Shown: piece by piece, positions 1 through 64,000 of the stretch
Layout of the letters: every line of letters begins with the position of its first letter
Numbering within the stretch: position 1 is the first letter of the stretch
Source: Nocardia aurantiaca
Lineage (GTDB): Bacteria; Actinomycetota; Actinomycetes; Mycobacteriales; Mycobacteriaceae
Direction of reading: 5' to 3'
NCBI RefSeq assembly: GCF_009708175.1
Contig: NZ_WMBB01000009.1
Location: 62,001-126,000, forward strand
DNA length: 64,000 bases
Translations under genes and position numbers: made by a program
Notes under the pieces: generated by a model
What the model was told of the DNA's origin: nothing
The model's database searches: none
Seen by the model: the letters and a program-made list of their open reading frames with translations, nothing else

Positions 1-2
1 TG

Positions 3-656
3 CTGCGCCGGGTGGATGTGGTGCACCGCGTGGACGGCATTGCGCAGCAAGCCGAGTCCGCGGTCGGCGAGGTGCCGGTGATGTTGCAGCGCGAGCTCGG
101 CATCGAGGTGCCGGGCGAGATCGCCGAACGCATCGTGCGCGGCAACCGGCTCTTCTCCGCCGGGCGCTACCGTGCCTTCAGCCCCTCGGACCTGTGCCCC
201 GACAATGTCATCCTCAATGACGAGGGCGCGCGGTTCCTCGACTACGAGTGGGGCGGCTTCCGCGACGCCACCCTCGATATCGCCTACGCCCTGGTCTCCT
301 TCCCTGGCTGCCTGTGCGATTTCGAGCTGTCGCGTGAACGCGCCCGCCAGATGGTGGAGGCCTGGCGCTCCGAGGTGGTCGCGGTCTGGCCCGCCCTCGC
401 CGACGACGATGTGCTCGCCGAACGCATCCTCGAGGCCCGGCTGATCTGGGTGTGGTTGTCCACCTACTGGTTCCTGCCCGCCGACCACACGCGCATCGCC
501 GCGGCCCGCGAGCACGGCCTGTCCATCCCGCGCTCGGCCGCCCTCATCAACCGCTGGGCAGCCCTCGCCGAGGACGCCCGCTGCACCGGCGACGACACTC
601 TCGGCGACTTCGCCGAACACGTGTCGGCCACCTTGGAAGAGCGCTGGGAGGAATGA
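3..656 (+). CDS. Aminoglycoside phosphotransferase (APH)-like protein, 5' end cut by window
   Basis: The reading frame is open to the window edge, so the N-terminus is missing; an internal GTG at 12 is not necessarily the start. The visible part is the C-terminal lobe of an APH/choline-kinase fold. SDLCPDNVIL stands where the family has HGDLxPxN, keeping the catalytic Asp and the metal-binding Asn but not the His. FLDYEWGG matches the second metal-binding DxD/E motif. The rest is helical. The substrate cannot be told from sequence; antibiotic, choline, homoserine and unknown small molecules are all possible. It is followed by rarA on the same strand after 84 bp. The family call is fairly secure, the function open. 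Confidence 0.65.
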   Translation: MRRVDVVHRVDGIAQQAESAVGEVPVMLQRELGIEVPGEIAERIVRGNRLFSAGRYRAFSPSDLCPDNVILNDEGARFLDYEWGGFRDATLDIAYALVSFPGCLCDFELSRERARQMVEAWRSEVVAVWPALADDDVLAERILEARLIWVWLSTYWFLPADHTRIAAAREHGLSIPRSAALINRWAALAEDARCTGDDTLGDFAEHVSATLEERWEE

Positions 657-740
657 TCGTCCACGCCACGGCGGGCTGGGATTCGAGGGCGGATCCCGGC
701 CCGCCGTGATGTGTCGGACGTGCTCGGTAGGGTCTTGGGA

Positions 741-2099
741 GTGAGTGATGGGTTGTTCGATGCGCCGGGCACGCAGGCCGTATCCGACGACTACGAGACG
801 GGAGCCGCGCGCATTCCCAGCGGGGACGATCGATACGCACCGCTGGCCGTGCGCATGCGGCCGCGCACTCTCGACGAGGTGGTGGGCCAGCAGCATCTGC
901 TCGGTCCCGGCTCGCCGCTGCGGCGGCTGATCGAAGGGTCGGGGGCCGCGTCGGTGCTGCTGTACGGTCCGCCCGGGACCGGCAAGACCACGCTCGCTTC
1001 GCTCCTGTCGCAGGCCACCGGCCGGCGATTCGAGGCGCTGTCGGCGCTGTCCGCGGGCGTGAAAGAGGTCCGCGCGGTCATCGATGTGGCGCGGCGGCGG
1101 CTCACCGGGGGTGAACAGACCGTGCTGTTCATCGACGAGGTCCACCGGTTTTCGAAAACCCAGCAGGACGCGCTGCTGGCGGCGGTGGAGAACCGGATCG
1201 TGCTGCTGGTCGCGGCGACCACCGAGAATCCGTCGTTCTCCGTGGTGTCGCCGCTGCTGTCGCGTTCGCTGGTGCTGCAGCTGCGGTCCTTGTCGCCGGA
1301 CGACATTCGCACGGTGCTCGCTCGCGCCATCGCCGATCCGCGCGGGCTGGCGGGGGAGTACACGGTCACCGATGCCGCGCTCGACCACATCGTGCGCATT
1401 GCGGGCGGTGACGCCAGGCGCTCGCTCACCGCGCTCGAGGCCTCGGCGGAATCCTCCCTGGACGGCACGGTCGATGTGTCGCTGGTCGAGGCCAGCGTCG
1501 ACAAGGCCGCGGTGCGCTATGACCGCGCCGGTGATCAGCACTACGACGTGATCAGCGCCTTCATCAAATCCCTGCGCGGCTCCGATGTCGACGCCGCGCT
1601 GCACTATCTGGCCCGCATGATCAGCGCCGGCGAGGACCCGCGATTCATCGCCCGCCGCTTGATGATCCAGGCCAGCGAAGAAGTCGGCATGGCCGATCCG
1701 ACGGCGCTGCAGACCGCGGTCGCCGCGGCGCAGGTGGTGCAGCTGGTCGGCATGCCGGAGGCGCAGCTGGCCCTGACCCAGGCCACGATTCACATCGCCA
1801 CCGCGCCGAAGTCGGGTGCCGTGGTCAAGGGCATCGGGGCGGCGATGGCCGATGTGCGCGCGGGCAAGGCGGGCGCGGTGCCCGCCCACCTGCGCGACGG
1901 CCACTATCCGGGCGCCGCGGCGCTCGGCAACGCCCAGGGCTACAAGTACCCGCACGATCATCCGGACGGCGTTCTCGGCCAGCAGTATCCGCCCGACGAA
2001 CTGGTCGGCGTCGACTACTACCACCCGACCGATCACGGCTACGAACGCGAAGTCGGTCCCCGCGTCACCAAACTCCGCCGCATCGTTCGTGGCACATAG
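741..2099 (+). CDS. rarA: Replication-associated recombination protein A (AAA+ ATPase)
   Basis: RarA/MgsA is a clamp-loader-like AAA+ ATPase that acts at stalled replication forks in the cytoplasm. From the chosen GTG the protein is 452 aa, the normal family size. Walker [10 protein letters not shown] lies at about residues 76-84 and Walker [10 protein letters not shown] at about 129-137, followed by a sensor-1 TTENPSF. The C-terminal oligomerisation domain includes GYKYPHDHP, typical of RarA. The start at 741 ([10 protein letters not shown]) is preferred over the in-frame GTG at 711 because GGTAGGG ends 8 nt upstream and the family usually begins near this SxGLFD motif. The gene stands alone between the phosphotransferase-like gene and a convergent acetyltransferase gene. 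Confidence 0.93.
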
Positions 2100-2181
2100 C
2101 GCTCCCGTGCGGGTGCGCAGCGCGCCGAATCGCACCGACCGCCGAAACGGCCGATAGCCGCGAATGCGCTTGCGGCGCTGG

Positions 2182-2841
2182 TCAGTCCGCGAGCAGTTCG
2201 TTGTGGAAGGCGATCCGCTCGATCTCGGCGGGCGTGCCGCCCATGATGGCGCGCACATGCTCGGTGATCAGCTCGGTCGGCCAGTTCCACCAGGCCGCCC
2301 GCAGTAGCCGGGTCACATCCGCATCGGAGAAGCGCTGCTTCACCACCTGCGCCGGATTGCCGCCCACGATCGTGTAGGGCGGCACATCGGCGGCGACGAC
2401 CGCGCCGGCGGCGATGATCGCGCCATCGCCGATGCGCACGCCCGGCATGATCAGCGTGTTGTAGCCGAACCACACGTCATTGCCGACGACCGTGTCGCCC
2501 TTGGACGGAATCGAGGTGATGAGGTCCATGGTCTCCTCGGCCCAGGCGCCGCCGAAGATGGTGAACGGGAAGCTCGACACACCCGAGGTCGCGTGGTTCG
2601 CACCGGCCATGATGAAGCGGGTGTTGCTCGCGATGGCGCAGTACTTGCCGATGATCAGCTTCTCCGGCCCGAAGGCGTAGAGGACGTTCTTGGTCTCGAA
2701 GGCCGTCGGCGCGTCCGGATCGTCGAAGTAGCTGTAGTCGCCGACCACGATATTCGGCGAGGTGACGTGCGGTTTGAGGAAGACGGTGCGATGCGCCTGG
2801 GGAAGCGGGAAGCGCTGGGATGGGTCCGGGATCACAGTCAC
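2182..2841 (-). CDS. Vat/CatB-type xenobiotic O-acetyltransferase (left-handed beta-helix)
   Basis: This 219-aa protein has the hexapeptide-repeat beta-helix of the xenobiotic acyltransferase family, which moves acetyl from acetyl-CoA to streptogramin A (Vat) or chloramphenicol (CatB). The catalytic His is at about residue 83 in NHATSGVSSFPF, the loop that marks the family. Repeats such as VVGNDVWFG, IMPGVRIGDG and IIAAGAVV run from about 118 to 150, and the closing PYTIVGGNPAQ is canonical. The GTG at 2841 may not be the start; an in-frame GTG at 2835 has GGAG at a better distance. It is divergent from alaS across a 71-bp spacer. Whether it gives resistance or acetylates a housekeeping or secondary metabolite cannot be seen. 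Confidence 0.82.
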   Translation of the reverse strand: MTVIPDPSQRFPLPQAHRTVFLKPHVTSPNIVVGDYSYFDDPDAPTAFETKNVLYAFGPEKLIIGKYCAIASNTRFIMAGANHATSGVSSFPFTIFGGAWAEETMDLITSIPSKGDTVVGNDVWFGYNTLIMPGVRIGDGAIIAAGAVVAADVPPYTIVGGNPAQVVKQRFSDADVTRLLRAAWWNWPTELITEHVRAIMGGTPAEIERIAFHNELLAD

Positions 2842-2898
2842 TCCGGCGATGGTAGCTATCGCCCGGTGGTGGGTGGAAACTCCCTGGACTCGGACCGG

Positions 2899-2912
2899 TA
2901 GGCTGGACGGTT

Positions 2913-2913
<1 letters not shown>
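2899..2913 (+). promoter_or_regulatory. Candidate alaS promoter (-10) for a leaderless transcript
   Basis: TAGGCT at 2899-2904 fits the actinobacterial -10 pattern TAnnnT. Transcription would then start at about 2911-2913, on or next to the GTG start of alaS, and no Shine-Dalgarno sequence is visible. No good -35 is seen. The leaderless reading is an inference. Confidence 0.4.
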
Positions 2914-5579
<2,666 letters not shown>

Positions 5580-6323
5580 ATGGCCGAATCGGATACATCC
5601 GACACATCCGGTCCCGCACGCGGGACCGGGTCCGCATCCGAAACCTCACGCTCGGCGGCCGCATCCGCGGTGCCGTATTCCGCGGAGTTGGGCGCTTCCA
5701 CGGGCGGAGTCGAGGAAGCTGGTGCGGAATCCGACTTCTCACGGGTGGATTCGCGGCTTTCCTCCGGATTTGCCAGGACTCCGACCGAGGCCTCCGGCGT
5801 GTCCGCCGACGGGCGCGGGTTCGCATCCGAGCGACCGTGTGCCGAGCGGGATCCGGGCCGGGGCCGGCGCATCGGCATCGACGTGGGATCGGTGCGCATC
5901 GGTGTCGCCTCCAGCGATCCGGACGGGCTGCTGGCCACTCCGGTCGAGACGGTGCCGCGCGCGAAGAAGGTCGCGCCCGGCACCCTCGCGTCTGATCTCT
6001 CCAGAATTGCCGAGATTGTGCGGGAGTACGAGGCCGTCGAAGTGATCGTCGGTCTGCCCCGCACATTGCGCGGGGAGAGCGGCTCGTCGGCTAAGCTGGC
6101 GGCCACCTTCGCGGGTCGTTTGCGGGCCCTGATCGCTCCGGTGCCGGTGCGACTTTCCGACGAACGTTTGACTACGGTGTCTGCTGCACGTGCGTTGCGA
6201 GACAGTGGAGTTCGCGCACGCGGGCAGCGGCAGGTCATCGATCAAGCCGCCGCCGTGTCGATCCTGCAAGGATGGTTGGACGAACGGAGTGCCCTTTTGA
6301 AGCCGCGCGGTGATGACGCATGA
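5580..6323 (+). CDS. ruvX: RuvX/YqgF nuclease-like protein with long N-terminal extension
   Basis: RuvX is an RNase H-fold protein (putative pre-16S rRNA nuclease, formerly Holliday-junction resolvase). The fold begins only at about residue 96 with [15 protein letters not shown], followed by [20 protein letters not shown] near 193 and a late [13 protein letters not shown]. These hold the acidic residues of the family. The first 95 residues are Ser/Ala/Gly/Glu-rich with no visible fold, whereas the usual protein is about 140-170 aa. The ATG directly abuts the alaS stop, and the gene overlaps mltG by ATGA, so the three are probably translated in a coupled way. A later start cannot be excluded, but no better ribosome site is seen. 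Confidence 0.88.
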
Positions 6324-7825
6324 CCGACCGCTGGACGCGGGCCGAGGAACGCTACCGGCAGAACGCCGAACGGCGTTACCGCCGCGACGATCTGGATTGG
6401 TCCGAGGCGGACGATTACGAAGACGACACCACCGTCATACCCCGCTACGAGGATGAGCACTACGACGAGGAGCACTTCGACGACGAGCACTACGAGGGCG
6501 AGGAGTACGACGAGCACCCGCTCGCGCCCGAACCACCGCGCCGCAGCGCTACCCAGCGCGTCGATCGCGCCCAGCGCGTCGACCGTGGCCGCCGCGCCAC
6601 GCGATCGCAGTCCCGGTCGTCGGGATCCCGGAGCCCGCGGCCCAAGCGATCCCGGATGGCGTCGCGGAAAGCGGCCGAGCGCAAGCGGCGCCGCCGCAAC
6701 CTGTTCGTCATCGCGGGCGTGTTCGCCGTATTGTTCGTCGGCGCAGTCGGATTCGCGGGCTGGAAGTTCATCGGCAAGCTGAACGGGCCCGCTGACTTCT
6801 CCGGCCCGCAGGGCCCGCTGGTGGTCATCCAGATCAAGTCCGGCGACACCTCGACGCAGATCGCGCAGACCATGGCCGACAAGGGTGTGGTGGCCAGCAG
6901 TGGCGCGTTCTACGAAGCGGCCGTGCGCAATACGAACATGAACTCCGTCCAGCCCGGCTACTACGCCATCCCGAGCCACAGCAAGGGCGCCGAAGCGGTG
7001 AACGCGCTGTTCACCAAGGACGCCCGGGTCGGCAATGTGGTCATCTCCGAGGGCCGCCAACTGCACGACTCCAGCGACGTCACCACCGGCGCGCGTAAGG
7101 ACGGCATCTACCGCAAGATCGCCGAGGCCAGCTGCGTCGGCACCGGCACCGCCGCCAAGTGCGTGACCTACGAGCAGCTCGATCAGGCCGGGGCGACCGC
7201 CGATCCGGCCGTGCTGGGGGTGCCGGCATGGGCGCTGGAGCGGGTGAAGTCGGTGCCGGACCGCTCACGTCAGCTCGAGGGCCTGATCGCCGGTGGCACT
7301 TGGGATTTCGACCCCAGTGCCAGTGCGCTGGACATCCTCAAGCAGCTCGTTTCCGCGAGCGCCATGAGCTATGAGGCCACCGGGCTGGTGCAGTCCGGGG
7401 CGGCGAACGGCCTGAGCCCCTACGACACGCTGATCGCGGCGTCGCTGGTGGAGCGGGAGGCCCTGCCCCAAGACATGTCGAAGGTGGCGCGGGTCATCGT
7501 GAACCGGCTCGCCGCCCAGCAGCCTCTGCAGTTCGACTCCACCGTCAACTACACCCTCGACAAGACCGAGGTCGCCACCACCGATTCCGACCGCGCGCGC
7601 AAGACCCCCTGGAACACCTACGCCATGGCCGGTCTGCCCGCCACGCCGATCTCCGCGCCGTCGCTGGATGCCATGCGCGCCATGGAGAATCCGGCGCCCG
7701 GCCCGTGGCTGTACTTCGTGACCATCGACAAGCAGGGCACCACGTTGTTCACCGAGAACTACCAGGAGCACCTGCGCAATATCGAAAAGGCCAGGCAGAG
7801 TGGAATCCTCGATAGTGGACGGTAA
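6320..7825 (+). CDS. mltG: Endolytic murein transglycosylase (YceG-like)
   Basis: MltG is a membrane-anchored lytic transglycosylase that cuts nascent glycan strands and so limits chain length in peptidoglycan. The 501-aa protein has a long cytoplasmic head of about 126 residues, first Asp/Glu/Tyr-rich and then Arg-rich. One TM segment follows at about 127-149 and then the extracellular LysM-like and YceG domains. The catalytic Glu is in LVEREA at about residue 378, and the C-terminus has the family's [24 protein letters not shown] and YFVTI motifs. The start overlaps ruvX by ATGA and the end overlaps aroE by 26 bp. The acidic-then-basic head is longer than in enterobacterial MltG but usual for mycobacteria-like relatives. 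Confidence 0.93.
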
Positions 7826-8624
7826 GCGAAGGGCCGCCGTGCTCGGCAGCCCGATCTCGCATTCGCGTTCGCCGCAACTGCATCTGGCGGCCTACCGGGC
7901 GCTCGGCCTGGACTGGAGCTACGAGCGCATCGAGTGCACCGCCGAACAGCTGCCCGGCTTGGTCGACGGACTCGGCCCGGAATGGGTCGGGCTGTCGGTG
8001 ACCATGCCGGACAAGGTCGCGGCCCTCGAATACGCGGACGAGCGCACCGAGCGCGCGGTCCTGGTCGGCTCGGCGAACACCCTGGTGCGCACGGAGTCCG
8101 GCTGGCGCGCCGACTGCACCGACGTGGACGGGGTGCGCGGCGCACTGGAAGGCGCGGGGGTGAGGGAGATTGCCCGCGCCGTCGTGCTGGGTGCGGGCGG
8201 CACCGCCCGCCCGGCGCTGCTGGCGCTGGCCGACCTGGGCGCGCACACCGTGACCATTGTGGCCCGTGATCGCGGGCGCGCGGCCGAAACCCTGGAACTG
8301 GCCGAGCAGCTGGGCATGTCGGCCGAGGTGCTCGGCTTCGACCCCGAAGGCCTGCTGTTCGTCTGCTCTGACGTGGACGTCGTCGTCAGCACCGTTCCCG
8401 CCGATGCGGCTGCGGCCGTGGCGGATTCGGTGGCGGTGGCCCCGGTGGTGCTCGACGCCATCTACAACCCGTGGCCGACGCCGCTCGCGGAAGCGGTCGC
8501 GCGGGCGGGCAATACCGTCGTCAGTGGCCTGGAGATGCTGCTGAACCAGGCGTACGGCCAGGTCGAGCAGTTCACCGGCAGGCCCGCCCCGCGCGCCGAA
8601 ATGGCCGCGGCACTGCGGGATTGA
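7800..8624 (+). CDS. aroE: Shikimate dehydrogenase
   Basis: AroE reduces 3-dehydroshikimate to shikimate with NADPH, the fourth step of the shikimate pathway. The 274-aa product has the substrate-binding SHSRSPQLHL near residue 20, VTMPDK with the catalytic Lys, and GSANTLV followed by ADCTDVDG with the catalytic Asp. The dinucleotide loop is GAGGTARPAL. The C-terminal SGLEMLLNQAYGQVEQFTG is typical. The GTG at 7800 is chosen because AAAAGG lies 9 nt upstream inside the end of mltG; GTG 7815 is an alternative with a weaker site. It is the last gene of the alaS operon and is separated from the other aro genes by about 1.9 kb. Confidence 0.95.
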   Translation: MESSIVDGKRRAAVLGSPISHSRSPQLHLAAYRALGLDWSYERIECTAEQLPGLVDGLGPEWVGLSVTMPDKVAALEYADERTERAVLVGSANTLVRTESGWRADCTDVDGVRGALEGAGVREIARAVVLGAGGTARPALLALADLGAHTVTIVARDRGRAAETLELAEQLGMSAEVLGFDPEGLLFVCSDVDVVVSTVPADAAAAVADSVAVAPVVLDAIYNPWPTPLAEAVARAGNTVVSGLEMLLNQAYGQVEQFTGRPAPRAEMAAALRD

Positions 8625-8651
8625 TCTTCCTCTGCGCGCCGGACCGATCCG

Positions 8652-9128
8652 CTAATCGAGGACGGCCGCGGAGGCTTCCGCGGCCGCCTCCGGCTGGAAT
8701 GCCTGCCGGAACGTGAAAGCGTAAGGCGTGGGGCCGTTCTCACGCAGGTGGTCCAGGCGCGCCATGGCGTCGGTGAGGGTCGGCAGCGTGCTCTCGGGGA
8801 TCCACCACAGTACCGTGAACGCCTCGCGCAGCGGGATGAACCACTCCCGGCGGCGGCGCACGTATTCCATGTGGCCGCTGCGATACACGTAGTCGAACAA
8901 TGCTTCCCGCGATTCCCACAGGCTCATGTTGACGAGCGTGTCCGGGTCGCCTTGGTACGGGCGCAGGGAGGTGGCGTTGTTGGATTCACCGTCCACCATG
9001 CGCCAGACGAAGCCGGGGGAGGAATCGGCGACGGCATTGATCTCGTCGAGGGCCGCGAAGAATTCGGCGACTCGGGGATCGCCTTCGGGGGCGATCATGC
9101 GCCCGATATTGAGCTGTGCGAGGTGCAT
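8652..9128 (-). CDS. DUF3291 domain protein
   Basis: This 158-aa protein belongs to the DUF3291 family of small ferredoxin-like (dimeric alpha-beta barrel) proteins of unknown function, sometimes compared with antibiotic-biosynthesis monooxygenases. Supporting motifs are the opening HLAQLNIGRM, FVWRMV, LVNMSLWES, FDYVYRSGH and the closing PYAFTFRQAF. The ATG at 9128 is preferred over an in-frame TTG at 9149. It lies 13 bp after the stop of a cysteine-rich HTH regulator on the same strand, so the two very likely form an operon and the regulator may control or sense what this protein does. Its substrate is not known. Confidence 0.8.
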   Translation of the reverse strand: MHLAQLNIGRMIAPEGDPRVAEFFAALDEINAVADSSPGFVWRMVDGESNNATSLRPYQGDPDTLVNMSLWESREALFDYVYRSGHMEYVRRRREWFIPLREAFTVLWWIPESTLPTLTDAMARLDHLRENGPTPYAFTFRQAFQPEAAAEASAAVLD

Positions 9129-9141
9129 GTTCCGACTATAA

Positions 9142-9759
9142 CTAGTCAAGATTGCTTTTAGAAAAGCTCACGCAGCATCGACCCGGGGCCGGATCCATCC
9201 GCGCGGTCCAGCCCGCCGCGGCGGCCGGGCCCGCCAGCAGGGCCAGATTCATCCCGCAGACCAGGGGCGGGAAGTCCACGGCCAGCTTGTGGAACGGGCA
9301 ATTGCGCAGGCGGAGCACGTCGCCCTCGAGGTAGGGCTCGTATCCGCGCTCGCGCAGCGCCTCGGACAGCTCACGGCCCTCGAGGGCGGGCCCGTGCGCG
9401 GCGGCGGCCTTCGCGATGGCCTCCTCGAAGCCCTCATGCTCGATCACCTCGGCGAGAACCGTTGCGACGGTGCGATAGTCGCGGGCGGGGAGCGTGACGG
9501 CGAATTCCGCGCCGGCGCGCCGATAGAACTTGGCGGGCCGTCCCGAGCCCGGTCCGGTGCGGCCCTCCGGTCGGCGGAACACCGCGTCGAGCAGTCCGGC
9601 CTCGGTCAGCTTGTCCAGATGGAACGCGGCCAGCGGCCGTTTGATCTCGACCGCCTCCGCCGCTTCGTCCCGGCTGACATCGTGGTCGGCGGCGGCGACG
9701 TAGTCGTAGAGTCGCTTGCGGACCGGATCCTGAAGCAGAGCGACGGCTTCGATGCTCAC
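9142..9759 (-). CDS. HTH regulator with C-terminal cysteine cluster (COG2345/SufR-like)
   Basis: A 205-aa predicted transcription factor. Residues 1-75 form a winged helix (DPVRKRLYDYV, KRPLAAFHLDKLTEAGLL). The C-terminal half holds NCPFHKLA, PPLVCGMN and PGRCCVSF. This arrangement of single Cys, single Cys and a Cys pair is the one found in COG2345 and SufR-like regulators, where cysteines bind an iron-sulfur cluster or metal. I infer a redox- or metal-sensing repressor. It starts at GTG and is the promoter-proximal gene of a two-gene unit with the DUF3291 gene. No suf genes are nearby, so its target is more likely its own operon than iron-sulfur assembly. Confidence 0.8.
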   Translation of the reverse strand: MSIEAVALLQDPVRKRLYDYVAAADHDVSRDEAAEAVEIKRPLAAFHLDKLTEAGLLDAVFRRPEGRTGPGSGRPAKFYRRAGAEFAVTLPARDYRTVATVLAEVIEHEGFEEAIAKAAAAHGPALEGRELSEALRERGYEPYLEGDVLRLRNCPFHKLAVDFPPLVCGMNLALLAGPAAAAGWTARMDPAPGRCCVSFSKSNLD

Positions 9760-9882
9760 CGTGTCTTTCTAGCAGCGTGTCGGGCCCGGGTGTGGCCTCC
9801 GGTCCCGCTCCGGCTATGGTTCTGAAACAAGTTTCAATTCATTCGGTTCGGCCGGGCGGCCGCGCAGGTTAAGGTGATCGAC

Positions 9883-10359
9883 ATGAATGCGTGGGTGTTG
9901 CGCGCCATGGGGCTGGGGGCGCTGACCGTTGGGCTGGAGATCCTGCTCGGTTTCGGCATGAGGTACTGGCCGACCTCGGGCGCCTGGATGCGGATCCTGT
10001 CCCTGATCGTGCTGGTCGCCGCGGTGATCGCGTGGGGGTGGCTGGACGGCCGCTCCGATCGGCGGGCCAATCCCGATCCCGAGCACGGCGCCGATCTGAC
10101 CATGCGCTGGCTGAAGGCCGCACTCGCCGGTGGCATCGGCGCCGGGCTGGTGGCCTGGATCCTCGACTTCATCCCCGGCTTCGATCTGGGCGATCAGGGC
10201 CTGGTCTTCAACATCACCTCGGGCGCGGCCTTCATCGTGCTGCTGATCTTCATCCCCGGCATGCTCGGCGTGGCCCTGGGCCGGTGGCTGGCCGGCCGCG
10301 ACGGCAAGAAGAACGCTCCCGCCACCACCGCCCCCGACCCGGAGCCCGCCAACGCCTGA
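9883..10359 (+). CDS. Small four-TM membrane protein (B-4DMT-like, Rv2536 type)
   Basis: This 158-aa integral membrane protein has hydrophobic stretches at about residues 8-25, 35-55, 78-98 and 112-135, so about four TM helices, and a polar Pro/Ala-rich tail. Its size, topology and place among the aro genes match the mycobacterial protein Rv2536, annotated in databases as a B-4DMT-family transporter. No transport activity is known to me. The ATG at 9883 is preferred over GTG 9874 because AAGG lies 8 nt upstream of the ATG. It is a single gene, convergent with aroB, and ends in front of a strong hairpin. Confidence 0.7.
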   Translation: MNAWVLRAMGLGALTVGLEILLGFGMRYWPTSGAWMRILSLIVLVAAVIAWGWLDGRSDRRANPDPEHGADLTMRWLKAALAGGIGAGLVAWILDFIPGFDLGDQGLVFNITSGAAFIVLLIFIPGMLGVALGRWLAGRDGKKNAPATTAPDPEPANA

Positions 10360-10374
10360 CGTTGCGCTGAATTC

Positions 10375-10407
10375 GACCCCGCGCCACCTGTCGGGTGGCG
10401 CGGGGTC
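10375..10407 (+). terminator. Strong hairpin terminator after the membrane-protein gene
   Basis: A perfect 14-bp stem (10375-10388 with 10394-10407) with a 5-nt loop starts 15 bp after the stop of the plus-strand gene and is followed by CTTCGT. There is no real U-tract, as is common in high-GC actinobacteria. Confidence 0.75.
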
Positions 10408-10429
10408 CTTCGTATCCGGCGACGTATGC

Positions 10430-10467
10430 GATGGCGCCCGCCGCCGGTATCGGCCGCGGGCGCCATC
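10430..10467 (-). terminator. Hairpin terminator of the aroC-aroK-aroB operon
   Basis: GATGGCGCCCG at 10430-10440 pairs perfectly with 10457-10467. An inner GCCG/CGGC pair closes a GTAT loop. It lies 18 bp beyond the aroB stop, so it probably ends the minus-strand shikimate operon. Confidence 0.65.
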
Positions 10468-10484
10468 GTGAAAGCCGTTGTGCC

Positions 10485-13011
<2,527 letters not shown>

Positions 13012-13015
<4 letters not shown>

Positions 13016-14217
13016 TGCCCGGCGTGGCCCGGGAGGTGCGGGCGAGCGTTGATCCGCTTCAGGTAGGCGTTGACGTTGTCGACGGTCTCGGGCAGCGAGT
13101 CGCCGCCGAACTTCTCCAGCACGGCCTGCGCGACGACCAGCGCCACCATGGCCTCGGCGACCACGCCGGCGGCCGGGACCGCGCACACATCGGAGCGCTG
13201 GTGGATGGCGACAGCCTCCTCGCCGGAGGACATGTCGATCGTCGACAGCGCCCGCGGCACGGTCGAGATCGGCTTCATGGCCGCGCGCACGCGCAGCGCC
13301 TCGCCATTGGTCATGCCGCCCTCGAGACCGCCCGCGCGGTTGGTGGAGCGCAGCACGCCGTCGGGGCCCGGCCGCATCTCGTCGTGGGCCTGGCTGCCGC
13401 GGCGGCGCGCGGTCTCGAAACCGTCACCGACCTCGACACCCTTGATGGCCTGAATTCCCATGAGCGCGGCCGCGAGTCGCGAATCCAGGCGCGCCTCACC
13501 GGAGGTGAACGAGCCCAGGCCGACCGGGAGACCCTCGATCACGACCTCGACCACACCGCCGAGGGTGTCGCCGTCCTTCTTGGCCGCCTCGATCTCGGCG
13601 ATCATGGCCGCCTCGGCGTCCTTGTCGAACGCGCGCACCGGCGATTCGTCGATCGCGTCGGAATCGGCGGCGGTCGGTACCACGCCGGTGGTGTTGGCGG
13701 CGGTGCCGATGGACACCACGTGCGAGACGACCTCGACACCCAGTGCCTGGCGCAGGAAGTTCTTGGCCACGGTGCCCGCCGCGACCCGCGCCGCGGTCTC
13801 GCGGGCGCTGGCGCGCTCCAGTACCGGGCGCGCGTCGTCGAAGCCGTACTTGAGCATGCCCGAGTAGTCGGCGTGGCCCGGGCGGGGACGGGTCAGCGGC
13901 GCATTGCGCGCGAGCTCGGCGAGCTCGGTCTCGTCCACCGGGTCGGCGGACATGACCTGCGTCCACTTGGGCCACTCCGAGTTCGCGACCTCGATGGCGA
14001 CCGGGCCGCCCATGGTGCGGCCGTGCCGGACGCCGCCGATCATGGTCACCACGTCGGCCTCGAACTTCATCCGCGCGCCGCGCCCGTACCCGAGACGTCG
14101 CCGGGCCAACTGCGCGCCGATGTCGGCGGAGGTCACCTCGACACCGGCCACCATCCCCTCGAGGATGGTGACGAGAGCAGGACCATGGGATTCTCCGGCA
14201 GTTATCCAGCGCAACAC
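13012..14217 (-). CDS. aroC: Chorismate synthase
   Basis: AroC removes phosphate from EPSP to give chorismate, using reduced FMN that is not consumed. The 401-aa protein shows the family signatures: [11 protein letters not shown] near the N-terminus, [45 protein letters not shown], and the C-terminal [18 protein letters not shown]. It heads the minus-strand aroC-aroK-aroB operon and overlaps aroK by 4 bp. Mycobacteria name the same gene aroF. A small prepilin-peptidase gene sits 61 bp upstream in the same direction and might be co-transcribed. Confidence 0.97.
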
Positions 14218-14278
14218 GGGTTACATCTTTCCATGACAACAGGGGTGCTCGAACACGCGGTCCACGCATAGCCCGATG

Positions 14279-14746
14279 TCAGCGCCCGGCCACCAGCGCC
14301 ACCACACTGGCGGCACACATCGCGGGCCCGTGGGGGAGCGTCCCGATCGCATCCGCACGTCGCGGGAGTTCGACCTCGCGGCGGCCCACCAGGTTCACTG
14401 CGAGCATGCCGATTCCGGCCGAGGCGGTGAGCATCGGGGCGGCCAGCGCCGCCCACGACCAGGCGTGCGGACCGGCCAGGGCTGTCGCGGCCCCTAGACC
14501 GAAAGCGAGTTTCACATCGCCCGCGCCGAGGGCGTGCGGGCGGCAGAGGTGGACCAGCAGGTAGGGGACGGCGAGCAGCACCGCGCCGGTGATCGCGAAT
14601 GCCGGCTCGCCGACGGCGAATCCGTAGCCGAGAGCCGCCGCGGCACCGGGAAGGGTGAGGGCGTTCGGCAGGCGTCGCCCGTACACGTCGTGGGCGGTCA
14701 GGGCGGCGCACCACACGGTGAAGAGGAGCAGGGGCAGCGGGGTCAT
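14279..14746 (-). CDS. Small A24-family prepilin peptidase
   Basis: This 155-aa protein is a GxGD aspartic protease of the inner membrane that cleaves type IV prepilin-like leaders. The first catalytic Asp is in AHDVYGRRLPNALTLP near residue 20 and the second in GAGDVKL at about 74-77. Hydrophobic segments are spaced as in the TadV/CpaA type. The N-terminal methylase domain of PilD is absent, as is usual for the small forms. The ATG at 14746 (MTPLPLLLF) is the only start that gives a membrane segment at once. No pilin or secretion genes are nearby. Mycobacteria have a similar protein in the same aro region, so this is an inherited neighbourhood rather than a pilus locus. Confidence 0.82.
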   Translation of the reverse strand: MTPLPLLLFTVWCAALTAHDVYGRRLPNALTLPGAAAALGYGFAVGEPAFAITGAVLLAVPYLLVHLCRPHALGAGDVKLAFGLGAATALAGPHAWSWAALAAPMLTASAGIGMLAVNLVGRREVELPRRADAIGTLPHGPAMCAASVVALVAGR

Positions 14747-14896
14747 GGTTCGAGGGTCTCGCGCTGGAGGCAGGCACGGGGCGCGGGTTCGCGAAATGTG
14801 GAGAACTGCTTGGTATGTGAACAGTGGCAGTTCCATAACCGGGCCATGCACGTGTTGCGTGTCGGTGATGCGGCGTGTCGGCGGTAGCTTTGACGC

Positions 14897-16018
14897 ATGT
14901 CTGCTGATCACGATCCGGCCCGGCCCAACTACGCGCTGCGCAGGGCCAACCTGCGCAACCTGCTGGTGGAGAACCGCGTCGACGCCCTGCTGGTCACGGA
15001 CCTGATCAATATCCGGTACCTTACCGGCTTCACCGGCTCGAATGCCGCACTGCTGGTGTACGCCTGGGACTCCAGCGAGGACCGCACCATCATCTGCACC
15101 GACGGCCGCTACATCACCCAGGTCGGGGAACAGGTGCCCGATCTGCGCGCCGAGATCAACCGAGCCAGCGCCCGCCGCGTCATGGAGATCGCGGGCGAGT
15201 GGCAGACCGGCCGGGTCGGTTTCGAGAGCCACGTGGTCACCGTCGAGCAACATCGCAGTCTCTCCGCGCTGGGCACCGGCCTGGAGCTGGTCCCGGTCGC
15301 GGGCCTGATCGAGGAGCTGCGCATGGTGAAGGACGAGTACGAGGTGGGCCGCCTGCGCGCGGCCTGCGAGGCCGCCGACGCCGCCCTGGCCACCCTGCTC
15401 GACCGCGGCGGCCTGCGCCCCGGCCGTACCGAACGTCAGGTGGCCCGGGAGCTGGAGTGGCTCATGTTCGAGCACGGCGCGGACGCCGTCGCCTTCGAGA
15501 CCATTGTGGCCGCGGGCGTGAATTCGGCTGTCCCGCACCACCGTCCGACCGAGGCGGTGCTGGCCACGGGCGATTTCGTGAAGCTCGACTTCGGCGCGGT
15601 GGTCGGCGGCTATCACTCCGATATGACCCGCACCTACGTGCTCGGCAAGCCGACGGATTGGCAGCGGGAGGTCTACGACCTGGTCTATGTCGCGCAACAG
15701 GCCGGGCGTGAGGCGCTGGCCCCGGGTGCGTCGACCAAGGCGGTGGACGCGGCGTCGCGCCGGGTGATCGAGGCGGCCGGTCACGGCGAGTTGTTCGTGC
15801 ACAGTCTCGGACACGGGGTGGGTCTGCAGATTCATGAAGCGCCCGGAATCGCCAAAACGGGCACGGGTACACTGCTGGATGGCGTGGCGGTGACCGTCGA
15901 GCCAGGCGTGTATTTCCCCGGCCGCGGCGGAGTCCGGATCGAGGATACGCTCGTGGTTCGCAAGGGGGGCCCGGAACTGCTCACCCGCACCAGCAAAGAC
16001 CTGACCGTCGTCGACTGA
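14897..16018 (+). CDS. pepQ: Xaa-Pro aminopeptidase/dipeptidase (M24B)
   Basis: A cytoplasmic metallopeptidase of the pita-bread fold that releases residues N-terminal to proline. At 373 aa it has a creatinase-like N-terminal domain ([21 protein letters not shown]) and an M24 catalytic domain. The five metal ligands are visible in order: Asp in KLDFGAV, Asp in HSDMTRTY, His in HSLGHGVG, Glu in VTVEPGVYF and Glu in VRIEDTL. It leads the plus-strand group pepQ-efp-nusB, with efp starting 37 bp after its stop. Its placement before EF-P is fitting, as both deal with proline-rich peptides, though this link is inference; the order is conserved in mycobacteria. Confidence 0.94.
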
Positions 16019-16055
16019 CGCGCGGTTGCACCGACTAGTAGGAGATCCGAGGACA

Positions 16056-16619
16056 GTGGCGGACACCAGCGACTTCAAGAACGGCCTCGTGCTGAAGATC
16101 GACAATCAGCTGCAGCAGATCGTCGAGTTCCAGCACGTGAAGCCGGGTAAGGGTCCCGCCTTCGTGCGCACCAAGCTGAAGAACGTGGTCTCGGGCAAGG
16201 TCGTCGACAAGACCTTCAACGCCGGCGTCAAGGTGGAGACCGCGACCGTCGACCGTCGCGACATGACCTACCTCTACCACGACGGTGAGGACTACATCTT
16301 CATGGACGGCGAGACCTACGACCAGGTGCACCTGAGCGAGCAGCTGCTGGGCCGCAACGCGGGGTTCCTGCTGGAGAACATGGCCGTGCAGATCGCCATG
16401 CACGAGGGTGAGGCGCTGTTCGTCGAGCTCCCGGTCGCCATCGACGTCGTCGTCACCCACACCGAGCCGGGCCTGCAGGGCGACCGCTCCTCCGCCGGCA
16501 CCAAGCCCGCCACCGTGGAGACCGGCGCCGAGGTGCAGGTGCCGCTGTTCATCAACCAGGGTGACAAGCTGCGCATCGACACCCGCGACGGCAGCTACAT
16601 CAGTCGCGTCAACAACTGA
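16056..16619 (+). CDS. efp: Translation elongation factor P
   Basis: EF-P rescues ribosomes stalled on polyproline. The 187-aa protein has the KOW-like N-terminal domain with the tip loop [12 protein letters not shown], the Lys being about residue 32, and two OB domains ending in the usual [23 protein letters not shown]. The GTG at 16056 gives the standard start ([12 protein letters not shown]) and has GGAG upstream. A longer in-frame reading from 16026 adds residues without homology. I see no epmA/epmB or earP near it, which fits actinobacteria that use unmodified EF-P. It is followed by nusB after 11 bp. Confidence 0.96.
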
Positions 16620-16630
16620 CGCGACGGATA

Positions 16631-17146
16631 GTGTCTGCCGTGGCCGATCAATCGGACAAGAAGTCTTTCAAGAAGCTCGGCGCACGGCACAAGGCGCGCC
16701 GGCGCGCGGTGGATCTGCTCTTCGAGGCGGAGGCCCGCGATATCGATCCCGCCGACCTGCTGTCCGAGCGCGTCTCGCTGTCGGTGCGTGAGGAATCGGT
16801 CGCGCCGGTGAGCCCTTACACCCGCGTCCTGGTCGAAGGCGTCGCCGACGACCTGGACCGGGTGGACGGCACCATCGAGTCGTATCTGCAGGACTGGACA
16901 CTGCCGCGGCTGCCCGCCGTGGACCGCGCCATCCTGCGGGTGGCGGTGTGGGAGTTGTTCCACGCCAACGACGTTCCGCCGGTGGTGGCCGTGGACGAGG
17001 CGGTGGAGCTGGCCAAGGAGCTGTCCACCGACGATTCCCCCTCATTCATCAACGGCGTGCTCGGCCAGGTGGTCCAGGTGGCCCCGCAGGTCCGGGCCGC
17101 CGCGGCCGCGACCCGCGCCACCGTCGTCCCCGACGACGACCAGTAG
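16631..17146 (+). CDS. nusB: Transcription antitermination factor NusB
   Basis: NusB binds boxA RNA with NusE and takes part in rRNA antitermination. The 171-aa protein is all-helical with the conserved opening [23 protein letters not shown], then [59 protein letters not shown] at 16640 is an alternative start that would remove three residues. The C-terminal 25 residues are Ala/Arg/Asp-rich and outside the fold. It lies 11 bp after efp and 19 bp before a YCII gene, so the four genes from pepQ on may be one transcript. Confidence 0.95.
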
Positions 17147-17165
17147 TTCGAAGGAGAAGCGCAGG

Positions 17166-17423
17166 GTGCGCAAGTATCTCGTGATGGCAATGCGCACCCC
17201 GCGCTTCGACGATTCCGTCCTCATCCCGCACAAGGAATGGCTGGCGGCCGTGGGCGAGCGCGGACAGCTCGTGGAAACCGGCAAGTTCACCGACGGCAGC
17301 GGCGGCGCGTACGTGATCACCGCCGAAAGCCTTTCCGCCGCACAGGATCTGATCCACACCGACCCGATTCACATCACGGGCGCGTCGGAACTCACCGTCT
17401 ACGAGTGGGAGATCACCGGCTGA
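17166..17423 (+). CDS. YCII-related domain protein
   Basis: An 85-aa single-domain protein of the YciI-like dimeric alpha-beta barrel fold. MRKYLVMAMRTPRF at the start, HKEWLAAVGERGQLVETGKF with the His-containing motif, and HITGASELTVYEWEI support this. Members are often annotated as possible small enzymes or sigma-factor-associated proteins, but no reaction is established for this one. The GTG has AAGGAG upstream at good distance. It closes the pepQ-efp-nusB run; its stop codon is the loop of a hairpin that separates it from the convergent oxidoreductase gene. Confidence 0.82.
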   Translation: MRKYLVMAMRTPRFDDSVLIPHKEWLAAVGERGQLVETGKFTDGSGGAYVITAESLSAAQDLIHTDPIHITGASELTVYEWEITG

Positions 17424-17430
17424 GCCGGTG
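17414..17430. terminator. Compact hairpin whose loop is the YCII stop codon
   Basis: CACCGGC (17414-17420) pairs with GCCGGTG (17424-17430), and the three loop bases are the TGA stop. It sits between two convergent genes only 9 bp apart and could act in both directions. There is no U-tract, so its strength is uncertain. Confidence 0.5.
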
Positions 17431-17432
17431 GC

Positions 17433-18410
17433 TCAGGCGCGACCGGGTCGCAGCACGATCGTGCCCTTGGCGGCCCGCTCGGCCAGCAATTGGTGTGCGT
17501 ACGCGGCCTGTTCGAGCGGCAGTACCCGGTCGACCAGCGGGGTGATCGAGCCGGTCGCGGCCCGCTTCAGCGCGGCCCCGCGCGCCTGGGCGACCCCGGC
17601 CAGCCAGTCCGGTCCGGAGCAGCCGATCAGCGTGAGGCCTCGCATGATCAGGTCCATGGCGCTGACCTGGGCGGGCGCGCCGGACAGAAATCCGTAGCTG
17701 AGCATGCGGCCGCGCAGCGGCGTCATGAGATCCAATAGAGCGAGCGCGGATTCGCCGCCCAGGGAATCGAACACCACGTCCAGCGTTGCGCCGCCGAGTG
17801 TTTCGCGCAGTTGTCGCGGCCATTCGGGATCGAGGTGATCGATGACCACGTCGGCCCCGAATCCGCGTGCCTGCTCGGCCTTTTCGGTTCCGCCGGCGGT
17901 GGCGATGACCCGCGCGGCACCGTACTCCTTGGCCAATTGGGTGAGATATGCGCCGACACCTGTGGCGGCCGCCTCGATCAAAATCGTCTCGGTGCCGGTC
18001 AGTTCCGCGGTCTCCAGCAGGGGAATGGCCACCGACGCGCTCATGCCGACGGCCGCCGCGTCGACCGTGGACAGCCCGTCGGGAATCGGGGTCGCGAGTG
18101 CGGCGGGGACGCTGACCTGTTCGGCGTAGGTGCCGAAGGTATTGCTGCTCACGATGACTCGCTGCCCGAGGAGCGCGGTGTCCACGCCGACACCCACTTC
18201 GGTGATCACGCCCGCCGCCTGCGTCCCGAAGACGATCGGGAATTCCACCGGCATCGGGAACGCACCCGAGCGGAGCATGGTCTCGGGGAAGAGCACCGGA
18301 ATCGCCTCGGCGCGCAGCAGGATCTCGTCGGGGCTCGGCTGCGGCGTGGGCACCTCGCTCGCCACCAGGACGTCGGGTGCGCCGGTACCGGTCAATAGGA
18401 TTGCTTGCAC
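17433..18410 (-). CDS. Medium-chain oxidoreductase (zinc-independent quinone-oxidoreductase type)
   Basis: A 325-aa MDR-superfamily enzyme, probably NADPH-dependent. It has the GroES-like N-terminal half (SPDEILLRAEAIPV, FPIVFGTQAAGVITEVG) and a Rossmann half with AAATGVGAYLTQLAKEYGAARVIAT in place of the usual AAGGVG loop. The Cys/His zinc ligands of alcohol dehydrogenases are not seen, so it groups with quinone oxidoreductases and enoyl reductases. The true start is GTG 18410; the frame upstream runs into the intergenic region. It is divergent from a TetR gene, with two palindromic operators in the 84-bp spacer, so it is very likely the target of that repressor. Confidence 0.85.
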   Translation of the reverse strand: MQAILLTGTGAPDVLVASEVPTPQPSPDEILLRAEAIPVLFPETMLRSGAFPMPVEFPIVFGTQAAGVITEVGVGVDTALLGQRVIVSSNTFGTYAEQVSVPAALATPIPDGLSTVDAAAVGMSASVAIPLLETAELTGTETILIEAAATGVGAYLTQLAKEYGAARVIATAGGTEKAEQARGFGADVVIDHLDPEWPRQLRETLGGATLDVVFDSLGGESALALLDLMTPLRGRMLSYGFLSGAPAQVSAMDLIMRGLTLIGCSGPDWLAGVAQARGAALKRAATGSITPLVDRVLPLEQAAYAHQLLAERAAKGTIVLRPGRA

Positions 18411-18425
18411 GGAAAACCTCACAAG

Positions 18426-18473
18426 TTGACTGTCGGTCAAGTTACGTCTGCGAAGATATTGACCGACGGTCAA
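18426..18473. promoter_or_regulatory. Two TetR operators between oxidoreductase and tetR
   Basis: TTGACTGTCGGTCAA at 18426-18440 and TTGACCGACGGTCAA at 18459-18473. The second is a perfect 7-1-7 inverted repeat; the first differs at one base per arm pair. Their centres are 33 bp apart, about three helical turns. They fill the spacer of a divergent TetR/oxidoreductase pair and are the expected binding sites of the TetR protein. Confidence 0.8.
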
Positions 18474-18494
18474 ATTGTCAATGAAAGTGGTGAT

Positions 18495-19085
18495 ATGGAC
18501 CGGCCCAAGGAACGCGCCGACGCCGCCCGCAACCGGCAGGCGATTCTGGAGGCGACGCGCAAACTCCTCGCCGAGGAGGGGGCGGACGCGGCCACGATGG
18601 AACGGATTGCCGCCGCCGCGGGGGTCGCCAAAGGCACGCTGTTCCACCGCTTCGGCAATCGGGCCGGCCTTCTGTACGAACTCATCGCCGAGGGCGCAGT
18701 CAATCTGAGGGAGGCTGTGACGTCCGGTCCGCCGCCGCTCGGTCCCGGCGCTCCCGCGGGGGAACGCTTGCTGGCCTACTTCGACGCCATGACCCGACTG
18801 GTCGCCGACGACATCGAACTGTCCGTCGCCTATCAGGCCCTTCCGCCGCACCCCCGGCGCGAGGAGTTCCACGCTTTCTGGGCCGCCCACATCGCCGCGC
18901 TACTTCGCGAGGCGCGTCCCGATCTCGATGCCGACGTGGTCGGTGGCCTCCTGCTGGCACCCCTCGGCGGTGAACTGGTGCCCTACCTGGTCCGAGCCGG
19001 TCAGAAGGACCGCCTCCTCGAGGGCGTCCGCCAACTCGTCCGATCCGTTCTCAACCAACCCGCTCGAGCGCCCAGCGCTTCGTGA
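18495..19085 (+). CDS. TetR-family repressor, divergent from oxidoreductase
   Basis: A 196-aa TetR-type regulator. The N-terminal HTH is clear: RNRQAILEATRKLLAEEGADAATMERIAAAAGVAKGTLFHRFGNRAGLL, from about residue 14 to 62 in this reading. The C-terminal ligand domain (GERLLAYFDAMTRLV, HFWAAHIAALL-like helices) is not diagnostic of a ligand. ATG 18495 is chosen because longer in-frame readings run back through both operators. It most probably represses itself and the divergent MDR oxidoreductase through the sites at 18426-18473. The inducer is likely a substrate of that enzyme, such as a quinone or reactive carbonyl; this is inference. Confidence 0.9.
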   Translation: MDRPKERADAARNRQAILEATRKLLAEEGADAATMERIAAAAGVAKGTLFHRFGNRAGLLYELIAEGAVNLREAVTSGPPPLGPGAPAGERLLAYFDAMTRLVADDIELSVAYQALPPHPRREEFHAFWAAHIAALLREARPDLDADVVGGLLLAPLGGELVPYLVRAGQKDRLLEGVRQLVRSVLNQPARAPSAS

Positions 19086-19154
19086 AGGTTCCGGTGACTT
19101 TGTGGCCGGAATCCACCGTGGTGGGATGGATGCCCGCCGAAGCCCGTGTGGTCG

Positions 19155-19784
19155 TCAGGCCTGGCTGAACGACCAGACGGCGGCGGGGCGGCCGGTGGCT
19201 TTGACGCGGACGCGTTCGCCGGTGCGGCCGAGGCCGGGGATGGCGGCAAGGATGCGGTTGAGGTTGCCGGGGTCGGGTCGGGTGCCGTGCAGGGCGGTGG
19301 TGAGGCCCACGGCTCGAGTGGCGGTGAACTGGTCGCCGATCAGCGCCCGCGTGAATGTGAGGTCCTTCCAGAGCATTTCGGCCAGTCGTGTCCGGGCGGC
19401 GGTGATGATCTGGTTGTGGTCGAAGGCCAGAGGCGGGACCGCGTCGAAGGGAACCCAGGTGGCGATATCGCTGTCGTGGTCGCCGACGACGGCCCACATG
19501 GCGATGGACAGGGTCGGCCCGCGCGGGTCGCGGTTGGGTTCGTCGAAGGTGGCGACCTGACCGATGGCGCGGATGGCGTCCTCGGGCACACCGAGTTTGG
19601 TGTGCACCGCGCGGTGGGCGGCCTCGGCGAGGCGTTCGCCGCGGTGGAGCAGCACGCCGGGCAGGGCGAGCTCACCGGCGAACGGCTCCCACTTCCGCGC
19701 GGCGATGCCGAGGGTGGCGGTCGGGTCGTCGGGCCCGGAGCGCAGGGCGATCACATCGATGGATACCGCGGATTGTTGCTCCAC
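19155..19784 (-). CDS. NUDIX-winged-helix regulator (NrtR-like) with degenerate NUDIX box
   Basis: This 209-aa protein joins a NUDIX fold to a C-terminal winged helix, the layout of NrtR, which senses ADP-ribose and represses NAD genes. The NUDIX box reads LPGVLLHRGERL followed by EAAHRAVHTKLG: the RExxEE catalytic core has become RAVHTK, so hydrolysis is unlikely. The C-terminal domain has NLNRILAA, GRTGERV and GRPAAVWSF, matching the wing of NrtR. GTG 19784 starts 10 nt after the stop of the PurA-like gene, so translation is probably coupled. It is the last gene of a four-gene minus-strand unit and the natural candidate for its regulator; a site for it may be the repeat at 23093-23115. Confidence 0.78.
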   Translation of the reverse strand: MEQQSAVSIDVIALRSGPDDPTATLGIAARKWEPFAGELALPGVLLHRGERLAEAAHRAVHTKLGVPEDAIRAIGQVATFDEPNRDPRGPTLSIAMWAVVGDHDSDIATWVPFDAVPPLAFDHNQIITAARTRLAEMLWKDLTFTRALIGDQFTATRAVGLTTALHGTRPDPGNLNRILAAIPGLGRTGERVRVKATGRPAAVWSFSQA

Positions 19785-19794
19785 AAATGGACAA

Positions 19795-21048
19795 TCATGC
19801 CTGAGCCGGGATCCGGATCGTGCGATCGGCTCGGTCCGGGCCGTGCGCGGTGAGCACCACGGGCGCGCCGAGTTCGGTCTCCAGGTAGCGGGGCACGTCG
19901 GCGGGCAGGTCCGCCAGCGCGGGGGTGGCGGCGTCGAGGAGATCGGTGAGCCGCCGCTGGTGATCGAGATCCCGCCAGACCCCGCACTCCAGCCGGTCGA
20001 CATATCCGTCCACGGTGAGATAGCCGGTCGCGCCGCGCAGGCCGCCGACGGCGTCGAGGTGGTTGACGGCCAGCCCGTCGATTCCGCCGCACGCCTCGAC
20101 GGCGTAGCGCAGCAGTACCGGATCGAGGTGTCCGCGTCGGAAAGCGCCCTGATATTCGCCGGTTCCATTGTGCGGCTCCGCGATCGCGAGCGCCGGATCC
20201 TCGGTCGGGAAGGGCCCGGCCCCGTGCCTGGTCATGTACGCGCGGGTCACGCCCAGCACGTAGCCGGGAGCCCCGAGACGCGCCAGCATGGCCCGCGCGT
20301 GCCGGGGTTCGACGGTCGACCACGTGGTGTAGGGGTGGGTGCCGCGCCACTCGTCGAGCAGCACCCCTTGCGCGCCTTCGAAGACGAGCCGGCCCTGGCG
20401 CGCGAAACCGGCGAGCTGTTCGCCCGGAAGCACGGCCACCGCCTCCGCGAACGCGCGGTACGCCTCGACGAGTTCGTCGATCGGGTCATAGCGGTGCCGC
20501 CCGCCCGCGAGCAATGGCGCGTAGTGCTCCTCGAGCGCGATCAGCTTGCGTCGCAGCACCTCCGGCCGTCGGCAGTCGGCGACCCGGGGCGCATCGTGGC
20601 CGAGGGCGTAGCTCGCGGTTTCGCCGATGCCGATGCCGCACGACCCGTGCCGGGCGGTACCCCTCGCATCCTCCCGGCAGCGGTTGGCGGCGCCGTGGAT
20701 CGGCGTGGTGAGCAGGGCCCGCTGGTCCACGGAGAGCAGGGACAGCGGATCGGTGACCCCCAGCGCGGCGAGTTCCCGCGCCTCGGCGGCCAGGGCCAGC
20801 GGCTCCACCAGCATGTGCCGCGACAGCAGGGTCGGCACACCCGAGAGCGTGCCGGACCCGAACTGCCGGAAGGTGTGGTGGCGGCCGTCGGCGATCACGG
20901 TGTGGGCGGCCTGCGCCCCGCCGTTGAACCGCACCACCGCGGCCACGTCCAGACCGGCTCGCGGTGAGCACAGCCAGTCCACGGTCGCGCCCTTGCCGGC
21001 ATCGCCGAAACCCAGGTCCACGACGATCAGGTGACTGTCACCGAACAT
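19795..21048 (-). CDS. Adenylosuccinate synthetase-like protein with altered P-loop
   Basis: A 417-aa full-length member of the PurA family, which joins IMP and aspartate with GTP. The fold is recognisable: FEGAQGVLLDEW plus GTHPYTTWST, RRGHLDPVLLRYAV, and a late LETELGAPV. But the P-loop is GFGDAGKGATVDW instead of WGDEGKGKIVD. The catalytic Asp (about residue 16) and one Lys stay, while the Glu and second Lys are Ala. The guanine-binding TKLD is NHLDAV, and the IMP region is HGSCGIGIGETASY. It is unlikely to be the housekeeping PurA. A different purine, acceptor or signalling role is possible. RBS AGGGA precedes the ATG. It lies between a vWA gene and the NUDIX regulator. Confidence 0.8.
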   Translation of the reverse strand: MFGDSHLIVVDLGFGDAGKGATVDWLCSPRAGLDVAAVVRFNGGAQAAHTVIADGRHHTFRQFGSGTLSGVPTLLSRHMLVEPLALAAEARELAALGVTDPLSLLSVDQRALLTTPIHGAANRCREDARGTARHGSCGIGIGETASYALGHDAPRVADCRRPEVLRRKLIALEEHYAPLLAGGRHRYDPIDELVEAYRAFAEAVAVLPGEQLAGFARQGRLVFEGAQGVLLDEWRGTHPYTTWSTVEPRHARAMLARLGAPGYVLGVTRAYMTRHGAGPFPTEDPALAIAEPHNGTGEYQGAFRRGHLDPVLLRYAVEACGGIDGLAVNHLDAVGGLRGATGYLTVDGYVDRLECGVWRDLDHQRRLTDLLDAATPALADLPADVPRYLETELGAPVVLTAHGPDRADRTIRIPAQA

Positions 21049-21085
21049 GAGGTGTCCCTTCGTCTTCGGTTTCCCGTGCGGCGCG

Positions 21086-22075
21086 TCAGAGATCGACGTC
21101 GTCGGTTCCGGTGGCGGCGGGAAGCGCGCCCACGCTGCGGCCGCGCCGGGCGCCGGCCATCGGAGCGAGGGCCTTGCTCACCGCGTCGGCCTCACTGGTG
21201 GAGCCGATATCGCGCAGATCGGCCAGCCCGGCCCCGAGATCGATGCGGTCCTCTGCGATGCCGATGGTCAGGGCGATGAGCTCGCACACCGCGGCCGGAT
21301 CGTCGAGCCGCAAGAACCGCTCGCCCAGCAGTTCCTGCCAGTGCTCGGCGATCTCCGGATCCCGGTAGTAGCTGGACTGATTGGGCAGGATGTAGTGCAC
21401 GTGCCAGCGGTCGGCCAGCTCCCGGTAGACGGAGTTCACGGTGATGTCCCGGTCGACCTCGTCGCCGATGACGGCGCGAATGTGACGGGCGGCCAGCCGC
21501 TTCTTGTTCAACTCGTCGCCGACGATGAACAGGTAGCCCTTGCGTCCCCGCTTGTCCCACGCATCGGTGACGGTGTGCCTGGCGATGAAATACGCTGCCA
21601 GCTCGTAACTTTCGGACTTCTGCCCGCCACCGCCGCCCTCCAACAGGATGAGCCGCAGCTGTTCGTCCATCCGGTTGTCGGATTCGAACTGCCCGACCTG
21701 CAGTGGCACCCGGTCGCTGTCGGCGTCGCCGATCGCCCCGAACAGGATCTGCGGATCCTCGGCATAGCCCTTGCGCTGCAGCAGTCCGTGCAGTCTGGCC
21801 AGCTTCTCCTGCATGATGCGCGGCACGCTGCCCATGGATCCTGTCACGTCGAACAGCACCGCGATCGGGAGCGAATTCCCGTGGTCGTCGGAGTCTCGCG
21901 ACTCGCGCACGGTCACCCCGAACGGATCCAGGGTGGAATGCGCCTTCCACTGATCCCACGGCACCGACCGCATATCCGCGGTGTAGCCGAAGTCGTCGAG
22001 GCCCTTGGCGGCGCGGAAGGTCCGCGCCGCGTCATAGGCCGTGTCATCCCAGCGTCCGTAACCCATTGCTGTCAC
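21086..22075 (-). CDS. von Willebrand factor A domain protein
   Basis: A 329-aa cytoplasmic protein with a vWA domain from about residue 68 to 270. The MIDAS is intact: DVTGSMG at about 76-82 (DxTxS variant of DxSxS), with a later acidic GDE in LFIVGDELNKKR as probable third ligand. VWA proteins of this kind bind partner proteins through a metal ion and often sit next to AAA+ ATPases, kinases or chaperones in regulatory or conflict systems. No TM segment or signal peptide is seen. Its ATG overlaps the stop of the J-domain pseudokinase gene by 4 bp, which implies co-expression in fixed ratio. The role within the cluster is unknown. Confidence 0.82.
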   Translation of the reverse strand: MTAMGYGRWDDTAYDAARTFRAAKGLDDFGYTADMRSVPWDQWKAHSTLDPFGVTVRESRDSDDHGNSLPIAVLFDVTGSMGSVPRIMQEKLARLHGLLQRKGYAEDPQILFGAIGDADSDRVPLQVGQFESDNRMDEQLRLILLEGGGGGQKSESYELAAYFIARHTVTDAWDKRGRKGYLFIVGDELNKKRLAARHIRAVIGDEVDRDITVNSVYRELADRWHVHYILPNQSSYYRDPEIAEHWQELLGERFLRLDDPAAVCELIALTIGIAEDRIDLGAGLADLRDIGSTSEADAVSKALAPMAGARRGRSVGALPAATGTDDVDL

Positions 22076-23091
22076 TTACCTTTCGTGAGCTCGAAGGGCC
22101 GGAAGCGGCGCTTCCCGTAGAGCCGGTCGAGCAGATCGTCGAATTCCCCGAGCAGGTCCGCGGCATCGGGCCGCAGGCGTGGATCGGATTGCAGGCATCC
22201 GGTGGCGTAGGCCCGCATGGGGGCGGGCGCGCGATCGCCGAGCATGGTGAGCATCAGCCGATGGGCGAGGTGGACATCCGTGGCGGGGGAGACCTCGTCC
22301 CGGATCTCCGGCGGATAGTCGAGGGATTTCAGCGTGGCCGCCGCCGGATTGCCCGGCCGGGTCGCGAAAGACCATCCCGTCAGCACGATTCCGTGCAATC
22401 GCGGATGCACCAGCACATTGGCCGGACTGATGGCCGTGTGCACCCACCCCGCCAGCCGCGCACCGGCCAGGCAGCGCAGCAGCCGGCGATGCATCCAGGC
22501 GTAGTCGCGCGGGTCCAGGCCGTCGGGATAGGCGGCTCGCACGTCCTCGAGCGTCACGAATTCCTCGACGAGCGCGCCGAGCACGTTGACCGTGCGGTGC
22601 TCTCCGGTCGCGGAATCCAGATGATCGACCGTGTCGACGAGTTCCGGGAAGTAGGGCCGCAGCCACTCGTGTTCTTCCGCCACGGCCGCGATGTCGCGCA
22701 GGGCATTCCGTTCTCCGGCCAGCAGCCGATTGGCCGCCGCCCGCCGCGGGATCTTCACGACTCGATCCGATCCGCTGCGGTACACATCGGCGATCGAGCC
22801 GGACGCGTGCAGCGCCCCGACTCTGTACCGTCCGTGCGCCCCGATCACCTCGAAGGCGGGCTCGTCCGGATCCAGCCAGTGCCGGTACAGCTCGGCCAGC
22901 CGCGCGAACGCCGCCCCGGCGATCCCCGCGTCCACGGCCTCCGCCCGATCCGGATGAACGATCCTCGCCAGCCGGTGATACCGCCGCCGCGCGTCCTGCC
23001 GCGCCGTGGAATCCGTTGCGGCAGCGCCGAACAGATCCTCGGGCCGCCGGGCCGCCAGGATATTCTCCGCGGCTTCTCGCGCTGTCGTCAT
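22072..23091 (-). CDS. J-domain protein fused to a degenerate protein-kinase domain
   Basis: A 339-aa two-domain protein. Residues about 10-75 form a DnaJ-like J domain with RYHRLARIVHPDRA, where HPD is at 46-48, so it could recruit DnaK. Residues 85-325 have a kinase fold: a glycine-poor loop ASGSIADVYRSG, the ATP Lys in VVKIP (K113), and a possible alpha-C Glu (E127). HTAISPANVL (218-227) replaces HRDLKPxN, and LTGWS replaces DFG. The catalytic and metal-binding Asp are thus both missing, so it is probably a pseudokinase. The ATG has no Shine-Dalgarno sequence and lies just behind a TAGTCT -10-like element, so the mRNA may be leaderless. It heads the vWA/PurA-like/NUDIX unit. Confidence 0.78.
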   Translation of the reverse strand: MTTAREAAENILAARRPEDLFGAAATDSTARQDARRRYHRLARIVHPDRAEAVDAGIAGAAFARLAELYRHWLDPDEPAFEVIGAHGRYRVGALHASGSIADVYRSGSDRVVKIPRRAAANRLLAGERNALRDIAAVAEEHEWLRPYFPELVDTVDHLDSATGEHRTVNVLGALVEEFVTLEDVRAAYPDGLDPRDYAWMHRRLLRCLAGARLAGWVHTAISPANVLVHPRLHGIVLTGWSFATRPGNPAAATLKSLDYPPEIRDEVSPATDVHLAHRLMLTMLGDRAPAPMRAYATGCLQSDPRLRPDAADLLGEFDDLLDRLYGKRRFRPFELTKGK

Positions 23092-23092
23092 T

Positions 23093-23115
23093 GTTTTAGA
23101 CTAAATGACTAAAAC
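23093..23115 (-). promoter_or_regulatory. AT-rich inverted repeat/promoter of the J-pseudokinase operon
   Basis: GTTTTAG (23093-23099) and CTAAAAC (23109-23115) form a perfect 7-bp inverted repeat around ACTAAATGA; a second small palindrome TTTAGACTAAA overlaps it. On the minus strand TAGTCT lies 6 nt before the A of the ATG and could be the -10. A strongly AT-rich dyad in this GC-rich DNA, overlapping the probable start of transcription, suggests a repressor site. Confidence 0.55.
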
Positions 23116-23186
23116 GGTGCCCGCCAGAGGTTCGGGACAACTTTTTGTAGCTTCGACAAAAAGCCTGTTCGCAACTCGTCCGGCTG

Positions 23187-24338
23187 TCAGCGGCCCGGAT
23201 GCGCCACCCATCCGGCGACAACGGCCAGGCTGGTGGGGCGGTGCACCGCGAGAAAGCCGAAAGGTCGGTCGAAGGTCACCGTGGTGTGCAGCGCGGTGCG
23301 CTCCTTGTGGAGGAATCGCGCGCTGGCGAGGTTCATGGTCATGGCGGTGACCGCGGCGGCGTCGAACCCGTCCTTGGTGAACCGTGCGAACACGTCCTGC
23401 GCGGCCTGGTCGACGTACAGCGGGTGCTCCGACATGCCCGGAAAGTGGCCGCGCGCACTGTCGGTGACCGTTGTCAGGCCGAACAGCGCGGACTGCTCGA
23501 TCAGATCGTGCAGGCAGCGAATCTCGAAGGGCGGCAACGACATCTCCAGGCGGTCGCCCTGTCCGCGATCCTTCACGGCCTTGACGTTCAGTCCGGGCGA
23601 GCGGGTGCCGGCGGGCAGGTGCCCGCGGACCGGGACGGTTCCGGCGAGGGCTTCGAGGCCGGCGGTGAGGACCGCGCCCGGCGTTCCCCTGCCCAGCAGC
23701 AGATGGACGTCGAGATCGCCTGTGCCGCAGACGATCACACGCGTCACCGGATCCGTGGCGTCGAGAATGGTTGCGTCCTGGGGGCGCGACGAAGAGCGCG
23801 TCAACGCGGGGCCGGCATGTCCCCGCCACGGCCCGTCGGTGATCGACATGGTGTCTTCGTGGAACGGGTCGAGCCACGTGGTTCGTGCCGCCAGCGCGGT
23901 GGCGAGCACCATGACCGTCATGCTGTCGACCGGAAGCGGGAACTTCTCGATGAGGCCGCCGGTGTGGCGGTCCGCCCAGGTGTCGAGCGCGGCCTGGTCG
24001 GTGATGGCCTGCACGGTTCCGGCGGGCAGGCTCGTCGACCACTCCCGGCGCAGCGGCAACCCCTGACGAACCCAGATGCCGAGGGCCGCCGACACCGATT
24101 CGGCCTGGGCGAGGGTGTGCAGCAGCTCCAGCGCGCCGGCGTGCGCGTCGGCGGCGGGCAGGCCGGTGGCCGCGGCGAGTTCGGAGCGCCCGGGCTCCTC
24201 GGCGGTGGCGGCCAAGAGCGCCAGCAGCGGCCATGCGCCGCAACCGGATAGGACGAAGTCGCCGGGCCCGGCGGTCGCGCACCAGCGGGCGGTGAGGCGG
24301 TTGGCGGCGTCGATGTGGACGGACAAGGCGGTCGGCAT
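23187..24338 (-). CDS. Serpin-family protein
   Basis: A 383-aa protein with the length and C-terminal signature of serpins, suicide inhibitors of proteases. The closest motif is DRPFGFLAVHRPTSLAVVAG then WVAHP, which matches the serpin end FxADHPFxFxI...GRVxxP. Earlier helices such as FVLSGCGAWPLLALLAATAEEPGRSELAAATG fit the N-terminal helical part of the fold. I see no signal peptide, so it would act in the cytoplasm unless exported by another route. It may have lost inhibitory function, as many bacterial serpins are poorly studied. It lies 95 bp upstream of the J-pseudokinase gene on the same strand and is divergent from the DUF4334 gene. Confidence 0.72.
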   Translation of the reverse strand: MPTALSVHIDAANRLTARWCATAGPGDFVLSGCGAWPLLALLAATAEEPGRSELAAATGLPAADAHAGALELLHTLAQAESVSAALGIWVRQGLPLRREWSTSLPAGTVQAITDQAALDTWADRHTGGLIEKFPLPVDSMTVMVLATALAARTTWLDPFHEDTMSITDGPWRGHAGPALTRSSSRPQDATILDATDPVTRVIVCGTGDLDVHLLLGRGTPGAVLTAGLEALAGTVPVRGHLPAGTRSPGLNVKAVKDRGQGDRLEMSLPPFEIRCLHDLIEQSALFGLTTVTDSARGHFPGMSEHPLYVDQAAQDVFARFTKDGFDAAAVTAMTMNLASARFLHKERTALHTTVTFDRPFGFLAVHRPTSLAVVAGWVAHPGR

Positions 24339-24393
24339 GACGCCAGCCTAGGTGTGGTGTGGGGGATGATCGCGGGATACAGTGAGAGGAAAT

Positions 24394-24987
24394 ATGTCGT
24401 TTGCCCTCACCGAGGAGATGATGATGGTTGCCGCTGACTCGGCGACGGAGGGCGCCGCGCGCCTCGAGGCGTTGATGGCCGCCGGAAGTACGGCCGCGCA
24501 GGCGTGGGAATTGTTCGACAGCCTGCCCGCCGTGCGCGTCGACGAGGTGACAACCGGTCGGTGGCGCGGGGACGAAGTGGGGACCGGACATCCCTGGGAC
24601 AGGCTGCTGGTGGAATCGGGTTGGTACGGGAAGCAATTCGACAGCGCGGACAGTGTGCAGCCGCTGCTGTTCTCCGGACCCGGCGGGGATATCTTTGCCG
24701 TCGATCCACGGCGGGTACCGCTGTTCCTGGCGGGGCACGTGCCGGCGTCGGCGCTGAAGCCGGTGCGGCGCTCGCTCGGCGTGTTGCGCCCGCTCCTGCG
24801 GACCCGTGCGCCGCGGGCGCGGCTACGGAATCTGGAATTCCGTGGAAAGACCAGTGCGGCAATGATCTACGACGATCTGCCGATCATCGATATCTTCCGC
24901 AGGGTCGACGAGAACACGCTACTGGGCGTCATGGATAAGCGCGGGCTGAACGAACCGTACTTCTTCGTGCTGTATCGCGACCGGTAG
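24394..24987 (+). CDS. DUF4334 / GXWXG domain protein
   Basis: This 197-aa protein matches the two-part DUF4334 family. The first half has the GXWXG motif in the form TTGRWRGDE, and the second half has LEFRGKTSAAMIYDDLPIIDIFRRVDENTLLGVMD and a closing PYFFVLYRD, both typical. The family is common in actinobacteria and of unknown function, with a lipocalin-like or beta-barrel fold suggested. The ATG at 24394 has GAGAGGAA directly upstream and is better than GTG 24382. It shares a 55-bp divergent spacer with the serpin gene and is followed after 81 bp by a flavin hydroxylase, which could be a functional partner. Confidence 0.85.
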   Translation: MSFALTEEMMMVAADSATEGAARLEALMAAGSTAAQAWELFDSLPAVRVDEVTTGRWRGDEVGTGHPWDRLLVESGWYGKQFDSADSVQPLLFSGPGGDIFAVDPRRVPLFLAGHVPASALKPVRRSLGVLRPLLRTRAPRARLRNLEFRGKTSAAMIYDDLPIIDIFRRVDENTLLGVMDKRGLNEPYFFVLYRDR

Positions 24988-25068
24988 CGGGCCGGCGAAG
25001 CGTCTGTGCCCGAGCCGGACTCGGCCTATCATCGAGGTTGACGGTGGTCTTCGGCTCGGGAGGTCCCG

Positions 25069-26301
25069 ATGGAACGCACGACCTGTCTCATCGTCGGTGG
25101 GGGACCGGCGGGAATGTTTCTGGGACTGATGCTCGCCCGCGGCGGCGTCGAGGTCACCGTGTTGGAGAAACACGGTGACTTCCTGCGCGACTTCCGCGGC
25201 GACACCGTGCATCCGACCACCCTGGAACTCATCGATGCCCTGGGCCTGCGTGAGGACTTCGCGAAACTGCCGCAGCGGCGGCTGAATACCGTGCAGATTC
25301 CCATCGGTGGCCGGATGGTGCCGCTGGCGAGCTTCGGGCACATTCCGGGCAGGCACAAGTATGTGGCCATGGTGCCGCAGTGGGATCTTTTGGATCTGCT
25401 GGCCCGCGCCGGTGATGTCGAACCGACCTTCCGGCTGCGGCTGAATACCGAAGCGGTGGATCTCCTGCACGAGCACGGCCGGGTAACCGGTGTCCACTAC
25501 CGCACGAAAGACGGTGCGACCGGGGAGATTCGGGCCGACCTCACGGTCGCTTGCGACGGCCGCTCGTCGGTGCTGCGCGCGGGTGCCGGTCTCGGGGTGC
25601 GGAACTGGGCGACACCCTTCGACACCTGGTGGTTCCGGATCCCGCGCCACGGCACCGACCCGGCCGGGCTGATCGCGGTGGTCAGCGCCCATCGAGTGGT
25701 GGTCATGTTCGACCGCGGCGACTACTGGCAGAGCGCCACCCTCATCGCCAAGGGCAGCGACCCGGAATTGCGGGCGCGGCAACCGGTCGCGGAGATCATG
25801 CGCAGCCTCGCCGCAGTGGTGCCGTGGCTGACCGACCGCATCGACGCCCTCCAGAGCTGGGACGAGGTGAAACTGCTGGACGTCAAACTGGATCGGCTGG
25901 ACCGGTGGTACACCGACGGGCTGCTGTGCATCGGCGACGCCGCACACGCCATGTCGCCGATCGGCGGGGTCGGCATCAACCTGGCGGTCCAGGACGCGGT
26001 CGCCGCGGCGCGCATTCTCGGTCCTAAACTGCTGTCGCACACCGTGACCACCGCGGATCTGGCCCGGGTGCAGCGCCGCCGGCTGCTGCCGACCGCCGTC
26101 GTCCAGGGCATGCAGCGCCTGGCCCATGCTCAGCTTGTGCGCCCAGCCGTCGCGGGTCGGCTGAATATCTCGAATTCTCGCGACACGCCCATGCCGTTGA
26201 AGGTCTTCCGCCGTATCCCGGTGATACGCAGTCTTCCCATCTTCCTGGTGGCACGGGGTGTCATTTCCGAACCGGTTCCGGAATTCGCCCGCCGCGCCTG
26301 A
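25069..26301 (+). CDS. FAD-dependent aromatic hydroxylase-type oxidoreductase
   Basis: A 410-aa flavoprotein of the p-hydroxybenzoate hydroxylase fold. The N-terminal Rossmann motif is LIVGGGPAGMFLGLMLARGG with VTVLEKH closing the ADP site. The DG motif is VACDGRSSVLR, and the second FAD motif is GLLCIGDAAHAMSPIGGVGIN. The enzyme would use NAD(P)H and O2 to hydroxylate an aromatic or polyketide-like substrate. About 40 C-terminal residues (LKVFRRIPVIRSLPIFLVARG) are hydrophobic and basic and may touch the membrane. A Shine-Dalgarno GGAGG lies before the ATG. The substrate cannot be told; no biosynthetic cluster surrounds it. Confidence 0.88.
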   Translation: MERTTCLIVGGGPAGMFLGLMLARGGVEVTVLEKHGDFLRDFRGDTVHPTTLELIDALGLREDFAKLPQRRLNTVQIPIGGRMVPLASFGHIPGRHKYVAMVPQWDLLDLLARAGDVEPTFRLRLNTEAVDLLHEHGRVTGVHYRTKDGATGEIRADLTVACDGRSSVLRAGAGLGVRNWATPFDTWWFRIPRHGTDPAGLIAVVSAHRVVVMFDRGDYWQSATLIAKGSDPELRARQPVAEIMRSLAAVVPWLTDRIDALQSWDEVKLLDVKLDRLDRWYTDGLLCIGDAAHAMSPIGGVGINLAVQDAVAAARILGPKLLSHTVTTADLARVQRRRLLPTAVVQGMQRLAHAQLVRPAVAGRLNISNSRDTPMPLKVFRRIPVIRSLPIFLVARGVISEPVPEFARRA

Positions 26302-26452
26302 ACGGTGGCCGGGCGCCCGAGCGCGGTTCGAGGCGCGGCCGTCAATCGCTCTGTGCCGCAAACGATCCGGTCGACCGGAGGGTCGCCCTCCAGCCGGAGT
26401 TCCGCTGACATCCCTCCGGTGCGGGGAGTGCTCGCGGCGTCCGAATCCCTCG

Positions 26453-27079
26453 TTACCGGACACCGCGCGGGCGGAATTGAATGCTGATGCGCGGCCCCAC
26501 GGGCCGCTTGGTCTTGGGCACCGCGTGCTCCCAGGTGCGCTGGCAGGAGCCGCCCATGACGATGAGATCCCCGTGCCCGAGTGGATATCGCACGCTCGCC
26601 CCGCCGCCGCGCGGGCGCAGCAGCAGCGCGCGTGCCGCGCCCACCGAGACGATGGCCACCATGGTGTCCTCGGTCGCCCCGCGTCCGAACGTATCGCCGT
26701 GCCAGGCGACGCTGTCGTCCCCGTCGCGGTAATAACACAGGCCCGCCGTCGCGAACGGCTCGCCCAGTTCACCGGAGTAGTATGCGCTCAACGCCTCCCG
26801 TGCCCCGCTCAGCACCGGATCCGGTAGCTCCCGCCCCGCGTCGTAGAAGCACAGCAGCCGCGGCACATCCACCATCCGGTCGTACATGGCTCGCCGATCC
26901 GCGCGCCACGGCACCTCCGTCACGAGCCGTTCGAACAGCACGTCCGCGCCGCTCAACCAGCCCGGCAGCAGATCAACCCAGGCTCCGTCGCCGAGCTCGG
27001 TGCGCCGCATCCCCCGCAGTGCACCGAGCTCCACCTGCCCGAAGCCGTCCAGAAGCGATCCCTGCCAAGGTGTCGACAT
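26453..27079 (-). CDS. alkB: AlkB-type 2-oxoglutarate/Fe(II) dioxygenase
   Basis: AlkB removes methyl groups from 1-methyladenine and 3-methylcytosine in DNA by oxidation. The 208-aa protein has the iron ligands His and Asp in VAWHGDTFG and the distal His in TWEHAVPKT. The 2-oxoglutarate-binding Arg is in RISIQFRPR, preceded by GDLIVMGGSCQ. Substrate-side residues in LCYYRDGDDSV are typical. The ATG at 27079 is taken; TTG 27085 is possible. A textbook LexA box lies 22-37 bp upstream, so this gene is very likely part of the SOS response. The gene is convergent with the flavin hydroxylase. Confidence 0.9.
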   Translation of the reverse strand: MSTPWQGSLLDGFGQVELGALRGMRRTELGDGAWVDLLPGWLSGADVLFERLVTEVPWRADRRAMYDRMVDVPRLLCFYDAGRELPDPVLSGAREALSAYYSGELGEPFATAGLCYYRDGDDSVAWHGDTFGRGATEDTMVAIVSVGAARALLLRPRGGGASVRYPLGHGDLIVMGGSCQRTWEHAVPKTKRPVGPRISIQFRPRGVR

Positions 27080-27100
27080 ACACAAGAATCTACCACAGGT

Positions 27101-27116
27101 GCGAACATATGTTCGA
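27101..27116. promoter_or_regulatory. LexA (SOS) box in front of alkB
   Basis: GCGAACATATGTTCGA at 27101-27116 contains the perfect 14-bp palindrome CGAACATATGTTCG and matches the actinobacterial LexA consensus TCGAAC-N4-GTTCGA at all but the first base. A TAGATT (minus strand, 27088-27093) between it and the ATG is a likely -10, so LexA would cover the promoter. Confidence 0.85.
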
Positions 27117-27798
27117 TACCGGCCGTTGCGTGCCGCGAGGTCCGGGGGCTCCGGACCGGTGAGGTCGCGTCTTCAATTGTCGCGGGTCGGCGATGGTTCC
27201 AACCGACGGGTGATCGGAACCGGGGCGGCGACATGGCGGCTCCAGGTGATTGCTGCTTCCGGCTGCGCGTTTCGTTTGTGGTGCTGTGGTGATAGCCGAG
27301 AGTGTCAGCGGCGATCGGTGGGGGCATCTGCCGGACGTGGTTGGCGTATGAGGTCGGCGCCAACCGGTAGATCGACGGCGGCTACCGATCCAACGAGAAT
27401 GCCGATCGGGCAGCCGAATACGGGCTGGTGCTGGTGCTCACCACTCGGCGGCAGATCACGGATGCCGCTGGACTGGGGCCATGCGTCTTTCAGCTGCAAC
27501 TCCTCGTCTGCGAACATCCGCGGCGGCACGAAATCCAACCTCTGGCACACCGATCAATCTCATCGGCAGCCGAGCCGAACATCAACAGCCTCGCCCGCGG
27601 TCTCAACGAGAGCAAACGCCTTCTGCCCAGCTCATACGTCGAATGTTGTTGGATTCTTCGGCGTTTACTACCGGAGCGCCTTTCTGTCCGGCAGTCATGC
27701 CTGCCAGCCCAACCCGTGTGCGGTCGTAGCCGCGTGGGATGGCAGTCCGGTCCCTCGTCATTCGAGGGACCGTGGAAACGGTTGCGGCGGCGGCTGAT
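27117..27798. other. Gene-poor region, no supported coding sequence
   Basis: About 680 bp with mixed frames, lower GC than the neighbours and no consistent third-position bias. Short open frames on both strands have no motif I recognise. It may hold the remains of a lost gene or an old insertion boundary next to the Roadblock genes. No terminal repeats are seen. Confidence 0.5.
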
Positions 27799-28170
27799 TC
27801 AGATTTCGAGTTCTTCGTCGATCTTGCGCAGATGGTGACGAGCCAGAGCGAGATTGCCGCGGATGCGGTCGAGGGCGAGATAGAGGAACAGGCGACTCGA
27901 CGGGTGGGCGCTCAGTGGGCGCAGCAGATGGTACTGACCGGTCAGGGTGATCAGGATGTCTTCGATCCCCTCGTCGAGGCCGAGCTGTTCGATGGTGCGC
28001 ATCTTGGCGCGGACCACCTCGGTATTGCCGGCCGCGCCGACCTGCAGGTCCAGGGATCGGGATCCCCCGGCGGTGCCGAGGGTCATCCCGCTGCTGTAGT
28101 CGACGACCGCGGCGCCGAGCGCCCCGTCGATGTTCATCATTTCCTTCAGTGCCACATCCAGATTCGACAT
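27799..28170 (-). CDS. Roadblock/LC7-like protein (distal of a pair)
   Basis: A 123-aa protein with the size and secondary structure of Roadblock/LC7 domains, small dimers that act with Ras-like GTPases. It starts with a helix (SNLDVALKEMMNIDGALGAAVVDYSSGMTLG) and then a strand-rich core with LDEGIEDILITLTGQYHLLRPL and a last helix LALARHHLRKIDEELEI. In actinobacteria such proteins sit in conservons beside a sensor kinase, a DUF742 protein and a GTPase, but none of these is here. It lies 49 bp behind a second Roadblock gene on the same strand. The two could form a heterodimer; this is inference. Confidence 0.68.
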   Translation of the reverse strand: MSNLDVALKEMMNIDGALGAAVVDYSSGMTLGTAGGSRSLDLQVGAAGNTEVVRAKMRTIEQLGLDEGIEDILITLTGQYHLLRPLSAHPSSRLFLYLALDRIRGNLALARHHLRKIDEELEI

Positions 28171-28219
28171 GGGTCTCCCTTTCTATGTGATATCACCGAT
28201 CAGTGGAATTCAGGTGCCG

Positions 28220-28675
28220 TCAGTGGCGATGGGCCGGCGCCAATGTCGCTGCGATGGCGCGGGCCGCCGGGCGGGCCTCCAGATGAACACGGGCCAGCGT
28301 GGCGTCGGAGTCCGTGAGCAGGGCCAGGCAGGCCGTGGGGCCGGCGCGGTAGACCGCCACATGACCGACGCCGCTGTCGAGCACCACCTCGTGCAGGTCG
28401 GCGCCGTGGGTGGCGGCCGCGAAGGTCAGCGACACCGACAGCAGTGCCGCGGTCAGCGCCGCGATGCCGGTTGCTTCTATGACATCCGGGAGATCCTCGG
28501 CCATCAGCAGGCCGTCACTCGAGGCCACTGCGGATCCGATCAGATGCGGAACACGTCGACGCAGCGTACGCAGGTGGGCGTCGAGGTCGCTGTCCACCGA
28601 ATCCGTACGCGGTGAATTGATACGAGCGCCGCTTCCCGGTCCGGTGAGGGTGATGGCTTCCGGCGTGATCGTCAT
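28220..28675 (-). CDS. Roadblock/LC7-like protein (proximal of a pair)
   Basis: A 151-aa protein. After about 25 flexible residues it shows the Roadblock pattern: DLDAHLRTLRRRVPHLIGSAVASSDGLLMAEDLPD, then ATGIAALTAALLSVSLTFAAAT, LHEVVLDSGVGHVAVYRAGPTACLALLTDSD and a closing helix with ARPAARAIAATL. The start ATG 28675 has GGAGA 8 nt upstream; a longer frame upstream has no homology. It is the promoter-proximal gene of a two-gene unit. No GTPase or sensor kinase of a conservon is present in the window, so the pair is either an orphan set or acts with partners encoded elsewhere. Confidence 0.75.
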   Translation of the reverse strand: MTITPEAITLTGPGSGARINSPRTDSVDSDLDAHLRTLRRRVPHLIGSAVASSDGLLMAEDLPDVIEATGIAALTAALLSVSLTFAAATHGADLHEVVLDSGVGHVAVYRAGPTACLALLTDSDATLARVHLEARPAARAIAATLAPAHRH

Positions 28676-29289
28676 AGGCTCGTCTCCTGTCTCGGCTGGA
28701 ACCTCTTCGCTCAAACTCGTGCGACTTCGCACCGCGGCCCGGCGACGCTCCACACGGAAACGTGCGCGTGCGGCGTGCCCGCCCCGGCTGGGCGCCACGT
28801 ACCCCTGTCGATCTCGAGCCGAACACGTTGTGTCACTGCGTGATCTATGACGAGCTCTGCATTGCCGCGGCACAGCGCTTCGATTCCGAAACCACCGCAA
28901 CTGGACGAACGAACACAATGACCATGACGTGCGCGCGTCAACGCCTCTGATCCCATTGGGGCGCTGATGGTTTCACAAGCCCACCTTCGACTCCATCCAG
29001 GATAGCGATCCATCGGCGAATGCGCAGCAACAACTTGTAATCCGGTACCGAGAATGAATTTCAGGGTTGGCGCTCCGTCATATCCGAACCGTCGACTCCG
29101 GACGAGTTGCGCGCCCGGGCATTTCAAATCCGACCGACCAGTCGTGTCGCGTTCGTTGACTTCGCACGCCGATCGGTCACGCGGGGCAGGGCTGCTTCGA
29201 GGCTCTCCGGTCGGCACGCGGCTGGCGGCCTCGGTCTGAATGGTCGACATGCGTGCGGCCGGGCGTTGGGCCTGGCCGCGAGCGTCCGA
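28676..29289. other. Intergenic region upstream of the Roadblock genes
   Basis: About 610 bp without a gene that I can support. Open frames on both strands lack motifs and codon bias. It must hold the promoter of the Roadblock pair, which I could not place with confidence. It borders the TetR pseudogene. Confidence 0.45.
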
Positions 29290-29699
29290 TATCACTCGGG
29301 CCCGGACCTGATCGTGCCGGTTCACGAAGTCGAGGAACCGCGGAATCACCCGCGCGAGGTCATCAGGGCGGTGTCGATCGGCCTGATGCCGCTGGATGAT
29401 GTGCGGCGTCAGGACAATCGGGTGTTCGCGGCGTTCATGCGGCCGATCCGACCGGGAATACCCGTCACCTCGGAGGAGATGATGGGTGCGCCGCGGTATC
29501 TGATCACCGGCTTCTCCGAGCAGCTGCCGCGGGAGCGTCCGGGGGGAAACCCGATACGCGTGCACTGGAACTCGATGCGGAGCTGGTCGTGCTCGCGGTC
29601 ACCGGGATCGGTCGGGCGGTCCTGGCCGGCGGGGCCACCCGGGAGACGGCGGTCGAACTACTCGACCACCTGCTCGACCGGGTGTTCACCGCGAAATAG
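29290..29699 (+). pseudogene. Decayed TetR-family regulator (C-terminal half, frameshifted)
   Basis: Two adjacent pieces in different frames look like the ligand domain of a TetR protein of the TetR_C_6 type. The first has LMPLDDVRRQDNRVFAAFM (about 29386-29442), which matches the family's LPLDxxRRxExRVWLAF. The second, shifted, has ALELDAELVVLAVTGIGRAVLAGG and TAVELLDHLLDRVFTAK before the TAG at 29697. The change of frame lies between about 29440 and 29540. No HTH is recognisable upstream. The piece is convergent with the alpha/beta hydrolase gene. A sequencing error could explain the frameshift but not the missing HTH. Confidence 0.55.
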
Positions 29700-29702
29700 G
29701 GG

Positions 29703-30593
29703 CTACCGGCCCTGCTTGCTCACCTGCGCGCGCACGAAATCGACCACCGCGTCGGTGAATTCGTCATTGGCGTCGCTGGCGGCGGTGTGGGCGGCGGTGC
29801 CGATCTCGGTGTAGTCGGCGTGCGGGACCAGCGCACGGAAGGCCGCGACGCCCTCTTCGCTGACGACGTCGGAGAGCGCGCCACGCACCAGCAGCACTGG
29901 AATATCCAGCTGACGGGCCGCGTTCTCCAGCTGCTCGGTGTGGACGTCGATCTCCTCGCCGCGGCCGTCGCGCGGGCCGCCCATCATGGCCGGATCCCAG
30001 TGCCAGTACCAGCGGCCGTCGGCGCGCTGGCGTAGATTGCGTTGCAGGCCTTCGGGATTGCGCGGGCGCCGACGGTGGGGGAGGTAGGCGGCGACGGCGT
30101 CGGCGGCCTCCTCGAGGCTGGCGAAGCCCTCCGGGTTGCTGCTCAGGAAATTGATGACGCGCTCGACGCCCTTGCGTTCGGGGCGCGGTACCACGTCGAC
30201 GAGAACCAGGCCGGTGATGCGCTCGCGCTCGGGGTGGGTGGTGGCCATGAGTCCGGTGAGGCCGCCCATGCTGGCTCCGACGATGAACGCGGGCTTGTCG
30301 AGTTCGCGCAGTGCCGCCATGAGGTCTTCGACCATGGCCTCGCGGCGGTAGTTGCCGTCGGGGTCCCAGTCGCTGTCGCCGTGTCCGCGCGCGTCGAGGA
30401 GGACCGCATGCATCCCGGCCTTGGCCAGGGCGAGTCCGGAGTCCTTCCACGAGCCGCGGGTCTGCCCGCCGCCGTGCAGGAATACCACCAGCGGGCCGTC
30501 TTGGGGGCCCCAGCTGTCCCCGGCGATGGTGATCCCGCCGTGCCCGCGGAAGCTCACCCGGGCGGGTTCGGTGAATTCAGCGTCATTGCTCAC
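29703..30593 (-). CDS. Alpha/beta hydrolase
   Basis: A 296-aa cytoplasmic hydrolase. Near the N-terminus is FLHGGGQTRGSW with the oxyanion HG, then DARGHGDSDWD, and the nucleophile elbow is VGASMGGLTG with Ser near residue 115. The acid is probably Asp in VRGALSDVVSEEG, and the base His is probably in IGTAAHTAASD. The layout is that of epoxide hydrolases, haloalkane dehalogenases and esterases; the exact reaction is open. GTG 30593 gives a natural start (SNDAEFTEPARVSFRG), but the GAGGG before it is very close, and GTG 30611 is also possible. It stands alone, convergent with the TetR pseudogene. Confidence 0.83.
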   Translation of the reverse strand: MSNDAEFTEPARVSFRGHGGITIAGDSWGPQDGPLVVFLHGGGQTRGSWKDSGLALAKAGMHAVLLDARGHGDSDWDPDGNYRREAMVEDLMAALRELDKPAFIVGASMGGLTGLMATTHPERERITGLVLVDVVPRPERKGVERVINFLSSNPEGFASLEEAADAVAAYLPHRRRPRNPEGLQRNLRQRADGRWYWHWDPAMMGGPRDGRGEEIDVHTEQLENAARQLDIPVLLVRGALSDVVSEEGVAAFRALVPHADYTEIGTAAHTAASDANDEFTDAVVDFVRAQVSKQGR

Positions 30594-30940
30594 CCCTCGA
30601 GCATCGCACACATCGGTTTACGGTGTATGAAGATACTGACTGGTAGCCAGCATCGGCGACCCGTCGGAGGCGGCCGGGTTCGTCGGTGGCGATCACACCG
30701 GCACCGGAGGGCCTGAGCGGTTCACCCCGCTCACGGCGATCGATGCCGACCTCGCACGACACCCCGACTGCTCCGGCTGCCGATCGTGAACCTGGACACA
30801 GGGTGGTCGGGTTCGCATAGCTGCGGGCTTGCCGGTTGGTCTGGGGGTTCGGGATTCGGGCACGTCACGGCATGTCGCTGGAAGGCATGCGGACCGTGAT
30901 TGCGGAGGGGTGCCGGGTCAAGGGGGTGAAAGCGCGCTGG
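30594..30940. other. Intergenic region upstream of the pyr promoter
   Basis: About 350 bp between the divergent hydrolase and pyr genes. I see no coding frame and no clear operator. The promoters of both units must lie here or at its right edge. Confidence 0.45.
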
Positions 30941-30946
30941 TAGGGT
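30941..30946 (+). promoter_or_regulatory. Candidate -10 of the pyr operon
   Basis: TAGGGT fits TAnnnT. Transcription would start at about 30953, just before the PyrR-type hairpin at 30963. The -35 is not evident. Confidence 0.4.
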
Positions 30947-30962
30947 GACCGCTCGAAAGACA

Positions 30963-30999
30963 TCCTTTAACGGACCGTCCCGTGAGGCGGGGAAGGAGG
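30963..30999 (+). promoter_or_regulatory. PyrR-binding leader hairpin that pairs with the pyrR ribosome site
   Basis: The loop TCCCGTGAGG (30978-30987) fits the PyrR-binding consensus UCCNGNGAGG. It is closed by CCG (30975-30977) with CGG (30988-30990). An outer stem pairs TCCTT (30963-30967) with AAGGA (30993-30997), which is the core of the Shine-Dalgarno AAGGAGG (30993-30999) of pyrR. No terminator follows. The layout fits PyrR-dependent translational repression as reported for the pyr operon of Mycobacterium smegmatis: PyrR with UMP would hold the hairpin and hide the ribosome site. Confidence 0.8.
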
Positions 31000-31004
31000 T
31001 CGGC

Positions 31005-31643
31005 ATGGCTGTGCCCGAAGACCGGGCGGCCAAGTCGAGCGCTGCCGAGTTCTCGCAGCGGCACGACCCGGACCGGGTCCAGGCCGGACGCGAGCTGCTC
31101 TCGGATTCGGATGTCGGCCGGACCATCGCGCGCATGGCGCACCAGATCATCGAGAAGACTGCTCTGGACTCCGGCGACCCCCATGTTGCCCGTGTGGTGC
31201 TGATCGGAATCCCCACCCGCGGAACCACTCTCGCCCATCGTCTGGCGGGCCGGATCGAGGAGTTCTCCGGCGTGCGCCCCGCGATCGGTTCCCTGGACAT
31301 CACTCTCTACCGCGATGACCTGCGCTCCAAGCCGCATCGTCCGCTCGAGCGCACCTCGGTGCCCGAGGGCGGGATCGAGGACGCGCTGGTGGTGCTGGTC
31401 GACGATGTCCTGTTCTCCGGCCGCACCGTCCGCTCCGCCCTGGACGGCCTGCGCGATCTGGGCCGTCCGCGTGCGGTGCAGCTCGCGGTGCTCATCGATC
31501 GCGGCCACCGCGAACTCCCCATCCGCGCCGACTATGTGGGCAAGAACGTCCCCACCGCCCGCACCGAGGACATCTCGGTGCTGCTGCGTGAGCACGACGG
31601 CCGCGACGGTGTGTACCTGCGTCAGGAAGGTGACAACCGGTGA
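31005..31643 (+). CDS. pyrR: PyrR, pyrimidine operon regulator / uracil phosphoribosyltransferase
   Basis: PyrR binds its mRNA leader when UMP is high and also has weak uracil phosphoribosyltransferase activity. The 212-aa protein has the PRPP-binding loop [19 protein letters not shown], the N-terminal [15 protein letters not shown], and a late [17 protein letters not shown], all typical. It is about 30 residues longer than Bacillus PyrR at the N-terminus. The ATG at 31005 has AAGGAGG 5 nt upstream, in the leader hairpin. It is the first gene of the pyr operon and overlaps pyrB by GTGA, so repression here should spread by coupling to pyrB and pyrC. Confidence 0.96.
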
Positions 31644-32605
31644 AGCATCTGCTGTCGGTCACCGACCTGGACCGCGGCGCCGCCACCGGTCTGCTCGACG
31701 AGGCCGAGCGGTTCGAGCAGGCGCTGCTGGGCCGCGAGGTCAAGAAGCTCCCGACGCTGCGCGGGCGCACCGTCATGACGGTGTTCTTCGAGAATTCCAC
31801 CCGCACCCGCGTCTCCTTCGAGGTCGCGGGCAAATGGATGAGCGCCGACGTCATCAATGTCAGCGCGTCGAGTTCCTCGGTGTCCAAGGGCGAATCGCTG
31901 CGAGACACCGCGCTGACGCTGCACGCGGCGGGCGCGGACGCGCTCATCATCCGGCATCCGGCATCGGGCGCGGCGCATCAGATCGCGCGCTGGTTCGCCG
32001 AGATGGACGAGTCCGCAAGCGGTTACACGGGTCCCGGCCCCGCCATCATCAATGCCGGTGACGGCATGCACGAGCACCCGACCCAGGCCCTGCTCGACGC
32101 GCTGACCCTGCGGCAGCGCCTCGGCGACCTGGAGGGCAAGCGGGTCGTGCTGGTCGGCGATATCCTGCACAGCCGGGTCGCGCGCTCGAATGCTTTCCTG
32201 CTCGACACCCTCGGTGCGGAGGTAGTCCTGGTCGCGCCGCGCACCCTGTTGCCGGTGGGCGTCGAAGCCTGGCCGGTCCGGGTCTCGGACTCCCTCGACG
32301 CCGAGCTGCCGGGCGCGGACGCGGTCATGATGTTGCGTGTGCAGGCCGAGCGCATGAACGGCGGCTTCTTCCCGTCGGCGCGCGAGTACTCGATCCGGTA
32401 CGGCCTCAGCGAACGCCGCATGCAGATGCTCGACGAGCACGCGGTGGTGCTGCATCCCGGACCCATGCTGCGCGGCATGGAGATCGGTTTCTCGGTCGCG
32501 GATTCCCCGAAAGCCGCTGTGCTGCAACAGGTCAACAACGGAGTCCATATGCGCATGGCGGTGCTGTTCCGCCTGCTGGTCGGAACCGACGAGGTGGTGG
32601 CATGA
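31640..32605 (+). CDS. pyrB: Aspartate carbamoyltransferase catalytic subunit
   Basis: PyrB joins carbamoyl phosphate and aspartate, the first committed step of pyrimidine synthesis. The 321-aa protein has the carbamoyl-phosphate loop [13 protein letters not shown] near residue 53, [13 protein letters not shown], and [18 protein letters not shown]. The aspartate-binding side is in [11 protein letters not shown]. No regulatory subunit gene (pyrI) is present, as expected for actinobacteria, where PyrB is active as a trimer alone or with PyrC. The GTG overlaps the pyrR stop, and the end overlaps pyrC by ATGA. Confidence 0.97.
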
Positions 32606-33897
32606 ACAACGTCGTGATCAAGAACGTCCGTCTCTACGGCGAGGGCGACCCGGTCGACGTGCTGCTGGCAGACGGCGAGATCCGCGAGATCGGCACCGAC
32701 CTCGGCGTCATCGACGCCCAAACCGTCGACGGCGCGGGTCAGGTCCTGCTTCCGGGCTTCATCGACCTGCACACCCACCTGCGCGAGCCGGGCCGCGAGG
32801 ACACCGAGACCATCGAATCCGGTTCCGCCGCAGCGGCTCTGGGCGGATATACTGCCGTGTTCGCCATGGCCAACACCAGCCCGGTCGCCGATACCGCGGT
32901 CATTACCGACTACGTGTGGAAGCGTGGCCAGGAGGTCGGCCTGGTCGACGTGCATCCGGTGGGCGCGGTCACCGTCGGCCTCGAGGGCAAGCAGCTCGCC
33001 GAAATGGGAACCATGGCAGCCGGAGTCGGCGCGGTGCGCATCTTCTCCGACGATGGCCACTGCGTCTACGACCCGCTGATCATGCGCCGCGCCCTCGAAT
33101 ACGCGAACTCGCTGGGCGTACTCATCGCCCAGCACGCCGAGGAGCCTCGCCTGACCAAGGGCGCGGTCGCGCACGAGGGCCCGACCGCCTCCCGCCTGGG
33201 CCTGGCCGGCTGGCCGCGCGCCGCCGAGGAGTCCATCGTGGCTCGTGACGCGCTGCTGGCTCGCGATGCCGGCGCTCGCGTGCACATCTGCCACGCCTCC
33301 ACCGCCGGCACCGTCGAACTGCTGAAATGGGCCAAGGCCCAGGGCATTTCGATCACCGCCGAGGTCACCCCGCACCACCTGCTGCTGGACGACTCGCGCC
33401 TGGAGACCTACGATGCGGTGAACCGGGTGAACCCGCCGCTGCGCGAGGCCTCCGATGTGGCCGCACTGCGTCAGGCCCTCGCCGAGGGCGTCGTCGACTG
33501 TGTCGCCACCGACCACGCCCCGCACGCCGATCAGGACAAGTGCTGCGAGTTCGCGGCAGCGCGTCCCGGCATGCTCGGCCTGGAGACGGCGCTGTCGATC
33601 ATCGTGGAGACCATGGTCAAGCCCGGACTGCTCGACTGGCGCGGCGTCGCGCGGGTCATGAGCGAGAACCCGGCGCGGATCGTGGGCCTGGACGATCAGG
33701 GCCGGCCGCTCGCGGTCGGCGAACCCGCCAACCTGGTGCTGATCGATCCGGCCGCCGAATGGACGGTGGAGGCGGACGACCTCGCCTCGATCGCCCGCAA
33801 CACGCCCTTCCAGGCGATGACCCTGCCCGCGAAGGTGACCGCCACCTTCCTGCGCGGCCGGCTCACCGCCCGGGACGGCAAGATCGTCGCCGGTTGA
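32602..33897 (+). CDS. pyrC: Dihydroorotase
   Basis: PyrC cyclises carbamoyl-aspartate to dihydroorotate. The 431-aa protein is a class I metallo-amidohydrolase: the zinc-binding HxH is in [12 protein letters not shown] near residue 57, further His in [10 protein letters not shown], and the catalytic Asp in [12 protein letters not shown] near 310. The closing [20 protein letters not shown] and [10 protein letters not shown]-like end are typical. It overlaps pyrB by 4 bp. A palindromic repeat starts 20 bp after its stop, in the gap before the membrane-protein gene. The end of the ATGA-coupled block pyrR-pyrB-pyrC is thus here. Confidence 0.97.
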
Positions 33898-33916
33898 GCC
33901 GGCGGGTCGGGACCCC

Positions 33917-33980
33917 GGAATGAGCGGTCAGGGGCCGGAGGCGGAAGCTTGCGTGACCACGCAGGCCCCCCACCCATTCC
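33917..33980 (+). repeat. Palindromic repeat, copy 1 (diverged)
   Basis: GGAATGAGCGGTCAGGGGCC starts here, shared base for base with copies 2 and 3. The right arm (CACCCATTCC) has diverged from CGCTCATTCC, so the hairpin is weaker. The copy lies between pyrC and the membrane-protein gene; the ribosome site of that gene follows it. Confidence 0.8.
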
Positions 33981-34002
33981 TCGATGGACACGGAGGACCG
34001 TA

Positions 34003-34500
34003 ATGGAGCGAACGCTGCAAGTGCTGGGTTTTGTGGTGCTGTTCGCACTGTGCCTGTGGCTCATGTACCGGGCGTGGACCGGGCGGGCCAAGAAGCAGGC
34101 CTCCGCGATCGGCGACCTGCCCGCGGTGCCCGCCGACTGCGGCGCGCAGCTGCTGGAGCCGACCACGGGGCTCTACCTCGGCAGCACCCTCGCCCCGAGC
34201 TGGATTCAGCGAATCACCGTGGGCGACCTGGGTTTCCGTGCCACGGCGGAACTGACCCGATTCGAACGCGGCATCCTGCTGGAGCGGGACGGCGCGGCGA
34301 CGATCTGGATTCCCCAGGAATCCATTACCGCGGTGCGCGCCGAGCGCGGGCACGCGGGCAAGGTAATGACGGAAGACGGTGTGCTGGTCATTCGCTGGAC
34401 ATTGCCGACCGGGACCGAGGTGGATACCGGTTTCCGTGGCGATGACAAGACGGTGTACCCGGCATGGACCGGCGCTACGAAGACGGGAGACACGGAATGA
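34003..34500 (+). CDS. Single-TM protein of the pyr operon (Rv1382 type)
   Basis: A 165-aa membrane protein. One TM helix spans about residues 5-22 ([17 protein letters not shown]), followed by a basic GRAKKQ stretch and a soluble domain of about 130 residues. The domain is strand-rich ([50 protein letters not shown]), which suggests a PH-like barrel. Mycobacteria keep the same type of protein between pyrC and carA (Rv1382). No enzymatic motif is seen, so it might anchor or sense the pathway at the membrane. ATG 34003 has GGAGG 7 nt upstream. Its stop codon is part of palindromic repeat copy 2. Confidence 0.75.
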
Positions 34501-34632
34501 GCGGTCAGGGGCCGGAGGCGGCAGCCCGCGTAACCATGGAGGCCCCGCGCTCATTCCAGAAGGGACACGGAATGAGCGGTCAGGGGCCGGAGGCGGCAGC
34601 CCGCGTAACCATGGAGGCCCCCCGCTCATTCC
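34494..34632 (+). repeat. Palindromic repeat, copies 2 and 3 in tandem (75-bp period)
   Basis: Copy 2 (hairpin 34494-34557) and copy 3 (34569-34632) are nearly identical with a 75-bp period. Each starts GGAATGAGCG and ends CGCTCATTCC, and the next inner parts GGGGCC and GGCCCC also pair, so each can form a long hairpin of about 64 nt. The period is exactly 25 codons, so an open frame runs through both into carA. The TGA in copy 2 is the stop of the upstream gene. The array ends 14 bp before the carA start and could affect RNA stability or carA translation. Confidence 0.9.
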
Positions 34633-34646
34633 AGAAGGGACTCAAC

Positions 34647-35785
34647 ATGAGCAGCGGGAATCGGGGCGAGGCAGGGGGAGATGTCGCGGCGATGGTGCTC
34701 GAGGACGGCCGCGTGTTCCGCGGGACGACCTTCGGCGCCGTCGGGCAGACTTTGGGTGAGGCGGTGTTCTGTACCGCCATGACGGGCTACCAGGAGACCC
34801 TCACCGATCCCAGCTACGACCGCCAGATCGTGGTGGCCACCGCGCCGCAGATCGGCAACACCGGCTGGAACGACGAGGACGACGAGTCCTCCAAGATCTG
34901 GGTCGCCGGGTACGCGGTGCGCGACCCCGCGCGCCGCGCCTCCAACTGGCGCGCCAAGCGCACCCTGCAGGAGGAGCTGGAAAACCAGAACATCGTCGGC
35001 ATCGCGGGCATCGACACCCGAGCCCTCGTGCGGCACCTGCGCACCCGCGGTTCGATGAAGGCGGGCATCTTCTCCGGCGAGTCGCTCGGCGACTACGAGG
35101 AGCTGGTGGCGCGGGTCAACGGCCAGCAGCCCATGCTGGGCGCGGATCTGGCCGGTGAGGTCTCGACCGACCAGATGTACACCATCGACCCGATCGGCGA
35201 GCACCGATTCACGGTCGTCGCAGTCGACCTCGGCATCAAGTCCAACACCCCGCGCATGTTCGCCCAGCGCGGCATGCGGGTGCACGTGGTGCCCTCGAAC
35301 GTGACCCTGGACCAGATCAAGGAACTGAACCCCGACGGCGTGTTCCTGTCCAACGGTCCGGGCGACCCGGCCACCGCCGACACCCAGGTCGCGCTGACCC
35401 AGGGTGTCCTGGGCGAGGGCCTGCCGCTGTTCGGCATCTGCTTCGGCAACCAGATTCTGGGCCGGGCGCTGGGCCGCAACACCTACAAGATGAAGTTCGG
35501 CCACCGCGGCATCAATGTGCCGGTCGTCGAGCATCATTCGGGCCGGATCTCGATCACCGCCCAGAACCACGGCTTCGCCCTCGAGGGCGAGCGCGGCGAG
35601 GTCTTCGACACCCCCTTCGGCAAGGCCGAGGTCAGCCACGTCTGCGCCAATGACGGTGTCGTCGAAGGTGTGCAGCTGGTGAGCGGCCGCGCCTTCTCCG
35701 TGCAATACCACCCCGAGGCCGCGGCCGGACCCCACGACGCCGCCTACCTGTTCGACCGTTTCGCCATGCTGATGGAAGGAGCCTG

Positions 35786-35786
<1 letters not shown>
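34647..35786 (+). CDS. carA: Carbamoyl-phosphate synthase, small (glutaminase) subunit
   Basis: CarA takes ammonia from glutamine for CarB. The 379-aa protein has the CPSase N-terminal domain ([33 protein letters not shown] region) and a class I glutaminase domain. The nucleophile Cys is in FGICFGNQ at about residue 266, and the His/Glu pair is in [15 protein letters not shown] 34647 has AAGGGA upstream and gives the usual start. Longer readings that begin in the repeats at 34497 or 34572 contain only repeat-encoded residues and are rejected. carA and carB overlap as TGATG. The gene supplies carbamoyl phosphate for both pyrimidines and arginine. Confidence 0.96.
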
Positions 35787-39087
<3,301 letters not shown>

Positions 39088-39091
<4 letters not shown>

Positions 39092-39912
39092 CGACATTCG
39101 GTGTGCGGCTGCGGGAGTCGATGCGCGCGCACGGCCCGCTGTGCGTGGGCATCGACCCGCATCCGCCGCTGCTGCGGGCCTGGGGACTGACCGAGGACGC
39201 GGCCGGGGTGGCGACGTTTGCCGACGCCTGCGTGCGGGCGTTCGCGGGCCGGGTCGCCCTGGTCAAGCCGCAGGTGGCGTTCTTCGAGACCTACGGTTCG
39301 GCCGGAATCATGGTGTTGGAGGAGACCATCGCCGCGTTGCGGGCGGCGGGCACCCTGGTGCTCGCCGACGCCAAGCGCGGCGATATCGGCTCCACCATGG
39401 ACGCCTACGCTCACGCCTGGCTCGGTGAGGGGCCGCTCGGCGCCGATGCGGTCACCGTGTCCCCGTATCTCGGATTCGGTTCGCTGGCACCGGCTCTGGA
39501 CCTGGCCAAGGCCAATGACCGGGGTGTGTTCGTGCTGGCCGCCACCTCCAACCCGGAGGCGGTGGAATTGCAGACCATCACCGGTCCGGACGGCCGTAGC
39601 ATCGCCCAGCGCATGGTCGACGACGCGGCCGCGGTCAACGCGGGCGCCGAGTTCGGCTCGGTGGGTGTGGTGGTCGGTGCGACGCTGACCGATGCGCCCG
39701 ACCTGAGCAAGCTCAACGGCCCCATTCTGATGCCCGGCGTCGGCGCGCAGGGCGGGGGAGCGGACTCCATCCGAAAGCTGGTTCCGGATACCGAGCTCGG
39801 CGCGGTCGTGCCCAATGTCTCGCGCGAGGTCCTGCGCGCGGGACCGTCCGTGGCCGCGCTGCGGGCCAAGGTCGCCGAACTCAGCGAGGAATTCGCCTTC
39901 TTACAGAACTGA
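39088..39912 (+). CDS. pyrF: Orotidine 5'-phosphate decarboxylase (type 2)
   Basis: PyrF forms UMP from OMP, the last de novo step. The 274-aa protein belongs to the longer type 2 group found in actinobacteria: [16 protein letters not shown] at the start and [22 protein letters not shown] with the catalytic Asp-Lys-Asp set. Phosphate-binding residues lie in [14 protein letters not shown]. The ATG overlaps the carB stop by 4 bp, so it is not the extension of the long in-frame reading that comes out of carB. A strong hairpin follows 21 bp after the stop, and the operon ends here. The dihydroorotate dehydrogenase gene (pyrD) is not in this operon. Confidence 0.96.
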
Positions 39913-39933
39913 TTCGCCGCAGGCGATCGTCTC

Positions 39934-39970
39934 TCGCGGCACCGGACCCGTTCCGGTGCCGCGAGCTTTT
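39934..39970 (+). terminator. Intrinsic terminator of the pyr operon
   Basis: A perfect 13-bp stem (39934-39946 with 39952-39964) with loop CCCGT is followed by GCTTTT. It is the clearest Rho-independent terminator of the window. Confidence 0.88.
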
Positions 39971-40016
39971 CGGAGAGACCTTCTCCGCTTCAACGTTTTC
40001 CGGCTACAGTGACGTC

Positions 40017-40859
40017 ATGCCTGCCACAGTGCCGCCCAACGGAACTCGTCATGCGCTCGTGCTCGGAGGGGGCGGCGCGGTCGGCATCGTCTGGATGGCC
40101 GGACTGACGCTCGGGCTGCGGGATGCGGGCATCGATCTCGGCCGCGCCGATCGCATTGTCGGGACCTCCGCGGGTGCGGTGGTCGGCGCGAACATCGCCG
40201 CCGGGGTGGACCCCGGCACGATGCTGGTCACGCCGTCGCCGAATTCCGAAGCGCCGCCGATCGATGCGTCGGGGCTCATGGAGATTCTCGCCATGCGCCC
40301 CGAACCGGGGGAGAGCCTCGCGGACCAGCGCCGGCGGGTCGGTGCGCGCGCCCTCGAGATGAACGTCGGCGACCCGGCCGATCACCTCGCCCGCATGGGC
40401 CGTCTGCTCGGGGTCACCGAATGGCCCGACCGGGACCTGATCGTCACCGCCGTCGACGTCACCACCGGCGAACTCGAGCCCTGGACCCGGGACGGCCGGG
40501 CCACCCTGCTCGAGGCCATCGCTTCCAGCACCTCGGTGCCGGGGGTATTCCCGCCCATCCCGATCGGCGGTACCTACTACATCGACGGGGGCATGCGCTC
40601 GCCGATCAACGCCGACCTGGCCGCGGGCGCCGACCTGATCCTCGTCCTCGAGCCGCTCGCGCATATGTTCCCGCACGCTCCCAGCGATAGCGAATTGGGC
40701 GGCGCGACAGCGATATTCGTCACGCCGGACGCCGACGCCCTGGCGGTCTTCGGGCCCGATGTCTTCGATCGCTCGGCGCTCGAGCCCGCCTTCGCGGCGG
40801 GCGTGCGGCAGGCCGCCGAGGCCGCCACGCGACTGAAGGGCGTGTGGCCCGGCGCCTGA
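40017..40859 (+). CDS. Patatin-like phospholipase/esterase
   Basis: A 280-aa lipid hydrolase with a Ser-Asp dyad. The oxyanion loop is LVLGGGGAVGIVW, the nucleophile Ser is in VGTSAGAVVG near residue 51, and the Asp is in YYIDGGMRSPINADLA near 195. This order and size are those of bacterial patatins; no TM segment or signal peptide is seen. It starts right behind the pyr terminator at an ATG with no strong Shine-Dalgarno sequence, so its own promoter is likely in the 45-bp gap. A role in membrane-lipid turnover or in stored lipid use is possible, but not shown. Confidence 0.88.
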   Translation: MPATVPPNGTRHALVLGGGGAVGIVWMAGLTLGLRDAGIDLGRADRIVGTSAGAVVGANIAAGVDPGTMLVTPSPNSEAPPIDASGLMEILAMRPEPGESLADQRRRVGARALEMNVGDPADHLARMGRLLGVTEWPDRDLIVTAVDVTTGELEPWTRDGRATLLEAIASSTSVPGVFPPIPIGGTYYIDGGMRSPINADLAAGADLILVLEPLAHMFPHAPSDSELGGATAIFVTPDADALAVFGPDVFDRSALEPAFAAGVRQAAEAATRLKGVWPGA

Positions 40860-40899
40860 ACCGGCGCGTGCACGGCGTCATCTCGGTGCCGCGGCACCT

Positions 40900-41188
40900 T
40901 CGTGGCCTTCCGGCAGGGTCTGCTCACCAACCTGCGCGATCCCAAGTGCGCGGTGTTCCTCATCGTCCTGGTCCCGCGGTTCCTGCCCGCTGAGCCGTCG
41001 GCCGCGGGCACCCTCGAGCCGGCGGCGGTGCGCGCGGTCGCGAACGTGGCCTGATTCGTCACGCCGGCCTTCGGTGTGGGCACGCTGCGGCATGTGTTCC
41101 CCGCGCCCGGGTGCGCCGCGTCCTCGACGCCGCCCCGGGCACGTTCACGGTCGATCTGAGCGTGCGAATAGCCATGGAGAGCAACTGA
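40900..41188 (+). pseudogene. Decayed LysE/RhtB-family amino-acid exporter
   Basis: The reading AFRQGLLTNLRDPKCAVFLIVLVPRFLPAE (in two parts) matches the middle helix of LysE-type exporters (GxxxNLxNPKxxLFFxxxxPQF). It is broken by a TGA at 41052, after which FVTPAFGVGTLRHVF continues in the same frame. A shifted frame then gives VRRVLDAAPGTFTVDLSVRIAMES and a stop at 41186, which is the usual LysE C-terminus (RRxLxxxxGxxLxxLGxRLA). The N-terminal third is gone. So there is at least one nonsense and one frameshift change. It lies between the patatin and the glyoxalase-fold gene. Confidence 0.75.
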
Positions 41189-41221
41189 TTTCCGCCTTCG
41201 CGCGCTGATACGCCCTTTTTG

Positions 41222-41251
41222 CCGAGCGCTACGCTGAAGCCGACCGCTCGG
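41222..41251. promoter_or_regulatory. Inverted repeat upstream of the glyoxalase-fold gene
   Basis: CCGAGCG (41222-41228) and CGCTCGG (41245-41251) form a 7-bp inverted repeat, with TACGCT (41230-41235), a possible -10, in between. It could be an operator or a hairpin in the short leader. Confidence 0.35.
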
Positions 41252-41270
41252 TAGAAAGGTGGGATTTCAT

Positions 41271-41699
41271 ATGTCCGACGCCGGCCTCGGCCTCGTCTCC
41301 TACGGCCAAACCCGCGTCCTGGTGGACGATTTCGCGTCCAGCTATCGCTTCTATCGCGATGTCCTGGGCCTGCCCCCGAAGCAGGAGGTGCCCGGCGACG
41401 TCCCCGAATCCGACGACGGCCCCTACGCCTGCTTCGCCCTCCCGGGCGGGGATTTGGCGCTGTTCACCCGCGCCTACATGGACGCCGCCATCGGCGCCGA
41501 GCATCGCGCGCGCGACGGGGTGGACGGTGTCGTGCTGGTGCTGCGGGTCGCCGATGTCGACAAGGCGGTCGCGGTCGTGCGCGAGCGCGGCGCCCGGATC
41601 GCCGCCGAACCCGCCGAACAGCCTGCCTGGGGCATGCGAGTGGCCCATCTGCGCGCGCCCGAGGGCACCCTGGTCGAGCTCTGTCAGTACGACGACTGA
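41271..41699 (+). CDS. Glyoxalase/bleomycin-resistance (VOC) fold protein
   Basis: A 142-aa VOC-superfamily protein of two beta-alpha-beta-beta-beta modules. The first has VSYGQTRVLVDDFASSYRFYRDVLGLP and YACFALPGGDLALFTR. The second has VVLVLRVADVDKAVAVVRERGARIAAEP and the closing HLRAPEGTLVELCQYD, whose Glu is the usual metal ligand. Members include glyoxalase I, dioxygenases and drug-binding proteins; the substrate here cannot be read from the sequence. ATG 41271 has AAAGGTGGG upstream and is better than GTG 41259. It stands alone behind a LysE pseudogene. Confidence 0.87.
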   Translation: MSDAGLGLVSYGQTRVLVDDFASSYRFYRDVLGLPPKQEVPGDVPESDDGPYACFALPGGDLALFTRAYMDAAIGAEHRARDGVDGVVLVLRVADVDKAVAVVRERGARIAAEPAEQPAWGMRVAHLRAPEGTLVELCQYDD

Positions 41700-42190
41700 C
41701 CCCCGCGCGTTCGCCCGTTGCGAACGGTTTCGTCCGCGAGCGGCGATATCAGGGCCCGAAACAGGCCGTCTTGTCGGCTTTCCGGGGCGGGAACCACGTC
41801 CGACCTGCACCGGAGCGATGTCGGAAATGTGTGTTTCACTGCCGCCGCGACCACTCCCGGTGATGCGCGACACGCAGTGTGCAATCGAACGACACGCCGA
41901 GAAATCCAAGAAAAATCCAGGTCGCGAGATTACAGCTCGGTCACGGTTTCATCCGGGGCCAGTCCGGCCCCTCCGGTGCCCTCTCGGAAAATCGAAAAAG
42001 CCCTGGCTGCAAGGACATTCGCGGTCGAGGCGGTAGCATCGCCGCAGCCGGTCGGAGAAGGCCCCCGAGGTTGCCCATCCGGCCCGGTCGCGGCCCGAAT
42101 CACGCGCTGACCTGGGGGGTGGGTTCGCAATCGGCAAGCGTCGTGGGTACGGTCGCTGAGACCACCGGGTTACCGGAGGTAGATCAAGCA
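41700..42190. other. Intergenic region upstream of mihF
   Basis: About 490 bp with no supported gene. TAGCAT at 42034-42039 could be a -10, which would give a leader of about 170 nt before mihF; the -35 is not evident. Confidence 0.4.
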
Positions 42191-42232
42191 ATGAACGATG
42201 AGACGGAGGAACCGTGGCCCTTCCCCAGCTGA
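42191..42232 (+). CDS. Possible 13-residue upstream reading frame overlapping mihF
   Basis: ATG 42191 opens a frame of 13 codons ([13 protein letters not shown]) that ends at TGA 42230-42232, 19 bp inside mihF in another frame. GGAGG lies 11 nt before the ATG. The mihF ribosome site GGAGG (42205-42209) is inside this frame, so translation of it could affect mihF. It is in frame with a longer open stretch that starts at 41879, which has no homology. Weak evidence; it may be chance. Confidence 0.3.
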   Translation: MNDETEEPWPFPS

Positions 42233-42537
42233 CTGACGAGCAGCGCGCCGCTGCTTTGGAGAAGGCGGCTGCCGCTCGCCGCGCTCGGGCGGAGCTCAAG
42301 GAGCGCTTGAAGCGTGGCGGCACCGATCTGAAGACGGTCCTTGCCGATGCCGAGAAGGACGAAGTCCTCGGCAAGATGAAGGTTTCGGCTCTGCTCGAGG
42401 CTCTGCCGAAGGTTGGCAAGGTCAAGGCGGCCGAGATCATGAGCGAACTGGAGATCGCTCCCACCCGCCGCCTGCGCGGACTGGGCGACCGGCAGCGCAA
42501 GGCGCTGCTGGCCCGGTTCGACTTCAGCGCCGAATAA
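42214..42537 (+). CDS. mihF: Mycobacterial-type integration host factor
   Basis: mIHF is a small basic nucleoid protein of actinobacteria that bends DNA and is needed for phage L5 integration and for chromosome shaping. The 107-aa protein has [30 protein letters not shown], then [54 protein letters not shown], which is the helix-two-turn-helix region. GTG 42214 has GGAGG 4 nt upstream and gives the short form, the one shown to be real in mycobacteria. gmk starts 7 bp after its stop; this pairing is conserved. Confidence 0.96.
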
Positions 42538-42544
42538 TCCGAGG

Positions 42545-43518
<974 letters not shown>

Positions 43519-43525
43519 TCCAGCG

Positions 43526-44746
43526 GTGACCCGAATCGTCGTCGGAGTCGGCGGCGGTATCGCCGCCTACAAAAGCTGCAACCTCGTGCGCCGGTTCACC
43601 GAAACCGGGCACGAGGTTCGTGTCATTCCCACCGAGTCGGCGCTGCAATTCGTCGGTAAGGCCACCTTCGAGGCGTTGTCCGGCCATTCCGTGCACACCG
43701 GTGTCTTCGCCGATGTGCCGGACGTGCCGCACGTGCGCCTCGGCCAGGAGGCCGACCTGGTCGTCATCGCCCCCGCCACCGCGGACCTCATGGCTCGCGC
43801 CGCGCAGGGCCGCGCCGACGATCTGCTCACCGCGACGTTGCTGACCGCGCGCTGCCCCATCCTCTTCGCCCCGGCCATGCACACCGAGATGTGGGAGCAC
43901 CCGGCCACCCGGGCGAACGTGGCGACGCTGCGCGCGCACGGGGCCGTGGTCATGGAACCCGCCTCGGGCCGCCTGACCGGGACCGACACCGGCCCGGGCC
44001 GACTGCCCGAGCCGGAGGAGATCTTCGGCTTGGCCCGGCTGCTGCTCGAACGCGCCGACGCCATGCCGCGCGACCTCGAAGGCCGCCGCATCGTGGTGTC
44101 CGCGGGCGGCACCCGGGAGCCGCTGGATCCCGTTCGCTTCCTGGGCAATCGGAGTTCCGGCAAGCAGGGCTACGCGCTCGCCCGCCTGGCCGCCCAGCGT
44201 GGCGCGCAGGTGACGCTGATCGCGGGCAATACCATCGGACTCGAACCGCCGGCCGCGGTCGAGGTTGTGCACGTGACCACCGCCGAACAGTTGAAGGTGG
44301 CCGTCGACAAGCACTCGCTGGGTGCGGACGCGGTCATCATGGCCGCGGCGGTGGCCGACTTCCGTCCGGTGAACGTGGCGGCGGCTAAGATCAAAAAGGG
44401 TGCGGGAGAACCGGATTCGATCGCACTCGCCAAGACACCGGATATCCTGGCCGGGTTGGTGCAGGCCCGTCGCGACGGGCACCTACCGGGCACCGCGATC
44501 GTCGGCTTCGCCGCCGAGACCGGGGACGAGCACGCCGATGTGCTCACCCACGCCCGGGCCAAACTGGCCCGCAAAGGCTGCGACCTGCTGGTCGTGAACG
44601 CCGTCGGAGAGGGGAAGGCCTTCGAGGTCGACACCAACGACGGCTGGTTGCTCGGCGCCGACGGCACCGAGATCGCCCTGGACCATGGGTCCAAGGCACT
44701 GCTGGCTAGCCGGGTGCTGGACGCACTCGGCCCCTTGCTCCGCTGA
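43526..44746 (+). CDS. coaBC: Bifunctional phosphopantothenoylcysteine decarboxylase/synthetase
   Basis: CoaBC makes 4'-phosphopantetheine for CoA in two steps. The 406-aa protein has the flavin-binding CoaC half (IVVGVGGGIAAYKSCNLVRRF; active-site His in VPHVRLGQEADLVVIAPATADLMAR; PAMHTEMW where many bacteria have PAMNxxMW). The CTP-using CoaB half starts at about residue 190 with RRIVVSAGGTREPLDPVRFLGNRSSGKQGYALA, followed by KIKKG. The His in PAMH is also found in actinobacterial relatives as far as I recall. It is followed by a 215-bp gap with an inverted repeat and the metK promoter. Confidence 0.96.
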   Translation: MTRIVVGVGGGIAAYKSCNLVRRFTETGHEVRVIPTESALQFVGKATFEALSGHSVHTGVFADVPDVPHVRLGQEADLVVIAPATADLMARAAQGRADDLLTATLLTARCPILFAPAMHTEMWEHPATRANVATLRAHGAVVMEPASGRLTGTDTGPGRLPEPEEIFGLARLLLERADAMPRDLEGRRIVVSAGGTREPLDPVRFLGNRSSGKQGYALARLAAQRGAQVTLIAGNTIGLEPPAAVEVVHVTTAEQLKVAVDKHSLGADAVIMAAAVADFRPVNVAAAKIKKGAGEPDSIALAKTPDILAGLVQARRDGHLPGTAIVGFAAETGDEHADVLTHARAKLARKGCDLLVVNAVGEGKAFEVDTNDGWLLGADGTEIALDHGSKALLASRVLDALGPLLR

Positions 44747-44764
44747 AGCCTCGGCACCGCAGGG

Positions 44765-44819
44765 TCAGACAGTTGACGGCTCCGTCCGATGTCGTCGACG
44801 TATCGCCGCAACTGTCTGA
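44765..44819. promoter_or_regulatory. Perfect 11-bp inverted repeat between coaBC and metK
   Basis: TCAGACAGTTG (44765-44775) and CAACTGTCTGA (44809-44819) pair perfectly around a 33-nt loop that itself has GTCGTCGAC. It starts 19 bp after the coaBC stop. It may be a terminator without U-tract or a control element for metK. I do not recognise a SAM riboswitch. Confidence 0.55.
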
Positions 44820-44890
44820 GTCGCAATGTGTTCGTCACGGTGGCAGCTCGCCCCTGTGACGGACATATTGGAATAACCTGAGACAAAGGG

Positions 44891-44918
44891 TTGTGCGATG
44901 CAGCGGAGACGCTACTGT
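44891..44918 (+). promoter_or_regulatory. Candidate metK promoter
   Basis: TTGTGC (44891-44896) and TACTGT (44913-44918) are spaced by 16 bp, so transcription would start at about 44925, giving a leader of about 37 nt. Confidence 0.45.
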
Positions 44919-44961
44919 CGCAGGCCGATACGAGAAACCCGTTGAGGGAGAGGGAACAACT

Positions 44962-46176
44962 GTGCGCACGTCTGGCAGCCGCCTATTCACCAGTGAGTCG
45001 GTGACCGAGGGTCACCCCGACAAGATCTGTGATGCCATCAGCGATTCCATCCTCGACGCGTTGCTCGCGGCCGATCCGCGCAGCCGGGTCGCGGTGGAGA
45101 CCCTGGTGACCACGGGTCAGGTGCACGTGGCCGGTGAGGTCACCACCTCGGCTTACGCCGATATCCCGACCATCGTCCGCGAGAAGGTCCTGGAGATCGG
45201 ATACGACTCCTCCGCAAAAGGTTTCGACGGCGCGTCCTGCGGCGTGAACGTCGCCATCGGCGCCCAGTCGCCGGATATCGCTCAGGGAGTGGACACCTCG
45301 CACGAGGCTCGCGTGGGTGGCGAGGACGACGAGATTGCGCGTCAGGGCGCGGGCGATCAGGGTCTGATGTTCGGCTACGCCACCATCGAGACTCCGGAGC
45401 TCATGCCGCTGCCGATCTCGTTGGCGCACAAGCTGTCTCGCCGCCTGACCGAGGTCCGCAAGTCCGGTGTGCTGCCGTACCTGCGTCCCGACGGCAAGAC
45501 CCAGGTCACCATCGAGTACGACGGCTCAATCCCCAAGCGCCTCGACACCGTGGTCATCTCGACCCAGCACGCGGCCGATATCGACCTGGACAACCTGCTC
45601 ACCCCGGACATCCGTGAGAAGGTCGTCGACGCGGTGCTGTCCGAGCTGCAGCTGCCCAACCCCCTCGATACCTCCAATGTCCGGCTGCTGGTGAACCCGA
45701 CCGGCAAGTTCGTGCTCGGTGGCCCCATGGGCGACGCGGGCCTGACCGGCCGCAAGATCATCGTCGACACCTACGGCGGCATGGCCCGCCACGGTGGCGG
45801 CGCCTTCTCCGGCAAGGACCCGTCGAAGGTCGACCGCTCGGCCGCCTACGCCATGCGCTGGGTCGCCAAGAACGTCGTCGCCGCCGGCCTGGCCGAGCGG
45901 GTCGAGGTCCAGGTCGCCTACGCCATCGGCAAGGCCGCGCCTGTCGGCCTGTTCGTCGAGACCTTCGGCACCGAGCTGATCGACCCGATCAAGATCTCCG
46001 ATGCCATCGGTCAGGTCTTCGACCTGCGTCCCGGCGCGATCATCCGCGACCTGGACCTGCTGCGCCCGATCTACGCGCCGACCGCTGCCTACGGGCACTT
46101 CGGCCGCACCGACGTCGATCTGCCGTGGGAGCGCACCGACCGCGCGGAGAAGCTGCGCGCGGCCGCCGGGCTGTAA
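44962..46176 (+). CDS. metK: S-adenosylmethionine synthetase
   Basis: MetK forms SAM from methionine and ATP. The 404-aa protein has [28 protein letters not shown] at the start with the His, Asp and Lys of the active site. [12 protein letters not shown] and the P-loop-like [23 protein letters not shown] are signatures 1 and 2. GTG 44962 has AGGGA upstream; the longer reading from 44893 runs through the promoter. The end has [17 protein letters not shown]. It precedes priA with an abutting TTG or a more likely GTG about 100 bp on. Confidence 0.97.
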
Positions 46177-46278
46177 TTGACCGGCACCTCACCACTGTCG
46201 ACGGGAGCGTCGGGCACGGAGACCACCTCCGAGCCCGACGCTCCCGCCAATCGCGGGGAAGTGGAGGAGCGCGTTGGC

Positions 46279-48711
46279 GTGTCGCGCCCCATCGCCCGGG
46301 TCCTGCCCCTCCTCGAACCCGCCCACCTGGACCGGGATTTCGACTACCTCGTCCCGCCCGAGATGGACGGCCTCGCCCAACCCGGCGTCCGGGTCCGAGT
46401 CCGCTTCTCCGGCCGCCTCGTCGACGGCTACCTCCTCGAACGCCTCGAAAAGTCCGACCACACAGGCAAACTCGTCCGCCTCGAACGCGTCGTCTCCGGC
46501 GAACGAGTCCTCACCCCCGAAATCCTGAAACTGGTCACCGCCGTCGCCGCACGCTACGCCGGCACCCGAGCCGATGTCCTCCGCCTCGCCATTCCACCCC
46601 GACACGCCAAGGTCGAATCCGAGGGCACCGAAAAGCCCGAGCACACTTCGAAGAAGGGCCCGGGTGCCGCCGCTGACGCGGCCACATCCGCGACGCTTGG
46701 AACCGCTGAACACAGCGCTGTGCGCCCCGGTCCGCACATCGGTGTGTCAGGACAGGGACCCGGGGGGCCGGGTTGTCCCGCCCAAGGTCGCGTCGCGGGC
46801 GGCGCATCCGGTGGCGCTGGGGGAAACGGCGCAACCGCTGACCCGATTCGCGACAGCGACGCGTGCGGCACGGGTGAGGTGACTCGTGCCGCGGACGTCG
46901 AGTCGGCGTCGGTGCCTGCGAGGGGCCACGCGGGAGCCGTCGACGCGATCGCGCAGGGTGATCCGATTGCCGGTGCGCCCGGGGCCGGCGTCCATTCGAC
47001 GGCTCCGGTGGCCGCGTTGGTTCCGACGGGAGAGTTGGGGCAGCAGCCGGCGGCTGCTGCTTCTCGGACGTTGTCCGCCGAGTTCCCGGCGTGGGGGCGG
47101 TATGTGCATGGTCATTCGTTCTCGAATGCGCTGGCGGTGGGGCGGGGGCCGCGGGCCGGATGGCAAGCGTTGCCGGGGGAAGACTGGGGGCGGCGGCTGG
47201 CGGAGCTGGCGGCGGTGACCGTCAGGGGTGGGCGTAGTGCGGTGATCATGGTGCCGGATCAGCGGGATCTGGATCGGGTGCTCGCGGAATGCGTCACGCT
47301 CGTGGGTGAATTGGCGGTCGGGCTGGCGGCGGGATTGGGGCCCGCGGCGCGGTATCGGCGGTGGCTGTCGGTGTTGCGTGGGAACGCGCGGGTGGTGGTG
47401 GGGACGCGGAGTGCGGTGTTCTCGCCCGTGAAAGATCTCGGGCTCATTGCTCTGTGGGATGACGGGGACTCCACGTTCGCCGAACCGCGGTCGCCGTATC
47501 CGCATGCGCGGGAAGTGGCCATGCTGCGGGCGCACGAGACCGGGGCCGCGTTCCTGGCGGGTGGGTTCTCGCGGACGGCCGAGGTGCAGGCGATCGTCGA
47601 ATCGGGGTGGGCACACGATCTGCTCGCGGATCGGACGGTGTTGCGGCAGGCCATGCCCCGCATCACCGCGCCCGGTGATACCGATGCCGCGCTGGAGCGG
47701 GATCCGATCGCACAGGCCATTCGTATCCCGGCCGTGGCGTTCATGGAGGCGCGCAAGGCGCTCGAGGCGGGTGGGCCGGTGCTGGTTCAGGTGCCGCGGC
47801 GCGGATATATTCCGGCGCTATCGTGCGCCAAGTGCCGGACTCCGGCTCGCTGCCGCCACTGCAACGGGCCTTTGGCGCTGCCGGACACCGCCCCGGCGTC
47901 ACGTGGCGCTTTGCGCAGCGGGCGAGGAGGCGTCGCAGAGGCGCAGAGCCCGGCCTGTCGATGGTGCGGAATCACCGAGGCGGCCTTTCGCTGCGGTGTG
48001 TGCGGGTCGCGGGCACTGCGGGCCGTCGTGATCGGCGCTTCGCGTACGGCCGAGGAGTTGGGGCGGGCGTTTCCCGGTGTGCCCCTACGGGGTTCGGGCG
48101 GGTCTTCGGTTCTGAGCACGGTCCCGGAAGGGCCGCAGATCGTGGTGTCGACCATCGGCGCGGAACCTCGGGTGCCCGGTGGCTACGCCGTCGCCATGCT
48201 CCTGGACGGCTGGGCACTGCTGGGTCGCGCCGATCTGCGCGCCGCAGAGGACGCTCTGCGGCGCTGGATGTCGGCCGCGGCGCTGGTGCGTCCCGACGGC
48301 CGGGTCATCGTCATGGCGGATGCCGCGCTGCCGACGGTGCAGGCGCTGGTGCGCTGGGATCCGGTGTGGCACGCCAGTTTCGAGCTCGAGCAGCGTAGCG
48401 AGGTGCGGTTCCCGCCCGCGGTCCGCTTCGTCGCCATCGACGGCACCGCGGATTCTATCGCCGAATTGCTCGGCGAGGCACAGCTTCCCGGCGGCGTCGA
48501 AATCCTGGGCCCGGTGCCGCTGCCGCCGGGTGCGCGAAAACCGTTCTCGTCCGGCGATTCTCCCGCCGAGGTGGAGCGAATCATTCTGCGCGCCGATCGC
48601 GCCACGGGTTCGGCCCTGTCCCGCGCGCTCACCGTGGCTCAGGCCGTCCGCAGCACCCACCGCTCCGACGCGCCCCTGCGCGTCCAGATCGACCCCATCG
48701 ACATCGGCTGA
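46279..48711 (+). CDS. priA: Primosomal protein PriA, helicase-dead actinobacterial form
   Basis: PriA binds branched DNA to restart replication. The 810-aa protein has the 3'-DNA-binding domain PIARVLPLLEPAHLDRDFDYLVPPEM. All eight zinc Cys are present in LSCAKC, CRHC, CRWC and CGVC. But the Walker A region reads LPGEDWGRRLAEL in place of GVTGSGKTE, and the DEEH box reads LWDDGDSTFAEP, so ATPase and helicase activity is unlikely, as is known for actinobacterial PriA. A Gly/Ala/Pro-rich insert of about 145 residues lies at about 120-265. GTG 46279 has GGAGGAG 9 nt upstream; TTG 46177 next to the metK stop would add 34 residues. Confidence 0.9.
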   Translation: MSRPIARVLPLLEPAHLDRDFDYLVPPEMDGLAQPGVRVRVRFSGRLVDGYLLERLEKSDHTGKLVRLERVVSGERVLTPEILKLVTAVAARYAGTRADVLRLAIPPRHAKVESEGTEKPEHTSKKGPGAAADAATSATLGTAEHSAVRPGPHIGVSGQGPGGPGCPAQGRVAGGASGGAGGNGATADPIRDSDACGTGEVTRAADVESASVPARGHAGAVDAIAQGDPIAGAPGAGVHSTAPVAALVPTGELGQQPAAAASRTLSAEFPAWGRYVHGHSFSNALAVGRGPRAGWQALPGEDWGRRLAELAAVTVRGGRSAVIMVPDQRDLDRVLAECVTLVGELAVGLAAGLGPAARYRRWLSVLRGNARVVVGTRSAVFSPVKDLGLIALWDDGDSTFAEPRSPYPHAREVAMLRAHETGAAFLAGGFSRTAEVQAIVESGWAHDLLADRTVLRQAMPRITAPGDTDAALERDPIAQAIRIPAVAFMEARKALEAGGPVLVQVPRRGYIPALSCAKCRTPARCRHCNGPLALPDTAPASRGALRSGRGGVAEAQSPACRWCGITEAAFRCGVCGSRALRAVVIGASRTAEELGRAFPGVPLRGSGGSSVLSTVPEGPQIVVSTIGAEPRVPGGYAVAMLLDGWALLGRADLRAAEDALRRWMSAAALVRPDGRVIVMADAALPTVQALVRWDPVWHASFELEQRSEVRFPPAVRFVAIDGTADSIAELLGEAQLPGGVEILGPVPLPPGARKPFSSGDSPAEVERIILRADRATGSALSRALTVAQAVRSTHRSDAPLRVQIDPIDIG

Positions 48712-48807
48712 GCGCTCGCGCGCCCTCGCCAGACGGGACCAATGGCCCGCCGATCAGGGTCTTCGTCATCGATTCCCCGGTGGTCACGTCGGGGCATAGT
48801 CATCGGC

Positions 48808-49032
48808 ATGAACACGAATCCGACCGCGGTTTCCCGAACCGATCAGATCGAGCGCAGGCTGCTCGGAGTGCCCTGTGATGTGTGGTGGTCCTGCCAGGAC
48901 GCGGCCTACCTCGCCTTCAGTCCGCAGTTTCCCGGCCTGGTGTGCGCCGACGCGTGGTCCTCGCTCGGGGCGATCAACCGCCTCGAGAACGAGATTCGCC
49001 GCGTTCTGATGACCGAGCCCGTCCCCGCCTGA
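48808..49032 (+). CDS. Small hypothetical protein
   Basis: A 74-aa protein that I do not recognise. It has a polar start with an ERRLLGVPCDVWW stretch, CQDAAYLAFSPQFPGLVCADAWSSLGAINRLENEIRRVL and two Cys about 10 and 26 residues apart. The pattern of aromatic and small residues suggests a compact folded domain. The ATG 48808 is preferred as longer readings have no support. It is convergent with a MarR gene that ends 14 bp after it. Codon bias is like that of neighbours, so it is probably a real gene. Confidence 0.5.
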   Translation: MNTNPTAVSRTDQIERRLLGVPCDVWWSCQDAAYLAFSPQFPGLVCADAWSSLGAINRLENEIRRVLMTEPVPA

Positions 49033-49046
49033 ATCCCGAAACCGCC

Positions 49047-49484
49047 TCAGTCCCCGACGATCTCGTCCCGGGGAAGACCGGCCAGCGCGGTGAGCGCGTT
49101 GAGGAAGCCGCGGCGGTCGGCGGCCGGGAGCTTGCCGAGGAGGCGGTCTTCCTGCATCTGGATCTCGGCCTGCGCCGCATCGCGGAGTCGGCGGCCCTCG
49201 GGGGTCAGGGCGAGCAGCCGGGCGCGACGGTCGGCCGGATCCGGGTGGCGTTCGATGAGGCCGCGTTCCTGGAGATCGTCGAGCACCGCGATGATGCGCG
49301 TCTTGTCCGCGCCGATTTCCTGGGCCAGCACGCCCTGACCGCGCGCGGGCCCCTCGTCCAGATGCAGCAGCACGACATAGGCCCACATGGTGAGGCCGTG
49401 GGCGGCCAGTACCGGTTGCTCGGCCGCCATGAGGGCGCGGCCCAGGGGGACGATCATGGCTGCCAAGTCCGGACGGTCTGTCAT
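49047..49484 (-). CDS. MarR-family transcriptional regulator
   Basis: A 145-aa MarR-type repressor. The winged helix is MWAYVVLLHLDEGPARGQGVLAQEIGADKTRIIAVLDDLQERGLIERHPDPADRRARLLALTPEGRRLRDAA, which holds the wing motif DPxDRRxRxLxLTxxG. The ATG 49484 begins MTDRPDLAAM; longer readings reach back into the spacer with no homology. It lies 163 bp after the NmrA-type gene on the same strand and may control a gene elsewhere or the nearby oxidoreductase. Such proteins respond to phenolic or oxidant ligands. Confidence 0.9.
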   Translation of the reverse strand: MTDRPDLAAMIVPLGRALMAAEQPVLAAHGLTMWAYVVLLHLDEGPARGQGVLAQEIGADKTRIIAVLDDLQERGLIERHPDPADRRARLLALTPEGRRLRDAAQAEIQMQEDRLLGKLPAADRRGFLNALTALAGLPRDEIVGD

Positions 49485-49647
49485 GCGGACAAGACTAGGC
49501 GGCGCGCCCATGCGGCCTCTCTCGATGATGTCCGCGCGGGTCGAAATGGTGTCGGCGTCGAATGTTTCGGGCCATCGCACGAATCGGCGCATGCCCCGCT
49601 CCGACTCCCACACCGAGATCGACCCGCCGCGGAATTTCAACGGTGTT

Positions 49648-50502
49648 TCAGCGGTTTGAGCGGAAGGCGGGAGCGACGCGCACCGCCCATTCGGCATACG
49701 CCGTCGCCGGCCGCCGCAGCACCCGCTCGACATCCCCGCTGACCAGCTGCTCCTCGCGCGTCGGTTCACCCAGGATCGTGAGGGTGTGGTCCGCGACGGA
49801 TCCCGGCATGAAGCGCAGCATGTTCACCCGCGCTTGCTCGCGGGTGAGCTCCACGAACCGCAACGGCTCCCCGAGTGCGGCCGCCAGCGCCTGTGCCTGT
49901 TGCCGTGGGGTGACGAGTTCCGGGCCGGTGACGGTGTACGCCCGCCGATCATGGCCGTCTTCCCGCAGCGCGGCCGCGGCCATGGCCGCGATATCGCGCG
50001 GATCCACCTGCGGCAGACCGACATCCCCGAACGGCGCGGGAATCATCCGCTCGGCCCGCACCGGCTCGATCCAGGCGAAGGTATTGGTGAAGAACCCGCC
50101 CGGCCGCAGCACCGTCCACTCCAGATCCGACGCGGCCAGGGCCTGCTCGAACTCCAGCGTGCGCGCGTAGCCGTCGCTCCCCGGCCGGGTCGCCGCGCCC
50201 TGCGAGGACAGGAACACCACTCGCCGAACACCCTCTGCCGCAATAGTTTTCAGAACCTCGGCGGGAGCGGGTCCCTCGACCAACTGCGGGCCGGTAATGA
50301 GCAGGAACAGCGCCCGCGCACCCGCCACCGCCTCCGCCAGCTTGTCCGGATCCCCGATGTCCGCCCGACGATGCTCCGCGCCCTCGGGCAGATTCACCGG
50401 CTTCTCACCCCGCGATACCGCGACCACTTTCTCTCCGGCCTCCGCGAGTTCCCGCATGAGAGCGCTGCCGACATTTCCGGTTGCGCCGGTCACCACGATC
50501 AT
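49648..50502 (-). CDS. NmrA-like NAD(P)-binding protein
   Basis: A 284-aa atypical short-chain dehydrogenase. The dinucleotide loop MIVVTGATGNVGSALMREL is at the very start. The active-site Tyr-xxx-Lys is not evident, so it groups with NmrA/HSCARG proteins and NAD(P)H:quinone reductases such as QorB. RRVVFLSSQGA, WTVLRPGGFFTNTF and QVDPRDIAAMAAAAL are typical. AGGAGT lies before the ATG. The gene is divergent from a TetR gene; one of two operators lies 12 bp upstream of its start, so it is very likely repressed by that TetR protein. A redox-sensing or quinone-reducing role is probable. Confidence 0.85.
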   Translation of the reverse strand: MIVVTGATGNVGSALMRELAEAGEKVVAVSRGEKPVNLPEGAEHRRADIGDPDKLAEAVAGARALFLLITGPQLVEGPAPAEVLKTIAAEGVRRVVFLSSQGAATRPGSDGYARTLEFEQALAASDLEWTVLRPGGFFTNTFAWIEPVRAERMIPAPFGDVGLPQVDPRDIAAMAAAALREDGHDRRAYTVTGPELVTPRQQAQALAAALGEPLRFVELTREQARVNMLRFMPGSVADHTLTILGEPTREEQLVSGDVERVLRRPATAYAEWAVRVAPAFRSNR

Positions 50503-50513
50503 CTGTCACTCCT

Positions 50514-50586
50514 GAGTTAGTTGGCTGACTAACTCGAACATAGGACGCTCGGCCGGTGTTGTCTATAGTTAGTTATGTGACTAACT
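50514..50586. promoter_or_regulatory. Two TetR operators between NmrA-like gene and tetR
   Basis: GAGTTAGT-TGGCTG-ACTAACTC (50514-50535) and AGTTAGT-TATGTG-ACTAACT (50567-50586) share the form AGTTAGT-N6-ACTAACT. The first is next to the NmrA-like start, and the second covers the tetR start codon. The centres are 52 bp apart, about five helical turns. Confidence 0.82.
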
Positions 50587-51170
50587 CAGTGGCGTGGGCG
50601 GCGACCCCGAAAGCTGGAAAGCGCGAGCGGCTCGCGGACGCGGCGGCCAAGGTCTTCCACGAACAGGGCGTGGAGAAGACGACCATCGCCGATATCGCGC
50701 GGGCCGCTGAGGTGCCGGTGGGCAACGTGTACTACTACTTCAAGACCAAGGATCAGCTGGTCCAGGCGGCGATCAGCGCCCACGCCCGCACCGCCGAGGA
50801 GATCATCGCGGCCCTGGAGCAGCTCGACGCCCCGGCCGAACGGTTGAAGGCACTGGTCCGCGGCTGGGTCGAGCAGCGCGAGCTCGCCGCCCAATTCGGT
50901 TGCCCCTCGGGCTCTCTCGCCACCGAACTGGACAAGCGCGCCGACGGCCTGGACCGCGAACTCGCCGATGTCATGCGCGGCCTACTGGACTGGATCGACG
51001 CCCAGTTCGCCGCCATGGGCCGCACCGACTCCCGCGAGCTGGCCGTCGCCCTCCTGGCCGCCTATCAGGGAATCTCCGTGCTCACCAACACCTTCCGCGA
51101 GCCGGCCATGATGGAAACCGAGGGCGCGCGCCTGCAACGCTGGATCGACTCGCTCGTCCCCGCGACCTGA
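50577..51170 (+). CDS. TetR-family repressor, divergent from NmrA-like gene
   Basis: A 197-aa TetR-type regulator. The HTH is RLADAAAKVFHEQGVEKTTIADIARAAEVPVGNVYYYFKTKDQLV, and the C-terminal domain has GCPSGSLATELDKRADGLD and LLAAYQGISVLTNTF, close to the TetR_C_33/YcdC-like group with a conserved CPxGxL. GTG 50577 lies inside the second operator. GTG 50589 is a possible alternative. It should repress itself and the NmrA-like gene. The Cys in FGCPSGS could sense oxidants or electrophiles; this is inference. Confidence 0.9.
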   Translation: MTNSVAWAATPKAGKRERLADAAAKVFHEQGVEKTTIADIARAAEVPVGNVYYYFKTKDQLVQAAISAHARTAEEIIAALEQLDAPAERLKALVRGWVEQRELAAQFGCPSGSLATELDKRADGLDRELADVMRGLLDWIDAQFAAMGRTDSRELAVALLAAYQGISVLTNTFREPAMMETEGARLQRWIDSLVPAT

Positions 51171-51511
51171 ACTCCCCGGCGGGCAGCCGGATGGCCGCGT
51201 CGCGGTGAGCAGCAGTATCTCGCCCGACGCGGTAAGAGATGCGTGTCAGTGCTATCGGCCGGCTGGGGCAGGCGGCGAGTTTCCGCCGACCGGTCGAGCG
51301 CCGTCGATGCCCGAGCTTCATCGCGGGGCGGCTGGAAAAATCGGCGTGATCCGTGGCGGAGGAGTGCCGTCGGAGACGGTGGGTGGTCTCGCGCGGGCGG
51401 TGACGTCGATCCCTCGGTAGTCGACGAGCGCCCGGTGTCGCCGTGCGCATCGGACCATGGCCGGGTGGCGGCCGGGGGTGCGAGGTTATGAGGTCGTTCG
51501 GTGGATCGAGG
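51171..51511. other. Intergenic region, nothing recognised
   Basis: About 340 bp between the convergent tetR and ABC-ATPase genes. No supported reading frame and no clear terminator hairpin. Confidence 0.4.
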
Positions 51512-52309
<798 letters not shown>

Positions 52310-52498
52310 GGGTTCACCCTAGCAAAGTCCTCAGACAAGTTGAGGAGTGGCGGCCTTGCGGATCCTTCTCGATCGGATGTGGATGCCCTAGCTCGACACC
52401 GGCGACGTGCACCGGCACTGACCGCGGCAGGTCTGCGCGTCGGCTTGGCCGGGTATATCGCCTTCGGCATCCGCCCCCCGCGGTGACCGCGGCATTGA

Positions 52499-52735
52499 TA
52501 CATCGCCGACTTCGCACTGTCTTTCGAAGTCGGCGCCGTCGAGCGCGATACGCGCATCGTCCAATCGGTCCTCGGCAATCTCGGCGTGGCCGCGCACATG
52601 GTCGGCCACAGTGGCGACGCCGACGGCGGTGCCCCTTGGCTGTGCATTCGCCCAGGTGGATGCCCCGCTGCCGACGGCAGATCGTTCGTCCGGGCTGTGG
52701 GAGGCCGTACGCGGCCTTGTCTCTTGACCGCCTGA
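52499..52735 (+). pseudogene. Possible gene fragment of unknown family
   Basis: A 78-codon open frame without a start has strong GC bias at third positions and reads ADFALSFEVGAVERDTRIVQ, SVLGNLGVAAHMVGHSGDAD and so on up to a TGA at 52733. It looks like the C-terminal part of a once coding gene. I do not recognise the family, and the opposite strand is also open. The region 52,310-52,498 before it holds nothing that I can support. Confidence 0.3.
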
Positions 52736-52776
52736 AATAGAAACAGCATGTGATTCGCATCACCTTGTCTTGGATA

Positions 52777-52804
52777 TGTTGTCGATATATCGTCGATATC
52801 AACA
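52777..52804. promoter_or_regulatory. Dyad operator upstream of padR
   Basis: TGTTG (52777-52781) and CAACA (52800-52804) flank the palindrome CGATATATCG (52783-52792) and a further TCGATAT. AT-rich dyads with a central ATAT are usual for PadR regulators. The site lies 34-61 bp before the padR ATG and is a likely autoregulatory operator. Confidence 0.6.
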
Positions 52805-52837
52805 AACGCAACGACGAGCCTTGAAGGAGGCACGACC

Positions 52838-53521
52838 ATGGAACACATGGACAACACCGAACGGGGCCGCGGCCCCTGGCGGCGACCGCGCGCCGAGGAA
52901 CAGCAGGGCCCCGAACATCCGCGAATGCGTCGCGGCGGCGCGCGCGGCCCACGAGGCGAATTCGGCCCGCACCGCCACGGCCACGGCCGTGGTTTCGGCC
53001 CGGACTTCGGTCCCGGCTTCGGTCCCGGTCCGCATTTCGGTCGCGGTCGCGGCCGGGGCGGGCGTGGCCGACGCGGCGATGTCCGCGCGGCCATCCTCCT
53101 GCTGCTGCGGGAACGGCCCATGCACGGCTACGAGCTGATCCAGCAGATTCGCGAACGCAGCGAGGATGTCTGGCGTCCCAGCCCCGGCTCCATCTACCCC
53201 GCGCTGGCGCAGCTCGAGGATGAGGGTCTGGTCCTCATCGAGAAGGTATCGGGTCGAAAGACGGCCAAGCTCACCGAATCCGGCGTCGAGTACGTCGAGG
53301 CCAACCGCACCGAACTGGGCGATCCCTGGCAGGACGTCAAGGACGGCGTCGGCGATCAGGCGCTCGATCTGCGCGGGCTGGTCGGCCAGCTGATGGGCGC
53401 TGTCGCCCAGGTGGCCGCGGTCGGCACCAAGGAGCAGGCGGCCAAGGCGGCAGAGGTGCTCACCGAGGCGCGCCGCTCGCTCTACCGGATCCTCGCCGAG
53501 GATGACACACCCGAAAAGTAA
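52838..53521 (+). CDS. PadR-family regulator with Gly/Arg/His/Phe-rich N-terminus
   Basis: A 227-aa PadR-type repressor. Residues 1-78 are low in complexity: many Arg and Gly, then HRHGHGRGFGPDFGPGFGPG-like repeats. The winged helix follows at about 80-160 (RAAILLLLRERPMHGYELIQQIRERSEDVWRPSPGSIYPALAQLEDEGLVLIE). The C-terminal helix is a PadR dimer domain. The His- and Gly-rich head could bind metal or nucleic acid. AAGGAGG stands 7 nt before the ATG, and a dyad operator lies further upstream. A secreted lipase gene follows 60 bp on but appears to have its own promoter. Confidence 0.9.
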   Translation: MEHMDNTERGRGPWRRPRAEEQQGPEHPRMRRGGARGPRGEFGPHRHGHGRGFGPDFGPGFGPGPHFGRGRGRGGRGRRGDVRAAILLLLRERPMHGYELIQQIRERSEDVWRPSPGSIYPALAQLEDEGLVLIEKVSGRKTAKLTESGVEYVEANRTELGDPWQDVKDGVGDQALDLRGLVGQLMGAVAQVAAVGTKEQAAKAAEVLTEARRSLYRILAEDDTPEK

Positions 53522-53569
53522 TGGCCGCGAAACACCCTCTTTCGCTGGAACTTTCGGCCTGTTTCGGGT

Positions 53570-53626
53570 CACTATCGTGACATGGGACAAAAGCGCCCCA
53601 TGCGATCTTGTGACATGGGACAAAAG
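53570..53626 (+). promoter_or_regulatory. Lipase promoter with a 16-bp direct repeat spanning the start codon
   Basis: TGACATGGGACAAAAG occurs at 53578-53593 and again at 53611-53626, 33 bp apart. CACTAT at 53570-53575 could be a -10; transcription would then start at the A of ATG 53582. The repeat carries both candidate start codons. Confidence 0.5.
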
Positions 53627-54634
53627 AGGAGCCGGACCCGCGCACTGCGTCGCGTGGCACCGGTGGGGGTGATGGCGCTGGCGGCCGCCATGATCGGTAC
53701 GGCCGCCACACCGGCGGAGACATACGCACGGGCCGAGCCGGCCGTGAATCCGATACTCCAGGTGCCGACGCAACAGGGCCCGCCGCAGACCGAACATCTG
53801 GCGGCGGCCCGCTACCTCAGGGAGCATCCGGACGCGGCGCCCCAGGGCGCCAACGACTTCGGCTGCACACCGACCGCCGAACATCCGCGCCCGGTGGTGC
53901 TGGCGCACGGCACCGATTCCTCGGCCTATTCCGACTGGTCGGGCATCAGCCCGCTGCTGGCTCGGGCCGGGATCTGCGTGTTCGCCCTCAACTACGGCGG
54001 CAAGCCCGGCAAGGACAGCTTCGGCACCGAGGACGTGTGGGCCAGCTCCGCGCAGATCGGCACCTTCGTCGACCAGGTGCTCGCCGCGACCGGTGCCACC
54101 CAGGTGGATCTGGTCGGTTTCTCCCAGGGCGCCAGCGTGACTCGCTACTGGATCAACAAGCTCGGCGGCGCGCCCAAGGTCGGCCAGTGGATCGGCCTGG
54201 CCTCGCCCAGCTACGGCGGGATCATGTACGGGCTGGTGCCGGTGGCCGACGCGGTGCCGGGTATCTACACCATCGTCGAGATCGCGGCGTCCACCGCGGC
54301 GGTCCAGCAGGCGGCGGGGTCGCCGTTCATTCGGGACCTCAATGCCGGCGGCGACACGGTGCCCGGTGTGAAATACACGACCATCGGCAGTCGGGTGGAT
54401 GAAATGATCCAGCCCAATACCAATATCGCGCTGCACGGCGCCGGCGCCACCAACATCGTGCTCCAGGAGCAGTGCGCGGACGATCTGACCGGGCATTTCC
54501 ACCTCGTCTACGACCCGTACGTGCAGCAGCTGGTGGTCAATCTGCTCGATCCCGCCCACGCGGTGGCACCGACCTGCGTGCCGGTGGCGCTGGGCACCGG
54601 CATCAGCGATGTCGTGTTGGCGGCGCATTCCTGA
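53582..54634 (+). CDS. Secreted lipase/esterase (alpha/beta hydrolase, lipase class 2 type)
   Basis: A 350-aa exported lipid hydrolase. A signal peptide with basic start and hydrophobic core (VAPVGVMALAAAMIGTAA) spans about residues 25-48. The oxyanion loop is VVLAHGTDSSAYSDW, and the nucleophile is VGFSQGASVTRYW near residue 181. A final His is in TGHFHLVYDP near 304, and there are Cys pairs that suggest disulfides. Similar proteins in mycobacteria and Nocardia hydrolyse short- and medium-chain esters. ATG 53582 is kept since a -10 fits a leaderless start there; ATG 53615, in the second copy of a direct repeat, is equally possible. No Shine-Dalgarno sequence is seen at either. Confidence 0.85.
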   Translation: MGQKRPMRSCDMGQKRSRTRALRRVAPVGVMALAAAMIGTAATPAETYARAEPAVNPILQVPTQQGPPQTEHLAAARYLREHPDAAPQGANDFGCTPTAEHPRPVVLAHGTDSSAYSDWSGISPLLARAGICVFALNYGGKPGKDSFGTEDVWASSAQIGTFVDQVLAATGATQVDLVGFSQGASVTRYWINKLGGAPKVGQWIGLASPSYGGIMYGLVPVADAVPGIYTIVEIAASTAAVQQAAGSPFIRDLNAGGDTVPGVKYTTIGSRVDEMIQPNTNIALHGAGATNIVLQEQCADDLTGHFHLVYDPYVQQLVVNLLDPAHAVAPTCVPVALGTGISDVVLAAHS

Positions 54635-54656
54635 TCAGGGTGGTCACGGGCGTCCG

Positions 54657-54662
54657 TAAAAT
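54657..54662 (+). promoter_or_regulatory. Candidate -10 of the def-fmt-rsmB operon
   Basis: TAAAAT is a good -10 in this GC-rich DNA. It lies 36 bp before the def GTG and would give a leader of about 30 nt. No clear -35. Confidence 0.4.
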
Positions 54663-54698
54663 GAGACGACCGTATTCGTTCGCTACCGGGAGCTGCCC

Positions 54699-55268
54699 GT
54701 GACCATCCAGCCTGTCCGCCTGTTCGGCGATCCGATCCTGCGCGCCCGCGCGGCGGAGGTCGAGACGTTCGACCGGGAGGTGCGCCAGCTGGTCACCGAC
54801 CTCATCGACACCATGTACGAAAGCGGGGGTGTCGGCATGGCCGCCCCCCAGATCGGGGTCGGGCTGCGGGTATTCGTCTACGACACCGGCGATGCCCAGG
54901 GCCATCTCATCAACCCGGTCTTCGAGGTCGTGGGCAAGGAGACCCAGACCGGGCCGGAGGGCTGCCTGTCGATTCCCGGGGTGCGCTTCGACGTCACGCG
55001 ACCGCTGACCGTGCTCGCGCGCGGTGTCGACATGCACGGCGAGCCGGTGGAGTTCCGGGCCGAGGGGCTGCTGGCGCGCTGCGTCCAGCATGAGACCGAC
55101 CACCTTGACGGCGTGCTGTTCCTGCAGCGGTTGGACTCGGCCTCGCGCAAGGAGGCCATGCGTACGATCCGCGAATCCGGTTGGTTCACACAGGGAATCA
55201 CGGTGCTGCCCGCGTCCGAAATCGGCGGCGGCCGCATCTCGGCCGGCAGCCGGGAACGGAGCCGCTGA
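54699..55268 (+). CDS. def: Peptide deformylase
   Basis: Def removes the formyl group from new proteins. The 189-aa protein has all three motifs: [11 protein letters not shown] (motif 1, GxGxAAxQ), EGCLSIPG (motif 2, with the metal Cys), and [12 protein letters not shown] (motif 3, HExxH). It is of the actinobacterial type with a C-terminal tail ([14 protein letters not shown]). The gene precedes fmt by 1 bp, so the formyl-adding and formyl-removing enzymes are made together. CGGGAG lies upstream of the GTG. Confidence 0.96.
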
Positions 55269-55269
55269 T

Positions 55270-56193
55270 ATGCGTCTGGTCTTCGCGGGAACCCCCGAAC
55301 CGGCGGTGCCGTCGCTGCGGCGGCTCATCGAATCCGAAAGGCATGAGGTGGTCGGGGTGGTGACCCGGCCGGACGCGGTGGCCGGGCGCGGCCGCAAGAT
55401 CACCCGCTCGCCCATCGGCCGGCTGGCCGACGAGCACGGGATTCCGGTGTTCACGCCCAAGCGGCCGTCGGAGCCAGAATTCATCGAGCAGCTCACGGCT
55501 CTGGCGCCCGACTGCTGCCCCGTGGTGGCCTACGGCGCGCTGCTGCCCGAACCGGTACTCGACATTCCCCGGTACGGCTGGATCAACCTGCACTTCTCGC
55601 TGCTGCCCGCCTGGCGCGGCGCGGCCCCGGTGCAGGCCGCCATTCTCGCCGGTGACGAATACACCGGCGCCTCGACCTTCCGCATCGAGAAGGGCCTGGA
55701 CACGGGCCCGGTCTTCGGCACCATGACCGAGAAGATCGCCGTCACCGATACCGCGGGCACCCTGCTCGAGCGGCTCGCCGAGAGCGGTTCGGTCCTGCTG
55801 GAATCGACCCTCGACGGTGTGGAAGACGGTACCGTGCAGGCGATTCCGCAGCCCCTGGACGGCGTCTCCTACGCCCCCAAGGTGGAGTCCGAGGCCGGCC
55901 ACATCCGCTGGGACCAGCCCGCCCTCGCTATCAGCCGCCGCATCCGCGCGGTCACCCCCGCCCCGGGCGCCTGGACCGAGATCGCCGGCAAACGCCTCAA
56001 ACTCGGCCCCGTCGACATGGTGGAGGAGAACCTCCCCGTCCGCACCATCGACATCCGCAAGACCGGTGTCTACATCGGCACCGCCACCACGGCCGTCCGC
56101 CTCACCCAGGTCCAGCCTCAGGGCAAACGCATGATGCCCGCCCTGGACTGGGCCCGCGGCGCCCGCCTCGAACCCGGCACGGTGGTCGAGTGA
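55270..56193 (+). CDS. fmt: Methionyl-tRNA formyltransferase
   Basis: Fmt formylates Met-tRNAi with 10-formyltetrahydrofolate. The 307-aa protein has the N-terminal [16 protein letters not shown], the formyl-folate site with the conserved [20 protein letters not shown] (Asn, His), and GLDTGPVF. The C-terminal OB domain is intact ([17 protein letters not shown]). The ATG starts one base after the def stop; the end overlaps rsmB by GTGA. The group def-fmt-rsmB is one operon, with gene products that act on translation start. Confidence 0.96.
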
Positions 56194-58394
56194 TCCGCCC
56201 CGAGGACGAAGGCCGCGACCGCGACTCCCGCAACGTCGGCGGCCCGCGGTCCGGCGACCCGGATCGGCGCCGCGGCTTCCGCCGTTCCGCATCCGCCGAT
56301 TCGAGCGCGTCCCAGTCGCGCGCGGGCGGGCGATCAGAGGACGATCAGCGCCGCACGGCCGGATACCGAACCGACGACGCGCTCGGCGACCACCACAACG
56401 CGGACTCACGCGGCAGCGCTCGCGCACAGTCCGGGGACAGCGACCAGCGTCGCGGTTTCCGCCGCTCCACATCGTCCGGGTCGCCCGGGGATTCGGACGT
56501 GACGCGATCCTCCGGATCCCGCGGGACCGACAGGGGCGGGCAGCCGCGCGCGGGTTTCGGCCGCGGTGGACGCCCTGCGGGAGAACGTAACTCGGGGTCC
56601 AACCGGTCGGCCGGCGGCCTACGCGGGCGCGACGGCTACCAGCAGGGCTCGGGCCGCGGGAGCTTCGACGCCGGCCCGGATGAAACCGACACCGCCGCCG
56701 GTCGGAACCGGTCGGCCGCAGGCAACTCGGGCCGGTCGGGCGGTGGTCGGTCAGGCGATCGCCGGAATGACGACCGGCGCGGGGGATCCGCTGCGGACGA
56801 CCGCGGTTCGCGGTCGAAGCGTTCGGCTCGGGACAGCGGCACACGCGGCTGGGACACGAGCGGTGAAGGCCGTGGTCGCACTTCGGGCGATCAGGGTCGC
56901 GGCGGCGATTCATTCGGGCGCGGCGGTGGCCGGAACGGCTCGTTGGACCGGGAAAGCGCTGCGGGGCAAGGAGATCGGGGCTCGAAGCGAACTGCAGCGG
57001 GTGCGCGGGGTGGCGACACGAGTACGGCCGCGGCGCGGCGGGCCGAGCGGGCGGGCGCGGATCCGGTGCGGGTCGTGGCGCGGGATGTGTTGCGGGCCGT
57101 GCGGGAGCGCGACGCGTACGCGAATCTGGTGCTGCCGGGGTTGTTGCGGGAGCGGAAAATCAGTGGGCGGGATGCCGCGCTGGCGACCGAATTGGCCTAT
57201 GGGGCTTCGCGGTCGCAGGGGCTGCTGGATGCGGTGATCGCGGAGTGCGCGGGGCGGAGCGTCGAGGAGATCGACGGGCCGTTGCTGGATGCGTTGCGGC
57301 TGGGGACGTACCAGTTGCTGCGGACTCGGATCGGGGCGCATGCGGCGGTGGATACGTCGGTGGCGCTGGTGCGGGCGGAGTACGGGCAGGGGCGGGCCGG
57401 GTTCGTGAACGCGGTGCTGCGGCGGGTGGCCGAGCACACTCCGGAGGAATGGGTGGAGCGGCTGGCGCCGCGGGATCCATTGGGGCACTTGGCATTCGAG
57501 TACGCTCATCCGGTGTGGATCGCTCAGGCGTTCGCGGACGCGCTGGGAGCGCGGGCGGGTGAACTCCGCGATGTGCTGGAGGCCGACGACGCGCGACCCG
57601 CGGTGCACCTGGTGGCGCGGCCCGGCGATATCACCGCCGAGGAGCTGGCCCTGGTCACCGGTGGTGAGGAAGGGCGCTGGTCACCGTACGCGGTGTATCT
57701 CGAGGGCGGTGATCCGGCGAAGCTGGAACCGGTCCGGGAGGGGATGGCCGGCGTGCAGGACGAGGGCAGCCAGCTGGTGGCCCTGGCCCTCACCCGCGCA
57801 CCTCTCGAAGGTCCGGACACCGGACGCTGGCTCGACCTGTGCGCGGGTCCGGGCGGAAAGACCGCTCTATTGGCTGCGATCGCCGATATCGACGGCTTCC
57901 GAGTCGACGCCGTCGAACCCGCCGAGCATCGCGCCGACCTGGTCCGCCAGGCCACCCGTGGTTTGCCGGTCGACGTCCATGTCGCCGACGGCCGCGACAG
58001 CGGACTCACTCCGGGCTTCGACCGCATTCTCGTCGACGCCCCGTGTACCGGCCTCGGCGCGCTGCGCCGGCGCCCGGAGGCTCGCTGGCGTCGCCGGCCT
58101 TCCGACGTCCGCGACCTGGTCACCCTGCAACGCGAACTTCTCACCGCCGCATGGGATCTCCTCCGCCCCGGCGGTGTGGTGGTCTACTCGACCTGCTCTC
58201 CGCACCTCCCGGAAACGGTCTCCGTGGTGGCCGATATGGTGCGTCGCACCGGCGCGGAGCAGCTCGACACGCGCGCTCTGCTCCCGGGTGTCCCCGAACT
58301 CGGCGACGGCCCCGGCGCACAGCTGTGGCCCCATCGCCATGGTACGGACGCCATGTTCCTGGCCGCGCTGCGCAAACCCCTTCAGCCGCAATAA
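56190..58394 (+). CDS. rsmB: 16S rRNA m5C967 methyltransferase with about 290-residue disordered head
   Basis: RsmB/Fmu methylates C967 of 16S rRNA. The catalytic part starts at about residue 290: a NusB-like helical domain ([26 protein letters not shown]), then the SAM-binding [14 protein letters not shown] near 550 and the two catalytic Cys in [14 protein letters not shown] and [11 protein letters not shown]. The first 290 residues are Arg/Gly/Ser/Asp-rich with repeats such as DQRRGFRRS and NRSAAG, and no fold. A mycobacterial RsmB is about 460 aa, so this head is unusual. The GTG overlaps the fmt stop by 4 bp. A start further on cannot be excluded, but no ribosome site is seen. Confidence 0.92.
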
Positions 58395-58410
58395 GACCTG
58401 GCACGGCCCA

Positions 58411-58428
58411 CGGCGCACCCATGCGCCG
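58411..58428 (+). terminator. Possible terminator of def-fmt-rsmB
   Basis: CGGCGCA (58411-58417) pairs with TGCGCCG (58422-58428) across a CCCA loop, 16 bp after the rsmB stop. CCC and GGG outside may add pairs. There is no U-tract. Confidence 0.45.
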
Positions 58429-58834
58429 GGGCCGGCGCCTGGTCGCGGTGGATTGTCGGCCTGTCGTCGCCGACCCCACCGGCCGTAGCGCGTCCAGCGG
58501 ATAGTGCCGCAACGGTACTGAATCGCGTTCGTGCTGGTGGGTGTGTTGTGTGATGTTGGACCATATGGTGGCCGAGTTGGATTCGCCGACGACCGGGATC
58601 GGTGGCCGGTTCACCCCGTCCGAGTCGCGGGGGTGTGCGTCGGGGATGTGGTCCGGTTGGAGCGGAAGAAAGGGGGACCCGGGCCGAACACGCCGGTGAT
58701 GTCGGTGAATTCTCCCGCTTTGCGTCAGTGGTGTTGCCTGCTTCGGTGGGCGTTGGAATGCGTGAACGGCGTGCGTCGAAGGGACCGGTCGGGATATCGT
58801 GGCTGGTGCCCTGCGGGTAGATCACGAGTAGCCG
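58429..58834. other. Intergenic region upstream of the PknK-like gene
   Basis: About 400 bp with lower GC and no frame I can support. It should hold the promoter of the kinase gene, which has a weak ribosome site. Confidence 0.4.
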
Positions 58835-61800
58835 ATGGCCGAGAGAGATCCGTTCAAGACGCAGCGTGATGTCGGTGTCGATGTCGTCACGGAGTTGCGC
58901 GCTGCCGGTTTCGAGGAGGCCGAGGAGATCGGGCGGGGCGGTTTCGGGAAGGTGTTCCGCTGTATCCAGCCTACCGCGGGTCGTACGGTCGCGGTGAAGG
59001 TGTTGACCGGCGAGCTGGATGAGAATCGGGAGCGTTTCTTTCGCGAGCAACGCGCGATGGGGCGGCTGACCGGGCACCCGAATATCGTCGACATGCTCGA
59101 AGTCGGTGAGACCGCAAGTGGTCACCCGTACTTGGTCATGCCATATCACGCTCGCGGGTCCCTGGATGCGCGCCTGCGCCGCGACGGTCCGTTGTCGGTG
59201 GCAGAGTTGCTGCATCTGGGGGTGAAGATCGCCGGCGCGCTGGAAACCGCGCATCGAGCCGAGGTGCTGCACCGCGATATCAAGCCGGGAAACATCCTGC
59301 TCACCGACTACGGTGAGCCCGCGTTGACCGACTTCGGGATCGCCCATATCACCGGTGGATTCGAAACCGCGACGGGCACGATCACCGGATCACCGGCGTT
59401 CACCGCACCGGAGGTCCTCGGTGGTGACGCCCCGAGCCGAGCCTCGGATGTGTACGGCCTGGGAGCCACACTGTTCTGCGCGCTCACCGGGCATGCGGCC
59501 TTCGAACGCCGCAGCGGCGAGGAGGTCGTCGCGCAATTTCTGCGAATCACGCAGCAACCGGTACCGGATCTGCGTGAGCAAGGAATTCCCGACGACGTCT
59601 GCGCTGCGATCGAGGCGGCCATGTCACGCGAACCACGCGGCCGCCCCACCGCCGCGGAGTTGGGTGAGCGACTGCGCCGGATAGAGCGCGATCACGGTTT
59701 CGCGGTCGATGCGATGGCGCTGCCGACCGAACCAGGAGCCGAGCCCGCATCGGTTGTCACGTCGGTGCCCGCGGCGGGGAATCGTACTGGAAACCTGCCG
59801 CTCGAGCTGACCAGCTTTGTCGACCGGCGGGTCCAGATGACCGAGATCAAGAACCTGCTGGCGGGGTCACGCCTGGTGACGCTGACCGGTATCGGCGGGG
59901 TCGGCAAGTCACGGCTCGCGCTGCGCGTCGCCGACAAGGTGCAGCGAAGTTTCACCGCAGGCGTGCGGCTGGTCGAGTTGGGTGATCTGCACGATGAAAC
60001 ATTGTTGGTCGACGTCGTGGCCACCGCCCTCGGTCTGCGAAACCAGAGCGCCCGGCCGATGCTCGAGGCGCTTGTGGAGTTCTTGTCCGCGCGCAATCTG
60101 CTGCTCGTACTGGACAATTGCGAGCACATGATCGAAGCGGTCGCGGCGCTGGCCGAATCACTGCTACGGACCTGCCCGCACGTGCGGATTCTGGCGACCA
60201 GTCGAGAGGCACTCGGCGTCGGCGGGGAATCGGTGTTCGCGGTGCCCCCACTGGCGATTCCCGATATGGCGAGCAATCCCGGGCTGCGCGGGGTGACCCG
60301 CCACGACGCGGTGACATTGTTCGCCGAGCGAGCCGCCGCGGCCGTGCCGGGCTTCGAGGTGACCGATGACTCCATGCTCAGCGTGGCCGGGATCTGCACT
60401 CGACTCGACGGGCTACCGTTGGCGATCGAACTGGCCGCGGCCCGGCTGCGCACGATGTCGCCCGAGCAGATCCTGACCCGGCTCGACGACCGCTATGCTC
60501 TGTTGACTCGCGGGAGTCGTGGGGCCCCGATGCGGCAGCAGACCCTGCGGTGGTGCATCGGCTGGAGCTATGACCTGTGCGTACCGGCCGAGCAGCGGTT
60601 GTGGGACCAGCTGTCGGTGTTCGCGGGCAGTTTCGAGCTCGATGCGGTCGAGCAGGTGTGCGGCACCGATCTGACCGAGACGCAATTGCTCGACGGATTG
60701 TCCGCGCTGGTGGACAAGTCGATCCTGATCCGCGAGGAAACCCGGGGCACGGTCCGCTTCCGGATGCTCGAGACCGTTCAAGAATACGGCAGGGAGCAAG
60801 CCCAGGACGGCGGGAGGTACCCGGAATACGTTCGGCGGCATCGAGATTGGTGTGCGCGGTTGGCACTCCAGGCGGAAGCGGAGTGGATCGGTCCGAACCA
60901 GCTGCAGTGGGTTGCCCGGCTGGAGCGGGAGCTGCCGAATTTGCGAAACGCGCTGGAATTCAGCCTGTCCGAGTCGGGCGAAACGGCGTTGCGGATCGTC
61001 ACCGCCCTGTACATGTTCTGGACATTGCGTGGGCGGCTCGACGAGGGACGTCGTTGGTACGAGCGCGCGCTGGCCCAATCGACCGATACACAGCCGCTGG
61101 GGCGGGCCAAGGCTTGTTGCGGGGCCGCCACGATGGCTGTCCTGCAGGGTGACCTACCGGCCGCCGCCGAGCACGTGGCGCAGCTCGAGACCCTGGCCGA
61201 GCAGAAGATGGACCCGCTGGTCGCAGCGCTGCTCGCCCACGCCAAGGGAAACTATTGTCTCGCGCGCGGTGCTGACGATCTGGCTCGTGCGGGTACCGCC
61301 CTGCTGGCCGATGCCATCGACGCCTACGAGGCATCCGGTGACCTCAAATCGCAGCTGGACGCGCGGATCTCACTCGGCTGGGCTTACGCGCAACAGGGCG
61401 ACATCGCGCGGGCTCTCGCGGGCCTCGAGAAGGCGCTCGCGATCACCGAATCCGCCGGTGAAACGATGCTTCGGTCCTGGGTGCTGTGGGCAATGGGATT
61501 CGCCGTATGGCGAACGGGTGAGCCCGATCGCGCTGTAGCTCTGTTACAGGAGGGCATTCGAGCGGCCCGACTGGTGTCCGATCCGGTCGTCGCCACCGTC
61601 TGTTTGGAGGCATTGGCTTGGATCGCGACCGAGCAGCGCCATGCCCGCCGCGCCGCTATCTTGCTGGGCGCCGCCGATACGCTGAGCCGCATCGGCGCCA
61701 GCTCCGTCTCCATGTTGCCCAATCTGCTTGTCTACCATAAGGAATTCACCCGCGGCAGTCGCGAGATGCTCGGTACGCGGGCGTTCGAGGCGGCCCATCA

Positions 61801-62080
61801 GGAAGGCGCCGCAATGAGTTTCGACGCCGCGGCGAGCTTCGCGCTCGGCGAGCGAGCCGAAGCGACCGCGCCGCCCCTGCGTTCAGGAGGGAAACTGACC
61901 AAGCGTGAGCGCCAGGTCGCCGATCTCGTCGCGCGCGGCCTGACCAACAGGGCGATCGCGGCCCGGCTCGTGATCTCACCGCGCACCGCCGATGGACACG
62001 TGGAACATATCCTGACCAAACTGGGGTTCATCTCGCGCGCACAGATTGCGGCATGGGCCGCCGAGCAGCCTGAACTCTGA
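58835..62080 (+). CDS. PknK-like Ser/Thr kinase-STAND ATPase-LuxR regulator
   Basis: A 1081-aa three-part regulator of the size and layout of mycobacterial PknK. An intact Ser/Thr kinase domain spans about residues 25-285: GRGGFGKVF, HRDIKPGN near 147, DFG in LTDFGIA, then APE. A STAND NTPase follows: P-loop GIGGVGKSRLAL near 352, LLLVLDNCEHM, and PLAIELAAARL. A helical TPR-like part lies at about 640-960. The C-terminus is a LuxR-type HTH at about 1020-1073 (LTKRERQVADLVARGLTNRAIAARLVISPRTADGHVEHILTKL). No TM segment is seen. It should bind DNA and act under control of its own kinase. The signal is unknown. Confidence 0.9.
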   Translation: MAERDPFKTQRDVGVDVVTELRAAGFEEAEEIGRGGFGKVFRCIQPTAGRTVAVKVLTGELDENRERFFREQRAMGRLTGHPNIVDMLEVGETASGHPYLVMPYHARGSLDARLRRDGPLSVAELLHLGVKIAGALETAHRAEVLHRDIKPGNILLTDYGEPALTDFGIAHITGGFETATGTITGSPAFTAPEVLGGDAPSRASDVYGLGATLFCALTGHAAFERRSGEEVVAQFLRITQQPVPDLREQGIPDDVCAAIEAAMSREPRGRPTAAELGERLRRIERDHGFAVDAMALPTEPGAEPASVVTSVPAAGNRTGNLPLELTSFVDRRVQMTEIKNLLAGSRLVTLTGIGGVGKSRLALRVADKVQRSFTAGVRLVELGDLHDETLLVDVVATALGLRNQSARPMLEALVEFLSARNLLLVLDNCEHMIEAVAALAESLLRTCPHVRILATSREALGVGGESVFAVPPLAIPDMASNPGLRGVTRHDAVTLFAERAAAAVPGFEVTDDSMLSVAGICTRLDGLPLAIELAAARLRTMSPEQILTRLDDRYALLTRGSRGAPMRQQTLRWCIGWSYDLCVPAEQRLWDQLSVFAGSFELDAVEQVCGTDLTETQLLDGLSALVDKSILIREETRGTVRFRMLETVQEYGREQAQDGGRYPEYVRRHRDWCARLALQAEAEWIGPNQLQWVARLERELPNLRNALEFSLSESGETALRIVTALYMFWTLRGRLDEGRRWYERALAQSTDTQPLGRAKACCGAATMAVLQGDLPAAAEHVAQLETLAEQKMDPLVAALLAHAKGNYCLARGADDLARAGTALLADAIDAYEASGDLKSQLDARISLGWAYAQQGDIARALAGLEKALAITESAGETMLRSWVLWAMGFAVWRTGEPDRAVALLQEGIRAARLVSDPVVATVCLEALAWIATEQRHARRAAILLGAADTLSRIGASSVSMLPNLLVYHKEFTRGSREMLGTRAFEAAHQEGAAMSFDAAASFALGERAEATAPPLRSGGKLTKRERQVADLVARGLTNRAIAARLVISPRTADGHVEHILTKLGFISRAQIAAWAAEQPEL

Positions 62081-62214
62081 ACTGTGTCATCGATTCGCCA
62101 CGCCGACATCAGCTCGCCTCAACCCATACCGATCAGCCGCAAGAGCCTTACCTCCGTCTGACGCCCAGCGCATCGCCGGCATCTGCGCTCAGTCGCCGAT
62201 CCGGGTCGTAGATA

Positions 62215-63000
62215 TCACGCATACCCGACAACTCCGTCGGCTGACAGTGTTGTGGAGTTTGCCCGCCATGCCTCGCTCAACGACTGCTTCAGCTGACGCT
62301 TGAGCCCGCGAACCATAGCGGTATCGGTCCGTCTGAGGTTCAATGCGTCATCGACGACCCGGAGGAACCGCCGACGGCTCATACCGAAGGTCACGAGTAA
62401 CTCGGCTGCGGTGGCACCGCCGAACGGCGCCCACCGAACGGCAAAGCCGAGAACGGACTTCGTGCTCGGATCGAGGCAATGTGCTCGCTCGAGCAGATCA
62501 CAGTTGTGCAGAGCGTCTCGAATCCAGGAAGTGTCGTAGAGACGGCCGGCCTCCGGCCTCGGTAGTCGTCGCGCCTGGTCGAAAGCGGTCGTGGGTTGCG
62601 AACCAGCCCCCGTCGCAGCCGATGTGGCGCAGACCGTGAACACCGGAAAGCTGTCCGTTCGAGGTCGCGGCTGAAATCGGACGCGAACAGGTCCATCCGC
62701 TACCGGCGGAACGTCGCCCTCGATCGTCGTGTACATCCATGGACCTTCGTCCAATTCAACGATGGCGATGGTGGACGGAACCACGTCGGTGGATCCTCTA
62801 TCCATTGCCCGGTACACCAGCCTCCACGAGACGATGGAACCGAAACCGGACGAGTCGGCCCACTCGAAATCCTCCGACCGACATGACGAACACGTCGCGA
62901 TGAACGGCGCGTGCAATGTTCGGCAAACCACACAGCGCCGCAGCGTCAATGCCTCATCACCTGTGGAATTTCGACTTACGAATCGTTGGAGCTCATTCAT
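62215..63000 (-). CDS. DUF35 zinc-ribbon/OB protein with extra C-terminal helical domain
   Basis: A 261-aa protein. Residues about 20-45 form a rubredoxin-like zinc ribbon (CVVC at 23-26, CSSC at 37-40), and 45-130 an OB-fold (GFGSIVSWRLVYRA, TIAIVELDEGPWMYTTIEGD, VRVRFQPRP), the two parts of DUF35. DUF35 proteins assist thiolase-like and acyl-CoA enzymes, but no thiolase is nearby. The last 110 residues are an added domain with FAVRWAPFGGATAAELLVTFGMSRRRFLRVVDDAL, which looks like the DUF3263 type of small HTH-like domain in actinobacteria. The fusion is unusual. Its codon bias is weaker than that of its neighbours, so transfer or relaxed selection is possible. It is convergent with the PknK-like gene. 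Confidence 0.6.
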   Translation of the reverse strand: MNELQRFVSRNSTGDEALTLRRCVVCRTLHAPFIATCSSCRSEDFEWADSSGFGSIVSWRLVYRAMDRGSTDVVPSTIAIVELDEGPWMYTTIEGDVPPVADGPVRVRFQPRPRTDSFPVFTVCATSAATGAGSQPTTAFDQARRLPRPEAGRLYDTSWIRDALHNCDLLERAHCLDPSTKSVLGFAVRWAPFGGATAAELLVTFGMSRRRFLRVVDDALNLRRTDTAMVRGLKRQLKQSLSEAWRANSTTLSADGVVGYA

Positions 63001-63347
63001 GGCTACCTCTGGGCAACATGTTCCATACGGTTGGTTCCAGACTCACCCTCGCGCCGCGAAATCACGACGGTAGAACGACCCGTGCGATACCTATTTCTTG
63101 GTACACCGCCGCTACCTATTTCCGGATGCACCGCACTGCTCTGCGGATTCACCGGGCTGCCGGCCGCGCCCGATATCGGGACAGAGCAGCTGCGTCGACT
63201 GCGACGAGGGTACGGCAGCAGATGGCCTCCGCCAGAGCCCGAACCGCTCGATACCGCACGGTAGCCGCCGGCGAATCCGTCGGGGACTCGGAGTTGGGCA
63301 GTCGTTGGGTCAGACCCGGGCGGAGGCGTTCACCCCCATCCTCTCTG
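63001..63347. other. Intergenic region, nothing recognised
   Basis: About 350 bp of lower GC between nadE and the DUF35 gene. No supported reading frame or clear hairpin. Confidence 0.4.
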
Positions 63348-64000
63348 TCAGTCGGGGACGTTGCGGTCGAGCTCTTCGAGCCAGGCGGCGGCCGACGCGT
63401 CGCTCGGCGCGCGCCAATCACCCCGCGGGGACAGGGATCCGCCCGAGCCGACCTTGGGGGCATTCGGCAGAGTGGAGCGTTTGAACTGGCTGGTCTGGAT
63501 GAAGCGGCGCAGGAATTCGGCCAGCCAGCGCTTGATGGTGGGCAGATCGTACTCGTGGCGCTGATCGGCGGGGACGAGGTCGGGCCAGCGGCCGCGGGTC
63601 CGGTCGGACCACACGTGGTGGGACAGGTAGGCGATGCGGCTGGGCAGGTCGCCGAAGCGAAGCAGGTGGTAGAGGTGGAAGTCCTGGAGTTCATAGGGGC
63701 CGACGGTGGCCTCGGAGCTCTGGGCGGGGGCGTCGCCGTCACCGGGGATTAGCTCCGGGGAGATCTCGGTGGCGAGAATGGAGGTCAGGACCTCGCCCGC
63801 CTCGCGGCCCAGGCCGCCGGTGTCGATCGTCCAGGCCACCAGGTATTTGATCAATGTCTTGGGGACCGAGGCGTTCACGCTGTAGTGGGCCATATGGTCG
63901 CCGACACCGAATGTGCACCAGCCCAGCGCGAGTTCGCTCAGGTCGCCGGTGCCGACCACCAGGGCGTCATGCGTATTGGCCAACCGGAACAGATGCGAGG
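63348..64000 (-). CDS. nadE: Glutamine-dependent NAD synthetase, C-terminal part
   Basis: The frame is open to the window edge, so only about 217 C-terminal residues are visible. They match the synthetase domain of the long, glutamine-using Nad[46 protein letters not shown], then [32 protein letters not shown], and [32 protein letters not shown]. NadE makes NAD from nicotinate-adenine dinucleotide; the N-terminal glutaminase domain would lie outside the window. An internal ATG is not the start. It might feed the same NAD/ADP-ribose pool that a NUDIX-HTH regulator senses, but it lies 40 kb from that gene. Confidence 0.95.

Follow-up and report, generated by a model that had tools for sequence, protein, structure and literature searches.

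An actinobacterial operon, partly shared with phages, that links a PurA-like enzyme to a vWA protein, a J-domain pseudokinase and an NrtR-type regulator

Introduction

PurA is a textbook enzyme. Phages carry a paralogue of it, PurZ, which according to the available part of one report joins aspartate to dGMP (PMC12884076), and PurZ and PurZ0 belong to the biology of 2-aminoadenine DNA. Enzymes of purine-related biosynthesis have also been reused in a host–phage setting, as among the QueC relatives of phage defence: in the portion of PMC13329287 at hand, modification of protein N-termini is proposed for QatC and described for Cap9. Regulators of the NrtR family combine a Nudix domain with a C-terminal winged helix-turn-helix (HTH), and the MsNrtR palindrome, as given in the accessible text of PMC6800001, comprises 23 bp in an 8-7-8 layout with GTTTT/AAAAC ends. 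In the predicted ARG-centred systems, which are directed against ADP-ribosylation, an enzyme is accompanied by a Nudix-HTH regulator together with vWA or another partner of chaperone-like type, and section 3.8 of the same source, which is the part used here, treats vWA as a Mg-dependent peptide-binding chaperone (PMC9503650). The MoxR-vWA chaperone systems similarly contain a vWA co-chaperone within a multigene system, as outlined in the available part of PMC7159879.

Here we describe a locus of Nocardia aurantiaca (contig NZ_WMBB01000009.1) that shares features with each of these systems and differs from all of them. The analyzed window, meaning the whole stretch of DNA, was 64,000 nucleotides long, and a Pfam domain scan covered eight of its genes. 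The regulator has the NUDIX plus winged-helix composition and the degenerate Nudix box of NrtR, and its predicted operator shares the 8-7-8 layout and the GTTTT/AAAAC ends of the MsNrtR site. In contrast to NrtR of NAD metabolism, it adjoins the present operon, which holds no NAD gene; the inner half-site of the operator differs from that of MsNrtR, and no second site of the pattern occurred in the genome. Unlike the ARG-centred systems, the locus has a PurA-like enzyme, a J-domain pseudokinase and carriage by phages, and the Pfam scan of the eight window genes found no ARG enzyme. QatC and Cap9 belong to another enzyme family, and protein modification would be a conjecture for our locus. No MoxR gene was present among the scanned window genes; a J-domain would bring in DnaK instead. 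A description of the four-gene set was not found in the open-licence literature, though one may exist elsewhere.

Results and Discussion

Gene Order and Linkage

Five ORFs lie in a row on the minus strand at positions 19155–24338 of the window. They encode, in the order of their reading, a serpin (23187..24338; Pfam 77 bits, above cut-off), a 339-residue J-domain pseudokinase (22072..23091), a vWA protein (21086..22075), a 417-residue PurA-like protein (19795..21048), and a NUDIX-HTH regulator that begins with GTG (19155..19784). The gene row and its spacing were found as originally predicted, with gaps of 95 bp between the serpin and J-pseudokinase genes, 37 bp between the vWA and PurA-like genes, and 10 bp between the PurA-like and NUDIX-HTH genes. 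A 4-bp overlap of the J-pseudokinase and vWA genes holds for the annotated coordinates, but it hinges on the GTG start of the latter. Residues 4–5 of the vWA protein, Met-Gly, are invariant in 9/9 family members and form the conserved family start, so that translation may in reality begin at an ATG at 22066, leaving a 5-nt gap and no overlap.

Linkage of these genes was evaluated at 80 bacterial loci in named genomes, which were the best 80 of at least 501 stretches found via vWA; all of them are actinobacterial, and part of them are close kin. Within this set the PurA-like gene adjoins vWA at 80/80 loci, NUDIX-HTH is present at 79/80 (77 of them within 500 bp of the cassette), and the J-pseudokinase was detected at 58/80, being undetected at the other 22 as well as at 23/80 viral loci. 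The objection that the four genes might rarely co-occur hence failed, and their prediction as a conserved system was upheld. The inclusion of the serpin had to be abandoned, since serpin-like ORFs were found at just two of these best 80 of at least 501 loci (L018 and L023, the latter a fragment), and the predicted operator described below separates the serpin gene from the rest. The NUDIX-HTH, PurA-like, vWA, and J-pseudokinase genes are one operon, from which the serpin is excluded.

The same set is carried by phages. In 190 mycobacteriophage records there are matches to all three of the PurA-like, vWA, and J-pseudokinase proteins, and phages LRRHood, RHph_TM61, and phiKT1024 are among the carriers. 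The sequences with a PurA-like gene beside vWA run into the hundreds, as judged from at least 501 vWA-encoding genome stretches and 208 phage records. When the search was reversed by using the PurA-like protein as bait, vWA was present at 76/80 viral loci. NUDIX-HTH was found at 2/80 viral loci in the survey that also counted the J-pseudokinase. The system is real and partly common to large phages, where it mostly lacks the regulator. This phage carriage had not been foreseen by the original prediction, and neither had the altered substrate sites of the PurA-like enzyme.

Distances between vWA sequences correlated with those between PurA-like sequences (Spearman 0.83 for the 80 bacterial and 0.65 for 74 viral loci), a statistic that ignores the species tree. 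A FastTree phylogeny of vWA placed bacterial rows among viral ones with at least four forced changes of the viral label, and it is an unrooted tree of 114 chosen rows with long branches, on which the direction of gene movement is not readable. Clustering of the ORFs around 89 "bacterial" loci (including one misplaced phage, L008) and 83 viral loci gave no neighbour family recurring in more than 17/89 or 5/83 loci, respectively, and no hint of a substrate was seen among these families, which were judged by eye and may include genes of nucleotide metabolism. The larger ones resembled paralogues of common ABC and short-chain dehydrogenase proteins, or genes of a chromosomal context that one Nocardia group shares.

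The patchy spread of the cassette, which occurs in 12/28 other same-genus genomes listed and also on plasmids, would suit an anti-phage defence with a self-harming product, and the combination of NUDIX-HTH with vWA resembles the predicted ARG-centred systems in section 3.8 of PMC9503650. The phages themselves, however, carry the enzyme and its helpers, and PADLOC models gave no match for 4/5 proteins and weak kinase matches for the J-pseudokinase (best E 1.9e-6, 24.5 bits). A known defence system was rejected on the latter result, and we consider the defence reading in general quite improbable.

Regulator and Predicted Operator

The NUDIX-HTH protein scored 23.2 bits against the Pfam NUDIX cut-off of 21.1. 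Its family profile A11 (216 positions) matched AraR (5bs6) over positions 10–212 (1e-46), 3gz5 over 5–213 (1e-41), and NadQ (7q91) over 41–213 (2e-22), which places both the Nudix domain and the C-terminal winged HTH of the NrtR family on it. The first two matches cover nearly its full length, in agreement with the NrtR-like character claimed for it, and the NCBIfam NtrR equivalog cut-off was missed by far (28.3 bits vs. 400). Judged from these comparisons of sequence, the protein is a relative and not an equivalog, and it is a probable repressor with a degenerate Nudix box. The Nudix core RE..EE.G is retained in 22/79 regulators, so some of them may also hydrolyse.

A 23-bp palindrome, GTTTTAGTCATTTAGTCTAAAAC, lies at 23093..23115 on the minus strand and ends 1 nt before the ATG of the J-pseudokinase gene. 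It contains the hexamer TAGTCT (23098..23103, minus strand), and we predict that this palindrome is an operator overlapping a leaderless promoter whose −10 box is this hexamer. The pattern TTTAGTCN5GACTAAA with up to 2 mismatches had a single match in the 7.38-Mb genome, which is not significant by itself because reversing the pattern as a control yielded 2 matches on each strand. Among the best 80 of at least 501 loci, the strict pattern was found at 23 and relaxed, related forms stood upstream of the first gene at 37, compared with 2 matches elsewhere in 1.28 Mb; the searched forms were not found upstream at the remaining 43/80. In a simple palindrome scan, loci of Amycolatopsis and Micromonosporaceae, and those of Streptomycetaceae-type or proteobacterial origin, showed no clear form of it. 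In a set of 82 loci examined, 42 bear the predicted operator, of which 37 have TANNNT at a fixed operator position and 29 have the start codon no more than 12 nt away. A second, weaker operator-like palindrome, CTTTTTGTCGAAGCTACAAAAAG, was read from the sequence at 23141..23163 (minus strand), and several Nocardia loci have an element like it near −70. This second palindrome could alternatively be the terminator of the serpin gene.

The PurA-like Enzyme

The PurA-like protein belongs to the Pfam PurA family (PF00709, 207.3 bits, above cut-off), and missed the NCBIfam PurA equivalog cut-off (166.8 bits vs. 402). It is not the only PurA of the organism, as the genome holds a separate canonical one. 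Residues were surveyed in 183 cassette enzymes using PurA numbering, with 31 canonical PurA for comparison of R303. The catalytic and GTP-loop residues that this family has in common with PurA are retained: D13 and K16 in 182 each, H41 and Q224 in all 183, and D333 in 182–183. Residues of the aspartate site and of the nucleotide site differ from PurA, and do so in the same way across these enzymes. N38 is replaced by Gln in 180, T129 by Cys or Val in 178, and V273 by His in 183 enzymes, R143 is retained in just 7, and K331 is changed as well. In the aspartate loop (TTGRxR), T300 is aromatic in 178 and T301 is Gln in 180, and the loop is one residue shorter; the alignment leaves R303 without a counterpart in 183/183, compared with an Arg in 31/31 canonical PurA. 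The shortened loop mostly reads (Y/W/F)QG-x-(F/W/L)R, and it holds a Lys or Arg elsewhere in 26/183. Retention of the GTP and catalytic residues together with such uniform changes indicates that the protein is probably a GTP-dependent ligase with different substrates.

An ordinary PurA isoenzyme, or a purine salvage enzyme with unrelated neighbours, would share the Pfam family and retain D13, H41, and Q224, as this protein does. We regard this as very improbable indeed, given the canonical PurA elsewhere in the genome, the missed equivalog cut-off, the substitution of V273 in all and of T301 in nearly all of these enzymes, and the vWA that is its constant partner in bacteria and phages.

Alternatively, the enzyme may make an unusual purine (deoxy)nucleotide in the manner of PurZ, with vWA and J-pseudokinase aiding only folding or assembly; its product would serve DNA or RNA modification in phages and nucleotide metabolism in bacteria. 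PurZ is the precedent of a phage-borne PurA paralogue (PMC12884076, in its available part), and many phages carry the present set. In the accessible part of PMC8342488, PurZ still uses aspartate, yet its R303 equivalent is displaced, which the authors link to the exclusion of ribonucleotides; the loss of R303 here may hence reflect a deoxynucleotide and not another amine. The invariant His at V273, which is near the ribose in PurA, would similarly fit a different sugar. The loop tip that touches aspartate is, however, strictly conserved between two PurZs in that part of PMC8342488, whereas T300 and T301 of the aspartate loop are replaced here. The partners of PurZ also differ from those found here, and a modified nucleotide leaves two peptide-handling partners unexplained. 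Identity with PurZ itself was rejected by the NCBIfam PurZ model (27.5 bits vs. a cut-off of 300). On balance, a modified free nucleotide is possible, though we hold it to be rather doubtful.

The vWA Protein and J-domain Pseudokinase

The Pfam scan gave no VWA match to the vWA protein. Its AF2 model (pLDDT 90.7) was matched in the PDB by integrin beta I domains with Z of 15.2–16.5 and an rmsd of mostly 2.6–3.5 over approximately 190 residues. The protein contains the MIDAS motif DVTGSM and a GDE motif; in 37 family members, D72, G75, S76, D113, D183, and E184 are invariant, and the MIDAS consensus DxTGS has its D, G, and S in 37/37 and its T in 36/37. The vWA fold and MIDAS were thus confirmed at the level of the predicted model.

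For the J-pseudokinase, Pfam DnaJ remained below the cut-off (16.3 bits vs. 27.8). Its HPD motif occupies residues 46–48, and among 49 homologs H and P are present in 49 and D in 48. The AF2 model (pLDDT 92.6), whose top PDB matches include VRK3 and DNAJ-PKA fusions, confirmed a modeled J fold followed by a kinase-like fold at about residues 80–325. The HRD-type catalytic Asp expected of an active kinase is retained in only 2/49, and Ala or Gly takes its place in 40/49.

Since both partners are of a peptide-handling type, the enzyme might act on a protein that they capture and couple one of its amines to a purine (nucleotide), which would be a new protein modification. The aspartate loop rebuilt with an aromatic residue and Gln is consistent with such protein purinylation, and QatC and Cap9 provide a precedent in the available text of PMC13329287. 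The operon, however, encodes no evident substrate protein, and we find this reading unlikely. Equally unlikely is its full form, in which coupling would use GTP and go through C6 of the purine, while the vWA MIDAS would hold the protein and the J-pseudokinase would unfold it together with DnaK. In this form an ADP-ribose-like nucleotide would be the inducer in bacteria, and large phages would use the modification to take over the host or to counter its defences.

Proposed Mechanism and Significance

The reading we tentatively prefer, with somewhat less than even confidence, is that of a patchily distributed operon, common to bacteria and phages, whose GTP-dependent ligase descends from PurA, has an altered substrate specificity, and acts together with two partners of chaperone type, all controlled by the operon's own ADP-ribose-type switch. 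For its inducer, substrate, and role we infer the following scheme. NUDIX-HTH would act as a dedicated NrtR-type repressor covering the −10 box of the leaderless promoter, and an ADP-ribose-like nucleotide would release it from the operator. The PurA-like enzyme would use GTP to phosphorylate a purine substrate at its 6-oxygen, as PurA does, and join the activated purine to an amine other than free aspartate. The vWA protein, as a MIDAS-type peptide binder, and the J-pseudokinase, by recruiting DnaK, would capture and remodel a protein, be it the PurA-like enzyme or that enzyme's substrate. The product, which is probably as yet undescribed, would aid the cell or an infecting phage under nucleotide or NAD stress or conflict, and the phages would have retained the enzyme and its helpers, mostly without the switch.

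In hundreds of sequences from bacteria and viruses, a sister lineage of PurA adjoins vWA, with its catalytic residues retained and both substrate sites changed alike. The parts of the system are small and occur in harmless laboratory hosts and phages, namely Rhodococcus and phages of M. smegmatis, which makes the substrate, the inducer, and the phage phenotype directly testable. Retained catalytic residues, changed substrate sites, and the tie to a peptide-binding domain, often with a J-pseudokinase, point to an undescribed reaction product in the biology of hosts and phages.

Gene Layout and Conservation in Bacteria and Plasmids

The window carries the five minus-strand genes of the original prediction with the spacings it had given, namely the J-domain pseudokinase (J-pseudokinase), vWA, PurA-like and NUDIX-HTH genes at 19155–23091 and a bacterial serpin gene upstream at 23187–24338. 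The 4-bp overlap of the J-pseudokinase and vWA genes holds with a GTG start for vWA; since the vWA family start is Met-Gly at residues 4–5 of the window protein, it may instead be a 5-nt gap. The serpin has a strong homologue in the equivalent position of the Nocardia niigatensis locus (L018, 5725–6873), and a divergent neighbour at 24382–24987 encodes GXWXG and DUF4334 domains.

The vWA protein, the most specific of the parts, was used as the query for the set. It matched PHROG 2971 (annotated "unknown function") at E 6e-74 and gave no Pfam VWA match. One scan over the genome contigs of 84,980 species genomes (the database description's figure) found vWA relatives encoded in at least 501 stretches, and profiles of the four cassette proteins were run over every ORF of the fetched loci. 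The best 80, all actinobacterial, were analyzed; many are close kin, so these loci are not independent. The PurA-like gene was present in 80/80, in every case no more than 500 bp from vWA or in overlap with its mechanically extended ORF, NUDIX-HTH in 79/80 (77 of these with a further cassette gene at most 500 bp away), and J-pseudokinase was detected in 58/80, which supports the proposal of a conserved four-gene system. A Nocardia group carries the other three genes with J-pseudokinase undetected (loci L027–L032, L034, L035, L039, L041–L043, L049, L063 and L065), and many loci of this group have a common chromosomal context in which, judged by eye, an adenine phosphoribosyltransferase gene and an ABC ATPase gene occur.

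Among eight loci fetched from 21 plasmid records, the profiles detected PurA-like in seven, J-pseudokinase in seven and NUDIX in six. In Agrobacterium, Acetobacter, Rhizobium and Rhodovulum, the NUDIX gene lies upstream in divergent orientation; thus, the gene order varies while the set stays. The distribution is rare and patchy: a match was obtained in 4 of 296 genomes sampled phylum-wide (two strong, one of them the window's own), in 38/301 genomes of the family and, among the matches listed there for the genus, in 12 of 28 further genomes.

Active Site of the PurA-like Enzyme

As the original prediction presupposed, the PurA-like gene is not the sole PurA of its genome, in which another PurA was found at E 1e-178 and the PurA-like one at E 2e-60; exactly one PurA-family match occurred in 75 of 80 sampled actinobacterial genomes. 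An alignment was made of 183 cassette enzymes (near-duplicates included) and 31 canonical PurAs, namely that of the window genome and 30 taken from elsewhere. Residues are numbered by the PurA of the window genome, which we take to coincide with E. coli numbering, and their presumed roles follow general PurA biochemistry, except for R303 and the ribose-proximal Val. D13, K16, H41, Q224 and D333 were kept in 182–183 of the 183 cassette enzymes. Other positions were changed: N38 became Gln (180/183), T129 Cys or Val (178/183), K267 Arg and V273 His (each 183/183), T300 Tyr, Trp or Phe (178/183), T301 Gln (180/183) and K331 His or Cys (179/183), while R143 was retained in seven. By this pattern the enzyme probably retains the GTP-phosphorylation half of the reaction, while the amine site (T300, T301) and the sugar/phosphate site (V273, T129, R143) are altered alike in bacterial and phage enzymes.

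The aspartate loop was shorter by one residue in 183/183; the alignment places the loss at R303, and Lys or Arg stands elsewhere between G302 and R306 in 26/183. In the available text of one report, R303 of PurA balances the 2'-oxygen of IMP and also makes contact with aspartate, its equivalent in PurZ is moved away, linked to ribonucleotide exclusion, and two PurZs show strict conservation of the loop tip that touches aspartate (PMC8342488). The R303 loss by itself would also fit a deoxynucleotide. Because of the PurZ displacement, a modified free nucleotide as the product, which we still consider rather unlikely, gains a little weight, and the preferred reading of a GTP-dependent ligase loses a little. 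Protein modification by the PurA-like enzyme, for which the QueC relatives QatC and Cap9 provide a precedent in the accessible part of PMC13329287, seems improbable.

Structures of the vWA and J-pseudokinase Proteins

The solved structures nearest to the vWA model (pLDDT 90.7) were integrin I domains (E about 1e-6 in Foldseek; Z up to 16.5 when its matches were re-compared), and the MIDAS residues were invariant among vWA relatives. In the C1 mycobacteriophage Grungle (L311, 1507–3288), the vWA gene has an apparent intein just before the conserved GDE motif, with a Cys start, a Ser-Ser-Asn end before Cys and an HNH endonuclease noted in the record; further records with a split match may likewise hold one. 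Inteins tend toward functional sites. Top hits of the J-pseudokinase model (pLDDT 92.6) comprised the pseudokinases VRK3 (3e-9) and STK40 as well as the active kinase VRK2 and a DNAJ-PKA fusion, among others. HPD was kept in 48–49 of 49 J-pseudokinases and the HRD Asp was missing in 47/49; the protein may retain chemistry of another kind. A kinase-like gene on a Variovorax plasmid (L013, 6762–7964) has, by eye, an apparent Cys-rich, zinc-finger-like N-terminus replacing the J domain.

Cassettes in Phages and Viral Contigs

Among 50,697 phage records, vWA relatives occurred in 208 (190 mycobacteriophages, 10 Rhizobium, 6 Vibrio and 2 others), J-pseudokinase relatives in 190, every one a mycobacteriophage, and PurA-like matches in 227 (206 in these three phage groups and 21 others). 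Gene order was taken from four phages. LRRHood (gp253 J-pseudokinase, gp254 vWA, gp255, gp256 PurA-like) is colinear with the window, and Grungle has a similar order; a Rhizobium and a Vibrio phage have vWA then PurA-like, with J-pseudokinase absent from the 18.8 kb fetched around these cassettes. Product names among the matches listed were PurA-like (or 2-aminooxy) adenylosuccinate synthetase, serine/threonine kinase and hypothetical protein. The portion consulted of a Vi01-like phage gene list has, by name only, an adenylosuccinate synthase and a von Willebrand type A gene, both marked putative (PMC10892097). By record annotation, the cassette of Vibrio phage L009 has NADAR and TROVE genes in its vicinity (7201–7845 and 13566–15074), and that of Rhizobium phage L008 has phosphoribosyltransferase-like and NMN adenylyltransferase/NUDIX genes (4603–6269).

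In the best 80 of 270 viral contigs with vWA, PurA-like was found in 77 (61 within 500 bp), J-pseudokinase in 57 and NUDIX in 2. When the PurA-like profile was the sole query (best 80 of 570 viral contigs), vWA lay within the fetched stretch in 76/80 (60/63 with the full pocket signature, 14/15 partial and 2/2 other, by simple patterns) and J-pseudokinase in 29/80. Some contigs labelled viral could be plasmids, since the vWA proteins of two IMG/VR contigs (L175 and L166) are identical or nearly identical to that of the Variovorax plasmid.

Proposed NUDIX-HTH Switch and Putative Operator

The NUDIX-HTH profile matched AraR and 3gz5, which we take to be Shewanella NrtR, over almost full length and NadQ over most. 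The Nudix core RE..EE.G was lost in 57/79 regulators of named-genome loci, including the window's, and kept in 22/79; a stricter pattern, which undercounts intact cores, scored 75/86 as degenerate. ADP-ribose could be proposed as ligand by analogy only. A 23-bp palindrome at 23093–23115, the putative operator, stops 1 nt short of the ATG of the J-pseudokinase gene and shares its 8-7-8 layout with the MsNrtR palindrome, given as GTTTTCGA-N7-TCGAAAAC in the available text of PMC6800001. No second site with up to 2 mismatches was found in the window's genome and a reversed control pattern gave 2 per strand, so the lone match could be chance and weight is placed on conservation. Related palindromes preceded the first gene in 37/80 loci, against 2 hits elsewhere in 1.28 Mb, and both half-sites were altered together in Gordonia and Tessaracoccus. 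A TANNNT box stood at one fixed place within the operator in 37/42 operator-bearing loci (82 examined), with a start codon within 12 nt past it in 29/42; these patterns were picked after viewing the sequences, and the counts are descriptive. They point to a predicted leaderless promoter, which a repressor at the operator would cover.

Proposed Function

The cassette parts are known folds. ARG-centred systems, as far as the accessible part of PMC9503650 describes them, likewise have a Nudix-HTH regulator and vWA but a different enzyme. No account of the four-gene set or counterpart of the whole was found in the open-licence papers searched. The GTP-dependent ligase is favoured because phages retain the enzyme and helpers, while the switch is almost confined to bacteria. 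On this tentative reading, vWA and J-pseudokinase would handle the ligase's protein partner or substrate, and the system would be useful to both cell and phage.
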